Source of the DNA: Rhodospirillaceae bacterium Spongia-Bin9
GTDB taxonomy: Bacteria; Pseudomonadota; Alphaproteobacteria; Bin65
Assembly: GCA_900197615.1 (NCBI GenBank)
Contig: FZLR01000010.1
Coordinates: 1-51,439 of the forward strand
Length of the DNA: 51,439 bases
Direction: 5' to 3'
Position 1 is the first letter of the stretch. Each line of letters opens with the position of its first letter. Below the pieces are notes generated by a model. That model was given only the letters and a program-made list of their open reading frames with translations, was not told the origin of the DNA and ran no database searches. Position numbers and translations under genes: made by a program. Positions 1-51,439 of the stretch are shown piece by piece.

Positions 1-156
1 TCCGACGCCCGCTTCATACACCGTTATTGTTCGGTCGCCGAGTTCGGCGCTATCGGCAAGACCATGCACAAGGTCGACGAGCAGGTGCCCGTCGCCGACC
101 TGGAAGCGCTCGCCCGTATCTACCGCCGCGTGCTCGACAGGATTTTTCCGCAGTAG
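1..156 (+). CDS. dapE: Succinyl-diaminopimelate desuccinylase, C-terminal end (partial)
   Basis: Only the last 51 codons are in the window; the gene begins upstream. The visible end reads [10 protein letters not shown], then [26 protein letters not shown], and closes with RIFPQ before TAG at 154-156. This matches the C-terminus of DapE, the M20 metallopeptidase that hydrolyses N-succinyl-L,L-diaminopimelate to diaminopimelate and succinate in lysine and cell-wall synthesis. The FGxxGxTMHxVDE block is the typical DapE substrate-pocket segment. The metal-binding half is not visible, so a related M20 deacylase is not fully excluded. Confidence 0.85.
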
Positions 157-209
157 CCCGGCGGTCCGAAGCGCGGGCGGATTGGCCCCTGTCCGCGCAC
201 TCGAAAAGA

Positions 210-225
210 CGCAAATATATTTGCG
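210..225 (+). promoter_or_regulatory. Perfect 16-bp palindrome touching the tupB start codon
   Basis: The 16 bases at 210-225 form an exact palindrome (CGCAAATA followed by its reverse complement TATTTGCG) and end on the base before the tupB ATG. No Shine-Dalgarno sequence is seen between the palindrome and the ATG. A repressor bound here would cover the transcription or translation start of the transporter operon. ModE-type and other oxyanion regulators bind AT-centred palindromes, so a molybdate or tungstate sensor is a reasonable guess; the regulator is not in this window. Confidence 0.45.
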
Positions 226-948
226 ATGTCCGACCTTACCGAAGGTTTCGCCGCGGCTTTCCGGCTGCTGTTCGGCTTCGACGCCGACCTGTGGGAAATC
301 ATTGTCCTGTCGCTGGAGGTGAATCTGGCGGCGGTCGCGCTGTCCTGCCTGATCGGCCTGCCGCTCGGCGGCGCGCTGGCGGTTTACCGGTTCCGCGGGC
401 GCAGGGCGGTCATCGTCCTGGTCAACGCGCTGATGGGCCTGCCGCCGGTCGTCGTCGGCCTGCTGGTCTATCTGATGCTGTCGCGCAGCGGCCCGCTGGG
501 CGCCCTGAATATCCTGTTCACACCCGGCGCAATGGCGATCGCGCAGGCCATCCTCGTAACCCCGATCGTCACCGCCCTGACCCGCCAGATCGTCGAATCG
601 CTCTGGCACGACTATCGCGAGCAGCTCACCTCGCTGGGCAGCAGCCGGCGGCGCGCCATCCCGACCTTGCTGTGGGACGGGCGGACCGCCGTCCTGACCG
701 CAATCCTCGCCGGCTTCGGCCGGGCGGCCGCCGAGGTCGGCGCCGTCATCATCGTCGGCGGCAATATCGCCCATCACACGCGCACCATGACAACGGCGAT
801 CGCCCTCGAAACCGGCCGGGGCAACCTCGCCCTGGCGCTCGGCCTCGGAATCGTGCTCGTCACCCTGGCCATCGTGTTGAACGCCGCGGCGTGGATGGTG
901 CGCGAACGCAGCACACCGGAAGCGGCGCTGGTCGTCGCGAGCCGGTAA
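226..948 (+). CDS. tupB: Tungstate ABC transporter permease TupB
   Basis: A 240-residue integral membrane protein, the expected size for the permease of a tungstate (TupABC) importer. Hydrophobic segments begin near residues 27 (IVLSLEVNLAAVALSCLIGLPLGG), 63, 105, 150 and 200. The middle carries the EQLTSLGSSRRRAIPTLL loop followed by a glycine-rich stretch (AGFGRAAAEVGAVIIVGGNI), the coupling-helix region that contacts the ATPase. The start at 226 gives the family N-terminus (short helix, then LLFGFDADLWEII). The ATPase follows after 9 bases and the binding protein overlaps that, so the three form one operon. Specificity for tungstate over molybdate is taken from the TupA sequence. Confidence 0.8.
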   Translation: MSDLTEGFAAAFRLLFGFDADLWEIIVLSLEVNLAAVALSCLIGLPLGGALAVYRFRGRRAVIVLVNALMGLPPVVVGLLVYLMLSRSGPLGALNILFTPGAMAIAQAILVTPIVTALTRQIVESLWHDYREQLTSLGSSRRRAIPTLLWDGRTAVLTAILAGFGRAAAEVGAVIIVGGNIAHHTRTMTTAIALETGRGNLALALGLGIVLVTLAIVLNAAAWMVRERSTPEAALVVASR

Positions 949-957
949 GAGCACCCG

Positions 958-1680
958 ATGGAAGCCCCGAGCATCCTGCCGCTGGCGCTGGAGAGTATTT
1001 CGCTCCGGCACGACGGCCAGCAAATCCTCGACCGCATCAACATGCTGGTCGCCCGCCGGCGGACGACTGTCGTTCTGGGGCCGAACGGCGCCGGCAAGAG
1101 CATGTTGCTGAAAATCGCCCACGGCCTGATCGCGCCGGATAGCGGAACCGTCCGCTGGTCCGGCCTGACCGGCGCAGCGGCGCAGGCGCGGCAGGCGATG
1201 GTGTTCCAGAAGCCGGTCCTCCTGAACCGGTCGGTGCTGGCCAACATCGTGCACGCCGTCCGTCTGCAGGGCATTGCGCGGGCCGCAGCGGTTCACCGGG
1301 CGCACACAGCGCTGGACTATGTCGGCCTGGGCGACATGGCGATCCGGCCGGCGCGCAGCCTCTCGGGCGGCGAGCAGCAGCGCCTGTCCTTCGCCCGGGC
1401 CTGGGCGCGCGATCCGGAAGTCCTGTTCCTCGACGAACCGACGGCGAGCCTGGACCCGGCCGCGAGCTGGAGCATCGAGCAGATCATCCTCGAGCTGCGG
1501 CGCGAAGGCCGGACGGCGATCCTGTCGACCCACGATCTCGCCATGGCGCGGCGGCTGGCCGACGATCTGGTGTTCCTGCACCACGGTCGAGCCCTGGAGG
1601 CCGGCCCGGCGGCGAGCCTGTTCAGCGATCCGAAAACGCCGGAACTGACGGCATTCCTGAAGGGAGAACTGCACTGGTAA
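958..1680 (+). CDS. tupC: Tungstate ABC transporter ATP-binding protein TupC
   Basis: A 240-residue ABC ATPase that powers the permease encoded just upstream. All motifs are present: Walker A GPNGAGKS at residues 41-48, a Q-loop in MVFQKPVLL, the signature LSGGEQQR, Walker B VLFLDEP, and the H-loop in LSTHDLA. The chain ends shortly after the nucleotide-binding domain, without the TOBE/MOP molybdate-binding extension seen in many ModC proteins; this fits TupC. The last codons overlap the probable start of tupA, and an AGGGAG sequence inside the end of this gene at 1661-1666 could serve as the tupA ribosome binding site. Confidence 0.85.
   Translation: MEAPSILPLALESISLRHDGQQILDRINMLVARRRTTVVLGPNGAGKSMLLKIAHGLIAPDSGTVRWSGLTGAAAQARQAMVFQKPVLLNRSVLANIVHAVRLQGIARAAAVHRAHTALDYVGLGDMAIRPARSLSGGEQQRLSFARAWARDPEVLFLDEPTASLDPAASWSIEQIILELRREGRTAILSTHDLAMARRLADDLVFLHHGRALEAGPAASLFSDPKTPELTAFLKGELHW
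1661..1666 (+). promoter_or_regulatory. Shine-Dalgarno that points to a CTG start for tupA
   Basis: AGGGAG lies 7 bases before a CTG at 1674 that is in frame with tupA. No ATG, GTG or TTG exists in this frame between there and the middle of the signal peptide. The site supports initiation at CTG 1674, overlapping the last seven bases of tupC. Confidence 0.4.
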
Positions 1681-2492
1681 GGCTCGTTTTCGCCGCTGTT
1701 CTCGCCGCGGTCGCGACGGTCGTGGGCCCGGCGCTGGCCGAAACCATCCGCGTCGCCTCCACAACCTCGACCGAGGCTTCCGGTCTGTTCGATCACATCC
1801 TTCCCGCATTCACCGCCTCGACCGGCATCCGGGTTCGCGTGATCGCCGTCGGCACCGGCCAGGCGATCCGGCTGGCCCGGCGCGGCGACGCCGACGTCCT
1901 GCTGGTGCACCACCGGCCGTCGGAAATGGCATTTGTCCGGGAAGGCTACGGCCTGCAACGCTATCCGCTGATGTACAACGATTTCGTCATCGTAGGCCCC
2001 GAGTCCGATCCCGCCGGCATCCGCGGTTCCGCCGACGCCGTCGCAGCCCTGACGAAGATCGGCCAGGCCGGGGCGGTGTTCCTGTCCCGGGGCGACGACA
2101 GCGGCACCCACCGGCGCGAGCGCAGCCTGTGGCAAGCGGCCGGAATTGCGCCGTCGGAGCGCGCCGGCTGGTATCGCGAGATCGGCGCGGGCATGGGCCG
2201 GACCCTGAATACCGCGGCGGCCATGCCGGCCTACACCCTGGTCGACCGCGGCACCTGGCTGTCGTTCGGGAACCGCGGTCCGCTGAGGTTGCTGGTGGAA
2301 GGCGATGCGCGCCTGCGCAATCCTTACGGTGCGATCGCCGTCGATCCGAAGAAACACCCGCACGTCAAGGCGGCGGCGGCCCGGCGCTTCGTGGCCTGGC
2401 TGGTTTCGCCGGCCGGGCAGCGCGCCATCGGCAGTTTCCGGATCCGGGGCAAGGTTCTCTTCCACCCGGCATCGCCGAGTTCGGGCGGATAG
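1674..2492 (+). CDS. tupA: Tungstate ABC transporter substrate-binding protein TupA
   Basis: A periplasmic binding protein delivering tungstate to TupBC. The mature part opens ETIRVASTTSTEASGLFDHILP and contains VIAVGTGQAIRLARRGDADVLLVH, the hallmark of TupA; the segment FLSRGDDSGTHRRE is a further conserved ligand-pocket loop. The first conventional start (GTG at 1722) would cut the signal peptide in half. Reading from CTG at 1674 gives a complete leader, VRLVFAAVLAAVATVVGPALA, cleaved before ETIRV, so this start is preferred; ATT at 1653 is a weaker alternative. From CTG the product is 272 residues, the usual size for the family. The C-terminal GKVLFHP is also typical. Confidence 0.8.
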   Translation: MVRLVFAAVLAAVATVVGPALAETIRVASTTSTEASGLFDHILPAFTASTGIRVRVIAVGTGQAIRLARRGDADVLLVHHRPSEMAFVREGYGLQRYPLMYNDFVIVGPESDPAGIRGSADAVAALTKIGQAGAVFLSRGDDSGTHRRERSLWQAAGIAPSERAGWYREIGAGMGRTLNTAAAMPAYTLVDRGTWLSFGNRGPLRLLVEGDARLRNPYGAIAVDPKKHPHVKAAAARRFVAWLVSPAGQRAIGSFRIRGKVLFHPASPSSGG

Positions 2493-2496
2493 GCGT

Positions 2497-3066
2497 ATGG
2501 ACATCTGGGAGGAGGGCAGACGGTCGGTGCGCGGATCGTTCCGCGTCATGGGGCTCGACGCCGACGGGCTGAAAGCCTTCAACCTCACCCTGGAGGGGTA
2601 CTGGCGCTCTTTCTACGCCGCGCTGTTCCTGCTCCCGCTCTATATCGTCTACCTGCTGAACCTTCCGTTGCCCAAAGGGGTCGGGATCGGCCGTTTCTGG
2701 CTGATCGAGGCGATTAACTATCCGCTGGTCTGGACGCTCTGGCCGCTGATCTCCTTCTATGTCTGCCGCGGCGCCGGCGTTGCGGACAAGTACACGACCT
2801 ACATCACCGTCCACAACTGGGCGCAAATTCCGTTGCTGGGCGGCCAGCTGCTCGTCGTCGTCCTGGCGTTTGCCGTCGACCCGGCGGGGCCGGGCGCCAG
2901 CCTGCTGTTCCTGGCCTGGATCGCCGTGCTGACGGCCGAAACCCTGATCGTCCGGACCGCCCTCGGCCTGCCGTGGCCCCAGACCATCATGATCGAGGGG
3001 CTGGCTTTCGCGGTCGCCTTGCTGCTCGGCGCTGCGAAGCAATACGTCATGACGGGCGGAGGCTGA
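2497..3066 (+). CDS. Membrane protein of unknown function behind the tungstate operon
   Basis: A 189-residue protein that I do not recognise. After a soluble N-terminus of about 35 residues it shows about five hydrophobic segments (starting near residues 41, 66, 115, 137 and 165), with a conserved-looking KAFNLTLEGYWRSFYAA before the first and a central polar loop CRGAGVADKYTTYITVHNWAQIP. The ATG at 2497 is chosen because it gives a compact protein starting 4 bases after the tupA stop; the frame stays open upstream but overlaps tupA. The position suggests cotranscription with tupBCA, yet nothing in the sequence links it to tungstate use. A Yip1-like or DUF-type inner membrane protein is possible. 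Confidence 0.65.
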   Translation: MDIWEEGRRSVRGSFRVMGLDADGLKAFNLTLEGYWRSFYAALFLLPLYIVYLLNLPLPKGVGIGRFWLIEAINYPLVWTLWPLISFYVCRGAGVADKYTTYITVHNWAQIPLLGGQLLVVVLAFAVDPAGPGASLLFLAWIAVLTAETLIVRTALGLPWPQTIMIEGLAFAVALLLGAAKQYVMTGGG

Positions 3067-3098
3067 ACCTGTGCGGGCGGATCGGGCCGTTCGGCGCG

Positions 3099-3863
3099 CT
3101 ACCAGCGCAAGGTCAGCCGGTCGCCGCTGATCTCGAACGAGTGGAACTGCCGGAGAAGCGATACGCCCAGCAGCGACACCCGACCCTGGCGCAGCACCAG
3201 CGCCCGCCTATTGCGGAAGGTCAGCCCGCCGACCCGGATCGTGGCCAGTACGGCCGGGGCAGCCAATGAAGCGCCGTCGGCGGTCTGCACCGGCACGGTA
3301 TATCGAAGAGCGCCCACATCGAGCCCGGCCACCCGGGCGTCGGCCGGTGAGAGGGCCACACCGGTGGCGCCGGTATCGACCAGCATCCGCGCCGGTTGGC
3401 CGTTCAGGAACACATCCATATAGAAGGCGCCGTTGCCGGAAGCTCGCACGGTCAGGCTGCGCTCGCCGTAGACCGCCGCGCCGGGCGAGAGCTCGCCCAC
3501 GACCCGCTGCCAGACCATCGTGAGTTCGTGCCGGTAGCCATAGCCGGCGACCGCAACGAGCCCGATGGCGACCCATGCCAGAAGGGATTTCAGGATCCCG
3601 CCGATCCTGTGGCGCCCCCTCACCAGCAATCCGCCGCCGAGAAAGACCAGCAAGGCGATCAGGAATCCGGCGTAGAGACCGTCTTCCGCCGAATCGAAAA
3701 CGCCGAAAGCTTCGCCGAGCAGCCAGCCCAGTCCGGCGAGACCGCCGAGCACCGCTGCGAGGATCAGGAAGGTCGGCAACAGATCGCGGAACGTATCGCC
3801 GCCTTCGGACCCGCGTTCGCGTCGGCGGTCTTTCTTGCCGTCGAAACCCCAGGGATCCGTCAC
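3099..3863 (-). CDS. Retropepsin-like aspartic protease, TIGR02281 family
   Basis: A 254-residue membrane-anchored protein. The N-terminal 30 residues are charged, followed by three hydrophobic helices (about 30-52, 63-82 and 88-106). The C-terminal half is a single clan AA protease domain: the active-site motif MLVDTGATGVALSP near residue 160, flanked by beta strands, and a closing LLGVSLLRQFHSFEISGDRLTLRW. This layout is that of TIGR02281 proteins, common in alphaproteobacteria and of unknown substrate. Retropepsins act as dimers with one Asp from each chain. The start is GTG at 3863. It lies 36 bases behind tldD on the same strand, so the two are probably cotranscribed. Confidence 0.85.
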   Translation of the reverse strand: MTDPWGFDGKKDRRRERGSEGGDTFRDLLPTFLILAAVLGGLAGLGWLLGEAFGVFDSAEDGLYAGFLIALLVFLGGGLLVRGRHRIGGILKSLLAWVAIGLVAVAGYGYRHELTMVWQRVVGELSPGAAVYGERSLTVRASGNGAFYMDVFLNGQPARMLVDTGATGVALSPADARVAGLDVGALRYTVPVQTADGASLAAPAVLATIRVGGLTFRNRRALVLRQGRVSLLGVSLLRQFHSFEISGDRLTLRW

Positions 3864-3899
3864 GACCGGAAAACCTCGAATTCGCCGGCGATCGTGGCC

Positions 3900-5336
3900 T
3901 CACGCCGCTTCCGTGCCGCCGACGGTGATCGCGTCGACCCGCACGGTCGGCTGGCCGACCCCGACCGGCACGCCCTGACCGTTCTTCCCGCAGGTCCCGA
4001 TGCCGTGGTCGAGCTTGAGGTCGTGGCCGATCATCGAGACCCGGTTCATCACGTCCGGCCCGTTGCCGATCAGCGTGGCGCCCTTGACCGGGGCGGCGAC
4101 CCTGCCGTTCTCGATCCGGTAGGCTTCGGTGCAGGAGAAGGTGAACTTGCCGCTGGTGATATCGACCTGGCCGCCGCCGAAGTTGACGCAATAGAGCCCC
4201 TTGTCGACGGATTTGAGGATGTCTTCCGGCGCTTCCTCGCCCGCCAGCATGAATGTGTTGGTCATGCGCGGCATCGGGTGGTGGGCATAGCTCTCGCGCC
4301 GGCCGTTGCCGGTCGCATCGACGCCCATGAGCCGGGCGTTCAGCCGATCCTGCATATAGCCCTTCAGAATGCCGTCCTCGATCAGAACCGTGCGGCCGGT
4401 CGGCGTGCCTTCGTCGTCGATGGTGAGCGAGCCGCGGCGGTCGGCCATGGTGCCGTCGTCGACCACCGTCACGCCCTTCGACGCGACCTGCTCGCCGATC
4501 CGGCCGGAGAAGGTCGAGGTCCGCTTGCGGTTAAAATCGCCTTCCAGGCCGTGGCCCACCGCCTCGTGCAGCAGCACGCCGGTCCATCCCGGGCCGAGCA
4601 CGACCGGCATTTCGCCCGCCGGCGCCGGCACCGATTCCAGATTGACCAGCGCATGGCGCAGCGCTTCGTCCACCTGGCCTTGCCAGTTGCCGGGATCGAA
4701 CCAGCCGTCGTAGGCCGCGCGGCCGCCCGCGCCATCCGAGCCGGTTTCCATCCGGCCGTCCTGCTCCACGACGACGGAAACATTCAGGCGGACCAGCGGC
4801 CGGATATCGGCGGCGCGGCGGCCGTCGCCGCGCACGATCAGTACGGCCTGCCACTCGCCATAGAGCGAAGCGGAAACCTGCCGGATCCGCTCGTCTTTCG
4901 AGCGGGCGTAGCCGTCGATCTCTTCGAGCAGCTTCACCTTGCGCTCGAAGGGCATTTCCCGCAACGGGTTGACGGGCGCATAGAGCGCCCGGTTGGTGCC
5001 GCGCGGCCCGGCGGCCAGCGTGCCGCCATGGCCGGCGAGGACCGCCCGAACCGTGGCCGATGCCCGCCCGATGGCGTCTTCGGAGAGTTCGGAGGCATGG
5101 GCATAGCCGGTCGCCTCGCCCGCCAGCGCGCGCAAGCCGAATCCCTGGCTCTCGTCGAAGGTCGCGCTCTTGAGCTGATTGTCGTCATACACCAAGCTCT
5201 CGGACTGGGTGTATTCGAGGAACAGTTCGCCATCGTCCGCGCCGTGCAGCGCATCGCCGACGAGTCGATCCACCCGCGCGCGGTCCATACCGGTGCGGTC
5301 GAAAAACAGGCTGTCTGCCGTTGCGATGTCGCTCAT
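3900..5336 (-). CDS. tldD: Metalloprotease TldD
   Basis: A 478-residue protein close to E. coli TldD in length (481). TldD pairs with TldE (PmbA) to degrade unfolded peptides; in some bacteria the pair matures microcins or antitoxins. The zinc site HEAVGHGLEGDF lies near residue 243 with its HExxxH core, and the conserved C-terminal MIGHDLKLDHGIGTCGKNGQ includes the downstream zinc-site region. The ATG at 5336 gives the family N-terminus (MSDIATADSLFFDRTGMD); an open frame upstream is ignored because it shows no TldD similarity. The partner pmbA is not in the window. Confidence 0.95.
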   Translation of the reverse strand: MSDIATADSLFFDRTGMDRARVDRLVGDALHGADDGELFLEYTQSESLVYDDNQLKSATFDESQGFGLRALAGEATGYAHASELSEDAIGRASATVRAVLAGHGGTLAAGPRGTNRALYAPVNPLREMPFERKVKLLEEIDGYARSKDERIRQVSASLYGEWQAVLIVRGDGRRAADIRPLVRLNVSVVVEQDGRMETGSDGAGGRAAYDGWFDPGNWQGQVDEALRHALVNLESVPAPAGEMPVVLGPGWTGVLLHEAVGHGLEGDFNRKRTSTFSGRIGEQVASKGVTVVDDGTMADRRGSLTIDDEGTPTGRTVLIEDGILKGYMQDRLNARLMGVDATGNGRRESYAHHPMPRMTNTFMLAGEEAPEDILKSVDKGLYCVNFGGGQVDITSGKFTFSCTEAYRIENGRVAAPVKGATLIGNGPDVMNRVSMIGHDLKLDHGIGTCGKNGQGVPVGVGQPTVRVDAITVGGTEAA

Positions 5337-5575
5337 GAAAATCCGGTTCCTGCGCCTGTCCGACGGTGCCCGGAATCCGGACGGATCGGCGCGCTGACGG
5401 ACAGGCCCTGCATGGCTGGGCGCACCGGTCGGAACTGGTCTATCGCAAAGAATGGCGATCGCAGGGCGCAGGGTAAAGGGGCAGCGCACGATTTATGCCC
5501 GCAGCGACTCCGGCGCGGGGCGCCTGCCGCGGGGCGATCGGGCGGGTAGCGCGACAAATGCCGCGTTGCTGCCGC

Positions 5576-5604
5576 TTGCCCGGCCGGAGCGGGCTGGCTA
5601 TATA
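5576..5604 (+). promoter_or_regulatory. Sigma-70-like promoter of the rpmI-rplT-pheS operon
   Basis: TTGCCC at 5576-5581 and TATATA at 5599-5604 are separated by exactly 17 bases, the best -35/-10 pair in the 434-base gap between tldD and rpmI (5337-5770). Transcription would start near 5611 and leave an untranslated leader of about 160 bases before rpmI. The rest of the gap shows no gene; the tldD promoter must also lie in it on the other strand but was not identified. Confidence 0.5.
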
Positions 5605-5611
5605 CCGCCCT

Positions 5612-5627
5612 CTGCATCGCGATGCAG
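5612..5627. promoter_or_regulatory. Perfect 16-bp palindrome at the predicted rpmI transcription start
   Basis: CTGCATCG followed directly by its reverse complement CGATGCAG begins about 8 bases after the TATATA box. It could be an operator or the first element of a structured ribosomal-protein leader. No known L20-binding leader was recognised by eye. Confidence 0.35.
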
Positions 5628-5770
5628 GCAGAAGCGCTGCGGCCTCCGGGTTTGCGGCGTTTTGCTGTGGCGGCCGGGCTCGAAAAGGGCATGCCTCGGG
5701 CCGCCGAACAGGACGATCCGGCGCGGCGAGAGCATCGAATTCGACCGCGCTCCTTCAGGAGAGGACCGAA

Positions 5771-5971
5771 ATGCCCAAGCTGAAGACAAAGAGCTCCGTC
5801 AAGAAACGGTTCAAGTTGACCGGCAGCGGCAAGATCAAGCGCAATTTCGCGTTCCGCAGCCACAACCTGAGCAAGCGATCCACGACGATGAAGCGGACCA
5901 ACCGGGGATCGACCATTCTCGACAAGTCGAACGAGAAGATGATCCGGCCATTGATGCCGTACGCCAAGTAA
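5771..5971 (+). CDS. rpmI: 50S ribosomal protein L35
   Basis: A 66-residue, strongly basic protein starting [20 protein letters not shown], the signature of bL35, and ending [10 protein letters not shown]. The AGGAGAGG ribosome binding site at about 5757-5764 fixes the ATG at 5771. bL35 is a structural protein of the large subunit. It is followed after 48 bases by rplT, the standard pairing; infC, often the first gene of this operon in other bacteria, is not upstream here. Confidence 0.97.
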
Positions 5972-6019
5972 CGGCGCGGCACCGGTCCCTTTTTCCTCCA
6001 AAGTCAGGAGTATCGTTTC

Positions 6020-6376
6020 ATGGCGCGAGTCACACGGGGCGTCACCAAACACGCCCGCCACCGCAAGATTATCAAACAGGCCAAGGGCGCGCGGGGCCGG
6101 CAAAAAAACACCTTCCGCGCGGCCAATCAGCGGGTCGAGAAGAACCTGTTGTACGCCTACCGCGACCGAAAGGTGCGCAAGCGCAGCTTCCGGAGCCTGT
6201 GGATCCAGCGCATCAACGCCGGCGTCCGCGAGCACGGCATGACCTACAGCCAGTTCGTCAACGGCCTGAACAGGGCCGGCATCGAGCTGGACCGCAAGGT
6301 GCTGGCCGACATGGCCGTGCGCGACGCCGAGGCCTTCAAGGCGGTCGTCGACGCGGCGCAGAAGGCGCTGGAATAG
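6020..6376 (+). CDS. rplT: 50S ribosomal protein L20
   Basis: A 118-residue protein beginning [23 protein letters not shown], typical of bL20, with the long basic N-terminal helix and the globular C-terminal part ([23 protein letters not shown]). bL20 nucleates assembly of 23S rRNA and, in E. coli and Bacillus, represses its own operon by binding the mRNA leader. The upstream leader here is long enough for that, but no binding site was identified. Confidence 0.98.
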
Positions 6377-6386
6377 CCGATAGGAC

Positions 6387-6404
6387 GGCAGCGTCAGCGC
6401 TGCC
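6387..6404 (+). terminator. Intercistronic hairpin between rplT and pheS
   Basis: A 7-bp perfect stem (GGCAGCG / CGCTGCC) with a TCAG loop, extended by a further GAC/GTC pairing outside a one-base bulge. It sits 10 bases after the rplT stop and lacks a T-run, so it is more likely a partial terminator, attenuator or processing site than a full terminator. Confidence 0.35.
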
Positions 6405-6428
6405 CGTCCGTCGATTCTCTCCGGTCCG

Positions 6429-7517
6429 ATGAGCGAGCTCGATACCCTGCGCACCGAATTGCTGGCAGCTGTGGATGCTGCGGCCGACCTGAAGGCGCTG
6501 GACGCCATCCGGGTCGATGCGCTGGGCAAGAAGGGGCGCATCACCGACCGGATGAAGATGCTGGGCGGTATGGAACCGGAGGCCCGAAAGGCGCTCGGCC
6601 GGTCGCTCAATATCCTGAAGGACGAGGTTGCCGCCGCCGTCGAAGCCCGCAAGGCGGCGCTCGAAGATGCCGAATTGGACGCCCGCCTGGCCGGGGAACG
6701 GATCGACGTATCGCTGCCCGCGCGCTCGACGCCGATGGGCCGCATCCATCCGATCAGCCAGACGATCGAGGAGGTCAGTGCGATCTTCGGCGACATGGGT
6801 TTCTCCGTCGTCGAGGGCCCGGACATCGAAACCGACTGGCACAATTTCACCGCGCTGAATTTCCCGGAAGGCCATCCGGCTCGGGAGATGCAGGACACCT
6901 TCTATCTGCCGCCCAAGGACGACGGCACGAGAATGGTCCTGCGCACCCATACCTCGCCGGTCCAGGTGCGCACGATGCTGAGCCGCAAGCCGCCGATCCG
7001 GATTCTCGTGCCGGGCCGCACCTACCGGAGCGACTGGGACCAGACCCACACGCCGATGTTCCACCAGTTCGAGGGTCTGGTGATCGACGAAACGACCCAT
7101 ATGGGCCATCTGAAGGGCTGCCTGATCGATTTCTGCAAGGCCTATTTCGAGATCGACGACGTCAAGCTGAATTTCCGCCCGTCCTTCTTTCCCTTCACCG
7201 AACCGTCGGCGGAAGTGGACATCGCCTGCAACAAGAAGGACGGCCAGCTCCGCTTCGGCCATTTCGGCGACGGCCACGACGACTGGCTGGAAATTCTCGG
7301 CTGCGGCATGGTCCATCCGAACGTGCTGAAGAATTGCGGTCTGGACCCGGCAGTCCATCAGGGCTTCGCCTTCGGGATGGGCTGCGAGCGGGTCGCGATG
7401 CTGAAATACGGCATCCCGGACGGCCGCAGCTTCTTCGAGAACGATGTGCGCTGGATGGCGCATTACGGCTTCCTGCCGCTCGACGTGCCGACGCTCACCG
7501 GCGGCCTGTCGCAGTAG
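6429..7517 (+). CDS. pheS: Phenylalanyl-tRNA synthetase alpha subunit
   Basis: A 362-residue class II aminoacyl-tRNA synthetase subunit that activates phenylalanine and, with PheT, charges tRNA-Phe. The N-terminal coiled-coil (about residues 1-90) precedes the catalytic core: motif 2 region [16 protein letters not shown] and motif 3 [20 protein letters not shown] near the C-terminus. The chain closes normally. The expected neighbour pheT does not follow: the next gene, truA, is on the opposite strand and ends 30 bases away. The enzyme needs PheT, so the beta subunit should be encoded elsewhere. Confidence 0.97.
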
Positions 7518-7546
7518 CGGCTTCCCGGCCGGCCGCCCGACAACCG

Positions 7547-8287
7547 TTAGTAGATCACCTTGTCGAGGTAGAGCCCGCAGGCCGGGGCCGTCGCGCCGGC
7601 CTTCTTCCGGTCCGCTGCGCGCAGCACCGTGGCCAGCCAGGTGACGGGCTTCTTGCCTTCGCCCACCGGCGTCAGCGTCCCAACGATGTTGCGCACCTGA
7701 TGGTGCAGGAAGGACGGCGCGCGCAGCGCGATCTCGATCTCCTCGCCATAGCGGGAAACCCGGATATCCGTGAGCGTCTTGAGCGGCGAGGCGGCCTGGC
7801 ACTCCGCGGCCCGGAAGCTGGAAAAATCGTGATGGCCGATCAGCGCCAGCGCCGCCTCGTGCATCGCTCCGGCGTCGAGCGGCCGGCCGACCTGCCAGGC
7901 CCGGCCGGCATCGAGGGCGAGCGGCGCGCGGCGGTTGACGATGCGGTAGCGGTAGCGCCGCTCGACGGCGGAAAAGCGGGCGTGGAAGCTGTCGTCGACC
8001 TGCACGGCGTCGGTCACCGCGATGGGCCGGGGTTTCAGGTGGTAGTTGAGCGCTTCCTTGATCCGGAAGGGCTCGGCGTCGCGCGCGATGTCGATGTGGA
8101 CCGCCTGGCCCAGCGCGTGGACGCCCGAATCGGTCCGGCCGGCGGCATTGGCGACGACCCGCTCGCCGCAGAACTTCTCCACGGCCTCCTCGAGGCATTG
8201 CTGGACCGACAGGCCGTTGTCCTGCCTCTGCCAGCCGACGAACGGCCCGCCATCGTATTCCAGGGTCAGCCTGAAACGGCGGGCCAC
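7547..8287 (-). CDS. truA: tRNA pseudouridine(38-40) synthase TruA
   Basis: A 246-residue enzyme that makes pseudouridine at positions 38-40 of the tRNA anticodon stem. The catalytic Asp is in NAAGRTDSGVHALGQ near residue 60, the defining TruA motif; other family blocks are LTLEYDGGPFVGWQRQ at the N-terminus and FLHHQVRNIVGTL in the C-terminal half. The GTG at 8287 gives the conventional start MARRFRLTLEYDG and overlaps the end of fmt by 22 bases, suggesting translational coupling. It is the last gene of a def-fmt-truA operon. Confidence 0.95.
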   Translation of the reverse strand: MARRFRLTLEYDGGPFVGWQRQDNGLSVQQCLEEAVEKFCGERVVANAAGRTDSGVHALGQAVHIDIARDAEPFRIKEALNYHLKPRPIAVTDAVQVDDSFHARFSAVERRYRYRIVNRRAPLALDAGRAWQVGRPLDAGAMHEAALALIGHHDFSSFRAAECQAASPLKTLTDIRVSRYGEEIEIALRAPSFLHHQVRNIVGTLTPVGEGKKPVTWLATVLRAADRKKAGATAPACGLYLDKVIY

Positions 8288-9207
8288 GACAGCACCGTGC
8301 CGGGTGGAATGGCGAAGCCGCGCAGCAGGTCGCGGGCCGCCATCGGCGCCTTGCCCTGGCGTTGCACCAGGCTCGGGCGCAGCGCACCGTCGCCGCAAGC
8401 GACGGTCAGTTCGTTGTCCAGCACGGTTCCCGGCGCGCCGGACCCCTCGGCGAGATCGGCGCGCAGAACCCGGATGCGCTGGCCGCCGGCGTCGAAGAAG
8501 GCGCCGGGCGCGGGATCGAAGGCGCGCACCGTGCGCTCGATCCGGCCGGCCGGCTGCGACCAGTCGATCCGCGCCTCGGCCTTGTCGATCTTGCGAGCGT
8601 AGGTGACGCCGGCTTTCGGCTGGAGCCGCGGCGTCAGGTTGCTGGATCCGGAGCCCTCCAGCCAGGCCAGTGCGTTCACGATCGCCTCGCTGCCCAGCGC
8701 GGCCAGCGCATCATGCAGCGCGCCGCCGGTCGCCGCGCCGGCAATCGCCATGCGCCGTTGCAGCAGGATCGGGCCGCTATCGAGCCCGGCTTCCATCTGC
8801 ATGATCGTCACCCCGGTTTCCGCATCGCCGGCCTGGATCGCCCGCTGGATCGGCGCCGCGCCGCGCCAGCGCGGCAGCAGGGAGGCATGGATATTGAGGC
8901 AGCCCTGGACCGGCGCGTCGAGCACCGCCTGGGGCAGGATCAACCCGTAGGCGGCGACGATGGCGGCTTCCGCTTCGAGGGCGGCAAAGCCGGCGACCGT
9001 CTCCGTTTCGGCAAAACCCGTCGGCGTGCGCACGGGAATGTTCCGTCCCTCGGCCCAGGCCTGGACCGCCGAGCGCCGCACCGCCCGGCCCCGCCCGGCC
9101 CGGCGCGGCGGCTGGGTATATACTGCCGCCATATCGTGACCGGCCGCAACCAGCGCTTTCAGCGCCACCAGGGCGAAATCCGGCGTGCCCATGAAGATCA
9201 GGCGCAT
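8266..9207 (-). CDS. fmt: Methionyl-tRNA formyltransferase
   Basis: A 313-residue enzyme that formylates initiator Met-tRNA using 10-formyltetrahydrofolate. It starts MRLIFMGTPDFALVALKAL, carries the catalytic segment LNIHASLLPRWRGAAPIQRAI and the substrate loop DAETGVTIMQMEAGLDSGPIL, and has the C-terminal OB-like domain. Its length matches E. coli Fmt (315). It lies 52 bases behind def, the deformylase that later removes the same formyl group; this pairing is almost universal. Confidence 0.97.
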   Translation of the reverse strand: MRLIFMGTPDFALVALKALVAAGHDMAAVYTQPPRRAGRGRAVRRSAVQAWAEGRNIPVRTPTGFAETETVAGFAALEAEAAIVAAYGLILPQAVLDAPVQGCLNIHASLLPRWRGAAPIQRAIQAGDAETGVTIMQMEAGLDSGPILLQRRMAIAGAATGGALHDALAALGSEAIVNALAWLEGSGSSNLTPRLQPKAGVTYARKIDKAEARIDWSQPAGRIERTVRAFDPAPGAFFDAGGQRIRVLRADLAEGSGAPGTVLDNELTVACGDGALRPSLVQRQGKAPMAARDLLRGFAIPPGTVLSWPAVSG

Positions 9208-9259
9208 CGTCTCGGCCGCAGGTCGGCGTGAGGCGGCCGGAGCCGCCGGCCCGTCCGGA

Positions 9260-9790
9260 TCACGCAGGCACCGCCTCCTTCGCGGCGAGCTTTTTCTCCT
9301 TCAGCAGCTTGCGCAGGATCATGTTGCGCTTGAGCGCGCTGATGTGATCGATGAACAGGATGCCGTCGAGATGGTCGATCTCGTGCTGAACGCAGGTGGC
9401 GAGCACGCCGTCGGCTTCCAGTTCGCGAATTTCGTTCTCCCGGTCGAGATAGCGCACCCGGACTTCGGCCGGGCGGACGACATCGGCGTAATGCTCCGGC
9501 ACGCTCAGGCAGCCCTCCTCATGGGTGTTGTCATGGTCCGACACCCAGACGACCTCGGGGTCGGCGAGCGCATGCGGCGCGGGCGGGCCATCCTTGTCCG
9601 AAACATCCAGGACGATGACCCGCTTGAGCACGCCGACCTGCGGTGCGGCGAGGCCGATGCCGGGCGCGGCATACATGGTCTCCAGCATGTCGTCCATCAG
9701 CCGGCGAACCTCTTCGTCCACCGTTCCGACGGGCCTGGATTTCTTCTTCAGCCGCGGGTCGGGCGCGGTCAGGATCGGCAGTAGCGCCAT
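9260..9790 (-). CDS. def: Peptide deformylase
   Basis: A 176-residue metalloenzyme that removes the formyl group from new polypeptides. All three motifs are visible: GIGLAAPQVG near residue 45, EEGCLSVP with the metal-binding Cys near residue 93, and QHEIDHLDG with the two His ligands and catalytic Glu near residue 135. The C-terminus is lysine-rich (LLKEKKLAAKEAVPA). It is the first gene of the def-fmt-truA operon and is divergent from rmuC. Confidence 0.97.
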   Translation of the reverse strand: MALLPILTAPDPRLKKKSRPVGTVDEEVRRLMDDMLETMYAAPGIGLAAPQVGVLKRVIVLDVSDKDGPPAPHALADPEVVWVSDHDNTHEEGCLSVPEHYADVVRPAEVRVRYLDRENEIRELEADGVLATCVQHEIDHLDGILFIDHISALKRNMILRKLLKEKKLAAKEAVPA

Positions 9791-9984
9791 CGTTCATTCA
9801 CCCCGGAAGTGGCCGGTTTCAAGGGTTTCTTAACCGGTTGCAGATAGGTCGGGCGGGACGGAAGGTCAACGAATCGGCGCGTCCGGCCGTTTCGTGCGCC
9901 GCGCGAGGAAACGCCGGGAAATGCGCCGGTTTCCGCAAGAATAATCATGGCTGCCGCACGGGCTTGTGATAGGAAAGCCGCGCC

Positions 9985-11079
9985 ATGACCGGACTGGACG
10001 CCAATACGCTGATCGTGCTGGGCGCAGTGGCCTTTCTCGCCCTGATCGTTCTCGTCGTCACCTTGCGCACCGCCCGGGGCCAGACCGAGATCAATACCCG
10101 CCTCAGCGGGCTGGCCGAGCGGCAGGACGGCATCCGCGATTCCCTGAGTACGCGCCTGCAGGACCAGGAGCGGGCCATTTCCGAACGGCTGGAAGGCGTC
10201 AGCCGCCGGGTCGGCGCCAGCCTCGAAACCAGCACGGAAAAGACCGGGGAATCGCTGCAGCAGATCCGCGAGCGGCTGGCCGTGATGGACCGGGCACAGA
10301 AGAAAATCACCGACCTGTCGGAACAGATGGTCGGTCTGGAGAATATTCTGGCCAACAAGCAGGCGCGCGGGGCGTTCGGCGAAATCCAGCTGCACGACCT
10401 GGTCGAGAGCATCATGCCGCCCGGCGCCTTCGCCTTCCAGGCGACGCTCACTAACGGCAAGCGCGCGGATTGCCTGCTCAAACTGCCGAACCCGCCCGGC
10501 CCGATCGCGATCGACGCCAAGTTTCCGCTGGAAAGCTGGCAGCGCCTGCAGAACGCGGCGGACGAGCGGGAGCGGAACGAGGCGGCGCGCGGGTTCAGTG
10601 CCGACGTGCTCAAGCATGTGCGCGATATCCGGGAGAAATATATAGTGCCGGGCGAGACCGGGGACGCTGCGCTGATGTTCCTGCCGTCGGAAAGCGTCTA
10701 TGCCGAACTGCACGCCAACTTCGCCAACGCTGTCGAGCAGAGCTTCCGGGAAAAGGTCTACATCGTCTCGCCGACGACCCTGTGGGCGACGCTCAACACG
10801 GTGCGCGCCGTGTTCCGCGACGTGCGGATGCGCGAGCAGGCCCATCTGATCCAGAAAGAGGTCGAGACCATGATGACCGATGTCGGCCGGCTCGACGACC
10901 GGGTCGGCAAGCTGGCGTCGCATTTCGACCAGGCCCGGCGCGACATCGACCAGATCCAGACTTCGTCGCGCAAGATAGCGAGCCGCGGCGAGAAGATCTC
11001 CGAACTGGATCTCGAAGACGAGGACGGCGCCGCCGGCGGCCCTTCGCCCGGCCGCCTTTCCGCCCCGCCAGCCGGCTGA
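9985..11079 (+). CDS. rmuC: DNA recombination protein RmuC
   Basis: A 364-residue protein with an N-terminal membrane anchor (residues 5-28, TLIVLGAVAFLALIVLVVTL), a coiled-coil of about 80 residues, and the RmuC domain containing GAFGEIQLHDLVE, IAIDAKFPLESW and FLPSESVYAEL. RmuC limits recombination at inverted repeats; its core is a predicted PD-(D/E)XK-like nuclease fold, here with the D-A-K of IDAKFP in the expected place. AGGAAAG before the ATG supports the start. It is transcribed away from def and is probably monocistronic. Confidence 0.92.
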   Translation: MTGLDANTLIVLGAVAFLALIVLVVTLRTARGQTEINTRLSGLAERQDGIRDSLSTRLQDQERAISERLEGVSRRVGASLETSTEKTGESLQQIRERLAVMDRAQKKITDLSEQMVGLENILANKQARGAFGEIQLHDLVESIMPPGAFAFQATLTNGKRADCLLKLPNPPGPIAIDAKFPLESWQRLQNAADERERNEAARGFSADVLKHVRDIREKYIVPGETGDAALMFLPSESVYAELHANFANAVEQSFREKVYIVSPTTLWATLNTVRAVFRDVRMREQAHLIQKEVETMMTDVGRLDDRVGKLASHFDQARRDIDQIQTSSRKIASRGEKISELDLEDEDGAAGGPSPGRLSAPPAG

Positions 11080-11157
11080 AGCACCGTCGCGCGACACTCC
11101 CGCTGCGCCATGCTATCGTCTCGCCCTGCCCTCAAGGCCAGACAACGGAGAGCACCC

Positions 11158-11544
11158 GTGATCAAGACCCATAATCCGGCGGGCATCGCCGGGCCGTTCG
11201 GCCATTACGACCAGGGCGTCGAGGCCGTGAACATCTCGCGCCTGCTGCACGTTTCGGGCCAAGTCGGCGTTTCGCCCGACGGTTCGATCTCGGACGATAT
11301 CGAAGCGCAGATCGAGCAGACCTGGCTCAATATCGAGGCCGTGCTGACCGAGGCCGGCATGACGACGTCCAACATCGTGCGCACCATAACCTACATCCTC
11401 GACGCCGATCCGGTGCCCCTGCTCGCCGCCGCGCGCCGCAGGCATCTCGGCCCGGACTGCAAGAGCGCGTCGACGACATTTATCGTCGCCGGCCTGCTGC
11501 GCCCGGAATGGAAGGTCGAGATCGACGCCGTCGCGGTCGCCTGA
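11158..11544 (+). CDS. RidA (YjgF/YER057c/UK114) family protein, probably without deaminase activity
   Basis: A 128-residue protein of the Rid fold, recognised from GPFGHYDQGVEA, LHVSGQVGVSPDGSI, WLNIEAVLTEAGMTTSNIVRTITYI and the closing KVEIDAVAVA. RidA hydrolyses reactive enamine/imine intermediates using an Arg in a PARxxVEV segment; here the equivalent stretch reads SASTTFIVAGL, so that Arg seems to be replaced by Ser. This would place it among the Rid groups lacking imine deaminase activity. The GTG at 11158 with GGAGAG upstream is preferred over ATG 11110, which adds 16 unconserved residues. Confidence 0.85.
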   Translation: MIKTHNPAGIAGPFGHYDQGVEAVNISRLLHVSGQVGVSPDGSISDDIEAQIEQTWLNIEAVLTEAGMTTSNIVRTITYILDADPVPLLAAARRRHLGPDCKSASTTFIVAGLLRPEWKVEIDAVAVA

Positions 11545-11566
11545 CGGGGCCGGCGGCGCGGGCCGC

Positions 11567-13111
11567 TCAGCCCGCCTCCGCCTCCAGCAGGGCGCGCAGT
11601 TCGGTCTTCAGCACCTTGCCGTAGTTGTTCTTCGGCAGGGCGTCGACGAAGCGGTAGTCCTTGGGCCGCTTGAAGCGGGCGACATTGTCGAGGCACAGCC
11701 GGTCGAGCGCCTGCGGGGTCGGGCCGTCCGCCCCACCGCCTTCGCCGGCGACCACGAAGGCGACGACTTCCTCGCCCCAGTCCTCGTGCGCGCGACCGAC
11801 CACCGAGGCCTCGCGCACGCCCGGATGCTTCAGCAGCACCTCCTCGATCTCGCGCGGATAGATGTTGGTGCCGCCGGAGATGATCATGTCCTTCGAGCGA
11901 TCCTTGAGCGTGAGAAATCCGTCTTCGTCGAAGGCGCCCATGTCGCCGGTATGGAGCCAGCCGCCCTTGAGGGTCGCGGCCGTCGCCTCCGGGTTGTCCC
12001 AGTAGCCGCGCATGACGACGTCGCCACGGCACACGACCTCGCCGATTTCGCCGGCCGGCAGGGCGTTGTCGCCGGCATCGACGACGCGGACCTCGACATC
12101 GGTGCGCGCCACGCCGACGGAGCCGAGCCGCGCCCGGTAGCGCGGATGGCCGCTGTCCGCGTGCATCGCGCGGGTCACGCCGGTGATCGTCATCGGCGCT
12201 TCGCCCTGGCCGTAGATCTGGACGAATTTCGGGCCCAGCAGGTCGATGCCGCGCAGCAGGTCCTCGACATACATCGGCCCGCCGCCATAGACGATCAGCT
12301 TGAGATTGGCGGTGTCCGCTTCGGCGAGGCCGGGATGGTTGAGCAGCCGCACCACCATGGTCGGCGCAAAGAAGAAGCAGGCGCCCGGCCAGCTTTGCAG
12401 CAGGTCCAGCATCTCTGCCGGATCGAAGCCGCCGGACTCGGGGAACACCTGGGCCGCGCCGCGCGCGACATGGGGAATGCCGTAGCAGCCCGAGCCGTGG
12501 GACGCCGGCGCGCAATGGACGATGCAGTCGCCGGGCGCGATATCGCCGACATCGGCGAAATAGTTCATGGTCTGGCTGACCAGGTTGCGGTGGCTGAGGA
12601 TCGCGCCCTTGGGCCGCCCGGTGGTGCCCGAGGTGTAGAACAGCCAGGCCGGATCGTCGGGTTCGACCTCGGCCATCGGCGCCGGCTCGCCCGCCGCCAT
12701 CGCGCGCCACAGGTCGCTGTCGGTCGAGACGATCCGCTCCAGCGTCGCGATCTCGCTGTCGAGCCCGGCGATCGCGGCCTCTTTCCCGCCATCGGTGAAG
12801 CAGACCCGCGTGCCGCTGTTCTCCAGAATGAAGGCGAATTCCTTTCGGTGCAGCTTGGCGTTGACCGGCACGGCGCAGATCCCGGCATGCCAGCACGCGT
12901 ATTCGACGACCATGTAGTCCGGCACGTTGGCCATGACGATCGCCGCCCGGTCGCCCTCTCGCAGGCCGAGCCGCCCGGTCATCTGCCCGGCCATCACTGA
13001 AACCCGCCGGGCGAAGTCGCGATAGGTCGCGACTCGCGCATGGCCCTTGCCCAGCGCCGTCGCGTCCGGGTTCAGAAGGGCGGTGCGGTGAAGGAAGGCA
13101 GCGAGGTTCAT
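11567..13111 (-). CDS. AMP-dependent acyl-CoA synthetase/ligase
   Basis: A 514-residue member of the ANL adenylating family, which joins a carboxylic acid to CoA through an acyl-AMP. The P-loop FYTSGTTGRPKGAILSHRNL, the adenine-binding YGQGEAPMTITGV, the hinge region WLHTGDMGAFDEDG and DRSKDMIISGGTNIYPREIEE, and the catalytic Lys in NNYGKVLKTEL are all present. The substrate cannot be read from the sequence; the length and N-terminus (MNLAAFLHRTALLNPDATAL) resemble long- or medium-chain and aryl-CoA ligases. The ATG at 13111 gives the family N-terminus. It is convergent with the Rid gene and divergent from the M20 hydrolase. Confidence 0.88.
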   Translation of the reverse strand: MNLAAFLHRTALLNPDATALGKGHARVATYRDFARRVSVMAGQMTGRLGLREGDRAAIVMANVPDYMVVEYACWHAGICAVPVNAKLHRKEFAFILENSGTRVCFTDGGKEAAIAGLDSEIATLERIVSTDSDLWRAMAAGEPAPMAEVEPDDPAWLFYTSGTTGRPKGAILSHRNLVSQTMNYFADVGDIAPGDCIVHCAPASHGSGCYGIPHVARGAAQVFPESGGFDPAEMLDLLQSWPGACFFFAPTMVVRLLNHPGLAEADTANLKLIVYGGGPMYVEDLLRGIDLLGPKFVQIYGQGEAPMTITGVTRAMHADSGHPRYRARLGSVGVARTDVEVRVVDAGDNALPAGEIGEVVCRGDVVMRGYWDNPEATAATLKGGWLHTGDMGAFDEDGFLTLKDRSKDMIISGGTNIYPREIEEVLLKHPGVREASVVGRAHEDWGEEVVAFVVAGEGGGADGPTPQALDRLCLDNVARFKRPKDYRFVDALPKNNYGKVLKTELRALLEAEAG

Positions 13112-13268
13112 GATGCCCGTTACTATCCGCCCGCCGCGGTCCAAGGCAAGGCAGGGCTGCGCAAGATGCCGGTTGCGGCCCGGTGCAACGGAGCGCTATT
13201 GCAGCAGGGTCGATTTCCGCCCGGCCGGCGGATGGCGGCGCGCGCACCGATCGGGGAGGAGCCGGGAC

Positions 13269-14513
13269 ATGCAGAACCTGACGATAAACGGCGACCGGCT
13301 GTGGGACTCGCTGATGGAGCTGGCGCAGATCGGCGCGACCGAGAAGGGCGGCGTGTGCCGGCTCGCGCTCACCGACCTCGACCGGGAGGGCCGCGACCTG
13401 TTCATCCGCTGGTGCGAGGCCGCCGGCTGCACGGTGAGCGTCGACCGGGTCGGCAACGTCTTTGCCCGCCGGCCGGGCAGAGACGACTCGCGCCCGCCGG
13501 TGATGACCGGCAGCCATCTCGATTCCCAGCCGACCGGCGGCAAATTCGACGGCGCCTACGGTGTGCTCGCGGGGCTTGAGGTGATCCGCACGCTGAACGA
13601 CCTGGAGATCGAGACCGACGCGCCGGTCGAGGTCGTCGCCTGGACCAACGAGGAGGGCAGCCGCTTCTCGCCGCCGATGATGGGCTCCGGCGCCTTCGCC
13701 GGCGTGTTCAGCGAAGAGGAAATGCTGTCCCGGCCGGACAACGTCACCGGCGACCTGCTCGGCGACGAGCTCAAGCGCATCGGCTACGACGGCGCCGCCG
13801 CAGTCGGCGGCCGCGAGGTCGGCGCCTATTTCGAGGCCCATATCGAGCAGGGCCCGATCCTGGAAAACGAGGAGAAGACGATCGGCGTCGTCACCGGCGC
13901 CCAGGGCCAGCACTGGTACGAGATCACCGTGACCGGGCAGGAGGCCCATGCCGGCCCGACGCCGATGCCCCTGCGCAGGGACGCGCTGGTCGCGGCCTCG
14001 CGAATGATCGACGCAATCAACCGGCTCGGCCACGCCTTCCCGCCCTACGCCTGCGCCACCGTCGGCTTCGTCGACGCCAGCCCGAATTCGCGCAACACGA
14101 TTCCCGGCAGGGTCTTCTTCACCGTCGACCTGCGCCATCCCGACGACGACACGCTGGCGGCGATGAACGACCGGCTGCGCGCCGAGTTTACGGAGATTGC
14201 CGAAGCCGCGGGCTGCAGCGTCGAGATCGTCGACTTCTGGGAATTCCCGGCGACGCCGTTCGACGAGGCCTGCGTCTCCGCCGTGCGCACGGCCGCCGAG
14301 CAGGGCGGCCACAGCTGGCGCGACATCGTCTCCGGCGCCGGCCACGACGCCGTCTACATCGCCCGCGTCGCGCCGACCGGCATGATCTTCATCCCCTGCG
14401 AGGACGGCATCAGCCACAACGAGATCGAGAACGCCACCCCCGAAGACTGCGCCGCCGGCGCCGAGGTGCTGCTGAAAGCGGTGCTGGACCGGGCGGTGGG
14501 AGAATCGGGTTGA
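13269..14513 (+). CDS. M20-family Zn-dependent amidohydrolase (N-carbamoyl-amino-acid hydrolase / allantoate amidohydrolase type)
   Basis: A 414-residue hydrolase of the HyuC/AllC/beta-ureidopropionase group, which cleaves N-carbamoyl or ureido amide bonds. The binuclear metal site is intact: GSHLDSQPTGGKFDGAYG (His and bridging Asp), AWTNEEGSRF (Glu-Glu), and FEAHIEQGPILE (His). The dimerisation-domain segment QGQHWYEITVTGQEAHAGPTPM follows. A GGGGAGGAG ribosome binding site lies 8-16 bases before the ATG. Substrate within the family is undecided; L-carbamoylase and ureidopropionase are both plausible. It directly precedes the defence island. Confidence 0.9.
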   Translation: MQNLTINGDRLWDSLMELAQIGATEKGGVCRLALTDLDREGRDLFIRWCEAAGCTVSVDRVGNVFARRPGRDDSRPPVMTGSHLDSQPTGGKFDGAYGVLAGLEVIRTLNDLEIETDAPVEVVAWTNEEGSRFSPPMMGSGAFAGVFSEEEMLSRPDNVTGDLLGDELKRIGYDGAAAVGGREVGAYFEAHIEQGPILENEEKTIGVVTGAQGQHWYEITVTGQEAHAGPTPMPLRRDALVAASRMIDAINRLGHAFPPYACATVGFVDASPNSRNTIPGRVFFTVDLRHPDDDTLAAMNDRLRAEFTEIAEAAGCSVEIVDFWEFPATPFDEACVSAVRTAAEQGGHSWRDIVSGAGHDAVYIARVAPTGMIFIPCEDGISHNEIENATPEDCAAGAEVLLKAVLDRAVGESG

Positions 14514-14637
14514 TTGGTGGCGAAAACTGACTGAGCGTATTCCTTAGGATCCCCATTCTCAACCTAGCCGACTTCAAGATTATACCAAAACCGGAAAATG
14601 ATGCGGTTTGGCTTGTGGCCGTACCATCGATATGTGG

Positions 14638-15429
14638 CTATCTGATACACGCTAGAAGTTGCATCACTATTCGATAGGCTGGTTCATAGCAGGTAAGTAC
14701 TTGCGGATCGGCGTCAACCTCCCCATGAAGCAGCGCGTTTCTCATCGCATAAATCGTTTCCACCAACCCGGAAAAAAGATCATCCGGATGGCAATGAAAC
14801 TGCGCGGTACCTATAGTTAATATCGGTCCACTCCCTTGGACTAGATCGTGCATCGGACGCGGATTGCAATCGTTGTAAAACTGACGAAGCGTATTGCGCT
14901 GCGAGTACGAAAGATTCGCCAAAAACTCTGGATGTGCATACATCGCATTTGGATCGTACTGATCCTGCGTTATTCGAATTTTATCCTTACGGGTCTGCAA
15001 CGATGTTACGATAACTTCAATTGCCCCTCCCGGCATCTTCGCTGCCTTGAACTCCTGCCCGAATCGTTCCATAGTTTTATCTTGCAGTGGTCGAGGGTTT
15101 ATACAAACAGAACGAAGAGATATCCGCTCGACCACGCTCTTGCGTGTCACCTCGAAATGGATCGCGTCGAGGCTTTGGTGTAGGTCGTAAATCGCTTGCT
15201 TGAGTTTTAGCGCATCCGCAGTGCCATTGTCATTATCCAGCAAGGGTAGCACGTTCCGCCGCGCTGCATTAGGTGCATTTTTTACATACTCTAGCATCGC
15301 GCGTTCTTGCGCCTTACCGGATGCATGCCGATACCATGCGTTAAAGGCGGCCCATGCCTTCACGAAAGGACCGATGTAGTCGATCTCGGCCCTGTTCATC
15401 CAATCGATAGCATGAGGAGGAAGCGGCAT
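14638..15429 (-). CDS. HEPN-motif protein, third gene of the R-M operon
   Basis: A 263-residue protein with no family name I can assign with certainty. Residues 1-60 include the aromatic helix FVKAWAAFNAWYRH, seen in several HEPN-type proteins. Residues 230-235 read RNALLH followed by GE, the Rx4-6H motif that forms the active site of HEPN ribonucleases; it lies in a predicted helix at the C-terminal end. The central part is rich in basic and polar residues. Its ATG shares one base with the stop of the specificity gene (TGATG), so translation is coupled and it belongs functionally to the R-M unit. It may be an RNase effector or a non-catalytic helper. Confidence 0.7.
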   Translation of the reverse strand: MPLPPHAIDWMNRAEIDYIGPFVKAWAAFNAWYRHASGKAQERAMLEYVKNAPNAARRNVLPLLDNDNGTADALKLKQAIYDLHQSLDAIHFEVTRKSVVERISLRSVCINPRPLQDKTMERFGQEFKAAKMPGGAIEVIVTSLQTRKDKIRITQDQYDPNAMYAHPEFLANLSYSQRNTLRQFYNDCNPRPMHDLVQGSGPILTIGTAQFHCHPDDLFSGLVETIYAMRNALLHGEVDADPQVLTCYEPAYRIVMQLLACIR

Positions 15430-16850
15430 CAGCTTGCGTTCCCAGCCTGATCAAGGAAATTGATCGCGGCGGATTCGCCTTCTTCAACCGCGATTTCGAC
15501 GGAACGGGTAGCAATATCAAGTAGACGCCTAGATCGAGATCTTAATTCTTCGCTTCGTTGAAGTTTATTCGTTATTGTTGTTTGAATAGCAGCAGGGATA
15601 AAAGGAACAATAAACTTGTCGATATCTCCTGGATATAACTCTGGCTGAGCGGTTCCGGAGCAGTATCGTTCCGTTTGAAGCCTACCGATGAGTGAATTCA
15701 TGACAAATGCGACGTATTCTGGGTCGCCTTCACTGAGTCGTAGTATGTTTACATGATTGCTAGCAACAGCGGAATTAGAAAACTGAAAATGCGCAGTACG
15801 CCCGATCTTTGCTCCTGTGGTATAAGTGAGAATATCGCCGGACTGTAGCTGTGCCCGTTCATTAATCCTGAGCCACTTTCTGTTAGTTCTCTCAAAGTTC
15901 TCATAGTCGATTCTTGCTTCAAGTATATGACGGCTGTTGACAACGTAGACATTTCCGTCAGGCACGTATTCTGGCTGGAGACCACGCGAATTAAAAAAGC
16001 GGATGTCTCGAATAGTTTTCAACTTCGCTCCGCTTGCCAACAAGCGTTTACGCAATTCATCGAATTTTATCGAGAAAAACTGCGCATCCATCCGCCTGGC
16101 AGCAAATACCTCTTTCGCTCGAGCGGTATAGCTGAGCGGTTTCGGCGGATCCCAACCTGCGAGTCCAAGAGCCGAAAATAGAATGCCTTCCGCCTCGTGA
16201 ACTTGTCTTACGGCGACGTCAGTATATTGAAAAGCCGCTGTGACTGTCGACGCGACTGTTTCGGCAATTTGGGATGATCCCGAAAAAAACGGCAGCTCAC
16301 GAACAAGCGTTATAGTCAAGTGTGGTTGCGTCGTCTGGGAGCTTGAGCGCAACAACATTCGTCGGAAAAATGCCGTGCGAAAATAGGTGAATAGTAGGAG
16401 TCGTTTTGATCTAGATATACAAGACGTATTCAAAAAAATTAAATCACGACTGACAGCTCCTTCGCTCGTAACATAGCCAGTTCGATCAATCGCGCCGCCT
16501 TTCGTAAAGAGTATATCACCCGGCTTTACCGTTTTGAGCGTCAAGAATCGACTGCATATTTCGATAGGAATTCGCGTTGCTTTCTCTACGTCTATAATCC
16601 CTTCAACGTCGCCCACACGGTAAAAGGGCACATCCCCTGTGTCGTAGTATGCTTCGATGCTCGGATAGAATGCACTTGCATCGACGCGTATTCCCAACTC
16701 GCTCGCCGCCTGGAATGTATTCGAATTTTGGCGAACCAACTCAGCGTCAACTAAGTGCTGTTTCTGAAAATATTCTGGATCGTATCTGATCGTTTTTGCG
16801 GCGTTTAGAACAGTTGACATCGAGACAATGGAGACTTCTAGCCCCTCCAA
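15429..16850 (-). CDS. hsdS: Type I-like restriction-modification specificity subunit (HsdS)
   Basis: A protein of about 473 residues with two target recognition domains. The first runs over the segment from YDPEYFQKQHLVDAEL to DIDRTGYVTSEG, with the TRD motif VKPGDILFTKGGAIDRTGY. The second begins at MDAQFFSIKFDELRKRL and contains LQSGDILTYTTGAKIGRTAHF and SGTAQPELYPGDIDKFIVPFIP. Each TRD ends in a helical segment that spaces the domains and sets the two half-sites. The start is uncertain: TTG at 16850, just after the methylase stop at 16859, keeps EGLEVSIVSMSTVL; ATG 16820 is shorter; ATG 16925 would overlap the methylase by 67 bases. Confidence 0.88.
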   Translation of the reverse strand: MEGLEVSIVSMSTVLNAAKTIRYDPEYFQKQHLVDAELVRQNSNTFQAASELGIRVDASAFYPSIEAYYDTGDVPFYRVGDVEGIIDVEKATRIPIEICSRFLTLKTVKPGDILFTKGGAIDRTGYVTSEGAVSRDLIFLNTSCISRSKRLLLFTYFRTAFFRRMLLRSSSQTTQPHLTITLVRELPFFSGSSQIAETVASTVTAAFQYTDVAVRQVHEAEGILFSALGLAGWDPPKPLSYTARAKEVFAARRMDAQFFSIKFDELRKRLLASGAKLKTIRDIRFFNSRGLQPEYVPDGNVYVVNSRHILEARIDYENFERTNRKWLRINERAQLQSGDILTYTTGAKIGRTAHFQFSNSAVASNHVNILRLSEGDPEYVAFVMNSLIGRLQTERYCSGTAQPELYPGDIDKFIVPFIPAAIQTTITNKLQRSEELRSRSRRLLDIATRSVEIAVEEGESAAINFLDQAGNAS

Positions 16851-16858
16851 CAGTCCGC

Positions 16859-18886
16859 TCAGGCGGTCAATGTCGAAGGGGCGGGGCGAAAAAAACTTAG
16901 CCCCTCTCCGGCAGCAAACTCCCAAAAAGCTTCGGCGATCCCGTTTCGAGTCAACCCTTCGTGATTGAATAGGTCATGGGCGACGACGAAATGCCCATGC
17001 ACGTCTCGTAGTAGGCTGCCGTCGTCCCTGCATGCATAGACTTTTTCCCCTCTGTTATTTACGCTTTCTATTTGCTGTGTGGCAAAAAAGATATTGTAGT
17101 CATCCACCATAGGACAGAGCATTCCTGCCTCTGGATCGTCGTTCCACTTCTGCACGAACAAGACACTGGTCTTGGTGCCAGTGTGCGGTTTGAACGTGTT
17201 CGGATGCAACCCCACAACGGCAAGAATACGGCAACGTTCCATGATGAACTCGCGTACCCTCCGGTCGGTTGCGTTGTTGAACCGACCCTGCGGTAGCACG
17301 ATGGCCATGCGGCCGCCGGGCTTTAGGAAATCCAGATTGCGTTCAATGAACAACAAGTCGCGTCCGACAGCACGCTCCAGCTTGCCTGTCTTCTTGTGGG
17401 CCAAGTCATAGGAAGACAGCATGTCGGATTGCTTGATGTCGCCCGCGAAAGGCGGATTGGCCATGAGGATGTCGAACTTGAACTGCCGGTAGTCGGCTTG
17501 TCGGCCTCCAGCCCGTTGTCTCCGCAGCCGCCGCCATCCGTCGCCATAGGTATCGGACCAGTCGTCCTGCCTCACGGTTTCGTCCCACTTGGTCCAATCG
17601 AGCGTGTTGAGGTGCAGAACATTGCTCTCGCCATCGCCTGCGATCAGATTGAGGCAGCGAGAGACTCTAACGCTCTTTTCATCGAAGTCGATGGCAAACA
17701 TCTTTTCGCACACATAATCCTCGCAACGCGGAGGCTTGGATTCCATAGTAAGCAGGTAGCTTTCCTCTAGTCCCATATTTGCAATGATTTTTCGCCAGAC
17801 ATGAAACATCGTATGCACGGTGAATCCGGACGATCCACAAGCGGGGTCAATCACAGTTTCATGCTCTTTCGGATCGAGCATCTTAACGCACATATCGATG
17901 ACCCAACGGGGTGTGAAATATTGACCTTTTTCGCCCTTAGACGACTTGTTTACCAAATACTCGAATGCATCGTCGATCACATCGAGATTGGAATTGAACA
18001 GCTTCCATTCTTCAAGTGATGCGACACAAACTTGAAGATGGTCTGGTGAAAGCCGAATTCGTTCATCGTTGAGGAATACGCCGGGCCATTGTTTTTTTGC
18101 GTCGTCGAACAGATTCTGAATCGCTACCTTAAGCTGCGCGGCAGTGTTGCTATTGCGGAAACGAAGTTGAGGATATCGCTCCCGATGATGGGACATCTCG
18201 TCATAGAGCTTGGTAAAGACCAGCTTGAACACTTCCTCGAACACGTCGACGCCCGCGTTCGCAAGAACCTCGTTCTCCATATCGACGATTAGATCGCGAA
18301 GCGACCGAGCCTTAGCCCCTTCGCGCTCGCGTTCCAATTCCTTGTCGATGAGGGTTTGAATGGTCCACGGCTGATTGACGATATCCTCAATCGTCTGGTC
18401 GGCGCGGGGCAAGTGGTGGATGGAAACGAAGTAATTTGGATTCTTACGGTGCCACACTTCGGTCAGAATACCGTTACTCCACATAGCAAGCGGCGCGCCG
18501 GTTGCATGAGCATAAGAGCGTAACTGCTCTTTCCCATCGCGCAGTTTCGGTTGTTTCACCTCGACAATAATGTAAGGGACAGTAGGACGGTCAGCATCGA
18601 ACACTACAATATCCGCACGCTTGGAACTATCCCGCCCGAAAGTGATTGGATATTCGACCGCCAGACGCGATGCCGGATAGCCGTATCGGTCGATCAAGCG
18701 GGATAGCCACAGTTGCCGGGTCCGCTCTTCGGGCGCTAATCGCACTTCCTTGTTGCGAACGAGGCAGGTCACATAGGTAGCGATTTTGCGTCGCACCTCC
18801 TTTTCGAACGTCCGCTCGTCTAGCGCTTGAATCTCCTCGTCTGAGAAAAGGACAAATTCATCAGAACTAACGGCGACCTTGGTCAT
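16859..18886 (-). CDS. PD-(D/E)XK nuclease fused to N6-adenine DNA methyltransferase
   Basis: A 675-residue bifunctional protein. Residues 25-140 form an HsdR-type N-terminal nuclease domain: catalytic D92 in RADIVVFD, E109 and K111 in IIVEVKQP, and the QxxxY motif at Q121-Y125, typical of type I restriction nucleases. Residues 290-600 form a type I-like N6 methyltransferase (HsdM fold): GQYFTPRWV at 321-329, SAM-binding DPACGSSGF at 347-355 and catalytic NPPF at 477-480. No helicase or translocase domain is present. With the S subunit next door this resembles BcgI-like enzymes, where one chain methylates and cuts. GGGAG upstream supports the ATG at 18886. Confidence 0.9.
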
Positions 18887-19195
18887 GTATGCTCCCGTTT
18901 CGGATATCGCCTAGTGCCAGCAGCGACTCATCTGCAACAACATTTTGTGCTGGTTACCTGTACCTTACTTTACGTGCAAGCACGATTCACGCCCCGGCCC
19001 CCGGCACAACATCCACCACCGCCGCATCCCCAACACCGTCCCCCCGCCACGCCACCGTCCGGTCGGGGCCGTCGGCGGCAGGCCGGCGGGGCGCACGATC
19101 GCCGGTGTCATGATACGGTGGGCGGGCAACTCCAATCGCGCGGCGCGGACTGCCTTGCGCGCGGTTCCCTCCAGGCGCAGGCCCAGGAGCACAGG
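18887..19195. other. Island-edge gap between the R-M operon and the LLM oxidoreductase
   Basis: 309 bases without an intact gene. 18887-18986 is AT-rich and should hold the R-M operon promoter on the minus strand; no convincing -35/-10 pair was found. A small inverted repeat, CGTGC-AA-GCACG, lies at 18973-18984. From 18987 the sequence is GC-rich and contains a monooxygenase remnant (listed separately). The last part holds AGGAG at about 19185 for the following gene. Confidence 0.5.
18987..19067 (-). pseudogene. 3' remnant of a second FAD-dependent monooxygenase
   Basis: Read on the minus strand, 26 codons ending in TGA at 18987-18989 give [20 protein letters not shown], then VPGAGA. This aligns with the C-terminus of the intact monooxygenase at 20226-21914 (PDQTVAWRGSDFGDAAGLVD, then VVRGAGGG). 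Upstream of the Pro codon the similarity stops. The remnant abuts the AT-rich island, so a duplicated or ancestral monooxygenase gene was apparently reduced to its tail. Being in the same orientation about 1.2 kb from the intact copy, it could mark a duplication followed by deletion. Confidence 0.65.
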
Positions 19196-20218
19196 ATGAC
19201 GACGTTGTCGATACTCGACCTCGTGCGCGTCACCGAAGGCACGGATGCCCGCGGTGCGCTCGACAATGCCCGCGATCTCGCCGCCCACGCCGAGGGGTGG
19301 GGCTATCGGCGGCTCTGGGTCGCCGAGCATCACAATATGCCGGGCATCGCCAGTGCCGCGACATCCGTCGTCATCGGCCATATCGCGTCCGGGTCGAAGA
19401 CCATCCGGGTCGGGGCCGGCGGCATCATGCTGCCGAACCATTCGCCGCTGGTGATCGCCGAGCAGTTCGGCACGCTGGCGCGCCTGTATCCCGGCCGTAT
19501 CGACCTCGGGCTCGGGCGGGCGCCGGGCACGGACCGGCACACGCTTCAGGCGCTGCGCCGCGCGCCGCAGGCGGCCGAGAACTTTCCCCACGATGTCCTG
19601 GAATTGCAGCATTATCTTGCGCCGCTCCAGCCGGACCAGCGCATTCAGGCGGTTCCTGCCGCCGGCACCGAGGTACCGCTGTGGATACTCGGCTCAAGCG
19701 ATTTCGGCGCGATGCTCGCGGCCGAACTCGGCCTGCCCTATGCGTTCGCATCGCATTTCGCGCCGGAGTTTCTGCTGCCCGCCCTCCGGATATATCGCAG
19801 CCGCTTCAAGCCGTCGGCGCAGCTCGCCGAACCCTATGCAACGGTCGGCGTGAACGTCATCGCCGCAGACAGCGATGCCGAGGCGCGCCGGCTCGCGACG
19901 ACCCAGCAGATGTCCTTCACTAACATGGTTCGCGGCGCCCGCGGGCTGAGCCGTCCGCCGATCGACGATATCGAGGGCTATTGGTCGCCGGCGGAGAAAG
20001 CGCACGCGATGAGGATGCTTGCCCGCTCTATCGTCGGTTCCCGGGACACGGTGCGCGCGGGTCTCGATGCCCTCCTCGCCGAGACCGGCGCGAATGAACT
20101 GACGATCGTGTCGGATGTCTACGATCACGCGGCGCGGCTGCGCTCTTTCGAGCTGATTGCCGCGGCCGGAAGAGACGTTTCCGCCCACCGGGCGGGCCGA
20201 CCGGGCATTGCAGTCTGA
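19196..20218 (+). CDS. LLM-class flavin-dependent oxidoreductase (bacterial luciferase-like)
   Basis: A 340-residue TIM-barrel oxidoreductase of the luciferase-like monooxygenase group, using reduced flavin. Family marks are [22 protein letters not shown] at the start, [23 protein letters not shown], the [44 protein letters not shown] block and [27 protein letters not shown]. These fit the MsnO8/YhbW-like subgroup. The ATG at 19196 with AGGAG upstream is chosen; the open frame continues upstream across the island edge but is not conserved. No flavin reductase is adjacent. The substrate is unknown. Confidence 0.9.
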
Positions 20219-20225
20219 CGGGATA

Positions 20226-21914
20226 TCACCCGCCGCCGGCGCCCCTTACAACATCGACCAGCCCCGCAGCATCCCCGAAATCGCTGCCCCGCCACGCCAC
20301 CGTCTGGTCGGGGCGGATAAGGGCGTAATCGGCCTCGTAGAGATCGCGCAGGGCCGGATCGCCGGGGGCAACGTGGGTCAGCGGCAGGCCGGCGCTGCGG
20401 GCCGCCTCCAGCATCGGCGCGGCGCGGTCCGGATCGCGACCGAGGTCGAGCAGGGTGAATTCGAAGCCGAAGCGGTCGTAGAGCGACGAACCGTCGGCGA
20501 GCCAGGCGTGGGGCGGGCGGCCGCCGGGGCAGGCGGTCGGGACGTATTCGTTCGGCCGGTCCGGCGGCGGCGCCGTGCCGTCGGGCAAAATCGCCGGCGA
20601 GCCGTCGATGCGCGTGCCGAAGGTGATGCCGGGGATGTTGAACTCGCGCCGTCCGTGGTCCTCGAAATAGGCGCCGGCCTCGGCGCGTAAGGCTTCGCCT
20701 TCCGGCGACGCCTCTTCCAGCTTCGGGTCGGGGATGAAGTTACCCAGGGAATCGGCAAAAGCGCGGGCATAGCCGGTGTTGCGCACCGCCGCCGGCTTGC
20801 GCTCAAGCTCGTAGGAATCGAGCAGGCCGGGGCCGCCCCAGCCCTTCACGACCGCCGCCAGCTTCCAGCCCAGGTTGACCGCGTCCTCGACCGCCGTGTT
20901 ATAGCCGAGGCCGCCCATCGGCGTGAACAGGTGGGCGGCGTCGCCGGCGAGGAACAGCCGGCCCCCGGAATTTCCGGGCCGGAAACGCTCGGCAACCAGG
21001 GCAAAGCCGGCGGTCCAGGAGGCGCGGAACAGGATCTCGAAATCGATTTCCCGGCCCATGCAGTCGGCGAACATGCGCCGGACGTCGCTGTCGGTGAGCG
21101 CCGCTTCGTCCTCGCCCGCCAGGAGCTGGGTGTGGAAGACGAACTCCGAGGCGCCGTCGAGCGCGATCGTGAAGCTGCGCCGGGCGTGGTGGACGTTGAC
21201 ATGCATCCAGCCCGGCGGGCCGCTCATGGCCGATCTGACGGCCGCGCTGCGCAGGTGGACGGCGTGCATGCGGCCGCCGGCAAAGTTGCGCTGCACGCCG
21301 GCTTCGCCCTCGTAGCGCACGCCCAGATGCTTGCGCACCAGGCTGCCGGGGCCGTCGCAGCCGACCAGAAAGCGGGCCGAGGCTTCGAAGGTCTTGCCGC
21401 CGTGTTCGACCGTGGCCGTCGCCCGCGCGCCGTCGTCCCGCACCGCGACGACCTCGTGCTCATAGTGCAGCGTTACCGACGGCAGGGCGGCGGCGTGACG
21501 CTGCAACACCCGCTCGACATACATCTGCGAGACCCGGTGGGGCAGTTCGGCGGCGCTCCACGAGCCGGTGAGCCGCTTCGGCAGTTCGGCGGCCTGGCGC
21601 GCCGTCGGCAGGCGGAAGCGCGCCAGTTCGTAGCCGGCATAGGTCGTGTAGTAGACGATGTCGGTCGGGTGGTCCGGCGGCAGGCCGAGTCGCCGGATTT
21701 CGCCGGCGAAACCGAGCCGCCGGAAATGCTCCATCGTGCGCGCCTGGGTGGCGTTGGCCTGGGGGCTGAAGGAATCCGCCCGGTCGTCGTCGAACAGCGC
21801 CACGGCGACGCCGCGCCGCCCGAGCTCGATGGCGAGCATCAACCCCGCCGGCCCGCCGCCGGCGATAATGACGTCCGTATCGGGCAACTGCGGGGTGAGG
21901 CGGGATTCGTGCAA
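20226..21914 (-). CDS. FAD-dependent aromatic monooxygenase (PheA/TfdB type)
   Basis: A 562-residue flavoprotein. The N-terminal Rossmann motif is DVIIAGGGPAGLMLAIELGRRG, with FDDDRADS as the adenine-ribose segment; the second FAD motif is LFLAGDAAHLFTPMGGLGYNTAVEDAVNLGWKLA, and FLVGCDGPGSLVRK is the conserved DG motif. The C-terminal 150 residues form the thioredoxin-like domain of phenol hydroxylase-type enzymes. These proteins hydroxylate phenols and polyketide-like aromatics with NAD(P)H. Translation seems to start at TTG 21914, since no ATG or GTG is available in frame upstream of the Rossmann motif. A remnant of a second copy lies at 18987-19067. Confidence 0.9.
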   Translation of the reverse strand: MHESRLTPQLPDTDVIIAGGGPAGLMLAIELGRRGVAVALFDDDRADSFSPQANATQARTMEHFRRLGFAGEIRRLGLPPDHPTDIVYYTTYAGYELARFRLPTARQAAELPKRLTGSWSAAELPHRVSQMYVERVLQRHAAALPSVTLHYEHEVVAVRDDGARATATVEHGGKTFEASARFLVGCDGPGSLVRKHLGVRYEGEAGVQRNFAGGRMHAVHLRSAAVRSAMSGPPGWMHVNVHHARRSFTIALDGASEFVFHTQLLAGEDEAALTDSDVRRMFADCMGREIDFEILFRASWTAGFALVAERFRPGNSGGRLFLAGDAAHLFTPMGGLGYNTAVEDAVNLGWKLAAVVKGWGGPGLLDSYELERKPAAVRNTGYARAFADSLGNFIPDPKLEEASPEGEALRAEAGAYFEDHGRREFNIPGITFGTRIDGSPAILPDGTAPPPDRPNEYVPTACPGGRPPHAWLADGSSLYDRFGFEFTLLDLGRDPDRAAPMLEAARSAGLPLTHVAPGDPALRDLYEADYALIRPDQTVAWRGSDFGDAAGLVDVVRGAGGG

Positions 21915-22018
21915 GGAACGGGTTCTCTTCAGGGTGGAATTCGCAGATATTGTTTTGTGGTTTTAACGGCCGGACCAGAGGCGCGCCTGTTCCGGTGTGG
22001 GCGCCGGAAGGAATCAGC

Positions 22019-23305
22019 ATGATTTGCCGGACTACGACAACATCCCTTCTCGTCGTCGGGGCCCTGTCGTTCGCTCTCGCCGCCCTGGCACCGCCGCCGG
22101 CCGCCGGCGCGGAAGCCTGCGCCGGTTTTATCCACCCGTTAGGCCGCGCCGAATCCTTCTGGCGGAAGGCCGGGGCAGAGCGCGTGCAGTCCTGCATCGC
22201 ACAGCTCGGTGCAGCGGCGCGCAGCAAGAGCCAGCAACTGACCCCGTTGCATCTGGCCGCCCTGTTCAGCGGCAACCCGGCGGGCGTTTCGGCGCTTCTG
22301 CAAGCCGGCGCCGATTCCAACGCCGGGGCCAAGGGCGGTTTCGCGCCGCTCCATCTCGCGGCTCAGTCCGGCCGCAGCCCGGCGGTCGTCGCAACCCTGC
22401 TGGAAGCCGGCGCCGATCCCAACGGCAAGACCGAGAAGGGATTTTCGCCGCTGCATCTCGCTGCGGAGTACAACCGCCAATCCGGGATCGTCGCGGTATT
22501 GCTGAAGGGCGGCGCCGATCCCAACGACGGGATAAGAGGCGGGTTCACGCCGTTGCATATCGCCGCTCAGCATAACCGCAACCCGGCGGTTATCGCGGAA
22601 CTCGTAAACGGCGGCGCAAGACCCGACGCCAGGACCGGGAAGGGTGTGACCCCCTTGCATCTGGCAGCGATTTTCAGCCGCGCTCCGGCGGTCGTCGCGG
22701 CGCTGGTGAAGGGCGGCGCCGAGCCGAACGCGAAGATCAAGGCCGGCGCGACACCGCTGCATCTGGCGGCCCGCCGAAACAGCAACCCGGCAATTGTCAT
22801 GGCCCTGCTGAACGGCGGCGCGGATCCGAAGATTACGGTCAAAGGAAAGACAGCGTTCGACTTCGGGAGGAACAACAAGAAGCTGGCCGGCAGCGCCGCC
22901 TATCGCCGGCTAAAAGATGCGCACGACAAGTCGGCAGCGGCGCGGCAGTCGGCCCGGAAAAAGGCGGACACGAAATCGCGAACTCCGGGTACGTCCAAGG
23001 CCGCCCGAGAGCCGGTATCGTGGCGCGGCGCCTGCATCGTCGGCAAGGACCTGAAGCCGGGCGAGGGCTGCAGGATACCGGGCGGCGGCGAATTCAAGGT
23101 CGCGTCCGACGGATGCGTCCGCAGTATACCCGATATCCCGCGCGGCTCGCCGAAGGAAAAGGTCAAAATGTCGATGGGCGGATTTAGCGTATCCGTCCGG
23201 AACGGAAAGTCCTCGACATGCATCCGCGGCCATTTGCGATTGGGCAAGTTCGCGGCCAGAAGGCAGGCGGAAACATCTTCCTGGAAAATCGAGGCGTTGC
23301 CCTGA
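22019..23305 (+). CDS. Secreted ankyrin-repeat protein
   Basis: A 428-residue protein with a Sec signal peptide (residues 1-31, hydrophobic core LLVVGALSFALAALAPPPAAG). A linker with two Cys follows, then six ankyrin repeats at residues 75-277 and a partial seventh. A basic low-complexity linker (DKSAAARQSARKKADTKS) joins a C-terminal domain of about 95 residues with Cys pairs (GACIVGKDLKPGEGCRIPGG), which I do not recognise. Ankyrin repeats bind proteins; a periplasmic or exported binding role is likely. GGAAGGA upstream supports the ATG at 22019. It is divergent from the monooxygenase and not part of an obvious operon. Confidence 0.85.
   Translation: MICRTTTTSLLVVGALSFALAALAPPPAAGAEACAGFIHPLGRAESFWRKAGAERVQSCIAQLGAAARSKSQQLTPLHLAALFSGNPAGVSALLQAGADSNAGAKGGFAPLHLAAQSGRSPAVVATLLEAGADPNGKTEKGFSPLHLAAEYNRQSGIVAVLLKGGADPNDGIRGGFTPLHIAAQHNRNPAVIAELVNGGARPDARTGKGVTPLHLAAIFSRAPAVVAALVKGGAEPNAKIKAGATPLHLAARRNSNPAIVMALLNGGADPKITVKGKTAFDFGRNNKKLAGSAAYRRLKDAHDKSAAARQSARKKADTKSRTPGTSKAAREPVSWRGACIVGKDLKPGEGCRIPGGGEFKVASDGCVRSIPDIPRGSPKEKVKMSMGGFSVSVRNGKSSTCIRGHLRLGKFAARRQAETSSWKIEALP
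22241..22849 (+). repeat. Six tandem ankyrin repeat units, about 102 bp each
   Basis: Units of 34 residues (the last has 33) each follow TPLHLAAxxxxNPAxVxALLxxGADPN with a short linker of seven to eight residues. The spacing is unusually regular and the units are closely similar, suggesting recent internal duplication or homogenisation. Unit starts in the protein are about residues 75, 109, 143, 177, 211 and 245. Confidence 0.85.
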
Positions 23306-23308
23306 GCG

Positions 23309-23326
23309 CTGCCGACAGGCCGGCAG
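23309..23326. terminator. Hairpin between convergent ankyrin and VOC genes
   Basis: CTGCCG and CGGCAG form a perfect 6-bp stem around ACAGGC, 3 bases after the ankyrin gene stop and 25 bases from the stop of the convergent VOC gene. There is no T-run, so its role as a bidirectional terminator is only possible. Confidence 0.3.
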
Positions 23327-23351
23327 TTCCTGTACCGCACAAGGCCGCATC

Positions 23352-23813
23352 CTATCCTTCAGGCGCCATACCCTTTTTCGCGAGTTCCCCGATCGCGTTC
23401 GGCGTCTTTTTCAGATGGCCGAGGCCCATGCCGTTCAGGACATGGTCGGCCTTGGTGTATTGGATGTTGGTGTAGGTCGTGAGCTCGACGCGGTTGCCCC
23501 ACGGGTCGAGGAAATCGGTGAAGCGGGTATCGAGCAGTTCGACACCCATCTCCTTCAGCCGCTCAATGGCGAGCGGCTTGTCGTCGACCGCGATGCCGAA
23601 ATGCCGCCCCTCGTCCGGCCCCTGGCGCCGGCCGGTCATAAAGTTGATGAACTGGTCGCCGAAATAGATGAAGGCGGCCGTCTCGCTCTGGGACGAGACC
23701 TCGAAATCGAGGAAGCCGCGGTAGAAATCCAGCGCCTCCTGGATGTCGCCGACCTCGAGCGCGATATGGTTGATGCCGACGGGCCGGGCCCTGGGCGTTG
23801 CGGATTGTGTCAT
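23352..23813 (-). CDS. VOC (glyoxalase/dioxygenase fold) family protein
   Basis: A 153-residue single-domain member of the vicinal oxygen chelate superfamily. The beta-alpha-beta-beta-beta units show INHIALEVGDIQEALDFYRGFLDFEV, then GRHFGIAVDDKPLAIERLKEMGVEL and WGNRVELTTYTNI. Candidate metal ligands are the His of NHIALEV, the His of GRHFGIAV and the Glu of RVELT, so an active metal site is possible. VOC proteins include glyoxalases, extradiol dioxygenases and resistance proteins; the activity cannot be told from the sequence. The ATG at 23813 is the only start giving a compact domain. Confidence 0.85.
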   Translation of the reverse strand: MTQSATPRARPVGINHIALEVGDIQEALDFYRGFLDFEVSSQSETAAFIYFGDQFINFMTGRRQGPDEGRHFGIAVDDKPLAIERLKEMGVELLDTRFTDFLDPWGNRVELTTYTNIQYTKADHVLNGMGLGHLKKTPNAIGELAKKGMAPEG

Positions 23814-24062
23814 GCCGTTCTCCGGGTTTCGCAGCGCCGGCCGCCCGATGCCGGCAGGGACTGGCCCGGAGATGGGGGCTGACCGCCGCGGGACAAGGGG
23901 CGAAGGCTGCGGCGAGGAGCGGTCGTTGCGGTCAGGAGGAAGACAGGGTGCGCTTGCTGCCGTCCCAGCACGCGCCGGAGACACACCGGCATTTGCCGCG
24001 GCGAGCGCCGGCGGATAGATTGTGCCGCAACCTGACCATCGAACCCCGCACCCCACACCCCC

Positions 24063-24884
24063 ATGACCAGCCATTCCCGCTATTGGGCCGACCATACGAC
24101 CGAGGAGTTCGCCGACTTCGACCCGGCGGCGACCGTCGTGCTGCTGCCGGTCGCGGCGACCGAGCAGCACGGGCCGCACCTGCCGGTTTCCGTCGACCAC
24201 GACATCTGCACGGCGCTGGTCGAGCGGCTGGTTGCGCGGCTGCCGGTCAAGGTGCCCTTGCTCGTGCTGCCGGCCCTGCCGGTCGGCGTCAGCATCGAGC
24301 ACGGCGATTTTCCCGGCACCCTCAGCCTGTCGGCGGAGACCATGATCGCCGTGCTGATGGAGCTGGCCGGCGGCGTCGCGGCAGCGGGCTTCCGCAAGCT
24401 CGCCCTGCTCAACTGCCACGGCGGCAACCCGGCGGTGCTCGACATCGTCGCCCACAAATTGCGCCGCAAGCACGAATTGCTGGTCTTCCCGCTCAACGGC
24501 TATCGCTACTGGCAGGCCGAGAGCCATTTCGGCGTCCACGAGGCGGCCCACGGCATCCATGGCGGCGCGGCGGAAACCTCGATCATGCAGGCGATCCGGC
24601 CCGGCGAGGTTCGCGCCGGCAAGGTGCAGCGCTTCGCCTCGCGCTCCGAGGACATGGCGCAGGCCTACGCCCATCTGCGCCCGTTCGGCCGCACGGCCGG
24701 CTTCGGCTGGCAGACCCAGGACCTCAACCCCGCCGGCGCGGTCGGCGACGCCACGCTGGCCAGCCCGGAGACCGGCACGCGCCTGCTCGACGAGGCGACG
24801 GAAGTGCTGGTCCAGGTCGTCAGCGAGATCGGCAGCCTGCCGCTGGACGTTATCGATAGCTGGCCGGAGCCGGCGGGGGAGTGA
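24063..24884 (+). CDS. Creatininase-family amidohydrolase
   Basis: A 273-residue protein with the metal-binding motifs of the creatininase family: LPVAATEQHGPHLPVSVDHDI near residue 30, ISIEHGDFPGTLSLS in the form VSIEHGDFPGTLSLS, LLNCHGGNPAVLDIVA near residue 117 and GIHGGAAETSIM near residue 160. The family includes creatinine amidohydrolase, the mycofactocin peptidase MftE and riboflavin or F420 pathway amide hydrolases; no mycofactocin genes are present here, so a generic cyclic-amide hydrolase is the safest call. It stands alone, divergent from the VOC gene. Confidence 0.9.
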   Translation: MTSHSRYWADHTTEEFADFDPAATVVLLPVAATEQHGPHLPVSVDHDICTALVERLVARLPVKVPLLVLPALPVGVSIEHGDFPGTLSLSAETMIAVLMELAGGVAAAGFRKLALLNCHGGNPAVLDIVAHKLRRKHELLVFPLNGYRYWQAESHFGVHEAAHGIHGGAAETSIMQAIRPGEVRAGKVQRFASRSEDMAQAYAHLRPFGRTAGFGWQTQDLNPAGAVGDATLASPETGTRLLDEATEVLVQVVSEIGSLPLDVIDSWPEPAGE

Positions 24885-24928
24885 AGGCTCGCAAATTCCC
24901 GCATTGCCGCCCCGGCCCGACACCCAAC

Positions 24929-25042
24929 CGTCATTTCGACCGGAACGGTCCGCAGGACCGTGGAGTGGAGAAATCTGTACTTCGCCGGGCGCTGCCGCAC
25001 GCACCGCTGCCGGGCGTCGGCAGAGCGCAGGGTAGATTTCTC
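24929..25042. repeat. Dispersed palindromic repeat, copy 1
   Basis: The element begins CGTCATTTCGACCG, has an internal 7-bp stem (ACGGTCC-GCA-GGACCGT), then GAGAAATCT at 24968-24976, and ends with the inverted copy AGATTTCTC at 25034-25042. Copies 2 (34167) and 3 (46298) share the exact 14-base start. The right-hand inverted copy of the first 14 bases is missing here, and the element stops at the break in a nucleotidyltransferase gene. Confidence 0.65.
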
Positions 25043-25155
25043 GTATCTTCGGCGTCGCCCCTCGCCATGGACCCGAACACCCGGACGTCGCCGACACCGT
25101 GGCGTTCGGCGAGCGCGAGAATCTCGGCGCGGTGGGTTTCGATCAGCGGATGCAT
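25042..25155 (-). pseudogene. Truncated minimal nucleotidyltransferase (MNT-type antitoxin)
   Basis: From ATG at 25155 the minus strand encodes MHPLIETHRAEILALAERHG, then VGDVRVFGSMARGDAEDT, after which the frame runs into the palindromic repeat. VxxVRVFGSMARGDA is the GSxARG start of the nucleotidyltransferase fold found in MNT proteins, antitoxins of HEPN/MNT pairs. The catalytic DxD that should follow within about 10 residues is lost. The gene is therefore a 38-codon remnant, cut where the repeat begins. No HEPN partner is left next to it. Confidence 0.7.
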
Positions 25156-25339
25156 CGCAACCTCTCTATGTTCCGCGCGCAGGCCCGGACCAGCCGGCAT
25201 CGTCGCGCCCCGACGGCTCCCAACCGCTACATGTATAGGCATGGGCGCCGGAGTCCGGCTGTCGGGGCCCGCGGATGTCGTTTTACCGGAAAACCGGCCG
25301 TCCTGCGCTATGATCGACGCGAGCCGCGCCCGCCAGACC

Positions 25340-25367
25340 GTAGGGGAGGATTTTAAACCTCCCCTAC
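25340..25367 (-). terminator. Perfect 10-bp hairpin after the MBL-fold gene
   Basis: GTAGGGGAGG at 25340-25349 and CCTCCCCTAC at 25358-25367 pair perfectly around an 8-base AT loop. On the minus strand it starts 15 bases after the stop of the MBL-fold hydrolase gene (25383). A T-run is missing, but the stable stem right behind the stop favours a terminator or 3'-end stabiliser. Confidence 0.5.
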
Positions 25368-25382
25368 AATGAGACCCAGCTA

Positions 25383-26300
25383 TTACGCCAGCCGGAATAC
25401 CGCGTCGGTGCCGAGTTCGCCATCGGCGCGCACCTTTTCCTTCTCGACCAGCCAGACAAGGTGGGACAGGACCGAGCGCGCTGCGGCCGGATACATGGCG
25501 GGCGGCACGTCGCCCGCGTACATGCGCGGCACCATATCCGCGATGCCGGTCATTCCGTCCCTGAGGCAGGCGAGAACCTGCTCCTCGCGGCCCATCCTGT
25601 GCGCCCGCAGCGCCGGAACGAAAGCGCCGGGTTCGCGGATCGGCGCGCCGTGGGTCGGCCAGTAGATGGCGTCGTCCCCTGCCCCGCCCCGGGCGATCAG
25701 CTTGTCCAGGCTGGCGACATAGTCAGCCATGTCGCCGTCCGGCGGCGAGACGATGGTGGTCGACCAGCCCATGACATGATCGCCGCTGAACAGGGCGTTC
25801 TCCTCCTTGAGGTGGAAGCAGAGATGGTTCGAGGTGTGACCGGGCGTGTGGACCGCCTCGACCGTCCAGCCGTCGCCCTCGATCGCGTCGCCGTCACCGG
25901 TCGCGAAATCCGGCACGAAACTCTCGTCGCCGCCGGCCTCGACCACCGCGCCGGCCTCGATCCTGCCGCCGCCGTGCGGGCCGAAACCGTAGGTTGGCGC
26001 CGCCCACTCTTCCTTGAGCGGCGCGGCGGCGGGCGAATGGTCCCGGTGGGTGTGGGTAATCAGGATATGGGTAATCGTTTCGCCGCGCAGAGCGTGTTTC
26101 AGGGCCTGGATGTGGGAGGAGAGAAGCGGACCGGGATCGACGACCGCAAGCTTGCCGCGCCCGATGACATAGGTGCCCGTGCCGTGGAAGGTGAACGGCC
26201 CGCCGTTCGGCGCGATGACCCGGCGGATCGACGGCGAGACGCGCTCGATCCGGCCGTATTCGAAGTCCAGTTCCCGGTCGAAGGGGATGCCGTCCGCCAT
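25383..26300 (-). CDS. Metallo-beta-lactamase-fold hydrolase (LACTB2-like)
   Basis: A 305-residue MBL-fold protein. The metal motifs are ILITHTHRDHSPAA near residue 102 (HxHxDH), VHTPGHTSNHLCFHL near residue 168, and ALFSGDHVMGWSTTIV near residue 190. An N-terminal beta-sandwich strand pair (VIAPNGGPFTFHGTGTYVIG, VVDPGP) and a C-terminal winged-helix-like region of about 70 residues fit the LACTB2/hydroxyacylglutathione-hydrolase-like subgroup. The substrate is unknown; thioesters and RNA are both known for relatives. Confidence 0.9.
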   Translation of the reverse strand: MADGIPFDRELDFEYGRIERVSPSIRRVIAPNGGPFTFHGTGTYVIGRGKLAVVDPGPLLSSHIQALKHALRGETITHILITHTHRDHSPAAAPLKEEWAAPTYGFGPHGGGRIEAGAVVEAGGDESFVPDFATGDGDAIEGDGWTVEAVHTPGHTSNHLCFHLKEENALFSGDHVMGWSTTIVSPPDGDMADYVASLDKLIARGGAGDDAIYWPTHGAPIREPGAFVPALRAHRMGREEQVLACLRDGMTGIADMVPRMYAGDVPPAMYPAAARSVLSHLVWLVEKEKVRADGELGTDAVFRLA

Positions 26301-26450
26301 CGCTTACCGTCCGCTCTGCCGCAGGTCGCGCGGCACACTAACGGGGGCGCGGCGGCGGGACAACGTATCGTGAGCGGCAACGGCGGTGGCAGGCGCGAAG
26401 CCGGTCGCCTGGGGCCGCGCCGGCGTGTCGGAAAAGGTCATGTTTCGACG

Positions 26451-26912
26451 TCATTCGATGGCGAACAGCGAGATGTGCACGGACGATTCGCGGCGGGCGC
26501 CCGTGCCGACGAAAAGCATCCGGTTCACCCACCGGTATTTCGAATCGCCGGTCTCCAGCCGGGCCTGCGTGCGCATGTAGTAGCTGTCCGGCGGGACATC
26601 CTCGCCGGCCGCCAGGCGTTCGATGACATCCGCAGGCCCGTGGCGGTAGCCGTAGTTGACGACCTCGATCAGGGCACCGTCGTCCGTTTCCATCGCGTAG
26701 CGGGTGTCGAGCTCGGCCATCCCGTCGGCAAAGATCGTCTGCCAGTCCGCGCCCAGGTTCAGGAGCCGTCCGGAGATTTCCGGCCCGCTGACGCGTCCCC
26801 CGACGATAGGGATGATTCTGCGCCGGCCGGCGCGGCCGGAACCCATCTCGCGGATCGGTCCCAGCTCGACATCGATGTCGCAGAAGTGTCGGAGGCTCGG
26901 AGTGGACAACAC
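26451..26912 (-). CDS. DUF3237 domain protein
   Basis: A 153-residue single-domain protein with the DUF3237 hallmarks: LGPIREMGSGRAGRRRIIPIVGGRVSGPEISGRLLNLGADWQ, then DTRYAMETDDGALIEVVNYGYRHG and a closing YRWVNRMLFVGTG. The family is a lipocalin-like or calycin-type barrel of unknown function. The start is GTG at 26912; a TTG one codon later is possible. It follows the ldh-like gene on the same strand after a gap that holds a 22-bp tandem repeat. Confidence 0.85.
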   Translation of the reverse strand: MLSTPSLRHFCDIDVELGPIREMGSGRAGRRRIIPIVGGRVSGPEISGRLLNLGADWQTIFADGMAELDTRYAMETDDGALIEVVNYGYRHGPADVIERLAAGEDVPPDSYYMRTQARLETGDSKYRWVNRMLFVGTGARRESSVHISLFAIE

Positions 26913-26957
26913 GGATCGGCCTTTCGTACAGAGGTCGTTCCGACCCGAATCGGCCGG

Positions 26958-27001
26958 CCGGATTCCCGAACGGGATTATCCGGATTCCCGAACGGGATTA
27001 T
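26958..27001. repeat. Exact tandem repeat, 2 x 22 bp
   Basis: Two identical adjacent 22-base units (26958-26979 and 26980-27001), each centred on TCCCG-AA-CGGGA, a small dyad. They lie 45 bases before the DUF3237 start and 63 bases after the dehydrogenase stop. Both a duplicated operator and a slipped hairpin are possible. Confidence 0.7.
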
Positions 27002-27064
27002 AAGGTCTTCGCCAACACCCGATAGCAGCCGGAAATGAACCTGTCGCCCGGCGTTCCGGCGCGG

Positions 27065-28135
27065 TCACAGGCGGGAGCGCGCGGCGGTATGGGCCTGCCC
27101 CTCTGTCGTCTGGAGAATTGCATCGGACGGGACGTCAAGACGCTCCGCCAGCTCTGCAAGGCGCGCGACCGTGCCCCCGGCCAGCGGGATGCCGTCTCGA
27201 TAACGCGCCTCGGCCAGGCGAAAGCCGCGCTCTCCCGGCATCAGGATGGCGTCGGTCCCGGCGGTCGTCGGGAGGCCCTTGAGCGCGGCAACCAGCTCGG
27301 CGATCTGGCGCGCGAATACCTCCTTCTCGGCGAAGGCGCCGATATTCACGGCCAGCGCCAGACCGTTCATGGTGGCCTTGCTTCCGGCGAGCGCTTCGGA
27401 AATTGCCGGATTGCCGACGAGGACGCTGCAAAGCACCTCGATCATCAGCGACAGCCCCGATCCCTTCGGACCGCCGAGCGGCGCGAGTGCGGCCACCCGC
27501 GCAGGATCGGTCGCCGGCGCCCCGGTCTCGTCGATGCCCCAGCCGGGAGGAATCGCGGTACCCGCGTCCCGGGCGTGCATGATCTTGCCGAACGCCACGG
27601 TCGAGGTCGACATGTCCAGAAGCAGAGGATGGCCGTCCTGCGGGACGGCGATGGCAATCGGGTTCGTGGACAGGCCGGAGACGCGTGCGCCGTGATAGGC
27701 CATCAGAGGCCGCGAAGCGGACATGACGATCCCCAGAAGACCGCGCTCTGCCGCTTGCATGGCGTAATATCCGACTGCTCCGGCGTGGGTAATGTTCCTG
27801 GCCGAACACCAGCCTGTGCCGAGGCGTTCGGCAATGCCCACGGCTTCGTCCATCGCAGCCAGCATGGCAGTGGCGCCCGGCATATTGCGCGCGTCCATGA
27901 TGGCAACCGCTCCTTCATAACGCTCGATGTCCGGCGTCGCGGCAGGGTCGATGCGGCCCTGCTCGACCATTTCGACATAGCGGGGGATGCGCAGAACGCC
28001 GTGGGAGTCGGCGCCCCGCGCATTGGCCCAGACCAGCACGCGGGCGGTATCCTCGGCGTGGTGCTGCGTAAATCCCCCGGCCGTCAGGAGGGAAACCGCG
28101 AATTCGTGCAGGTCGTGCGCAGGGACCGTCCTCAT
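27065..28135 (-). CDS. Ldh-family (malate/L-sulfolactate/ureidoglycolate-type) NAD(P)-dependent oxidoreductase
   Basis: A 356-residue member of the LDH2/MDH2 family, a fold distinct from the classical lactate dehydrogenases. Family marks are RGADSHGVLRIPRYVEMVEQG with the catalytic His, THAGAVGYYAMQAAERGLLGIVMS, LSTNPIAIAVP, LLDMSTSTVAFGKI and GGPKGSGLSLMIEVL. Substrates of relatives are 2-hydroxy acids such as malate, sulfolactate and ureidoglycolate; which applies here is open. The ATG at 28135 overlaps the upstream hydrolase stop by four bases (ATGA), so the two are translationally coupled. Confidence 0.9.
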   Translation of the reverse strand: MRTVPAHDLHEFAVSLLTAGGFTQHHAEDTARVLVWANARGADSHGVLRIPRYVEMVEQGRIDPAATPDIERYEGAVAIMDARNMPGATAMLAAMDEAVGIAERLGTGWCSARNITHAGAVGYYAMQAAERGLLGIVMSASRPLMAYHGARVSGLSTNPIAIAVPQDGHPLLLDMSTSTVAFGKIMHARDAGTAIPPGWGIDETGAPATDPARVAALAPLGGPKGSGLSLMIEVLCSVLVGNPAISEALAGSKATMNGLALAVNIGAFAEKEVFARQIAELVAALKGLPTTAGTDAILMPGERGFRLAEARYRDGIPLAGGTVARLAELAERLDVPSDAILQTTEGQAHTAARSRL

Positions 28136-29019
28136 GCGGGCGCCCGCAGCGGGGTCGGGAAAAACTTGTCGAGCCATGCGCCGATCAGCGCACGCGTGTA
28201 GGGCGCGTCCTGCTCCGACAGCGGGAAATGCGCCACGCCGGTGGGGATCATCAGTTCGGCATTGGCGCCGGCCTTCTCGAACAGGCGGATCGACTGCTCC
28301 GTCGGCGTGACCACGTCGTCCGCCGTGTGGAAGAGCAGGAGCGGGCGGGGCGCGATGTCGGCCACAACGTCTTCGGCGCGGAACTTGTACATGCCGATCG
28401 CGGTTTCCACCGGCACTTCGAACTGGGCCTTGGGCGAGAGGTTTGCGCGCAGCTCCGGCGGGATCGGCACCAGGTCGAAGCGCGAAACCCACAGGCTTTC
28501 GCCGGTCTCGGCCTTCTGTTTCCGCCCCGCCTCCAAAATGCCGGTAAACTTCTCCCAGGCTTCGGGCGTCGGGTGCTGGCCGCGGAACTTGCGTTCGCCA
28601 TCGCCCCACCCGCACAGCGAGATCACGGCGGCGATCCGCTCGTCGATGCCGCCGGCGAAGATCCCGACGGCCGCACCGAAGCTGTGTCCGATGACGCCGA
28701 TCCTGTCCGGGTCCACTTCTTCGCGCCGGGCGATGAAGGACAGGGCGTTCTTGGTGTCGGCCACCTGGTCGAAGCAGCGAACCTCGCCGCGCGCGCCTTC
28801 GCTTTCGCCGCAACCGCGAAAATCGATGCGGAAGACGCAATAGCCCATTTCGTCGAGCATGCGGGCGACCAGTTCGACATGGGATCTGTCCTTGGTGCCG
28901 ACAAAGCCGTGCAGGACGATGAAAGTCGGCAAACGCTGCCCGGATTCGCGCCCTTCCGGCACATGCAGAACGCCGGCCAGTTTCAGACCGTCGGACATGA
29001 AGGTGAGCGGGTACTCCAT
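28132..29019 (-). CDS. Alpha/beta hydrolase
   Basis: A 295-residue serine hydrolase. The oxyanion strand FIVLHGFVGTKDRS, the nucleophile elbow IGVIGHSFGAAVG, the acid in LLLFHTADDVVTP and the His of VAHFPLSEQD complete the triad. The N-terminus (MEYPLTFMSDGLKLAGVLHVPEG) and RIDFRGCGESEGARGE are typical of the YqiA/FrsA-like and BAAT-type hydrolases. An inserted stretch of about 60 residues after the nucleophile forms the cap. It is followed by the Ldh-type dehydrogenase with an ATGA overlap, suggesting that hydrolysis of an ester or amide yields a hydroxy acid that the partner oxidises. Confidence 0.88.
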   Translation of the reverse strand: MEYPLTFMSDGLKLAGVLHVPEGRESGQRLPTFIVLHGFVGTKDRSHVELVARMLDEMGYCVFRIDFRGCGESEGARGEVRCFDQVADTKNALSFIARREEVDPDRIGVIGHSFGAAVGIFAGGIDERIAAVISLCGWGDGERKFRGQHPTPEAWEKFTGILEAGRKQKAETGESLWVSRFDLVPIPPELRANLSPKAQFEVPVETAIGMYKFRAEDVVADIAPRPLLLFHTADDVVTPTEQSIRLFEKAGANAELMIPTGVAHFPLSEQDAPYTRALIGAWLDKFFPTPLRAPA

Positions 29020-29162
29020 GGGCGTCTCCCTGCCGGGTGCGGTCGGCCTGTCGTTCGGCGTGGCTCTTCGACGCCGACCGGCATGCTAGCCCATTGAGCC
29101 TGCGCCAATCCGGGGGTCATAGGAGCGCGCCCGATATCGCAGGTCGGTCGCGATGAAGCGGA

Positions 29163-29180
29163 CCGGCTCGCGGGAGCCGG
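29163..29180 (-). terminator. Hairpin behind the methionine synthase gene
   Basis: CCGGCTC and GAGCCGG form a perfect 7-bp stem with a GCGG loop. On the minus strand it lies about 19 bases past the metH stop at 29200. The T-run is missing, so terminator function is plausible but unproven. Confidence 0.4.
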
Positions 29181-29199
29181 GGGCGGAACGCCGCAGCCG

Positions 29200-31887
29200 C
29201 TACGCTGCCCGCCTGACGGTTTCGTAGCCCAGGTTGGGCGCCAGCCAACGCTCGGCTTCGTCGAGGGACCAGCCCTTGCGGGCGGCATAGTCTTCGACCT
29301 GGTCGCGGCCGATCTTGCCGACGCCGAAATTGCGCGCTTCCGGGTGGCTGAAATACCAGCCGCTGACGGCGGAGGCCGGCAGCATGGCGCAACTTTCGGT
29401 GAGGCTGACGCCGGTGTGCCGTTCGGCATCGAGCAGGGCGAACAGGCGGCGCTTCTCGGTATGCTCGGGGCAGGCCGGATAGCCGGGTGCGGGGCGAATG
29501 CCGCGATAGCGTTCGGCGATCAGGTCTTCGTTGCTCAGGCTCTCGCCGGCCGCATAGCCCCAGCTTTCCCGGCGCACCTTCTCGTGCAGCCATTCGGCGA
29601 AGGCTTCGGCCAGCCGGTCGCCCAGCGCCTTCACCATGATCGCGCTGTAATCGTCGTGCTCCCGCTCGAACCCGGCGGCGGCTTGCTCGATGCCCTCTCC
29701 GGCCGTGACGCAGAAGCCGCCGACCCAGTCCGGCACGCCGCTGTCCTTCGGCGCCACGAAATCGGCAAGGCAGTGATTCGGCCGGTTCGTCTTCGCGGTC
29801 TGCTGGCGCAGCATGCGCAGCGTGTCGCGAACCTCCCCGCGCGCTTCGTCCCGGTAGAGCTCGATGTCGTCGCCGGTCCGGGCGGCCGGCCAGAAAGCCG
29901 CGACGCCCCTTGGCCGGGTCCAGCCTTCCGCCGCCATCCTTTCCAGCATGGCCAGGGCGTCGGCGTGAAGCGCGCGGGCCGCTTCGCCGACCTTCGGATC
30001 GTCGAGAATGCGCGGAAAGGCGCCGGCCAGTTCCCAGGTGCGGAAGAAGGGCATCCAGTCGATCCGCGCCGCCAGATCCCCGATCGCGACATCGTCCAGA
30101 ACGACCGGCTCGGCCTGCGCCGGCCGCGGCGGCGTATAGCCGGTCCAGTCGAGGGGGCAGCCGTTGGCCCGCGCCGCTGCCAGATCGGTCTGCACGCCGC
30201 CGCGCCGGCCTGCGGCGTGGCTGTCGCGCAGGGCCGCAAAGGCAGAGCGGGTATCGGCAACGAACCCGTCTTTCCGTTCCGCAGACAGCAGCGCCCGGGT
30301 AACGCCGACCGCGCGCGAGGCATCGGCGACATGAACGACCGGCCCGCCGTAGGACGGTTCGATCCTGACCGCGGTGTGCATCCGGCTGGTCGTCGCGCCG
30401 CCGATCAGCAGCGGAAGCGTCATGCCGCGCCGGTCCATCGCCGCGCCGACCCGGCACATTTCCTCCAGGCTGGGCGTAATCAGGCCGCTCAGGCCGATCA
30501 GGTCGGCATCCTCCGCTTCGGCCGTATCGAGGATCAGTTCCGCCGGCGCCATGACGCCGAGATCGGTCACCTCGTATCCGTTACAGCGCAGGACGACGCC
30601 AACGATATTCTTGCCGATATCGTGTACGTCGCCCTTGACCGTCGCCATGACGATTTTTCCGGCAGCAGCCCGTTGCCGGTCCTGTTCCGCCTCCATAAAG
30701 GGTTCGAGCCATGCGACTGCCTTTTTCATGACCCGCGCGCTCTTGACGACCTGCGGCAGGAACATCTTGCCGGCGCCGAACAAGTCCCCGACGATGGACA
30801 TGCCGTCCATCAGCGGCCCTTCGATCACCGCCAGCGGCTTGCAGAATCTCAGGCGCGCCTCTTCGGCATCCGCCTCGGCATGATCGGCGATGCCGTGGAC
30901 CAGGGCGTGGATCAGCCGGTCTTCGACCGGTGCATCGCGCCAGCCGTCGTCCTTCGTCTGCTGCACAGCGCCGCCGCGATACTCTTCCGCGATTTCCAGC
31001 AACCGGTCGGTGGCGTCCGGCCGGCGGTTCAGGACGACGTCTTCGACCCGTTCGCGCAGGGCCGGCTTAATCTCGTCATAAACGTCGAGCTGGCCGGCGT
31101 TGACGATTGCCATGTCCAGGCCGGCGGGAATCGCGTGATACAGGAATACCGAATGCATCGCCCGGCGCACCGGCTCGTTGCCGCGGAAGGAGAAGGACAG
31201 GTTCGACAGGCCGCCCGAAACATGGCTGCCGGGCAGTGTCGCCTTGATCCGTCGCGTCGCCTCGATGAAGGCGATGCCGTAGCCGTCGTGCTCTTCTATG
31301 CCCGTGGCGACGGCGAAGATGTTGGGATCGAAGATGATGTCCTGCGGCGGCACGCCGGCCTGCCCGGTAAGCAGCCGGTAGGCGCGCGCGCAGATGTCCA
31401 CCTTGCGGACAACGGTATCGGCCTGGCCCGTTTCGTCGAACGCCATGACGACCATCGCCGCGCCGTAGCGCCGGATGCGCCGGGCCTGTTGCAGGAAAGG
31501 CGCCTCTCCTTCCTTCAGGCTGATCGAGTTGACGATCGCCTTGCCCTGGACGCATTTGAGCCCGGCTTCGATGACCGACCATTTGGACGAGTCGATCATG
31601 ACCGGAACGCGGCAGATGTCGGGCTCGGCGGCGATCAGGTTAAGGAAGCGGACCATCGCCGCTTCCGAATCCAGCATCGCCTCATCCATGTTGACGTCGA
31701 CGATCCGCGCCCCGTTCTCGACCTGCTCCCGGGCGACATCCAGCGCCGCCTCGTAGTCGCCGGCCAGGATCAGCTTCTTGAACTTCGCCGAGCCGGTGAC
31801 GTTGGTCCGCTCGCCGACCATGACGAAGCGCTGGGCGGCATTCATGGCCGGGGCGATGCCCGGCGCGCTGGTCGGATTTCCCGGCAT
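29200..31887 (-). CDS. metH: Methionine synthase, folate/B12/reactivation part (split MetH)
   Basis: An 895-residue protein holding MetH domains 2-4 without the homocysteine domain. The pterin-binding domain starts [16 protein letters not shown]; the cap and cobalamin domain include [27 protein letters not shown] and the B12 motif [17 protein letters not shown] with the lower-ligand His; the C-terminal AdoMet domain contains [20 protein letters not shown] and [27 protein letters not shown]. It transfers the methyl of methyl-tetrahydrofolate to homocysteine together with the homocysteine-binding protein encoded 16 bases upstream. The ATG at 31887 is chosen; ATG 31845 is possible. Confidence 0.95.
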
Positions 31888-31903
31888 CGCTCGCTGGCGC
31901 CGG

Positions 31904-32986
31904 CTACGCGGCCAGATTGAAAGGCTCGAGGCCCGACAGCGTGAGATCGCCGGCCGGTTCCGGAACGCGGCGCGGCGCGATGCCATCGACCGCCGCACGG
32001 ATCGCCGCGATATGGGCCGGCGTCGTGCCGCAACAGCCGCCGACGATGTTGACCAGACCGTCCTGCGCCCAGCCGCCGAGGAACGAAGCGGTCCGATCCG
32101 GTGTTTCGTCATAGCCGCCGAAGGCGTTCGGCAGGCCGGCATTGGGGTGGACGCTGAGGCGGGTTGCTGCCACGCGCGACAGATCGGCGACGAAGGGAGC
32201 GAGCTGTTCGGCGCCCAGCGCGCAGTTCAGGCCGATGGCGAAGGGCCGGATATGCTGGACCGAGGTCCAGAAGGCCTCCACCGTCTGCCCGGACAGGGTC
32301 CGCCCGGAGCGGTCGGTGATCGTGCCGGAAACGATGACCGGCAGCCGGAAGCCGTGCGCCTCGAAGGATTCCTCGACGGCGAACAGGGCGGCCTTGGCGT
32401 TCAGCGTGTCGAACACGGTTTCGACCAGGACGATGTCGGCGCCGCCGGAGATCGCGGCATCGGCGTTCTCGCGATAGATGGCGGCCAGTTCGTCGAATGT
32501 CACATTCCGGAAGCCCGGATCGTCGACATCCGGCGAGATGGAGGCGGTGCGGTTGGTCGGGCCCAGGACCCCGGCGACGAACCGCGGACGCTCCGGCTCT
32601 GCCGCCATCGCGGCATCCGCGGCGTCCCGCGCGATCCGGACGCCGGCACGGGCGATTTCCGCAGCGTGGTAGGCCAATCCGTAGTCTGCCTGGGAAATGG
32701 CGTTCGCATTGAATGTGTTGGCCTTCAGGATATCGGCGCCGGCCGCCAGGTTTGCCTCGTGAATGCTGCGGACGATCTCCGGCCGGGTCAGGTTCAGCAG
32801 ATCGTTGTTGCCCTGGAGGGCCCGGTCGTGACGGGCGAAGGCGGCGCCGCGGAAGTCCTCCTCCGTCGGCTGCGCCGCCTGGATCATCGTGCCCATGGCG
32901 CCGTCCATGACCGGGATGCGCTCGGCGGCAAGCGCCTCCAGCGCTGCAGCGGCGGGGCGGAAGGACGGGGCTGTCTTCGGGCTCAT
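31904..32986 (-). CDS. Methionine synthase, homocysteine-binding part (split MetH)
   Basis: A 360-residue homocysteine S-methyltransferase domain, equal to the N-terminal third of E. coli MetH. It contains [61 protein letters not shown], and the zinc cysteines in [13 protein letters not shown] and [17 protein letters not shown]. The stop lies 16 bases before the start of the folate/B12 part, so both halves are made from one mRNA. Split MetH is known in other alphaproteobacteria. Its start overlaps the stop of the ArsR-methyltransferase gene (ATGA). Confidence 0.93.
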
Positions 32987-33972
32987 GACGCCGTACTCCC
33001 GACGGATTCCGGAGCAGCTTCGGGCACCGGATCGTTGGCGGGCAGGGCCGCGGACCAGATCGCGACCGTCAGCGGATCGCCTTCCAGCCGCACCGGCTCT
33101 TCGGGCGACAATTGGGAGGCGCGGAACCAGCGCCCGATATCGCCGTCCTCGAAGCCGGCCCAGCAATGGGCGTGCCGGTCGAGCAGCGCCGTCATGCCGT
33201 GGGGGGCGAAATCGACGACGACGATCCGCCCGCCCGGCTTCAGCACCCGGGCGGCTTCGGCGAGGACCTGGGCCGGTTTTTCCGAATAATGCAGCACCAT
33301 ATGCAGCGTCACGACGTCGAAACGCTCCTGCGCAAACGGCAACTGGTACATGTCGGCATGGCGGACCTGGCAGTGGCGCAGCCCATCCTTGTCCAGATTG
33401 TGCCGGGCAACGGCCAGCATCTCGCGGCTGAGGTCGATGCCGATCGCGCTGGTCACCTCGGGTGCGACCAGTTCCAGAACCCGGCCGGTGCCGGTGCCGA
33501 TATCGAGAAGATTGTCGATCGGCTTGCGCAGAACGACCTGGCGTAGCGCGGCATCGACCTTCGCCGGATCGACGTGCAGGGCGCGGACTTCCGACCAGCT
33601 CGCCGCGTTCGACCGGAAATAGTCGGCCGCCATCCGCGCCCTTTCGACCTTGATCTCTTCCAGGCGGACCAAATCCAGCGACTGGATGTCGTCATTCTCC
33701 GGAATCAGATCGATCAGCTGCCGGGCGAGTTCTGCGTTGCGTGCGCCGCTGTTGGCCTCGGCGAGGCGATACCATGCCCAGTTGCCTTCCTGATGCCGCT
33801 CCAGCAGGCCGGCCTCGACCAGCAGCCGCAGATGGCGGGAAACCCTGGGCTGCGATTGACCCAGAACGCGCACCAGATCGGAAACCGTGAGTTCGACATG
33901 GGCGCACAGCGAGAGGATGCGCAGCCGCGTCCCCTCCGCTGCCGCCTTCAAGCCCAGAAGCAACTGATCCAC
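32983..33972 (-). CDS. ArsR-family regulator fused to a SAM-dependent methyltransferase
   Basis: A 329-residue two-domain protein. Residues 1-90 are an ArsR-type winged helix (LRILSLCAHVELTVSDLVRVLGQSQPRVSRHLRLLVEAGLLE) without the CxC metal site. Residues 130-300 are a class I methyltransferase domain: SAM-binding LLDIGTGTGRVLEL, IGIDLSREML, and LKPGGRIVVVDF. Such fusions commonly precede methionine synthase genes in alphaproteobacteria and are thought to sense S-adenosylmethionine or S-adenosylhomocysteine. The start is GTG at 33972 with GGGGAGG upstream. The stop overlaps the split MetH gene, and its own promoter carries a dyad, so autoregulation of the whole operon is likely. Confidence 0.9.
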   Translation of the reverse strand: MDQLLLGLKAAAEGTRLRILSLCAHVELTVSDLVRVLGQSQPRVSRHLRLLVEAGLLERHQEGNWAWYRLAEANSGARNAELARQLIDLIPENDDIQSLDLVRLEEIKVERARMAADYFRSNAASWSEVRALHVDPAKVDAALRQVVLRKPIDNLLDIGTGTGRVLELVAPEVTSAIGIDLSREMLAVARHNLDKDGLRHCQVRHADMYQLPFAQERFDVVTLHMVLHYSEKPAQVLAEAARVLKPGGRIVVVDFAPHGMTALLDRHAHCWAGFEDGDIGRWFRASQLSPEEPVRLEGDPLTVAIWSAALPANDPVPEAAPESVGSTAS

Positions 33973-34035
33973 GACCGGATTGCCTCCCCGGATAACGGGC
34001 CGCCCTGGCGCGGCCCTTAAAATGCTGACAGATCG

Positions 34036-34064
34036 ATATAAACATATCGTTATGTATTTATCAA
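34036..34064 (-). promoter_or_regulatory. Promoter of the arsR-methyltransferase/metH operon
   Basis: On the minus strand TTGATA (34064-34059) and TTATAT (34041-34036) are separated by exactly 17 bases. Transcription would start near 34029, giving an untranslated leader of about 57 bases before GTG 33972. It is the clearest sigma-70-like promoter in the window. Confidence 0.6.
34042..34055. promoter_or_regulatory. Candidate ArsR-type operator inside the promoter spacer
   Basis: The 14 bases ACATATCGTTATGT form a dyad with perfect 5-bp arms (ACATA / TATGT). They fill most of the 17-base spacer between -35 and -10. A dimeric winged-helix protein bound here would block RNA polymerase, as expected for autorepression by the ArsR-family product of the first gene. 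Confidence 0.55.
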
Positions 34065-34166
34065 GATAAACTTGCGGGCTTTCCCTTTTTCAAAAACCGG
34101 CCCGGCGCCGACACACGCAATTTCCCCGCCCGTCTTCCCGAGGGGATCGCCGGCAGTCCACTTCCC

Positions 34167-34180
34167 CGTCATTTCGACCG
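34167..34180. repeat. Dispersed palindromic repeat, copy 2 (fragment)
   Basis: CGTCATTTCGACCG here is identical to the first 14 bases of the copies at 24929 and 46298. The following GAGAAATCT and inverted half are not found, so only the end of the element remains. Confidence 0.5.
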
Positions 34181-34351
34181 GAGGGGCGCCGGCCGGATCG
34201 ACGTTCCGGGTGTACACGTCGGCTACGCGGCGGCCTTATCGCCACGGGCGGCCGGTTGAGGCTTGGCAACGCGGCGCGGTTCGGGGAGATTCCGGCACCC
34301 GTCGCGGCGTCTCGGCGACGCAATCCCCGCGAAACGAGGAAATACCTGCCG

Positions 34352-35578
34352 ATGAGTGCAGACCGGACCGTTGTCATCGTCGGGGCGGGGCATGCCGGCG
34401 GTCGGGCAGCCCAGGCCATGCGGCAGTACGGGTTCGAGGGCCGCATCCTGCTGATCGGCGAAGAACCGCACGTCCCCTACGAGCGGCCGCCGCTCTCCAA
34501 GGAACTGATCGTCACCGATGCCGGCCTGGAGAAAGTCCAGCTGCACGAGGCCGCCTGGTATGCGGAGAACCGGATCGACCTGATTGCCGGCAACGGCGCG
34601 GCATCGATCGACGCAGCGGGCAGGCGCGTCGAGCTGGCCGACGGCCGCGCCGTCGCCTTCGACAGGCTGATGCTGACGACCGGGGCGCGGGTGCGCCGGC
34701 TGCCGGTACCCGGCGCCGATCTCGACGGCGTTTTCTATCTGCGGACTCTCGACGACAGCGACGCGATCAAGGCGCGGATTTCCGCCGGAACGGAAGTCGC
34801 TGTGATCGGCGGCGGGTTCATCGGCCTGGAAATCGCCGGCAGCGCAGTAACACTGGGCGCGACGGTAAAGGTCCTGGAAGCCGCCGACCGGCCGATGGGC
34901 CGCAGCGTGGCGCCGGAAGTGGCAGACTGGTTCGCCCGGATGCACCGGGACCGGGGCGTCGATCTCCGGCTCGGCGTGACCGTCGGCGCTCTGGAAGGAA
35001 CCGGCGCCGTTAGCGGCGTCCGGCTGGGCGGCGGCAGCATCGTCCCGGCCGAAGTCGTCGTCATCGGGATCGGGATCCTGCCGAATGTCGAGATTGCCGG
35101 GGCCGCAGGCCTGGCGGTCGACAACGGCATCGTCGTCGACGACCGCGGCCGCACCTCCCACCCGGATATCTACGCCGCCGGCGATGTTGCCAACCAGCCC
35201 AACGCTTTCGCCGGCCGGCGGCTGCGGCTGGAGAGCTACCAGAATGCGCAGGACCAGGCGGCGGCCGTGGCGCGCAACCTGTGCGGCGCGGACGAGGCCT
35301 ACGAAGATTCGCTCTGGGTCTGGTCCGACCAGCACGACGTCAACCTGCAGATGACCGGCGCGCCGGAACACTGGGACAGGCTCGTCTGGCGCGGCAACCC
35401 CGACGACGGCCCCGCCACCGTGTTCTATCTGGCAGCCGGCAGGATCGTGGCGGTCAACACCATCGACAACGGCCGCGAAATGCGGCCCGCCCAACGTTTG
35501 ATGCAGAGCGACAAAGCCTTCGAGGCAGATGCGCTCGCCGATACGTCCGTCAAGCTCCTGAAACTGGCGCGAGGCTGA
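34352..35578 (+). CDS. NAD(P)/FAD-dependent oxidoreductase (ferredoxin reductase type)
   Basis: A 408-residue flavoprotein of the pyridine nucleotide-disulfide family without redox cysteines, as in rubredoxin/ferredoxin reductases (CamA, ThcD). The FAD-binding start is VVIVGAGHAGGRAAQAMRQYGF, followed by HVPYERPPLSKELI; the NADH-binding motif is EVAVIGGGFIGLEIAGSAVTLGA; the second FAD motif is DIYAAGDVANQPN; and a reductase C-terminal domain includes LESYQNAQDQAAAVARNL. It would pass electrons from NAD(P)H to a [2Fe-2S] ferredoxin for an oxygenase. No ferredoxin gene is next to it. GAGGAAA supports ATG 34352. Confidence 0.9.
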   Translation: MSADRTVVIVGAGHAGGRAAQAMRQYGFEGRILLIGEEPHVPYERPPLSKELIVTDAGLEKVQLHEAAWYAENRIDLIAGNGAASIDAAGRRVELADGRAVAFDRLMLTTGARVRRLPVPGADLDGVFYLRTLDDSDAIKARISAGTEVAVIGGGFIGLEIAGSAVTLGATVKVLEAADRPMGRSVAPEVADWFARMHRDRGVDLRLGVTVGALEGTGAVSGVRLGGGSIVPAEVVVIGIGILPNVEIAGAAGLAVDNGIVVDDRGRTSHPDIYAAGDVANQPNAFAGRRLRLESYQNAQDQAAAVARNLCGADEAYEDSLWVWSDQHDVNLQMTGAPEHWDRLVWRGNPDDGPATVFYLAAGRIVAVNTIDNGREMRPAQRLMQSDKAFEADALADTSVKLLKLARG

Positions 35579-35587
35579 TCCTTTCCG

Positions 35588-36487
35588 ATGGCTACCGATA
35601 TCCATTCGCCGGACCGGCCGCCGGTCATCGGGGTTATCGGCGGCAGCGGCGTTTATGAAATCGACGGTCTGGAGGACCGGCGCTGGGAGACCGTGGAAAG
35701 CCCGTTCGGCACGCCCTCCGACCAATTGCTGTTCGGGCGGCTGGGCGACATCCGGATGGCGTTCCTGCCCCGGCACGGGCGCGGACATGTCCACTCGCCG
35801 ACGTCGATAAACTATCGTGCCAACATCGACGCCCTGAAGCGGGCCGGCGTTACCGAAATCCTGTCGGTCAGCGCCTGCGGCTCGTTCCGGGACGAGCTCG
35901 CGCCCGGCACCTTCGTGCTGCCGGACCAGTTTATCGACCGCACTTTCGACCGGGAAAAGAGTTTCTTCGGCAAAGGCCTGGTCGCCCACGTCGAATTTGC
36001 CCGTCCGGTGTGCGGCCGTCTCGGCGACATGCTTGTGCGATCGTGCGCGGCGCTGGACATACCGGTTAGCATCGGCGGAACCTATCTCGCGATGGAAGGT
36101 CCGCAGTTCTCGACCCTCGCCGAATCGAACCTCTATCGCTCATGGGGGTGCTCGGTGATCGGCATGACCAACATGCCCGAAGCCAAACTCGCCCGGGAAG
36201 CCGAGCTCTGTTATGCCACCGTGGCGATGGTGACGGACTACGATTGCTGGCATCCGGACCACGATGCCGTTTCGGTCGAAAATGTCATCGGTGTGCTGCT
36301 CGCGAACGCCGACAAGGGCCGCTCACTGGTCAGAGACGCCGCCGAGCGGCTGTCCTCCCGCACAGGCGCCTGTCCCGAGGGCTGCCACACAGCGCTGGAG
36401 CACGCCATTATCACCGCGCCGGATGCGCGCGACCCGGCGATGGCCGCGAAGCTGGATGCGGTGGCCGGGCGCGTGTTGGGCGGCTGA
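35588..36487 (+). CDS. mtnP: S-methyl-5'-thioadenosine phosphorylase
   Basis: A 299-residue purine phosphorylase that cleaves methylthioadenosine to adenine and 5-methylthioribose-1-phosphate. It contains IGVIGGSGVYEIDGLED, FLPRHGRGHVHSPTSINYRANI (phosphate site), SVSACGSFRDELAPGTFVLPDQFIDRT, and YLAMEGPQFSTLAESNLYRSWGCSVIGMTNMPEAKLAREAELCYATVAMVTDYDCW. It lies 9 bases behind the flavoprotein gene and 6 before the aldolase, suggesting an operon. With an aldolase next to it rather than mtnBCD/mtnK genes, it fits an alternative methylthioadenosine salvage route. Confidence 0.93.
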   Translation: MATDIHSPDRPPVIGVIGGSGVYEIDGLEDRRWETVESPFGTPSDQLLFGRLGDIRMAFLPRHGRGHVHSPTSINYRANIDALKRAGVTEILSVSACGSFRDELAPGTFVLPDQFIDRTFDREKSFFGKGLVAHVEFARPVCGRLGDMLVRSCAALDIPVSIGGTYLAMEGPQFSTLAESNLYRSWGCSVIGMTNMPEAKLAREAELCYATVAMVTDYDCWHPDHDAVSVENVIGVLLANADKGRSLVRDAAERLSSRTGACPEGCHTALEHAIITAPDARDPAMAAKLDAVAGRVLGG

Positions 36488-36493
36488 GCCGGT

Positions 36494-37156
36494 ATGGCGG
36501 GGCTCCGGTATCTGACATTGCGCAAGGCGGTTATCGCGACCGCACAACGGCTGGACCCGCTCGGCATCGACCGGGGCACATCCGGCAATGTCAGCGTGCG
36601 GGCCGGCAACGGGCTGCTGATAACGCCCACCGGCGTGCCTTATGACGCGCTGACGCCCGGCCGGATCGTATGGATGGACCTGGACGGCCGGTACGAGGGC
36701 GACTGGCTGCCGTCGAGCGAGTGGCGCTTCCATTGCGATATCTTGCGCAGCCGGCCGGACGTGAACGCCATCGTCCACACCCACACCGTCCATGCGACGG
36801 CCCTCGCCTGCCACGGCAGGGGCATTCCCGCATTTCACTACATGGTCGCTGCCGGCGGCGGGCAGGACATCCGCTGCGCGCCCTATGCGACCTACGGCAC
36901 CGCCGAGCTTTCGGCCAACGCCGTCCGGGCGCTCGAAGGCCGGCGCGCCTGTCTGCTCGCCAATCACGGCTTGATTGCGTGTGGATACACTCTTAACGAG
37001 GCGCTGGCGCTCGCGGTAGAGGTCGAAAAGCTTTCGGCCATGTATATCAAAGCTTTGCAGCTCGGACCGCCGGTCGAACTGAGCGACGCGGAGATGGAAA
37101 ACGTTCTGCAAAGATTCGAGTCCTACGGGCAGAACTCCGGCCGGAAGCGCCGATAG
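36494..37156 (+). CDS. Class II aldolase, probable 5-(methylthio)ribulose-1-phosphate aldolase
   Basis: A 220-residue class II (zinc) aldolase/adducin-family protein. GIDRGTSGNVSVR is the phosphate-binding loop, WRFHCDILRSRPDVNAIVHTHTVHATALACHG supplies two zinc His, and LLANHGLIACGYTLNEAL the third. L-fuculose-phosphate aldolases look alike, but its position 6 bases after mtnP suggests cleavage of methylthioribulose-1-phosphate to DHAP and methylthioacetaldehyde, as Ald2 does in Rhodospirillum rubrum. The methylthioribose-1-phosphate isomerase needed in between is not in the window. A dehydratase (MtnB) role is the alternative. Confidence 0.8.
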   Translation: MAGLRYLTLRKAVIATAQRLDPLGIDRGTSGNVSVRAGNGLLITPTGVPYDALTPGRIVWMDLDGRYEGDWLPSSEWRFHCDILRSRPDVNAIVHTHTVHATALACHGRGIPAFHYMVAAGGGQDIRCAPYATYGTAELSANAVRALEGRRACLLANHGLIACGYTLNEALALAVEVEKLSAMYIKALQLGPPVELSDAEMENVLQRFESYGQNSGRKRR

Positions 37157-37269
37157 CGTTCCCCTGAATCGGCAAGGTGTCGCAGAGGCCGGGTGCCGCA
37201 AAGATTCGCTTCGGGCCGGCGACTACGCTTCCGGCAATCGAACATCGCCTGCCAACGCACCGGATATCC

Positions 37270-38118
37270 ATGCCCCTTCCGATTACCGGAATCGACCACG
37301 CCATCGTCGGCGTCCGCAAGCTGGAAGCGGCGCGGCGGCAGTGGGCGAAGCTCGGCTTCACGATAACCCCGCGAGGCCGCCACAAAGGTTGGGGCACGGC
37401 GAACTACTGCATCATGTTCGAGACCGACTATGTCGAACTGCTCGGCATCGTCGACCCGGCAGGTTTCACCAACAAACTCGACCGCTTCCTCAAGATTCGC
37501 GAAGGACTTATGGGTCTCGCCTTTGCGACCGAAACGGCGGAGGCCGTCAGCGCGGCCCTCGAAGCCGCCGCGATCGGCTACAAGGGGCCGGCGGACCTGT
37601 CCCGGCTCCTGGAGCTGCCCGAGGGGGAGGTCGAACCGGCCTTCAAGCTGGTCTATCTCAACGGCGCGACGCCCGGCGTTTCATCCTTCGTATGCCAGCA
37701 CCTGACGCGCGAACTGGTCTGGCGGCCCGAGTGGACCCGCCACGCCAATGGCGTCACCGGCATCGACTCGATGACGGTCGTGGTCAGGAACACAAGCTCG
37801 CCGCGCGCAGGATGGCGCAGGTTTCTGGGCGAAGATGCGGTCACGGAAATCGGCGAGCAGGAATTCAGCGCGATCGTCGGCCAGACCGAATTGCGTTTCC
37901 TGACCGAATCCGCCGCGAAAGTCGCCTTGCCCGAACTCAGGCGAAGGAAGTGGCGGCCGCCGTTTCTGGCCGGTATGGCGCTTTCCGTGACCGATCCGGC
38001 GGAGACGGTCAGGGCCCTGGAGGCCGGCGGGGTCGGATTTACGCGCAAGGACGATCAGACCGTCGCGGTCAGAGGATCGCAGGCCAACGGCGTAAGCCTG
38101 GAGTTCTGCGCGGTCTGA
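37270..38118 (+). CDS. Glyoxalase-like VOC protein, two-module
   Basis: A 282-residue protein starting MPLPITGIDHAIVGVRKLEAAR, the first VOC module (about residues 1-130), with YVELLGIVDPAG as the fourth strand. A second module from TGIDSMTVVVRN has LRFLTESAA and closes on GVSLEFCAV. This resembles the Glyoxalase_3 group (PF13468). Only one clear His/Glu metal pair is visible (His10 and the Glu of YVELLG), so the activity is uncertain. It follows the aldolase after 113 bases and may or may not share its transcript. ATG 37270 is chosen because it starts the first VOC strand. Confidence 0.8.
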   Translation: MPLPITGIDHAIVGVRKLEAARRQWAKLGFTITPRGRHKGWGTANYCIMFETDYVELLGIVDPAGFTNKLDRFLKIREGLMGLAFATETAEAVSAALEAAAIGYKGPADLSRLLELPEGEVEPAFKLVYLNGATPGVSSFVCQHLTRELVWRPEWTRHANGVTGIDSMTVVVRNTSSPRAGWRRFLGEDAVTEIGEQEFSAIVGQTELRFLTESAAKVALPELRRRKWRPPFLAGMALSVTDPAETVRALEAGGVGFTRKDDQTVAVRGSQANGVSLEFCAV

Positions 38119-38140
38119 CCGGAGCGCGCTGTCGCGCTCG

Positions 38141-38812
38141 TCACGCCAGCGCGTCGAAGAAAGCCAAGGTACGCCGCAACGCCAGGCCGGCAGCTGCCGG
38201 GTCGAAATCCTTGCGGGCGTCGCAGTTGAAACCGTGACCGGCATCGTAGACATGAACCGGCACCGCGCCGTGGGCCTCGCGGATGGTTTCGACGTCGGCC
38301 ACGGGGATGCCAGCGTCCCGGGCGCCGAAGTGCAGCATGACCGGCGCCCCGGGCCGCTCATCGACCAGTCCGGCCGTGCGCCCGCCATAGTAGCCGACGG
38401 AGGGGATGGCGAGTCGCGTCGCCGCCAGCCAGGCCAGCGACCCCCCCCAGCCATAGCCGACGCCGAACACCGGGCCCTCGAACGTCGTCGCAGCCGCGGC
38501 AGCGTCGGCGGCGGCCCGGACATCGAGCAGCGGGCCGTCCCAGCCCAATTCGCCGACGAGGGCCCGTCCTTTCGCAATGCCATCCGGGTCGTAGCCGAGC
38601 TCGACACCGGTCTCGACCCGGTCGAACACTGCCGGGGCAATGGCAACATAGCCGTGGCCGGCGAACTTGTCGGTGTCGCGCCGGATGTGGTCGTTGACGC
38701 CGAATATTTCCTGCATGACGACGACGATGCCTTTGGCCTCGCCGGACGGCCGGGCCAGCCACGCCCGGCAGCGGTGACCGTCTTCCGCGGTAATCCCGAT
38801 CCATTCGCCCAT
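38141..38812 (-). CDS. Dienelactone hydrolase family protein lacking the catalytic Cys
   Basis: A 223-residue protein with the DLH fold: VVVMQEIFGVNDHIRRDTDKFAGHGYVAIAP with the Glu (E35) that activates the nucleophile, HFGARDAGIP with the Asp, and YDAGHGFNCD with the His. The nucleophile elbow, normally GxCxGG, reads VGYGWGGSL: residue 121 is Gly (codon GGC at 38450-38452) instead of Cys. The protein is otherwise complete, so it may be a non-hydrolytic homologue or use another residue. A GGGAGAG ribosome binding site supports ATG 38812. It overlaps no neighbour and lies behind ychF on the same strand. Confidence 0.85.
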   Translation of the reverse strand: MGEWIGITAEDGHRCRAWLARPSGEAKGIVVVMQEIFGVNDHIRRDTDKFAGHGYVAIAPAVFDRVETGVELGYDPDGIAKGRALVGELGWDGPLLDVRAAADAAAAATTFEGPVFGVGYGWGGSLAWLAATRLAIPSVGYYGGRTAGLVDERPGAPVMLHFGARDAGIPVADVETIREAHGAVPVHVYDAGHGFNCDARKDFDPAAAGLALRRTLAFFDALA

Positions 38813-38823
38813 GGGTCTCTCCC

Positions 38824-39924
38824 TCACACGTTGAACCTGAACAGGATGATGTCGCCGTCCCTGACCGGATAGTCCCGGCCTTCGCTGCGCATCCGGCCGG
38901 CGTCGCGCGCCGCCTGTTCGCCGCCGGAGGCGACAAACAGGTCGCAGGAAATCGTTTCCGCCCGGATGAAGCCGCGCTGGAAATCCGTATGGATTTCGCC
39001 GGCTGCGAAATACGCCGTGGAGCCGCGCGGTACGGTCCAGGCGCGGGTTTCCTTCGGTCCGGTCGTAAAGAAGGTTATGAGGTCGAGCAGATCGTATCCG
39101 GCGCGGATCACGCGATCGAGGCCGGGCTCGCCGAGGCCGAGGGTTTCGAGGAACGCCCGGCGCTCGGCGGCATCCGCCAGCTGGGCCAGTTCTTCCTCGA
39201 TGGCCGCGGCGATCGTCACGCTGGCCGCGCCGTTTTCCGCCGCAAAATCCCCGACCCGTCTGGAGTGATCGTTGCCGTCCGCTCCCGAATCCTCGTCGAC
39301 ATTGGCGATATAGAGGACCGGTTTGGCAGTCAGGAGTTGCAGCTCGCGGAATGCCTTTTCCGAGCCGCCGGGAATTTCGGCCAGGCGGGCGGACCGGCCG
39401 GCCTGCAACGCGGCCAGCGCCGGCTCCATCGCCTTCAGCCGAATGCGAGCGTCCTTGTCGCCGCCGGTGACCCGGCGCCGGGCGTTCTCGACCCGGCCCT
39501 CCAGGCTTTCCAGATCGGCCAGCATCAACTCGGTCTCGACGGTCTCGATGTCCCGCACCGGATCGACCGAGCCCTCGATATGGGTCACCGCGCTGCCGTC
39601 GAAACAGCGTACGACATGGGCGATGGCGTCGACCTGGCGGATGTTGCCGAGAAACCGGTTGCCCAGCCCCTCCCCCTTGCTTGCGCCGCGCACGAGGCCG
39701 GCAATGTCGACGAATTCCAGTTGGGTGGCGATAGCGGCGCCGGAACCGGTCAGGGCGGCGATCTGCGCCGGCCTCCCGTCGGGCACGGCGACACGGCCGA
39801 CATTGGGCTCGATGGTGCAGAACGGATAGTTCGACGCCTCCGCAGCCGCCGTCGCGGTCAGCGCATTGAATAGCGTGGACTTGCCGACATTCGGCAGCCC
39901 GACGATACCGCAGCGGAATCCCAT
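38824..39924 (-). CDS. ychF: Redox-regulated ATPase YchF (OLA1)
   Basis: A 366-residue OBG-family P-loop ATPase associated with ribosomes and stress responses. G1 is GIVGLPNVGKSTLFNAL at residues 6-22; switch regions and DIAGLVRGASKGEGLGNRFL follow; the G4 position reads YIANVDE, the modified motif that gives ATP rather than GTP preference. The C-terminal TGS domain contains LDLITFFTTGPKETRAWTVPRGSTAYFAAGEIHTDFQRGFIRAE. Its ATG at 39924 is adjacent to the stop of pth, so the two are cotranscribed. Confidence 0.97.
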   Translation of the reverse strand: MGFRCGIVGLPNVGKSTLFNALTATAAAEASNYPFCTIEPNVGRVAVPDGRPAQIAALTGSGAAIATQLEFVDIAGLVRGASKGEGLGNRFLGNIRQVDAIAHVVRCFDGSAVTHIEGSVDPVRDIETVETELMLADLESLEGRVENARRRVTGGDKDARIRLKAMEPALAALQAGRSARLAEIPGGSEKAFRELQLLTAKPVLYIANVDEDSGADGNDHSRRVGDFAAENGAASVTIAAAIEEELAQLADAAERRAFLETLGLGEPGLDRVIRAGYDLLDLITFFTTGPKETRAWTVPRGSTAYFAAGEIHTDFQRGFIRAETISCDLFVASGGEQAARDAGRMRSEGRDYPVRDGDIILFRFNV

Positions 39925-40581
39925 CTATCCGGCATCCCCGTCCGCAGCCGGCGGTGCGCCGCCGTTCCCTGCGGGTTCAGGTTCCACCTGCCTGGGAGGC
40001 GGCTTGGGCGGCGGTGGGTTCAGCGTCTGGCTGACCCGGGTCATGAAGCGGTTGTCTTCGCCGCCGGCCAGCAGCGGCGCGGCCTCGGCGACGGCATCGA
40101 TCAGATCGTCGGCGGTCTTGCGCTCAGCCTTGGTGAAATCGTGCAGGACGTAACCGGTTACCCGATCCTTGTCGCCGGGATGACCGATGCCGAGACGCAC
40201 CCGCCGAAAGTCCGGGCCGATCTGCGCGGCGATATCGCGGATGCCGTTGTGGCCGCCGTGGCCGCCGCCGGTCTTGACCCGCATTTTTCCCGGGACGAGA
40301 TCGAGTTCGTCGTAGAGGACCGTCACGTCGGCCGGATCGAGCTTGTGGAAGCGCACGGCTTCTCCGACCGAGCGGCCCGACATGTTCATCATGGTCAGGG
40401 GCTTGAGCGCCAGAATGCGGATGCCGCCGATTTCGCCGTCTGCCGCCGCACCGGCAAAGCGGCCGCGCCACGGCCCGAAACCGTAGCGCCGCACGATTTC
40501 ATCCAGCGCCAGGAAGCCGAAATTGTGGCGATGGCCGGCGTATTTCGGCCCAGGATTGCCCAGTCCGACCAAGAGCAACAT
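39925..40581 (-). CDS. pth: Peptidyl-tRNA hydrolase
   Basis: A 218-residue enzyme that frees tRNA from drop-off peptidyl-tRNA. The N-terminus MLLLVGLGNPGPKYAGHRHNFGFLALDEI carries the catalytic His of GHRHN; GGHGGHNGIRDI, RVRLGIGHPGDKDRVTGYVL and LKPLTMMNMSGRSVGEA are the other conserved blocks. The catalytic domain ends near residue 188; a tail of about 30 residues rich in Pro and Gly (NPPPPKPPPRQVEPEP) follows, longer than in E. coli Pth (194). The stop is immediately followed by the ychF ATG. Confidence 0.96.
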   Translation of the reverse strand: MLLLVGLGNPGPKYAGHRHNFGFLALDEIVRRYGFGPWRGRFAGAAADGEIGGIRILALKPLTMMNMSGRSVGEAVRFHKLDPADVTVLYDELDLVPGKMRVKTGGGHGGHNGIRDIAAQIGPDFRRVRLGIGHPGDKDRVTGYVLHDFTKAERKTADDLIDAVAEAAPLLAGGEDNRFMTRVSQTLNPPPPKPPPRQVEPEPAGNGGAPPAADGDAG

Positions 40582-40647
40582 GGGTTCGCCTTATGCTTTG
40601 GGCGGCCGCCCGAAAGGTCGTTCGGCGGCGCCCGGTCCGGCCAGCGG

Positions 40648-41313
40648 TCAGTCTTCCTCTTCCGGTTCCTCCGCCGCCTCGTCTTCGGCGACGGTCGGGA
40701 CGTCCATCCCGTCCTCGTCCTCCTCGACTTCCTCGTCTTCGACGATCTGCATCGGTGCGTTGACGGAAGCGATCATGAAGTCGCGTTCGGCGATGGTAGG
40801 TCTCACGCCTTCCGGCAGGGCGATGCTGCCGATCCGCACGGAATCGCCGATTACCATGCCGCTGAGATCGACGGTGATTTCCTCCGGAATGTTGCCGGCT
40901 GCGGTTGCCACCTCGACGGTATGGCGCACGATGTTCAACACGCCGCCTTCGATCAGGCCGGGCGCCTCGTCTTCATTCACGAAGCGGACCGGAATCTCGA
41001 CCGTGACCCTGGTACGGTCGGTCACCCGCAGGAAATCGATATGGAGCGGATCGTCCGTCACCGGATGGAACTGCACATCCTTCGGCAACACGCGGTGCCT
41101 GCTTCCGCCGACATCCAGCTGGAACTGGGTCGCAAAGAAACCGGTTTTGCGCATCCGGGCGTTCAAGACCCGGGGATCCATTTGCAGCAATACGACATCC
41201 TGGCCGCCGCCATAGATGACACCCGGCACCAGGCCTTCGCGGCGGGTTGCCCGGGCAGCCCCCTTACCGGCCCGGTCGCGCGCCGCTGCTTCGAGCACAG
41301 CGTAGTCGCTCAT
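40648..41313 (-). CDS. rplY: 50S ribosomal protein L25/general stress protein Ctc
   Basis: A 221-residue bL25 of the long CTC type, which binds 5S rRNA. The N-terminal L25 domain (residues 1-95) starts SDYAVLEAAARDRAGKGAARATRREGLVPGVIYGG and includes LPKDVQFHPVTDDPLHIDFLRV. The C-terminal TL5 beta domain contains PVRFVNEDEAPGLIEGGVLN and GDSVRIGSIALPEGV. The protein ends in an acidic tail of about 30 residues (EDEEVEEDEDG and DEAAEEPEEED), common in alphaproteobacteria. ATG 41313 gives the standard start. pth follows after 66 bases. Confidence 0.96.
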   Translation of the reverse strand: MSDYAVLEAAARDRAGKGAARATRREGLVPGVIYGGGQDVVLLQMDPRVLNARMRKTGFFATQFQLDVGGSRHRVLPKDVQFHPVTDDPLHIDFLRVTDRTRVTVEIPVRFVNEDEAPGLIEGGVLNIVRHTVEVATAAGNIPEEITVDLSGMVIGDSVRIGSIALPEGVRPTIAERDFMIASVNAPMQIVEDEEVEEDEDGMDVPTVAEDEAAEEPEEED

Positions 41314-41498
41314 CGATCGTCTCCATTGTTCGAAAGAGTCCGCCCGACCGGCCTCCAAGGGTGCCGCGCGCGGACGCCGCGATATGGGTCCGGCGGGGCG
41401 CCGGGATCAAGCGACAGGAGGCCGCGGCGCCGTTGGAGCATTGCCGATCCGGTCTTCCGCCGAAACGGTGAGAAAACCGGCGGAGGGAGGAGGTGGCT

Positions 41499-42443
41499 TC
41501 AGTTGAACAGGCTGCTTACGCTCGTTTCCTCGCTGATGCGGCGGATGGCTTCGCCGATCAGCGGCGCGATGGTCAGCGGCCGGAGCTTGTCGGAGACACG
41601 GACGGCCTCGGTCGCCTGAATCGAATCGGTAATGACCATTTCGCCGATCGGCGAGGCGGCGATCCGGCCGGCCGCACCGCCCGAAAGCACGCCGTGGGTC
41701 ACATAGGCCGCCACCGATTCGGCGCCGGCGTTCATCAGCGCATCGGACGCGTTGCACAGGGTGCCGGCGGAATCGACGATATCGTCGACCAGAATGCAAA
41801 CCCGGTTCCTGACCTCGCCGATAATGTTCATGACCGCGGAAACCCCGGCCCGCTCCCGCCGCTTGTCGATAATGGCCAGGTCGGCGCCGATCCGGCGGGC
41901 GATGCCCCGGGCGCGCAGCACGCCGCCAACATCCGGCGAGACGATCATCACCTCGCTCGCGCCGTTCTTCTTGCCGTATTGCTCGCCGATATCGGCCGTG
42001 AACACAGGGGCGGAAAACAGGTTGTCCACCGGGATATCGAAGAAGCCCTGGATCTGCCCGGCGTGGAGATCGATCGTGAGCAGCCTGTTGGCGCCGGCCG
42101 TCGTGATCAGGTTGGACACCAGTTTCGCCGATATCGGCGTCCGGGGGCCGGTCTTCCTATCCTGGCGGGCATAGCCGTAATAGGGCACCGCGGCGGTCAC
42201 ACGGCGCGCCGACGCGCGGCGCAGCGCGTCCAGCATCACCAGCAGTTCCATCAGGTTGTCGTTGGCCGGAAACGAGGTCGACTGGATGACGAAGACGTCC
42301 TCGCCGCGGATGTTCTCCTCGATCTCCACGAATACTTCCATATCGGAAAATCGACGGACATTGGCCTGGGTCAGCGGCGCGTTGAGATAGGCGGACACTG
42401 CCTCGGCCAGCGGCCGGTTGCTGTTGCCGGCGATCAATTTCAT
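41499..42443 (-). CDS. prs: Ribose-phosphate pyrophosphokinase
   Basis: A 314-residue PRPP synthetase that transfers pyrophosphate from ATP to ribose-5-phosphate. It starts [20 protein letters not shown]; the ATP-contact [26 protein letters not shown], the divalent-metal [22 protein letters not shown], the flexible-loop region [17 protein letters not shown] and the PRPP-binding [18 protein letters not shown] are all visible. Its promoter is recognised upstream. It is followed by rplY, pth and ychF on the same strand, though the 185-base gap to rplY may hold a separate promoter. Confidence 0.97.
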
Positions 42444-42527
42444 GAAGATTCCCCACCGCGCCCTGGAAGGGCCGTTCTTTCCCCTGGCTCGGGTCCGTTG
42501 TCGGAGAAACGCGCACGCGATAACGCG

Positions 42528-42556
42528 GTTCTAACAAGCTGCCTTAACACTGTAAA
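42528..42556 (-). promoter_or_regulatory. Probable prs promoter
   Basis: On the minus strand TTTACA (42556-42551) and TAGAAC (42533-42528) are separated by 17 bases, placing the transcript start near 42521, about 78 bases before the prs ATG. The match to the -35 consensus is good and to the -10 moderate. Confidence 0.45.
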
Positions 42557-42711
42557 CTTGGCGGCCCCGAAACCGGATGTTTTTCGGTCGAGGGACGGCT
42601 GTATGCACAAGCGCGGAAGCGCCATTCCGAACCTGCGCTTGGCGTCTCGCGCCGATGCGCCTAGATTACGGGCGCTCCGTCCATTTCACTCCCGATGGAA
42701 TATTCGATCCC

Positions 42712-45700
42712 ATGGCCGCCTTGCCACAGCGAAAAGTTACCCTGGAAGACAAGTACGAACTGGAAGACGGCCGCGTATTTCTGACCGGCATCCAGGCGCT
42801 GGTGCGGCTACCGATGATGCAGCGACAGCGCGACCTGGCAGCGGGCCTGGACACCGGCGGCTTTATCAGCGGCTATCGCGGCTCGCCGCTGGGCACCCTG
42901 GACATGAACCTGTGGCGCGCCCAGAAATATCTCGAGCGGCATCACATCGAGTTCGAGCCCGGCGTTAACGAAGACCTGGCGATGACGGCGGTCTGGGGCA
43001 GCCAGCAGTTACCCCTGTTCCCGGACGCCGCCAAGGACGGCGTCTTCGCCATGTGGTACGGCAAGGGTCCGGGCGTCGACCGCTGCGGCGACGTGCTGAA
43101 GCACGGCAATGCGGCCGGCTCTTCGAAATACGGCGGCGTGCTGGTCTGCGCCGGCGACGATCACGGCGCCAGTTCCTCCACCCTGCCCCATCAGTCCGAC
43201 CACATGTTCATGGCAGCGATGGTGCCGATCCTCTATCCGGCCAACGTCCAGGAGATGCTGGACTACGGCCTGATGGGCTGGGCCATGTCGCGCTATACCG
43301 GCGCCTGGGTCGCCTTCAAGTCGGTCGCCGAGGTGGTCGAGAGCGCGGCCTCCGTCTCGGTGTCGCCGGACCGCGTGCGCATCGACTATCCGAACGCCTA
43401 TGCGCCGCCGCCCGACGGCCTGAACATCCGCTGGCCGGACGGCATCCATGAGCAGGAAGACCGGCTATTGCGGCACAAGGCTTATGCCGCGCTCGCGTTC
43501 GCCCGGACCAACCGGATCGACCGGATAATTATCGACAGTCCCCGGCCGCGCCTCGGCATCGTGACCTGCGGCAAGTCCTATCTCGATGTCCGGCAGGCGC
43601 TCCAGGACCTGGGCATCGACGACGAAAAGGCCGCCGGGATCGGCATCCGGCTCTACAAGGTCGGCATGATCTGGCCGCTCGAGAAGGACGGCGTGCGCGA
43701 GTTCGCCGAAGGGCTCGAAGAGATCGTCGTCGTCGAGGAAAAGCGCGCGCTGATCGAGAACCAGCTGAAAGAGCAGCTGTACAACCGGGCCGAGTCGGCG
43801 CGCCCGCGGGTCGTCGGCAAGTTCGACGAGGACGGCAACTGGCTGTTGCCGGCAGCGGACGAACTGTCGCCAGCCGCAATCTCCCGGGCGATCGGCGAAC
43901 GGATACTGAAATTCCACGACGACGAGACCGTCCGGAGCCGGCTCGACTTCCTGGACCGCAAGGAAAAGGCGCTGGCCAAGAAGCCGGTCAACTTCGACCG
44001 GACGCCCTATTTCTGCTCCGGCTGCCCGCACAACAGCTCCACCCATGTGCCGGAAGGCAGCCGCGCCGTCTCAGGCATCGGCTGCCATTTCATGTCGCAA
44101 TGGATGGACCGGAACACGGCAACCTTCACCCAGATGGGCGGCGAGGGCACGCCCTGGATCGGCCAGGCGCCGTTCTCCACCGCCGGGCATATCTTCGCCA
44201 ATCTGGGCGACGGCACCTACTATCACAGCGGCCTGCTGGCGATCCGGGCCTGCGTCGCGGCCGGCGTCAACATCACCTACAAGATTCTCTACAACGACGC
44301 CGTGGCGATGACCGGCGGCCAGCCGGTCGAGGGCCAGCCCACGGTCGCCGACATCTCACTACAGGTTTACGCCGAAGGCGCGAAGAAGGTCGTCGTCGTC
44401 TCCGACGAACCGGACAAGTACCCGACCTCGATGCATTTCGCGCCGGGCGTCACCTTCCATCACCGGGACGATCTCGACCGGGTGCAGCGCGACCTGCGCG
44501 AGTGGAAGGGCGTGTCGGTGCTGATTTACGACCAGACCTGCGCGGCCGAGAAACGCCGCCGCCGCAAGCGCGGGGCCTTCTACGATCCGCCGAAGCGTGT
44601 CTTCATCAACGAGCGCGTGTGCGAAGGCTGCGGCGACTGTTCCGACAAGTCCAACTGCATGTCGGTCACGCCGGTCGACACCGAATTCGGCCGCAAACGG
44701 AAGATCGACCAGTCGAACTGCAACAAGGATTTCTCCTGCATCAAGGGCTTCTGCCCGAGCTTCGTGACCGTGCACGGCGCCGCGCCGCGCCGGGCCGCGG
44801 CGGCGGTGCGCCCGGCCGACCTCCCGGACGCGGCGATCCCCGATCCGTCGATCCCGGACTGTTCCGAACCCTACGGCATTCTCGTGACCGGTATCGGCGG
44901 CACCGGCGTCATCACCATCGGCGCGCTGATCTCCATGGCCGCCCATATCGAGGGCAAGGGCGTCACCACGCTGGACCATACCGGCGTCGCGCAGAAGAAC
45001 GGCGCCGTGATGAGCCATATCCGGATTGCCGAGCGGCCGGAGGATATCCACGCCGTGCGAATCGCGGCCGGCGAGGCGAATGCGGTCATCGGCTGCGATC
45101 TGGTGGTGACGTCGAGCAACGACGCGCTCGGCAAAATGTCGAAGGACAAGACCCGCGCCATCGTCAACACACAGGAGACGATGACGGCGGGATTCATCCG
45201 GAACAAGGATCTGCAATTCCCGAGCGAGGCCCTGCTCGACATCGTCGGGCAAACCGTCGGCGAGGCGCAATTCGAAGCCCTGGAAGCGACCGCCATCGCA
45301 ACCCGGCTGATGGGCGATTCGATCGCGACCAACATGTTCATGCTCGGCTATGCCCTGCAAAAGGGTATGGTGCCGCTGCACGAGGCATCCATCCTGGAGG
45401 CCATCGAGCTGAACGGCGTCGCGGTGACGGCGAACAAGCGGGCGCTGGACTGGGGCCGCCGCGCGGCAGTCGATCTCGATACCGTGCGCAAAATTGCGTT
45501 CCCGGCCGCGCCGCTCGAATTCAAGCCGAAGCAGGCCGAGACGGTCGACGAGATCGTCGCCATCCGGCGCCGGGAGCTGACGGATTACCAGAACGCCGCC
45601 TACGCCGACCGCTACGAAGCGCTGGTGCGGGCGGCGGAGGCGGCCGAACGCGACAGGGCGAAAAGCTTGTCCGGTTTCGCCCTGTCCGTCGCGCGCAACC

Positions 45701-46218
45701 TGTACAAGCTGATGGCCTACAAGGACGAGTACGAGGTGGCGCGGCTCTATTCGAGCGGCGATTTCCGCCGCCGGGTCGCCCAGGCGTTCGAGGACGGCAA
45801 CCACCGCATGACGGTCCATCTGGCGCCGCCGCTGCTGGCCCGGCGCGATCCGGAGACCGGCCAGCTGCAGAAGCGGGAGTATGGCCCCTGGATCTTCACG
45901 GCGTTTGCCCTGCTGGCGAAATTCAGGGGATTGCGCGGCGGGTTTTTCGATCCGTTCGGCAAGACGGCGGAGCGCAGGGCAGAGCGCAACCTGATTGCCG
46001 ACTACGAAGCGACGATCCGGGAACTGATCGAAGGGCTGGACGCCGACAGCCACGATCTGGCGGTGCAGATCGCCGGCATCCCCGACGACATCCGCGGCTA
46101 CGGCCATATCAAGGAAGCCAGCATGACCTGCGCCGCCGACCGCCAGGCCGAACTGATGCGCCTGTTCCGCGATCCGGCCGAGCGGCGACGGACGGCTATG
46201 CAGGCAGCGGCGGAGTAG
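42712..46218 (+). CDS. Indolepyruvate ferredoxin oxidoreductase, fused alpha-beta-gamma type
   Basis: An 1168-residue TPP- and iron-sulfur-dependent enzyme that oxidatively decarboxylates aryl pyruvates, passing electrons to ferredoxin. The N-terminal TPP/transketolase-like part contains LDTGGFISGYRGSPLGTLDMNLWRAQ and FEPGVNEDLAMTAVWGSQQ; a TPP-binding core has YFCSGCPHNSSTHVPEGSRAVSGIGCHFM and GGEGTPWIGQAPFS. A ferredoxin-like cluster region near residue 650 reads VCEGCGDCSDKSNC and CNKDFSCIKGFCPSF. The gamma domain starts ILVTGIGGTGVITIGALISMAAHIEGKGVTTLDHTGVAQKNGAVMSH. The length and order are standard for the proteobacterial fused IOR. ATG 42712 begins MAALPQRKVTLEDKY, the conserved start. 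Confidence 0.93.
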   Translation: MAALPQRKVTLEDKYELEDGRVFLTGIQALVRLPMMQRQRDLAAGLDTGGFISGYRGSPLGTLDMNLWRAQKYLERHHIEFEPGVNEDLAMTAVWGSQQLPLFPDAAKDGVFAMWYGKGPGVDRCGDVLKHGNAAGSSKYGGVLVCAGDDHGASSSTLPHQSDHMFMAAMVPILYPANVQEMLDYGLMGWAMSRYTGAWVAFKSVAEVVESAASVSVSPDRVRIDYPNAYAPPPDGLNIRWPDGIHEQEDRLLRHKAYAALAFARTNRIDRIIIDSPRPRLGIVTCGKSYLDVRQALQDLGIDDEKAAGIGIRLYKVGMIWPLEKDGVREFAEGLEEIVVVEEKRALIENQLKEQLYNRAESARPRVVGKFDEDGNWLLPAADELSPAAISRAIGERILKFHDDETVRSRLDFLDRKEKALAKKPVNFDRTPYFCSGCPHNSSTHVPEGSRAVSGIGCHFMSQWMDRNTATFTQMGGEGTPWIGQAPFSTAGHIFANLGDGTYYHSGLLAIRACVAAGVNITYKILYNDAVAMTGGQPVEGQPTVADISLQVYAEGAKKVVVVSDEPDKYPTSMHFAPGVTFHHRDDLDRVQRDLREWKGVSVLIYDQTCAAEKRRRRKRGAFYDPPKRVFINERVCEGCGDCSDKSNCMSVTPVDTEFGRKRKIDQSNCNKDFSCIKGFCPSFVTVHGAAPRRAAAAVRPADLPDAAIPDPSIPDCSEPYGILVTGIGGTGVITIGALISMAAHIEGKGVTTLDHTGVAQKNGAVMSHIRIAERPEDIHAVRIAAGEANAVIGCDLVVTSSNDALGKMSKDKTRAIVNTQETMTAGFIRNKDLQFPSEALLDIVGQTVGEAQFEALEATAIATRLMGDSIATNMFMLGYALQKGMVPLHEASILEAIELNGVAVTANKRALDWGRRAAVDLDTVRKIAFPAAPLEFKPKQAETVDEIVAIRRRELTDYQNAAYADRYEALVRAAEAAERDRAKSLSGFALSVARNLYKLMAYKDEYEVARLYSSGDFRRRVAQAFEDGNHRMTVHLAPPLLARRDPETGQLQKREYGPWIFTAFALLAKFRGLRGGFFDPFGKTAERRAERNLIADYEATIRELIEGLDADSHDLAVQIAGIPDDIRGYGHIKEASMTCAADRQAELMRLFRDPAERRRTAMQAAAE

Positions 46219-46297
46219 ACTGCGGCGGGCCTTTTACAGTCGTATTTCGGGAGCGCCGGCAGGCGCTGCGCATCGTTCCGATCGATCGCTCTCAATC

Positions 46298-46428
46298 CGT
46301 CATTTCGACCGAAGCGCCGCAAGGCGCGTAGCGGAGAAATCTTCCCGCACCGCGCTTTGACGCTCGCGCCGCGCGGCAAAGATATCTCCGCTCCACGGCC
46401 CATCGGGGCCGCTACGGTCGATATGACG
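46298..46428. repeat. Dispersed palindromic repeat, copy 3, full-length inverted repeat
   Basis: The 131-base element has terminal inverted repeats at 46298-46311 (CGTCATTTCGACCG) and 46415-46428 (same in reverse, one mismatch). Inside these, GCGGAGAAATCT near 46331 pairs with AGATATCTCCGC near 46379 with one mismatch, and a 5-bp stem GCGCC-GCAA-GGCGC lies at about 46313. It lies downstream of the indolepyruvate oxidoreductase and of the convergent petC, so it could act as a transcription end for both. No transposase is nearby. Confidence 0.65.
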
Positions 46429-46467
46429 GCGGATTTTTCCGGCGGCCGGGCGTTCGGAACGAGCCGC

Positions 46468-47307
46468 TTAGGCCTGCCCCTTCACGTCCTTCTTCACCTG
46501 GCGGTAGATCGCGTACATGAAGCCGGTGAACAGGAGCAGGAACAGCATCACCTTGATGCCCATGCGCTTGCGCTCGACCATATAGGGCTCGGCGGCCCAG
46601 GCGAGGAACGCGGTCGCGTCCTTGGCCATCTGGTCGACGGTCGCCGGCGGCGCGCCCTTGCCCTCGTATTCGACCTGGCCGTCCTCGGTCAGCGGCGGCG
46701 CCATCGCGATGATATGGCCGGACATGTAGGTGTTGCAGTACTGGCCCTCCGCCGGCGCCAGTGGCTTGCCCTGGCTGTCCTTGAACTCTTTCTTGCAGGC
46801 CGCTTCCGAGAGGTATCCGGTCATCAGCGAATAGATATAATCCGCGCCGCCGCCGCGCGCCTTGACGATCAGCGACAGATCCGGCGGGGCCGCGCCGTTG
46901 TTCGCAGCCATGGCCGCCTGGACGTTGGGGAACGGATCGACGAAACGGTCCTTGGCCTCGGCCGGGCGGGTCGTCGGTTCGCCTTCTTCGTCCGGCTCTC
47001 CGGCAACTTCTCTATCTCCGGCGACCGCACGAATTTCCGACTCGCTCAGGCCGATCGCCGCCAGATCGCGATAGGCGACCAGGCGCAGGCCGTGGCAGGC
47101 CGCACAGACTTCCCGGTAGACCTGGAGGCCCCGGCGCAACTGCGGATAATCGTACCGGCCGAAAACGCCGTTGAAGGTCCAGGCGACTTCCTTCGGCGCA
47201 ACGGCGTCGCCTGCGGCATGGGCCGGCGCCGTCGCCGACGCCATGCTTCCTGCCAGTCCGGCAACGATGGCGGCCGGCGCCAGCAATCGACGGGAAATAC
47301 GGATCAT
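46468..47307 (-). CDS. petC: Cytochrome c1, bc1 complex
   Basis: A 279-residue periplasmic cytochrome of complex III. A Sec signal peptide (residues 1-31, [18 protein letters not shown]) is followed by the haem site C68-AA-C71-H72 in [40 protein letters not shown] and [13 protein letters not shown] (axial Met region) are conserved. The C-terminal helix [20 protein letters not shown] anchors it. An ATGA overlap with petB at 47304-47307 couples translation. It is the last gene of the petABC operon. Confidence 0.96.
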
Positions 47308-48620
47308 CGGGATTTCTCCATCGGCGCGGCGGCAGCTGCAACGGCTGCGCCGCCACCGCCGCCCAGCACGGACTGGCTGATGCTGTGCGGCAGCGGCCGG
47401 GGCCGCTCGATCCGGGAGATCAGCGGCAGCATGACGAGGAAATAGGCGAAGTACCAAAGCGTCGCCCACTGGCCGATCGCGGTCCAGGGCTGTTCGGCCG
47501 GTTGCGCGCCGATCCAGCCGAGGATCAGGCAGTCGATAACGAAGAGCCAGAAAAACACCCGGAAGATCGGCCGGAATTTGGCGCTGCGCACCTTCGACGT
47601 GTCGAGCCACGGCAGGATGAACAGAACCGCGACCGCGCCGGCCATGGCGAGCACGCCGGCCAGTTTGGCCTCCATGCCCCACCAGCCGAGCAGGACCTGG
47701 AACAGCCACCAGTCGTCGGTAAAGGAACGGAGGATCGTGTAGAAGGGCAGGAAATACCATTCCGGCACGATATGCGGCGGCGTCTTCAGCGGGTCGGCCT
47801 GGATGTAGTTGTCCGGATGGCCGAGATAGTTCGGCGCGTAGAAGACGAAAGCGGCGAAGACCAGCAGGAACACGCCGGTGCCGAACAGGTCCTTCACCGT
47901 GTAGTAGGGATGGAAATCGACCGAATCCTGCGGGCCCTTCATGTCGATACCCAGCGGGTTGTTCGCCTTGACCGTATGCAGCGCCCAGATGTGCAGGATG
48001 ACGATCCCGAAGATCGCGAAGGGCAGCAGATAGTGCAGGCTGTAGAAGCGGTTGAGGGTCGGGTTGTCGACCGTGAAGCCGCCCCACAGCAGTTCCATCA
48101 GCGATTCACCGATCAGCGGTACGGCGCCGACCATGCTGGTGATCACCTTGGCGGCCCAGAAGCTCATCTGGCCCCAGGGCAGCACATAGCCCATGAAGGC
48201 CGTGGCCATCATGAGGAACAGGATGATCACGCCCAGCCACCACAGCAGTTCGCGCGGCGTCTTGAACGAGCCGTAGTAAAGGCCGCGGAATATGTGCAGA
48301 TAGACGACGATGAAGAACATCGACCCGCCGTTCATGTGAACGTAGCGGATCAGCCAGCCGTAGTTGACGTCGCGCATGATGCGCTCGACCGAATCGAAGG
48401 CGTAGTCCGTATGGGGCGTGTAGTGCATCGACAGCACGATGCCGGTCACGATCATGATGATGAGCGACAGACCGGCCAGCGAGCCGAAGTTCCACATGTA
48501 GTTCAGGTTGCGCGGCACCGGATAGTAGAGCGAATGCTCGACCATGGAGACGATCGGCATGCGATCGTCGATCCATTTCAGTGTCCGGTTCCGCGGCGCG
48601 CCATGCGCTTCTTTACTCAT
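47304..48620 (-). CDS. petB: Cytochrome b, bc1 complex
   Basis: A 438-residue integral membrane protein with eight to nine helices that holds both b haems and the Qo and Qi sites. It contains [58 protein letters not shown] (haem His pair), [33 protein letters not shown] (His pair), and the Qo motif [15 protein letters not shown] (PEWY). Its start lies 168 bases after the Rieske stop; a 12-bp tandem repeat fills part of that gap. The C-terminus carries an alanine-rich tail. Confidence 0.97.
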
Positions 48621-48713
48621 CCTCTAACCCCGCTTTCGGCCTTCAGGGCCGCTGCGTTGCCGGACATCGGGAAACTCTCGCCGCCCGGTCGGTCTCGCGT
48701 TTCCCGGTCGGTT

Positions 48714-48749
48714 CGCCCCATCCCGCGCCCCATCCCGCGCCCCATCCCG
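48714..48749. repeat. Tandem repeat, 3 x 12 bp, between petA and petB
   Basis: Three exact copies of CGCCCCATCCCG stand head to tail in the 168-base petA-petB spacer. They are outside both coding regions. The C-rich strand could vary in copy number by slippage. Confidence 0.75.
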
Positions 48750-48788
48750 CGCCCGGGAGACCGCCCGGAAATTCGATCGGCAACGGCG

Positions 48789-49412
48789 TCAGGCGGTCTT
48801 GCCGCCCGGTCCGTCTTTCGGCTGTTCCTTGCCGATGATCAGCTTGTTCTCGGCCGTGATCGTATAGGGCGGCACCGGCAGGTTGCGCGGCGCGGGCCCT
48901 TTGCGGATACGGCCGGAAATGTCGTAGTGCGAGCCGTGGCACGGGCAGAACCAGCCGCCGAACTCGCCCTTGTTGTCGGTGCCCTTCTGGCCCAGCGGAA
49001 TGCAGCCCAGATGGGTGCAGACGCCAACGACGACCAGCCATTGCTCGCGGGCGCCGCTGCCGAAGCGCTGCTCGTCGGTCTGGGGATCGGGCAGATCGTC
49101 CGGTTCGACGGCTTTGGCCTCGGAGATTTCCTTTTGCGTCCGGCGCCGGATAAAGACGGGCGAGCCGCGCCATTTGACCGTGATCGCCTGGCCCTGCTCG
49201 ATCGGGCTCAGGTCCACTTCCGTCGTCGAGGCGGCCAGCGTATCTTTCGCCGGGTTCAGGCTGTCGAGCAACGGCCATGCCGAAGCGCCCACGGCGAACG
49301 CGCCGAAAGCCCCGCCGGCCAGGAACAGGAAGTCCCGCCGGCCGGCGCCGTCGTCATGCGCGCCGGCCGCGCCGGCCGCGCCGGCCGCTTCGGTACTGGC
49401 GGTGTTCGCCAT
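48789..49412 (-). CDS. petA: Ubiquinol-cytochrome c reductase Rieske iron-sulfur subunit
   Basis: A 207-residue subunit of complex III. A twin-arginine-type signal anchor ([20 protein letters not shown], residues 24-43) leads to the Rieske domain. Box I is C132-T-H134-L-G-C137 and box II is C156-P-C158-H159, the full set of cluster ligands and the disulfide. The N-terminal 20 residues are a short Ala/Gly repeat (AAGAAGA), encoded by a 9-bp GC repeat at about 49362-49388. GAAGG precedes the ATG. First gene of petABC, divergent from trmL. Confidence 0.97.
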
Positions 49413-49632
49413 CTGGCTTTACCTTCAAAAACGCGCGAAAAAGCAAATAAAATCCGATGGTTATGCCGCATCGCCAAGCTGATTCGCGGCTCAATCAGGG
49501 TATGGCCCGGCTTTTCGCACGCGAAATGTGACACCGCGACGCAGAGACATCCGGGCAGCCGGATTTGCGGCGAATTGCAGGGGAAAATTCGCCGCTTTGG
49601 CGTCGCCGTCCCGCCAGGCAGAATAGGCTGTC

Positions 49633-50088
49633 ATGAGGCTGGTCCTCTACCAACCGGACATTCCGCAGAATGTCGGCGCCGCCATCCGACTCGGCGCCTG
49701 TCTCGGCGTCGGCATCGACGTTGTCGAGCCCTGCGGCTTCGTCTTCGACGACCGGCGGCTGCGCCGCGCCGCCCTCGACTATGGCGATCTCGCCGACACG
49801 GTGCGATATCCGTCGTGGCAGGCCTTCGCGGCGGCTCGCCCGGCCGGGCGGCTGATCCTGCTGTCGACCCGGGGGCGCACCCGGAGCGTCGATTTCGCTT
49901 TCGCGGCCGACGACCGGATCGTGCTGGGGCAGGAAAGCGGCGGGGTGCCGGACGACGTGTTCGATCGGGCCGACGCCGTGCTGCGGATTCCGATGGCTGC
50001 CGCGGCGCGGTCGATGAATGTCGTCGCCGCCGGCGCCATGGCGCTGGCGGAAGCGTTGCGGCAAACCGACGGCTGGCCGAAGGCCTAG
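49633..50088 (+). CDS. trmL: tRNA (cytidine/uridine-2'-O)-methyltransferase TrmL
   Basis: A 151-residue SPOUT methyltransferase with the trefoil knot, modifying the wobble base of tRNA-Leu. MRLVLYQPDIPQNVGAAIRLGACLG contains the N-terminal motif with the invariant Asn; VLGQESGGVPDDVFDRADAVLRIPM and RSMNVVAAGAMALAEAL form the SAM-binding knot. E. coli TrmL is 157 residues. It is followed by hemF 36 bases later on the same strand. Confidence 0.95.
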   Translation: MRLVLYQPDIPQNVGAAIRLGACLGVGIDVVEPCGFVFDDRRLRRAALDYGDLADTVRYPSWQAFAAARPAGRLILLSTRGRTRSVDFAFAADDRIVLGQESGGVPDDVFDRADAVLRIPMAAAARSMNVVAAGAMALAEALRQTDGWPKA

Positions 50089-50124
50089 CCTGGCCTGGAC
50101 CCGGAAAAGGCGGACCGGAATAAC

Positions 50125-51036
50125 ATGGATACGGCGGCAGGCACCGACGCCCAAAAAGACGAAGCCCGACAATGGTTCGAAGCCTTGCGCGACCGGTTCT
50201 GCGCGGCCTTCGAAGCGCTTGAAGACGAACTGTCGGGCGAGCCGCTGAAGCTGGCCGGCGGCAGGCCGGCCGGGCGTTTCGAGCGAACGGCCTGGACGCG
50301 CGACGGGGCGGACGGGCCCGGCCCCGACGGCGACTCCGGGGGCGGCGGCGAGGGCGGCGGCGGGGCGATGTCCCTGATGCGCGGCCGGGTGTTCGAAAAG
50401 GTCGGCGTCAACGTCTCGACGGTCTACGGCGAATTCTCCGAGGAATTCCGGAACCAGATTCCCGGCGCCTCGGAGGATCCGCGCTTCTGGGCCAGCGGGA
50501 TCAGCCTGGTGGCGCATATGCGCTCGCCGAAAATTCCCGCCGTGCACATGAACACCCGCCACATCGTAACGACGAAAAGCTGGTTCGGCGGCGGGGCGGA
50601 CCTGACGCCGACGGCGCCGGACGACGCCGATACGGCGGCCTTCCACGCCGCGCTCAAGGCGGCCTGCGACGCCCACGACCCGGCCTACTACGAACGCTTC
50701 AAGGACTGGTGCGACCGCTATTTCTTCCTGCCGCACCGCGGCGAGGCGCGCGGCGTCGGCGGCATCTTCTACGACCGGCTGAACGACGGCTGGGCGCATA
50801 CCTTCTCGTTCACCCGGGCGGTCGGAGAAGCCTTGCTGGAGGTCTATCCGGCAATCGTACGCCGGCACCTCGACGAGCCCTGGACGGAGGCCGAGCGCGA
50901 ACATCAGCTGGTCCGCCGCGGCCGCTATGTCGAATTCAACCTGCTCTACGACCGGGGCACGAAATTCGGCCTGATGACCGGCGGCAACGTCGAAGCCATC
51001 CTGATGTCCCTGCCGCCGGAAGTCCGCTGGCCCTGA
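50125..51036 (+). CDS. hemF: Oxygen-dependent coproporphyrinogen-III oxidase
   Basis: A 303-residue enzyme of haem synthesis that makes protoporphyrinogen IX from coproporphyrinogen III using oxygen. Conserved blocks are [64 protein letters not shown] and [33 protein letters not shown]. The region before MRGRVFEK is normally a short Gly stretch; here it is expanded to about 20 residues rich in Gly and Asp. The position next to petABC and trmL fits a respiration-linked gene, though no shared promoter was seen. Confidence 0.96.
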
Positions 51037-51439
51037 GGCGGGCTGCTCCCTGCGGTCCAGCCGTCCCACAACCCGACCGTCATGGCCGGCCTCGATATTT
51101 TAGGACATTATTCGCACATTTTGTTTCGATCGTTCATTTTCTCCACGCTGCCTAAGTCTATGGAAATAAGACGTTTTCCGGCTAAACCGAAAAAAGACAT
51201 ACCAGTCTATCTATCCTCTTTTTTTTGCATCCGGCCCAACCGTCGCGCCCATTCTTTTGTTCATTTATTGTTCTATTTCTCCAATGTCAACCCCGTTCGG
51301 CGCAGGGTCGTGCGTCGGTTTGAAATAATTGAGCGCGCGATGGCGGTCCGAAATCGCTCCTCCTTGCCGCCCCGGAGTCCGGCGCGCGCGCAGCCGATGC
51401 GCTTCCGGCCAGCGCGCGCCGCTTCGCTCAGCGCCGCTC
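51037..51439. other. AT-rich terminal stretch without a recognised gene
   Basis: 403 bases follow hemF. From about 51095 to 51310 the sequence is clearly AT-richer than the rest of the core, with a run of eight T at about 51219-51226. A weak stem (CGG-CTAAA-CCG) lies at about 51179. The last 130 bases return to high GC with many CG dinucleotides. An open frame on the minus strand runs off the window end, but its composition is arginine-rich and unlike a protein, so no gene is called. Confidence 0.4.

Follow-up and report, generated by a model that had tools for sequence, protein, structure and literature searches.

An orphan monooxygenase tail at the edge of a DNA-modification island probably predates the island

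The last 26 codons of a FAD monooxygenase gene, complete with a TGA stop codon, stand alone at the edge of a low-GC DNA-modification island in the window, the whole 51,439-nucleotide stretch of Rhodospirillaceae bacterium Spongia-Bin9 DNA analysed here. To judge from its sequence, this orphan tail is a dead leftover of a duplicated monooxygenase end, ordinary pseudogene debris, and the closest relative, a congener that has no island, carries the same tail at the same place. I propose, with a probability of about 0.6, that the tail was duplicated when a neighbouring gene, encoding a luciferase-like (LLM) oxidoreductase, arrived at the locus, that it then decayed, and that the island later replaced adjacent genes in the window lineage only. 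In the common ancestor of the window's own genome (G000) and its congener G005, the LLM gene would have settled at the monooxygenase 3' end, leaving a second copy of that end, as a direct repeat, on its other side. This duplicate, made up of the last 40-odd codons without the catalytic part, would have been decaying ever since. Later, and in the window lineage alone, a 4.5-kb island with methylase and specificity genes would have taken the place of a dehydrogenase and an aminotransferase gene, and it now abuts the stop codon of the tail. Duplication by the arrival of the LLM gene is what I infer: the event left no recognisable junction, and an origin of the tail as the end of a tandem copy would fit just as well. 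The tail has no shown role in the entry of the island.

Table 1. Features of the locus in window positions. G000 is the window's own genome; G001–G006 are its six congeners.
Feature	Position	Strand	Remarks
Hydantoinase/carbamoylase-family amidase (Peptidase_M20)	13245..14513	+	Left neighbour, common to G005
Low-GC DNA-modification island, between amidase 3' end and orphan tail	14514..18986	.	G005 homology ends at ~14500 and at about the tail stop codon
263-aa island protein without confident family	14638..15429	-	Island gene
Type I specificity-subunit-like protein	15429..16925	-	Island gene
N6-adenine methylase with N-terminal HSDR_N_2 domain	16859..18886	-	Island gene
Orphan C-terminal tail of FAD monooxygenase	18987..19067	-	26 codons + TGA; apparent non-functional remnant; orthologous orphan tail of G005 at L022 ~6303-6447
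Site of 60-bp in-frame deletion relative to the G005 tail copy	19066..19072	.	From alignment
5' flank of LLM gene, common to G005	19076..19195	.	Local alignment: 101 identical, 15 mismatches, 0 gaps
MsnO8-family luciferase-like (LLM) oxidoreductase	19196..20218	+	95% aa identity with the G005 counterpart; congeners G001-G004, G006 without orthologue
Intact FAD monooxygenase, source of the tail	20226..21914	-	FAD_binding_3 + Rng_hyd_C; NCBIfam PRK06126 subfamily

The similarity between the tail and the intact gene was assessed by local nucleotide alignment, with 97 segments of 481 nt taken from 22000–51000, on both strands, providing 194 control comparisons. The tail aligned with the 3' end of the intact gene with a score of 81, against a maximum of 37 and a mean of 23.3 for the controls. 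A chance match is thereby ruled out, and the correspondence that a sequence-only reading had proposed between these 26 codons and the end of the intact monooxygenase is borne out at the nucleotide level, above every control from the window. The minus strand of 18987–19067 translates into 26 residues followed by a stop (the minus-strand translation of 18987–19100 ends in a 27-letter stretch, with the stop at 18987–18989), and in a tblastn comparison (E 5e-8) the intact neighbour has the same residue at 19 of the 26 aligned positions. Compared with the 562 codons of the intact gene, the tail retains nothing of the FAD-binding domain (residues 12–378). It therefore combines similarity beyond chance with the absence of the domains needed for activity, as a remnant does. 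A scan of 18850–19250 for promoters and terminators found none. Beside the stop codon of the tail, GC content drops from 0.77–0.78 to 0.49–0.53, in agreement with the earlier statement that the AT-rich island begins there. That same reading had the similarity ending abruptly on both sides; this holds at the stop codon, with its drop in GC, whereas the upstream end of the window copy is a 60-bp deletion that is missing from the copy in G005.

The tail belongs to a known kind of feature and is ordinary genome wear. Gene remnants and pseudogene fragments are found in bacterial genomes, for example as products of gene deterioration in Rickettsia (PMC2374718). Those remnants are, like the tail, short decaying orphan pieces of genes that are intact in relatives; the present case differs in that the source gene is intact next door, which points to a duplicate end rather than to the loss of a sole copy.

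The age of the tail relative to the island can be read from G005, in which the gene order is monooxygenase, LLM, orphan tail, D-2-hydroxyacid dehydrogenase, class IV aminotransferase and amidase, without an island. Both flanks of the island have counterparts in G005, namely the amidase and a ligase on the left and the LLM and monooxygenase genes on the right. The orphan tail of G005 is an independent match to residues 514–559 of the query (genome-wide E 1.5e-11). It lies at the equivalent place, upstream of the same LLM gene, and is longer than that of the window (~43–46 codons); relative to it, the window tail has lost 60 bp in frame, the remainder being alignable through to the LLM start. 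Similarity of the G005 tail to the intact gene starts abruptly at gene nucleotide ~1549. A longer upstream extension of the remnant, hinted at by gapped alignments, was rejected, since the stretch upstream of the G005 tail gave a score of 25 that was equalled or exceeded in 88 of 300 shuffles. The best matches of the G005 tail are to the genes of G000 and G005 (27/40 aa) and of G001 and G003 (26/41), the next match outside the genus being 21/42 aa, in G010. Both tails also have in common with four congeneric genes a one-residue gap that is absent in G002, G004, G007, G009, G010 and G019. The sister status of G000 and G005 rests on the LLM and amidase genes, not on a tree; their amidases are 95% identical, as against 88–90% for the other congeners. 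Another candidate orphan tail, at G007:C128, was left out of the count, as it sits at the edge of its contig (from position 19 on).

Of 85 sites, 63 are the same in both tails, whereas the intact genes of G000 and G005 coincide at 116 of 132; this divergence, together with the 60-bp deletion, suggests that the tail is decaying. Differences between the tails fall on the three codon positions as 3, 6 and 4 (66 sites), versus 4, 1 and 9 (112 sites) for the intact pair, the sites being few. Between the G005 tail and the intact gene the differences are 5, 7 and 12, a lean towards third positions, again over few sites, that is weakly compatible with a formerly functional paralogue.

Since the island-free G005 has the same orphan tail, the tail was a tail before the island, or independently of it. 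The sequence-only reading had offered two accounts of the junction. Entry of the island next to the remnant of a duplicated monooxygenase end agrees with the position of the tail in G005. The other account, in which the greater part of a duplicated monooxygenase gene gave way to the island itself, draws on the contact between the island and the stop codon of the tail and on the absence of the remainder of the copy. If the remnant had been made in this way, however, one would expect island-free relatives to have it in full or not at all, whereas G005 has the same truncated tail with neither an island nor a full second copy, which tells against truncation by the island unless G005 lost the island secondarily. 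Moreover, the missing body of the copy would be expected on the LLM side of the tail and not on the island side. I consider such a replacement very improbable. A tail that is older than the island is no evidence of what the island destroyed, which matters for reading the locus correctly; the genes pointed to as lost on entry of the methylase island are instead the dehydrogenase/aminotransferase pair.

This pair, and not a monooxygenase copy, is most likely what the island replaced, as far as comparison of sequences can tell. Such a replacement would be the simplest reading because both are genes of the genus, missing in G000, that stand at this place in G005. Dehydrogenase orthologues (92% identity) were found in G001 and G003, and aminotransferase orthologues (88–89%) in G001, G003 and G004, while the best matches in G000 are 42% and 32% identical, respectively (11 genomes searched in both cases); absence from G000 is judged in an incomplete assembly (316 contigs, 95.9% complete). 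Alternatively, G005 may have gained the pair at this locus, which is conceivable because in G001 and G003 the dehydrogenase and aminotransferase genes are located elsewhere. As to the island itself, a methylase comparable to its own at E 1e-60 or better was found only in G020 among 60 relatives (55% identical). No separate restriction subunit was seen in 14638–18886, and a search for exact direct and inverted repeats of 9–15 bases between the two island edges found none. Matches of the segment 14638–18886 to MAD2 and MAD5, models of the MADS defence system, stay below the respective cut-offs.

When the window's own genome and those of 60 relatives (61 in all) were searched, orthologues of the intact monooxygenase (89–90% identity) turned up in three of the six congeners, G001, G003 and G005. 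G000 contains no second close copy, its sole other match being 30% identical. In G001, G003 and G005, this locus yielded no second full-length copy, which the sequence-only reading had suggested looking for in relatives. Downstream of the monooxygenase gene in G001 and G003 lies a gene for what I take to be an EamA-type transporter, the G005 orthologue of which is on another contig. On its other side, an ankyrin-repeat-like gene divergently adjoins the monooxygenase gene in the window and in G003 and is not there in G005 and G001 (compared at window 21950–23305, L022 ~2766–3470, L023 1739–3256 and L024 ~12060–12900); this side is therefore also in flux.

The LLM gene has, besides its close counterpart in G005, an orthologue in G007, which belongs to another genus (62% identity; 13 genomes, a set without G009 and G010). 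Because five of the six congeners have no LLM orthologue, and because G001 and G003 have the transporter gene in this position, the LLM gene is, on these comparisons, a recent arrival at the monooxygenase 3' end in the G000/G005 lineage. Its closest relatives in named genomes are 83% (Ancylobacter) and 81% (Bradyrhizobium) identical, the others being lower. The idea that it is a habitual partner of the monooxygenase was discarded, as none of 84 LLM loci outside G000 and G005 (80 named ones and L029–L032, several of them short, the shortest ~3 kb) contained a monooxygenase match at E 1e-3 or better. In both G000 and G005, two copies of the monooxygenase tail flank the LLM gene as direct repeats in the same orientation.

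How these repeats came about is where the main rival to duplication on LLM arrival comes in. It supposes that a complete second monooxygenase gene once stood head-to-head with the LLM gene and was deleted down to its tail before the split of G000 and G005 and before the island. Just such a pattern at a second locus of the genus (see below) speaks for this history, as does the slight excess of third-position differences between the tail and the intact gene. Yet neither the window's genome nor the three congeners with the gene has a full second copy here, and homology begins abruptly at nucleotide ~1549 with nothing recognisable upstream, so that decay of a tandem copy, although it deserves to be kept in mind, is rather unlikely. 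Elements are also known to integrate into gene 3' ends with duplication of the end, as at phage att sites. The present locus resembles this situation in that direct repeats of a gene 3' end flank newly arrived DNA; it differs in that no integrase or element gene lies between the two tails, where only the LLM gene was identified, and in that the island is outside the repeats.

An improbable third possibility is that a piece of foreign DNA, bringing the LLM gene along with a different 3' end for the monooxygenase, recombined into the monooxygenase gene, gave it a new tail and shunted the old one downstream. The direct-repeat layout around a newcomer gene would be accounted for, and sites that split G000/G005 from G001/G003 are denser over the final 141 columns of the intact gene, which is about the duplicated length, than elsewhere (0.128 versus 0.026 per column; Fisher p 4e-7, uncorrected, for one of five cuts). 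These split sites are unpolarised because no outgroup is near enough. The choice of cut points, however, followed inspection of the profile, and rapid evolution of the C-terminal region may be explanation enough; the excess in the last ~140 nt suggests either local recombination or fast evolution. Furthermore, at the split sites the G000 remnant follows the present G000/G005 tail 7 to 2 (4 other) and the G005 remnant does so 8 to 4 (6 other). That the remnants side with today's tail argues against their being an old, displaced one.

The parallel for this possibility is rhs C-terminal displacement (PMC2935791), in which a dissociated C-terminal piece likewise follows an intact gene, from which it is separated by an additional gene. 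Compared with that system, the present orphan is without core sequence, is single, and is a homologous tail instead of an alternative one; the split-site comparison, too, argues against displacement. It is accordingly improbable that the C-terminal end of a metabolic gene was exchanged in an rhs-type displacement that also delivered the LLM gene, with the duplicated tail as its record. If this were true, the repeated orphan FAD monooxygenase tails, at the LLM and glutathione-transferase loci, would mark a recombination-prone 3' end and not chance decay.

At the second of these loci, G004 (L120, G004:C35) has a full FAD monooxygenase gene directly upstream of a gene that I take to be glutathione-transferase-like. 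The match at this locus is limited to the C-terminal residues 499–559 in G002 (L117 ~2296–2478; G002:C16:14283–14447) and 518–557 in G005 (L119 ~2315–2434; G005:C69), and to 34 bp in G000 (L118 1448–1481; G000:C141). Since the gene is full in G004 and reduced to tails in G002 and G005, the genus offers another instance of a monooxygenase gene lost except for its final codons next to a retained neighbour.
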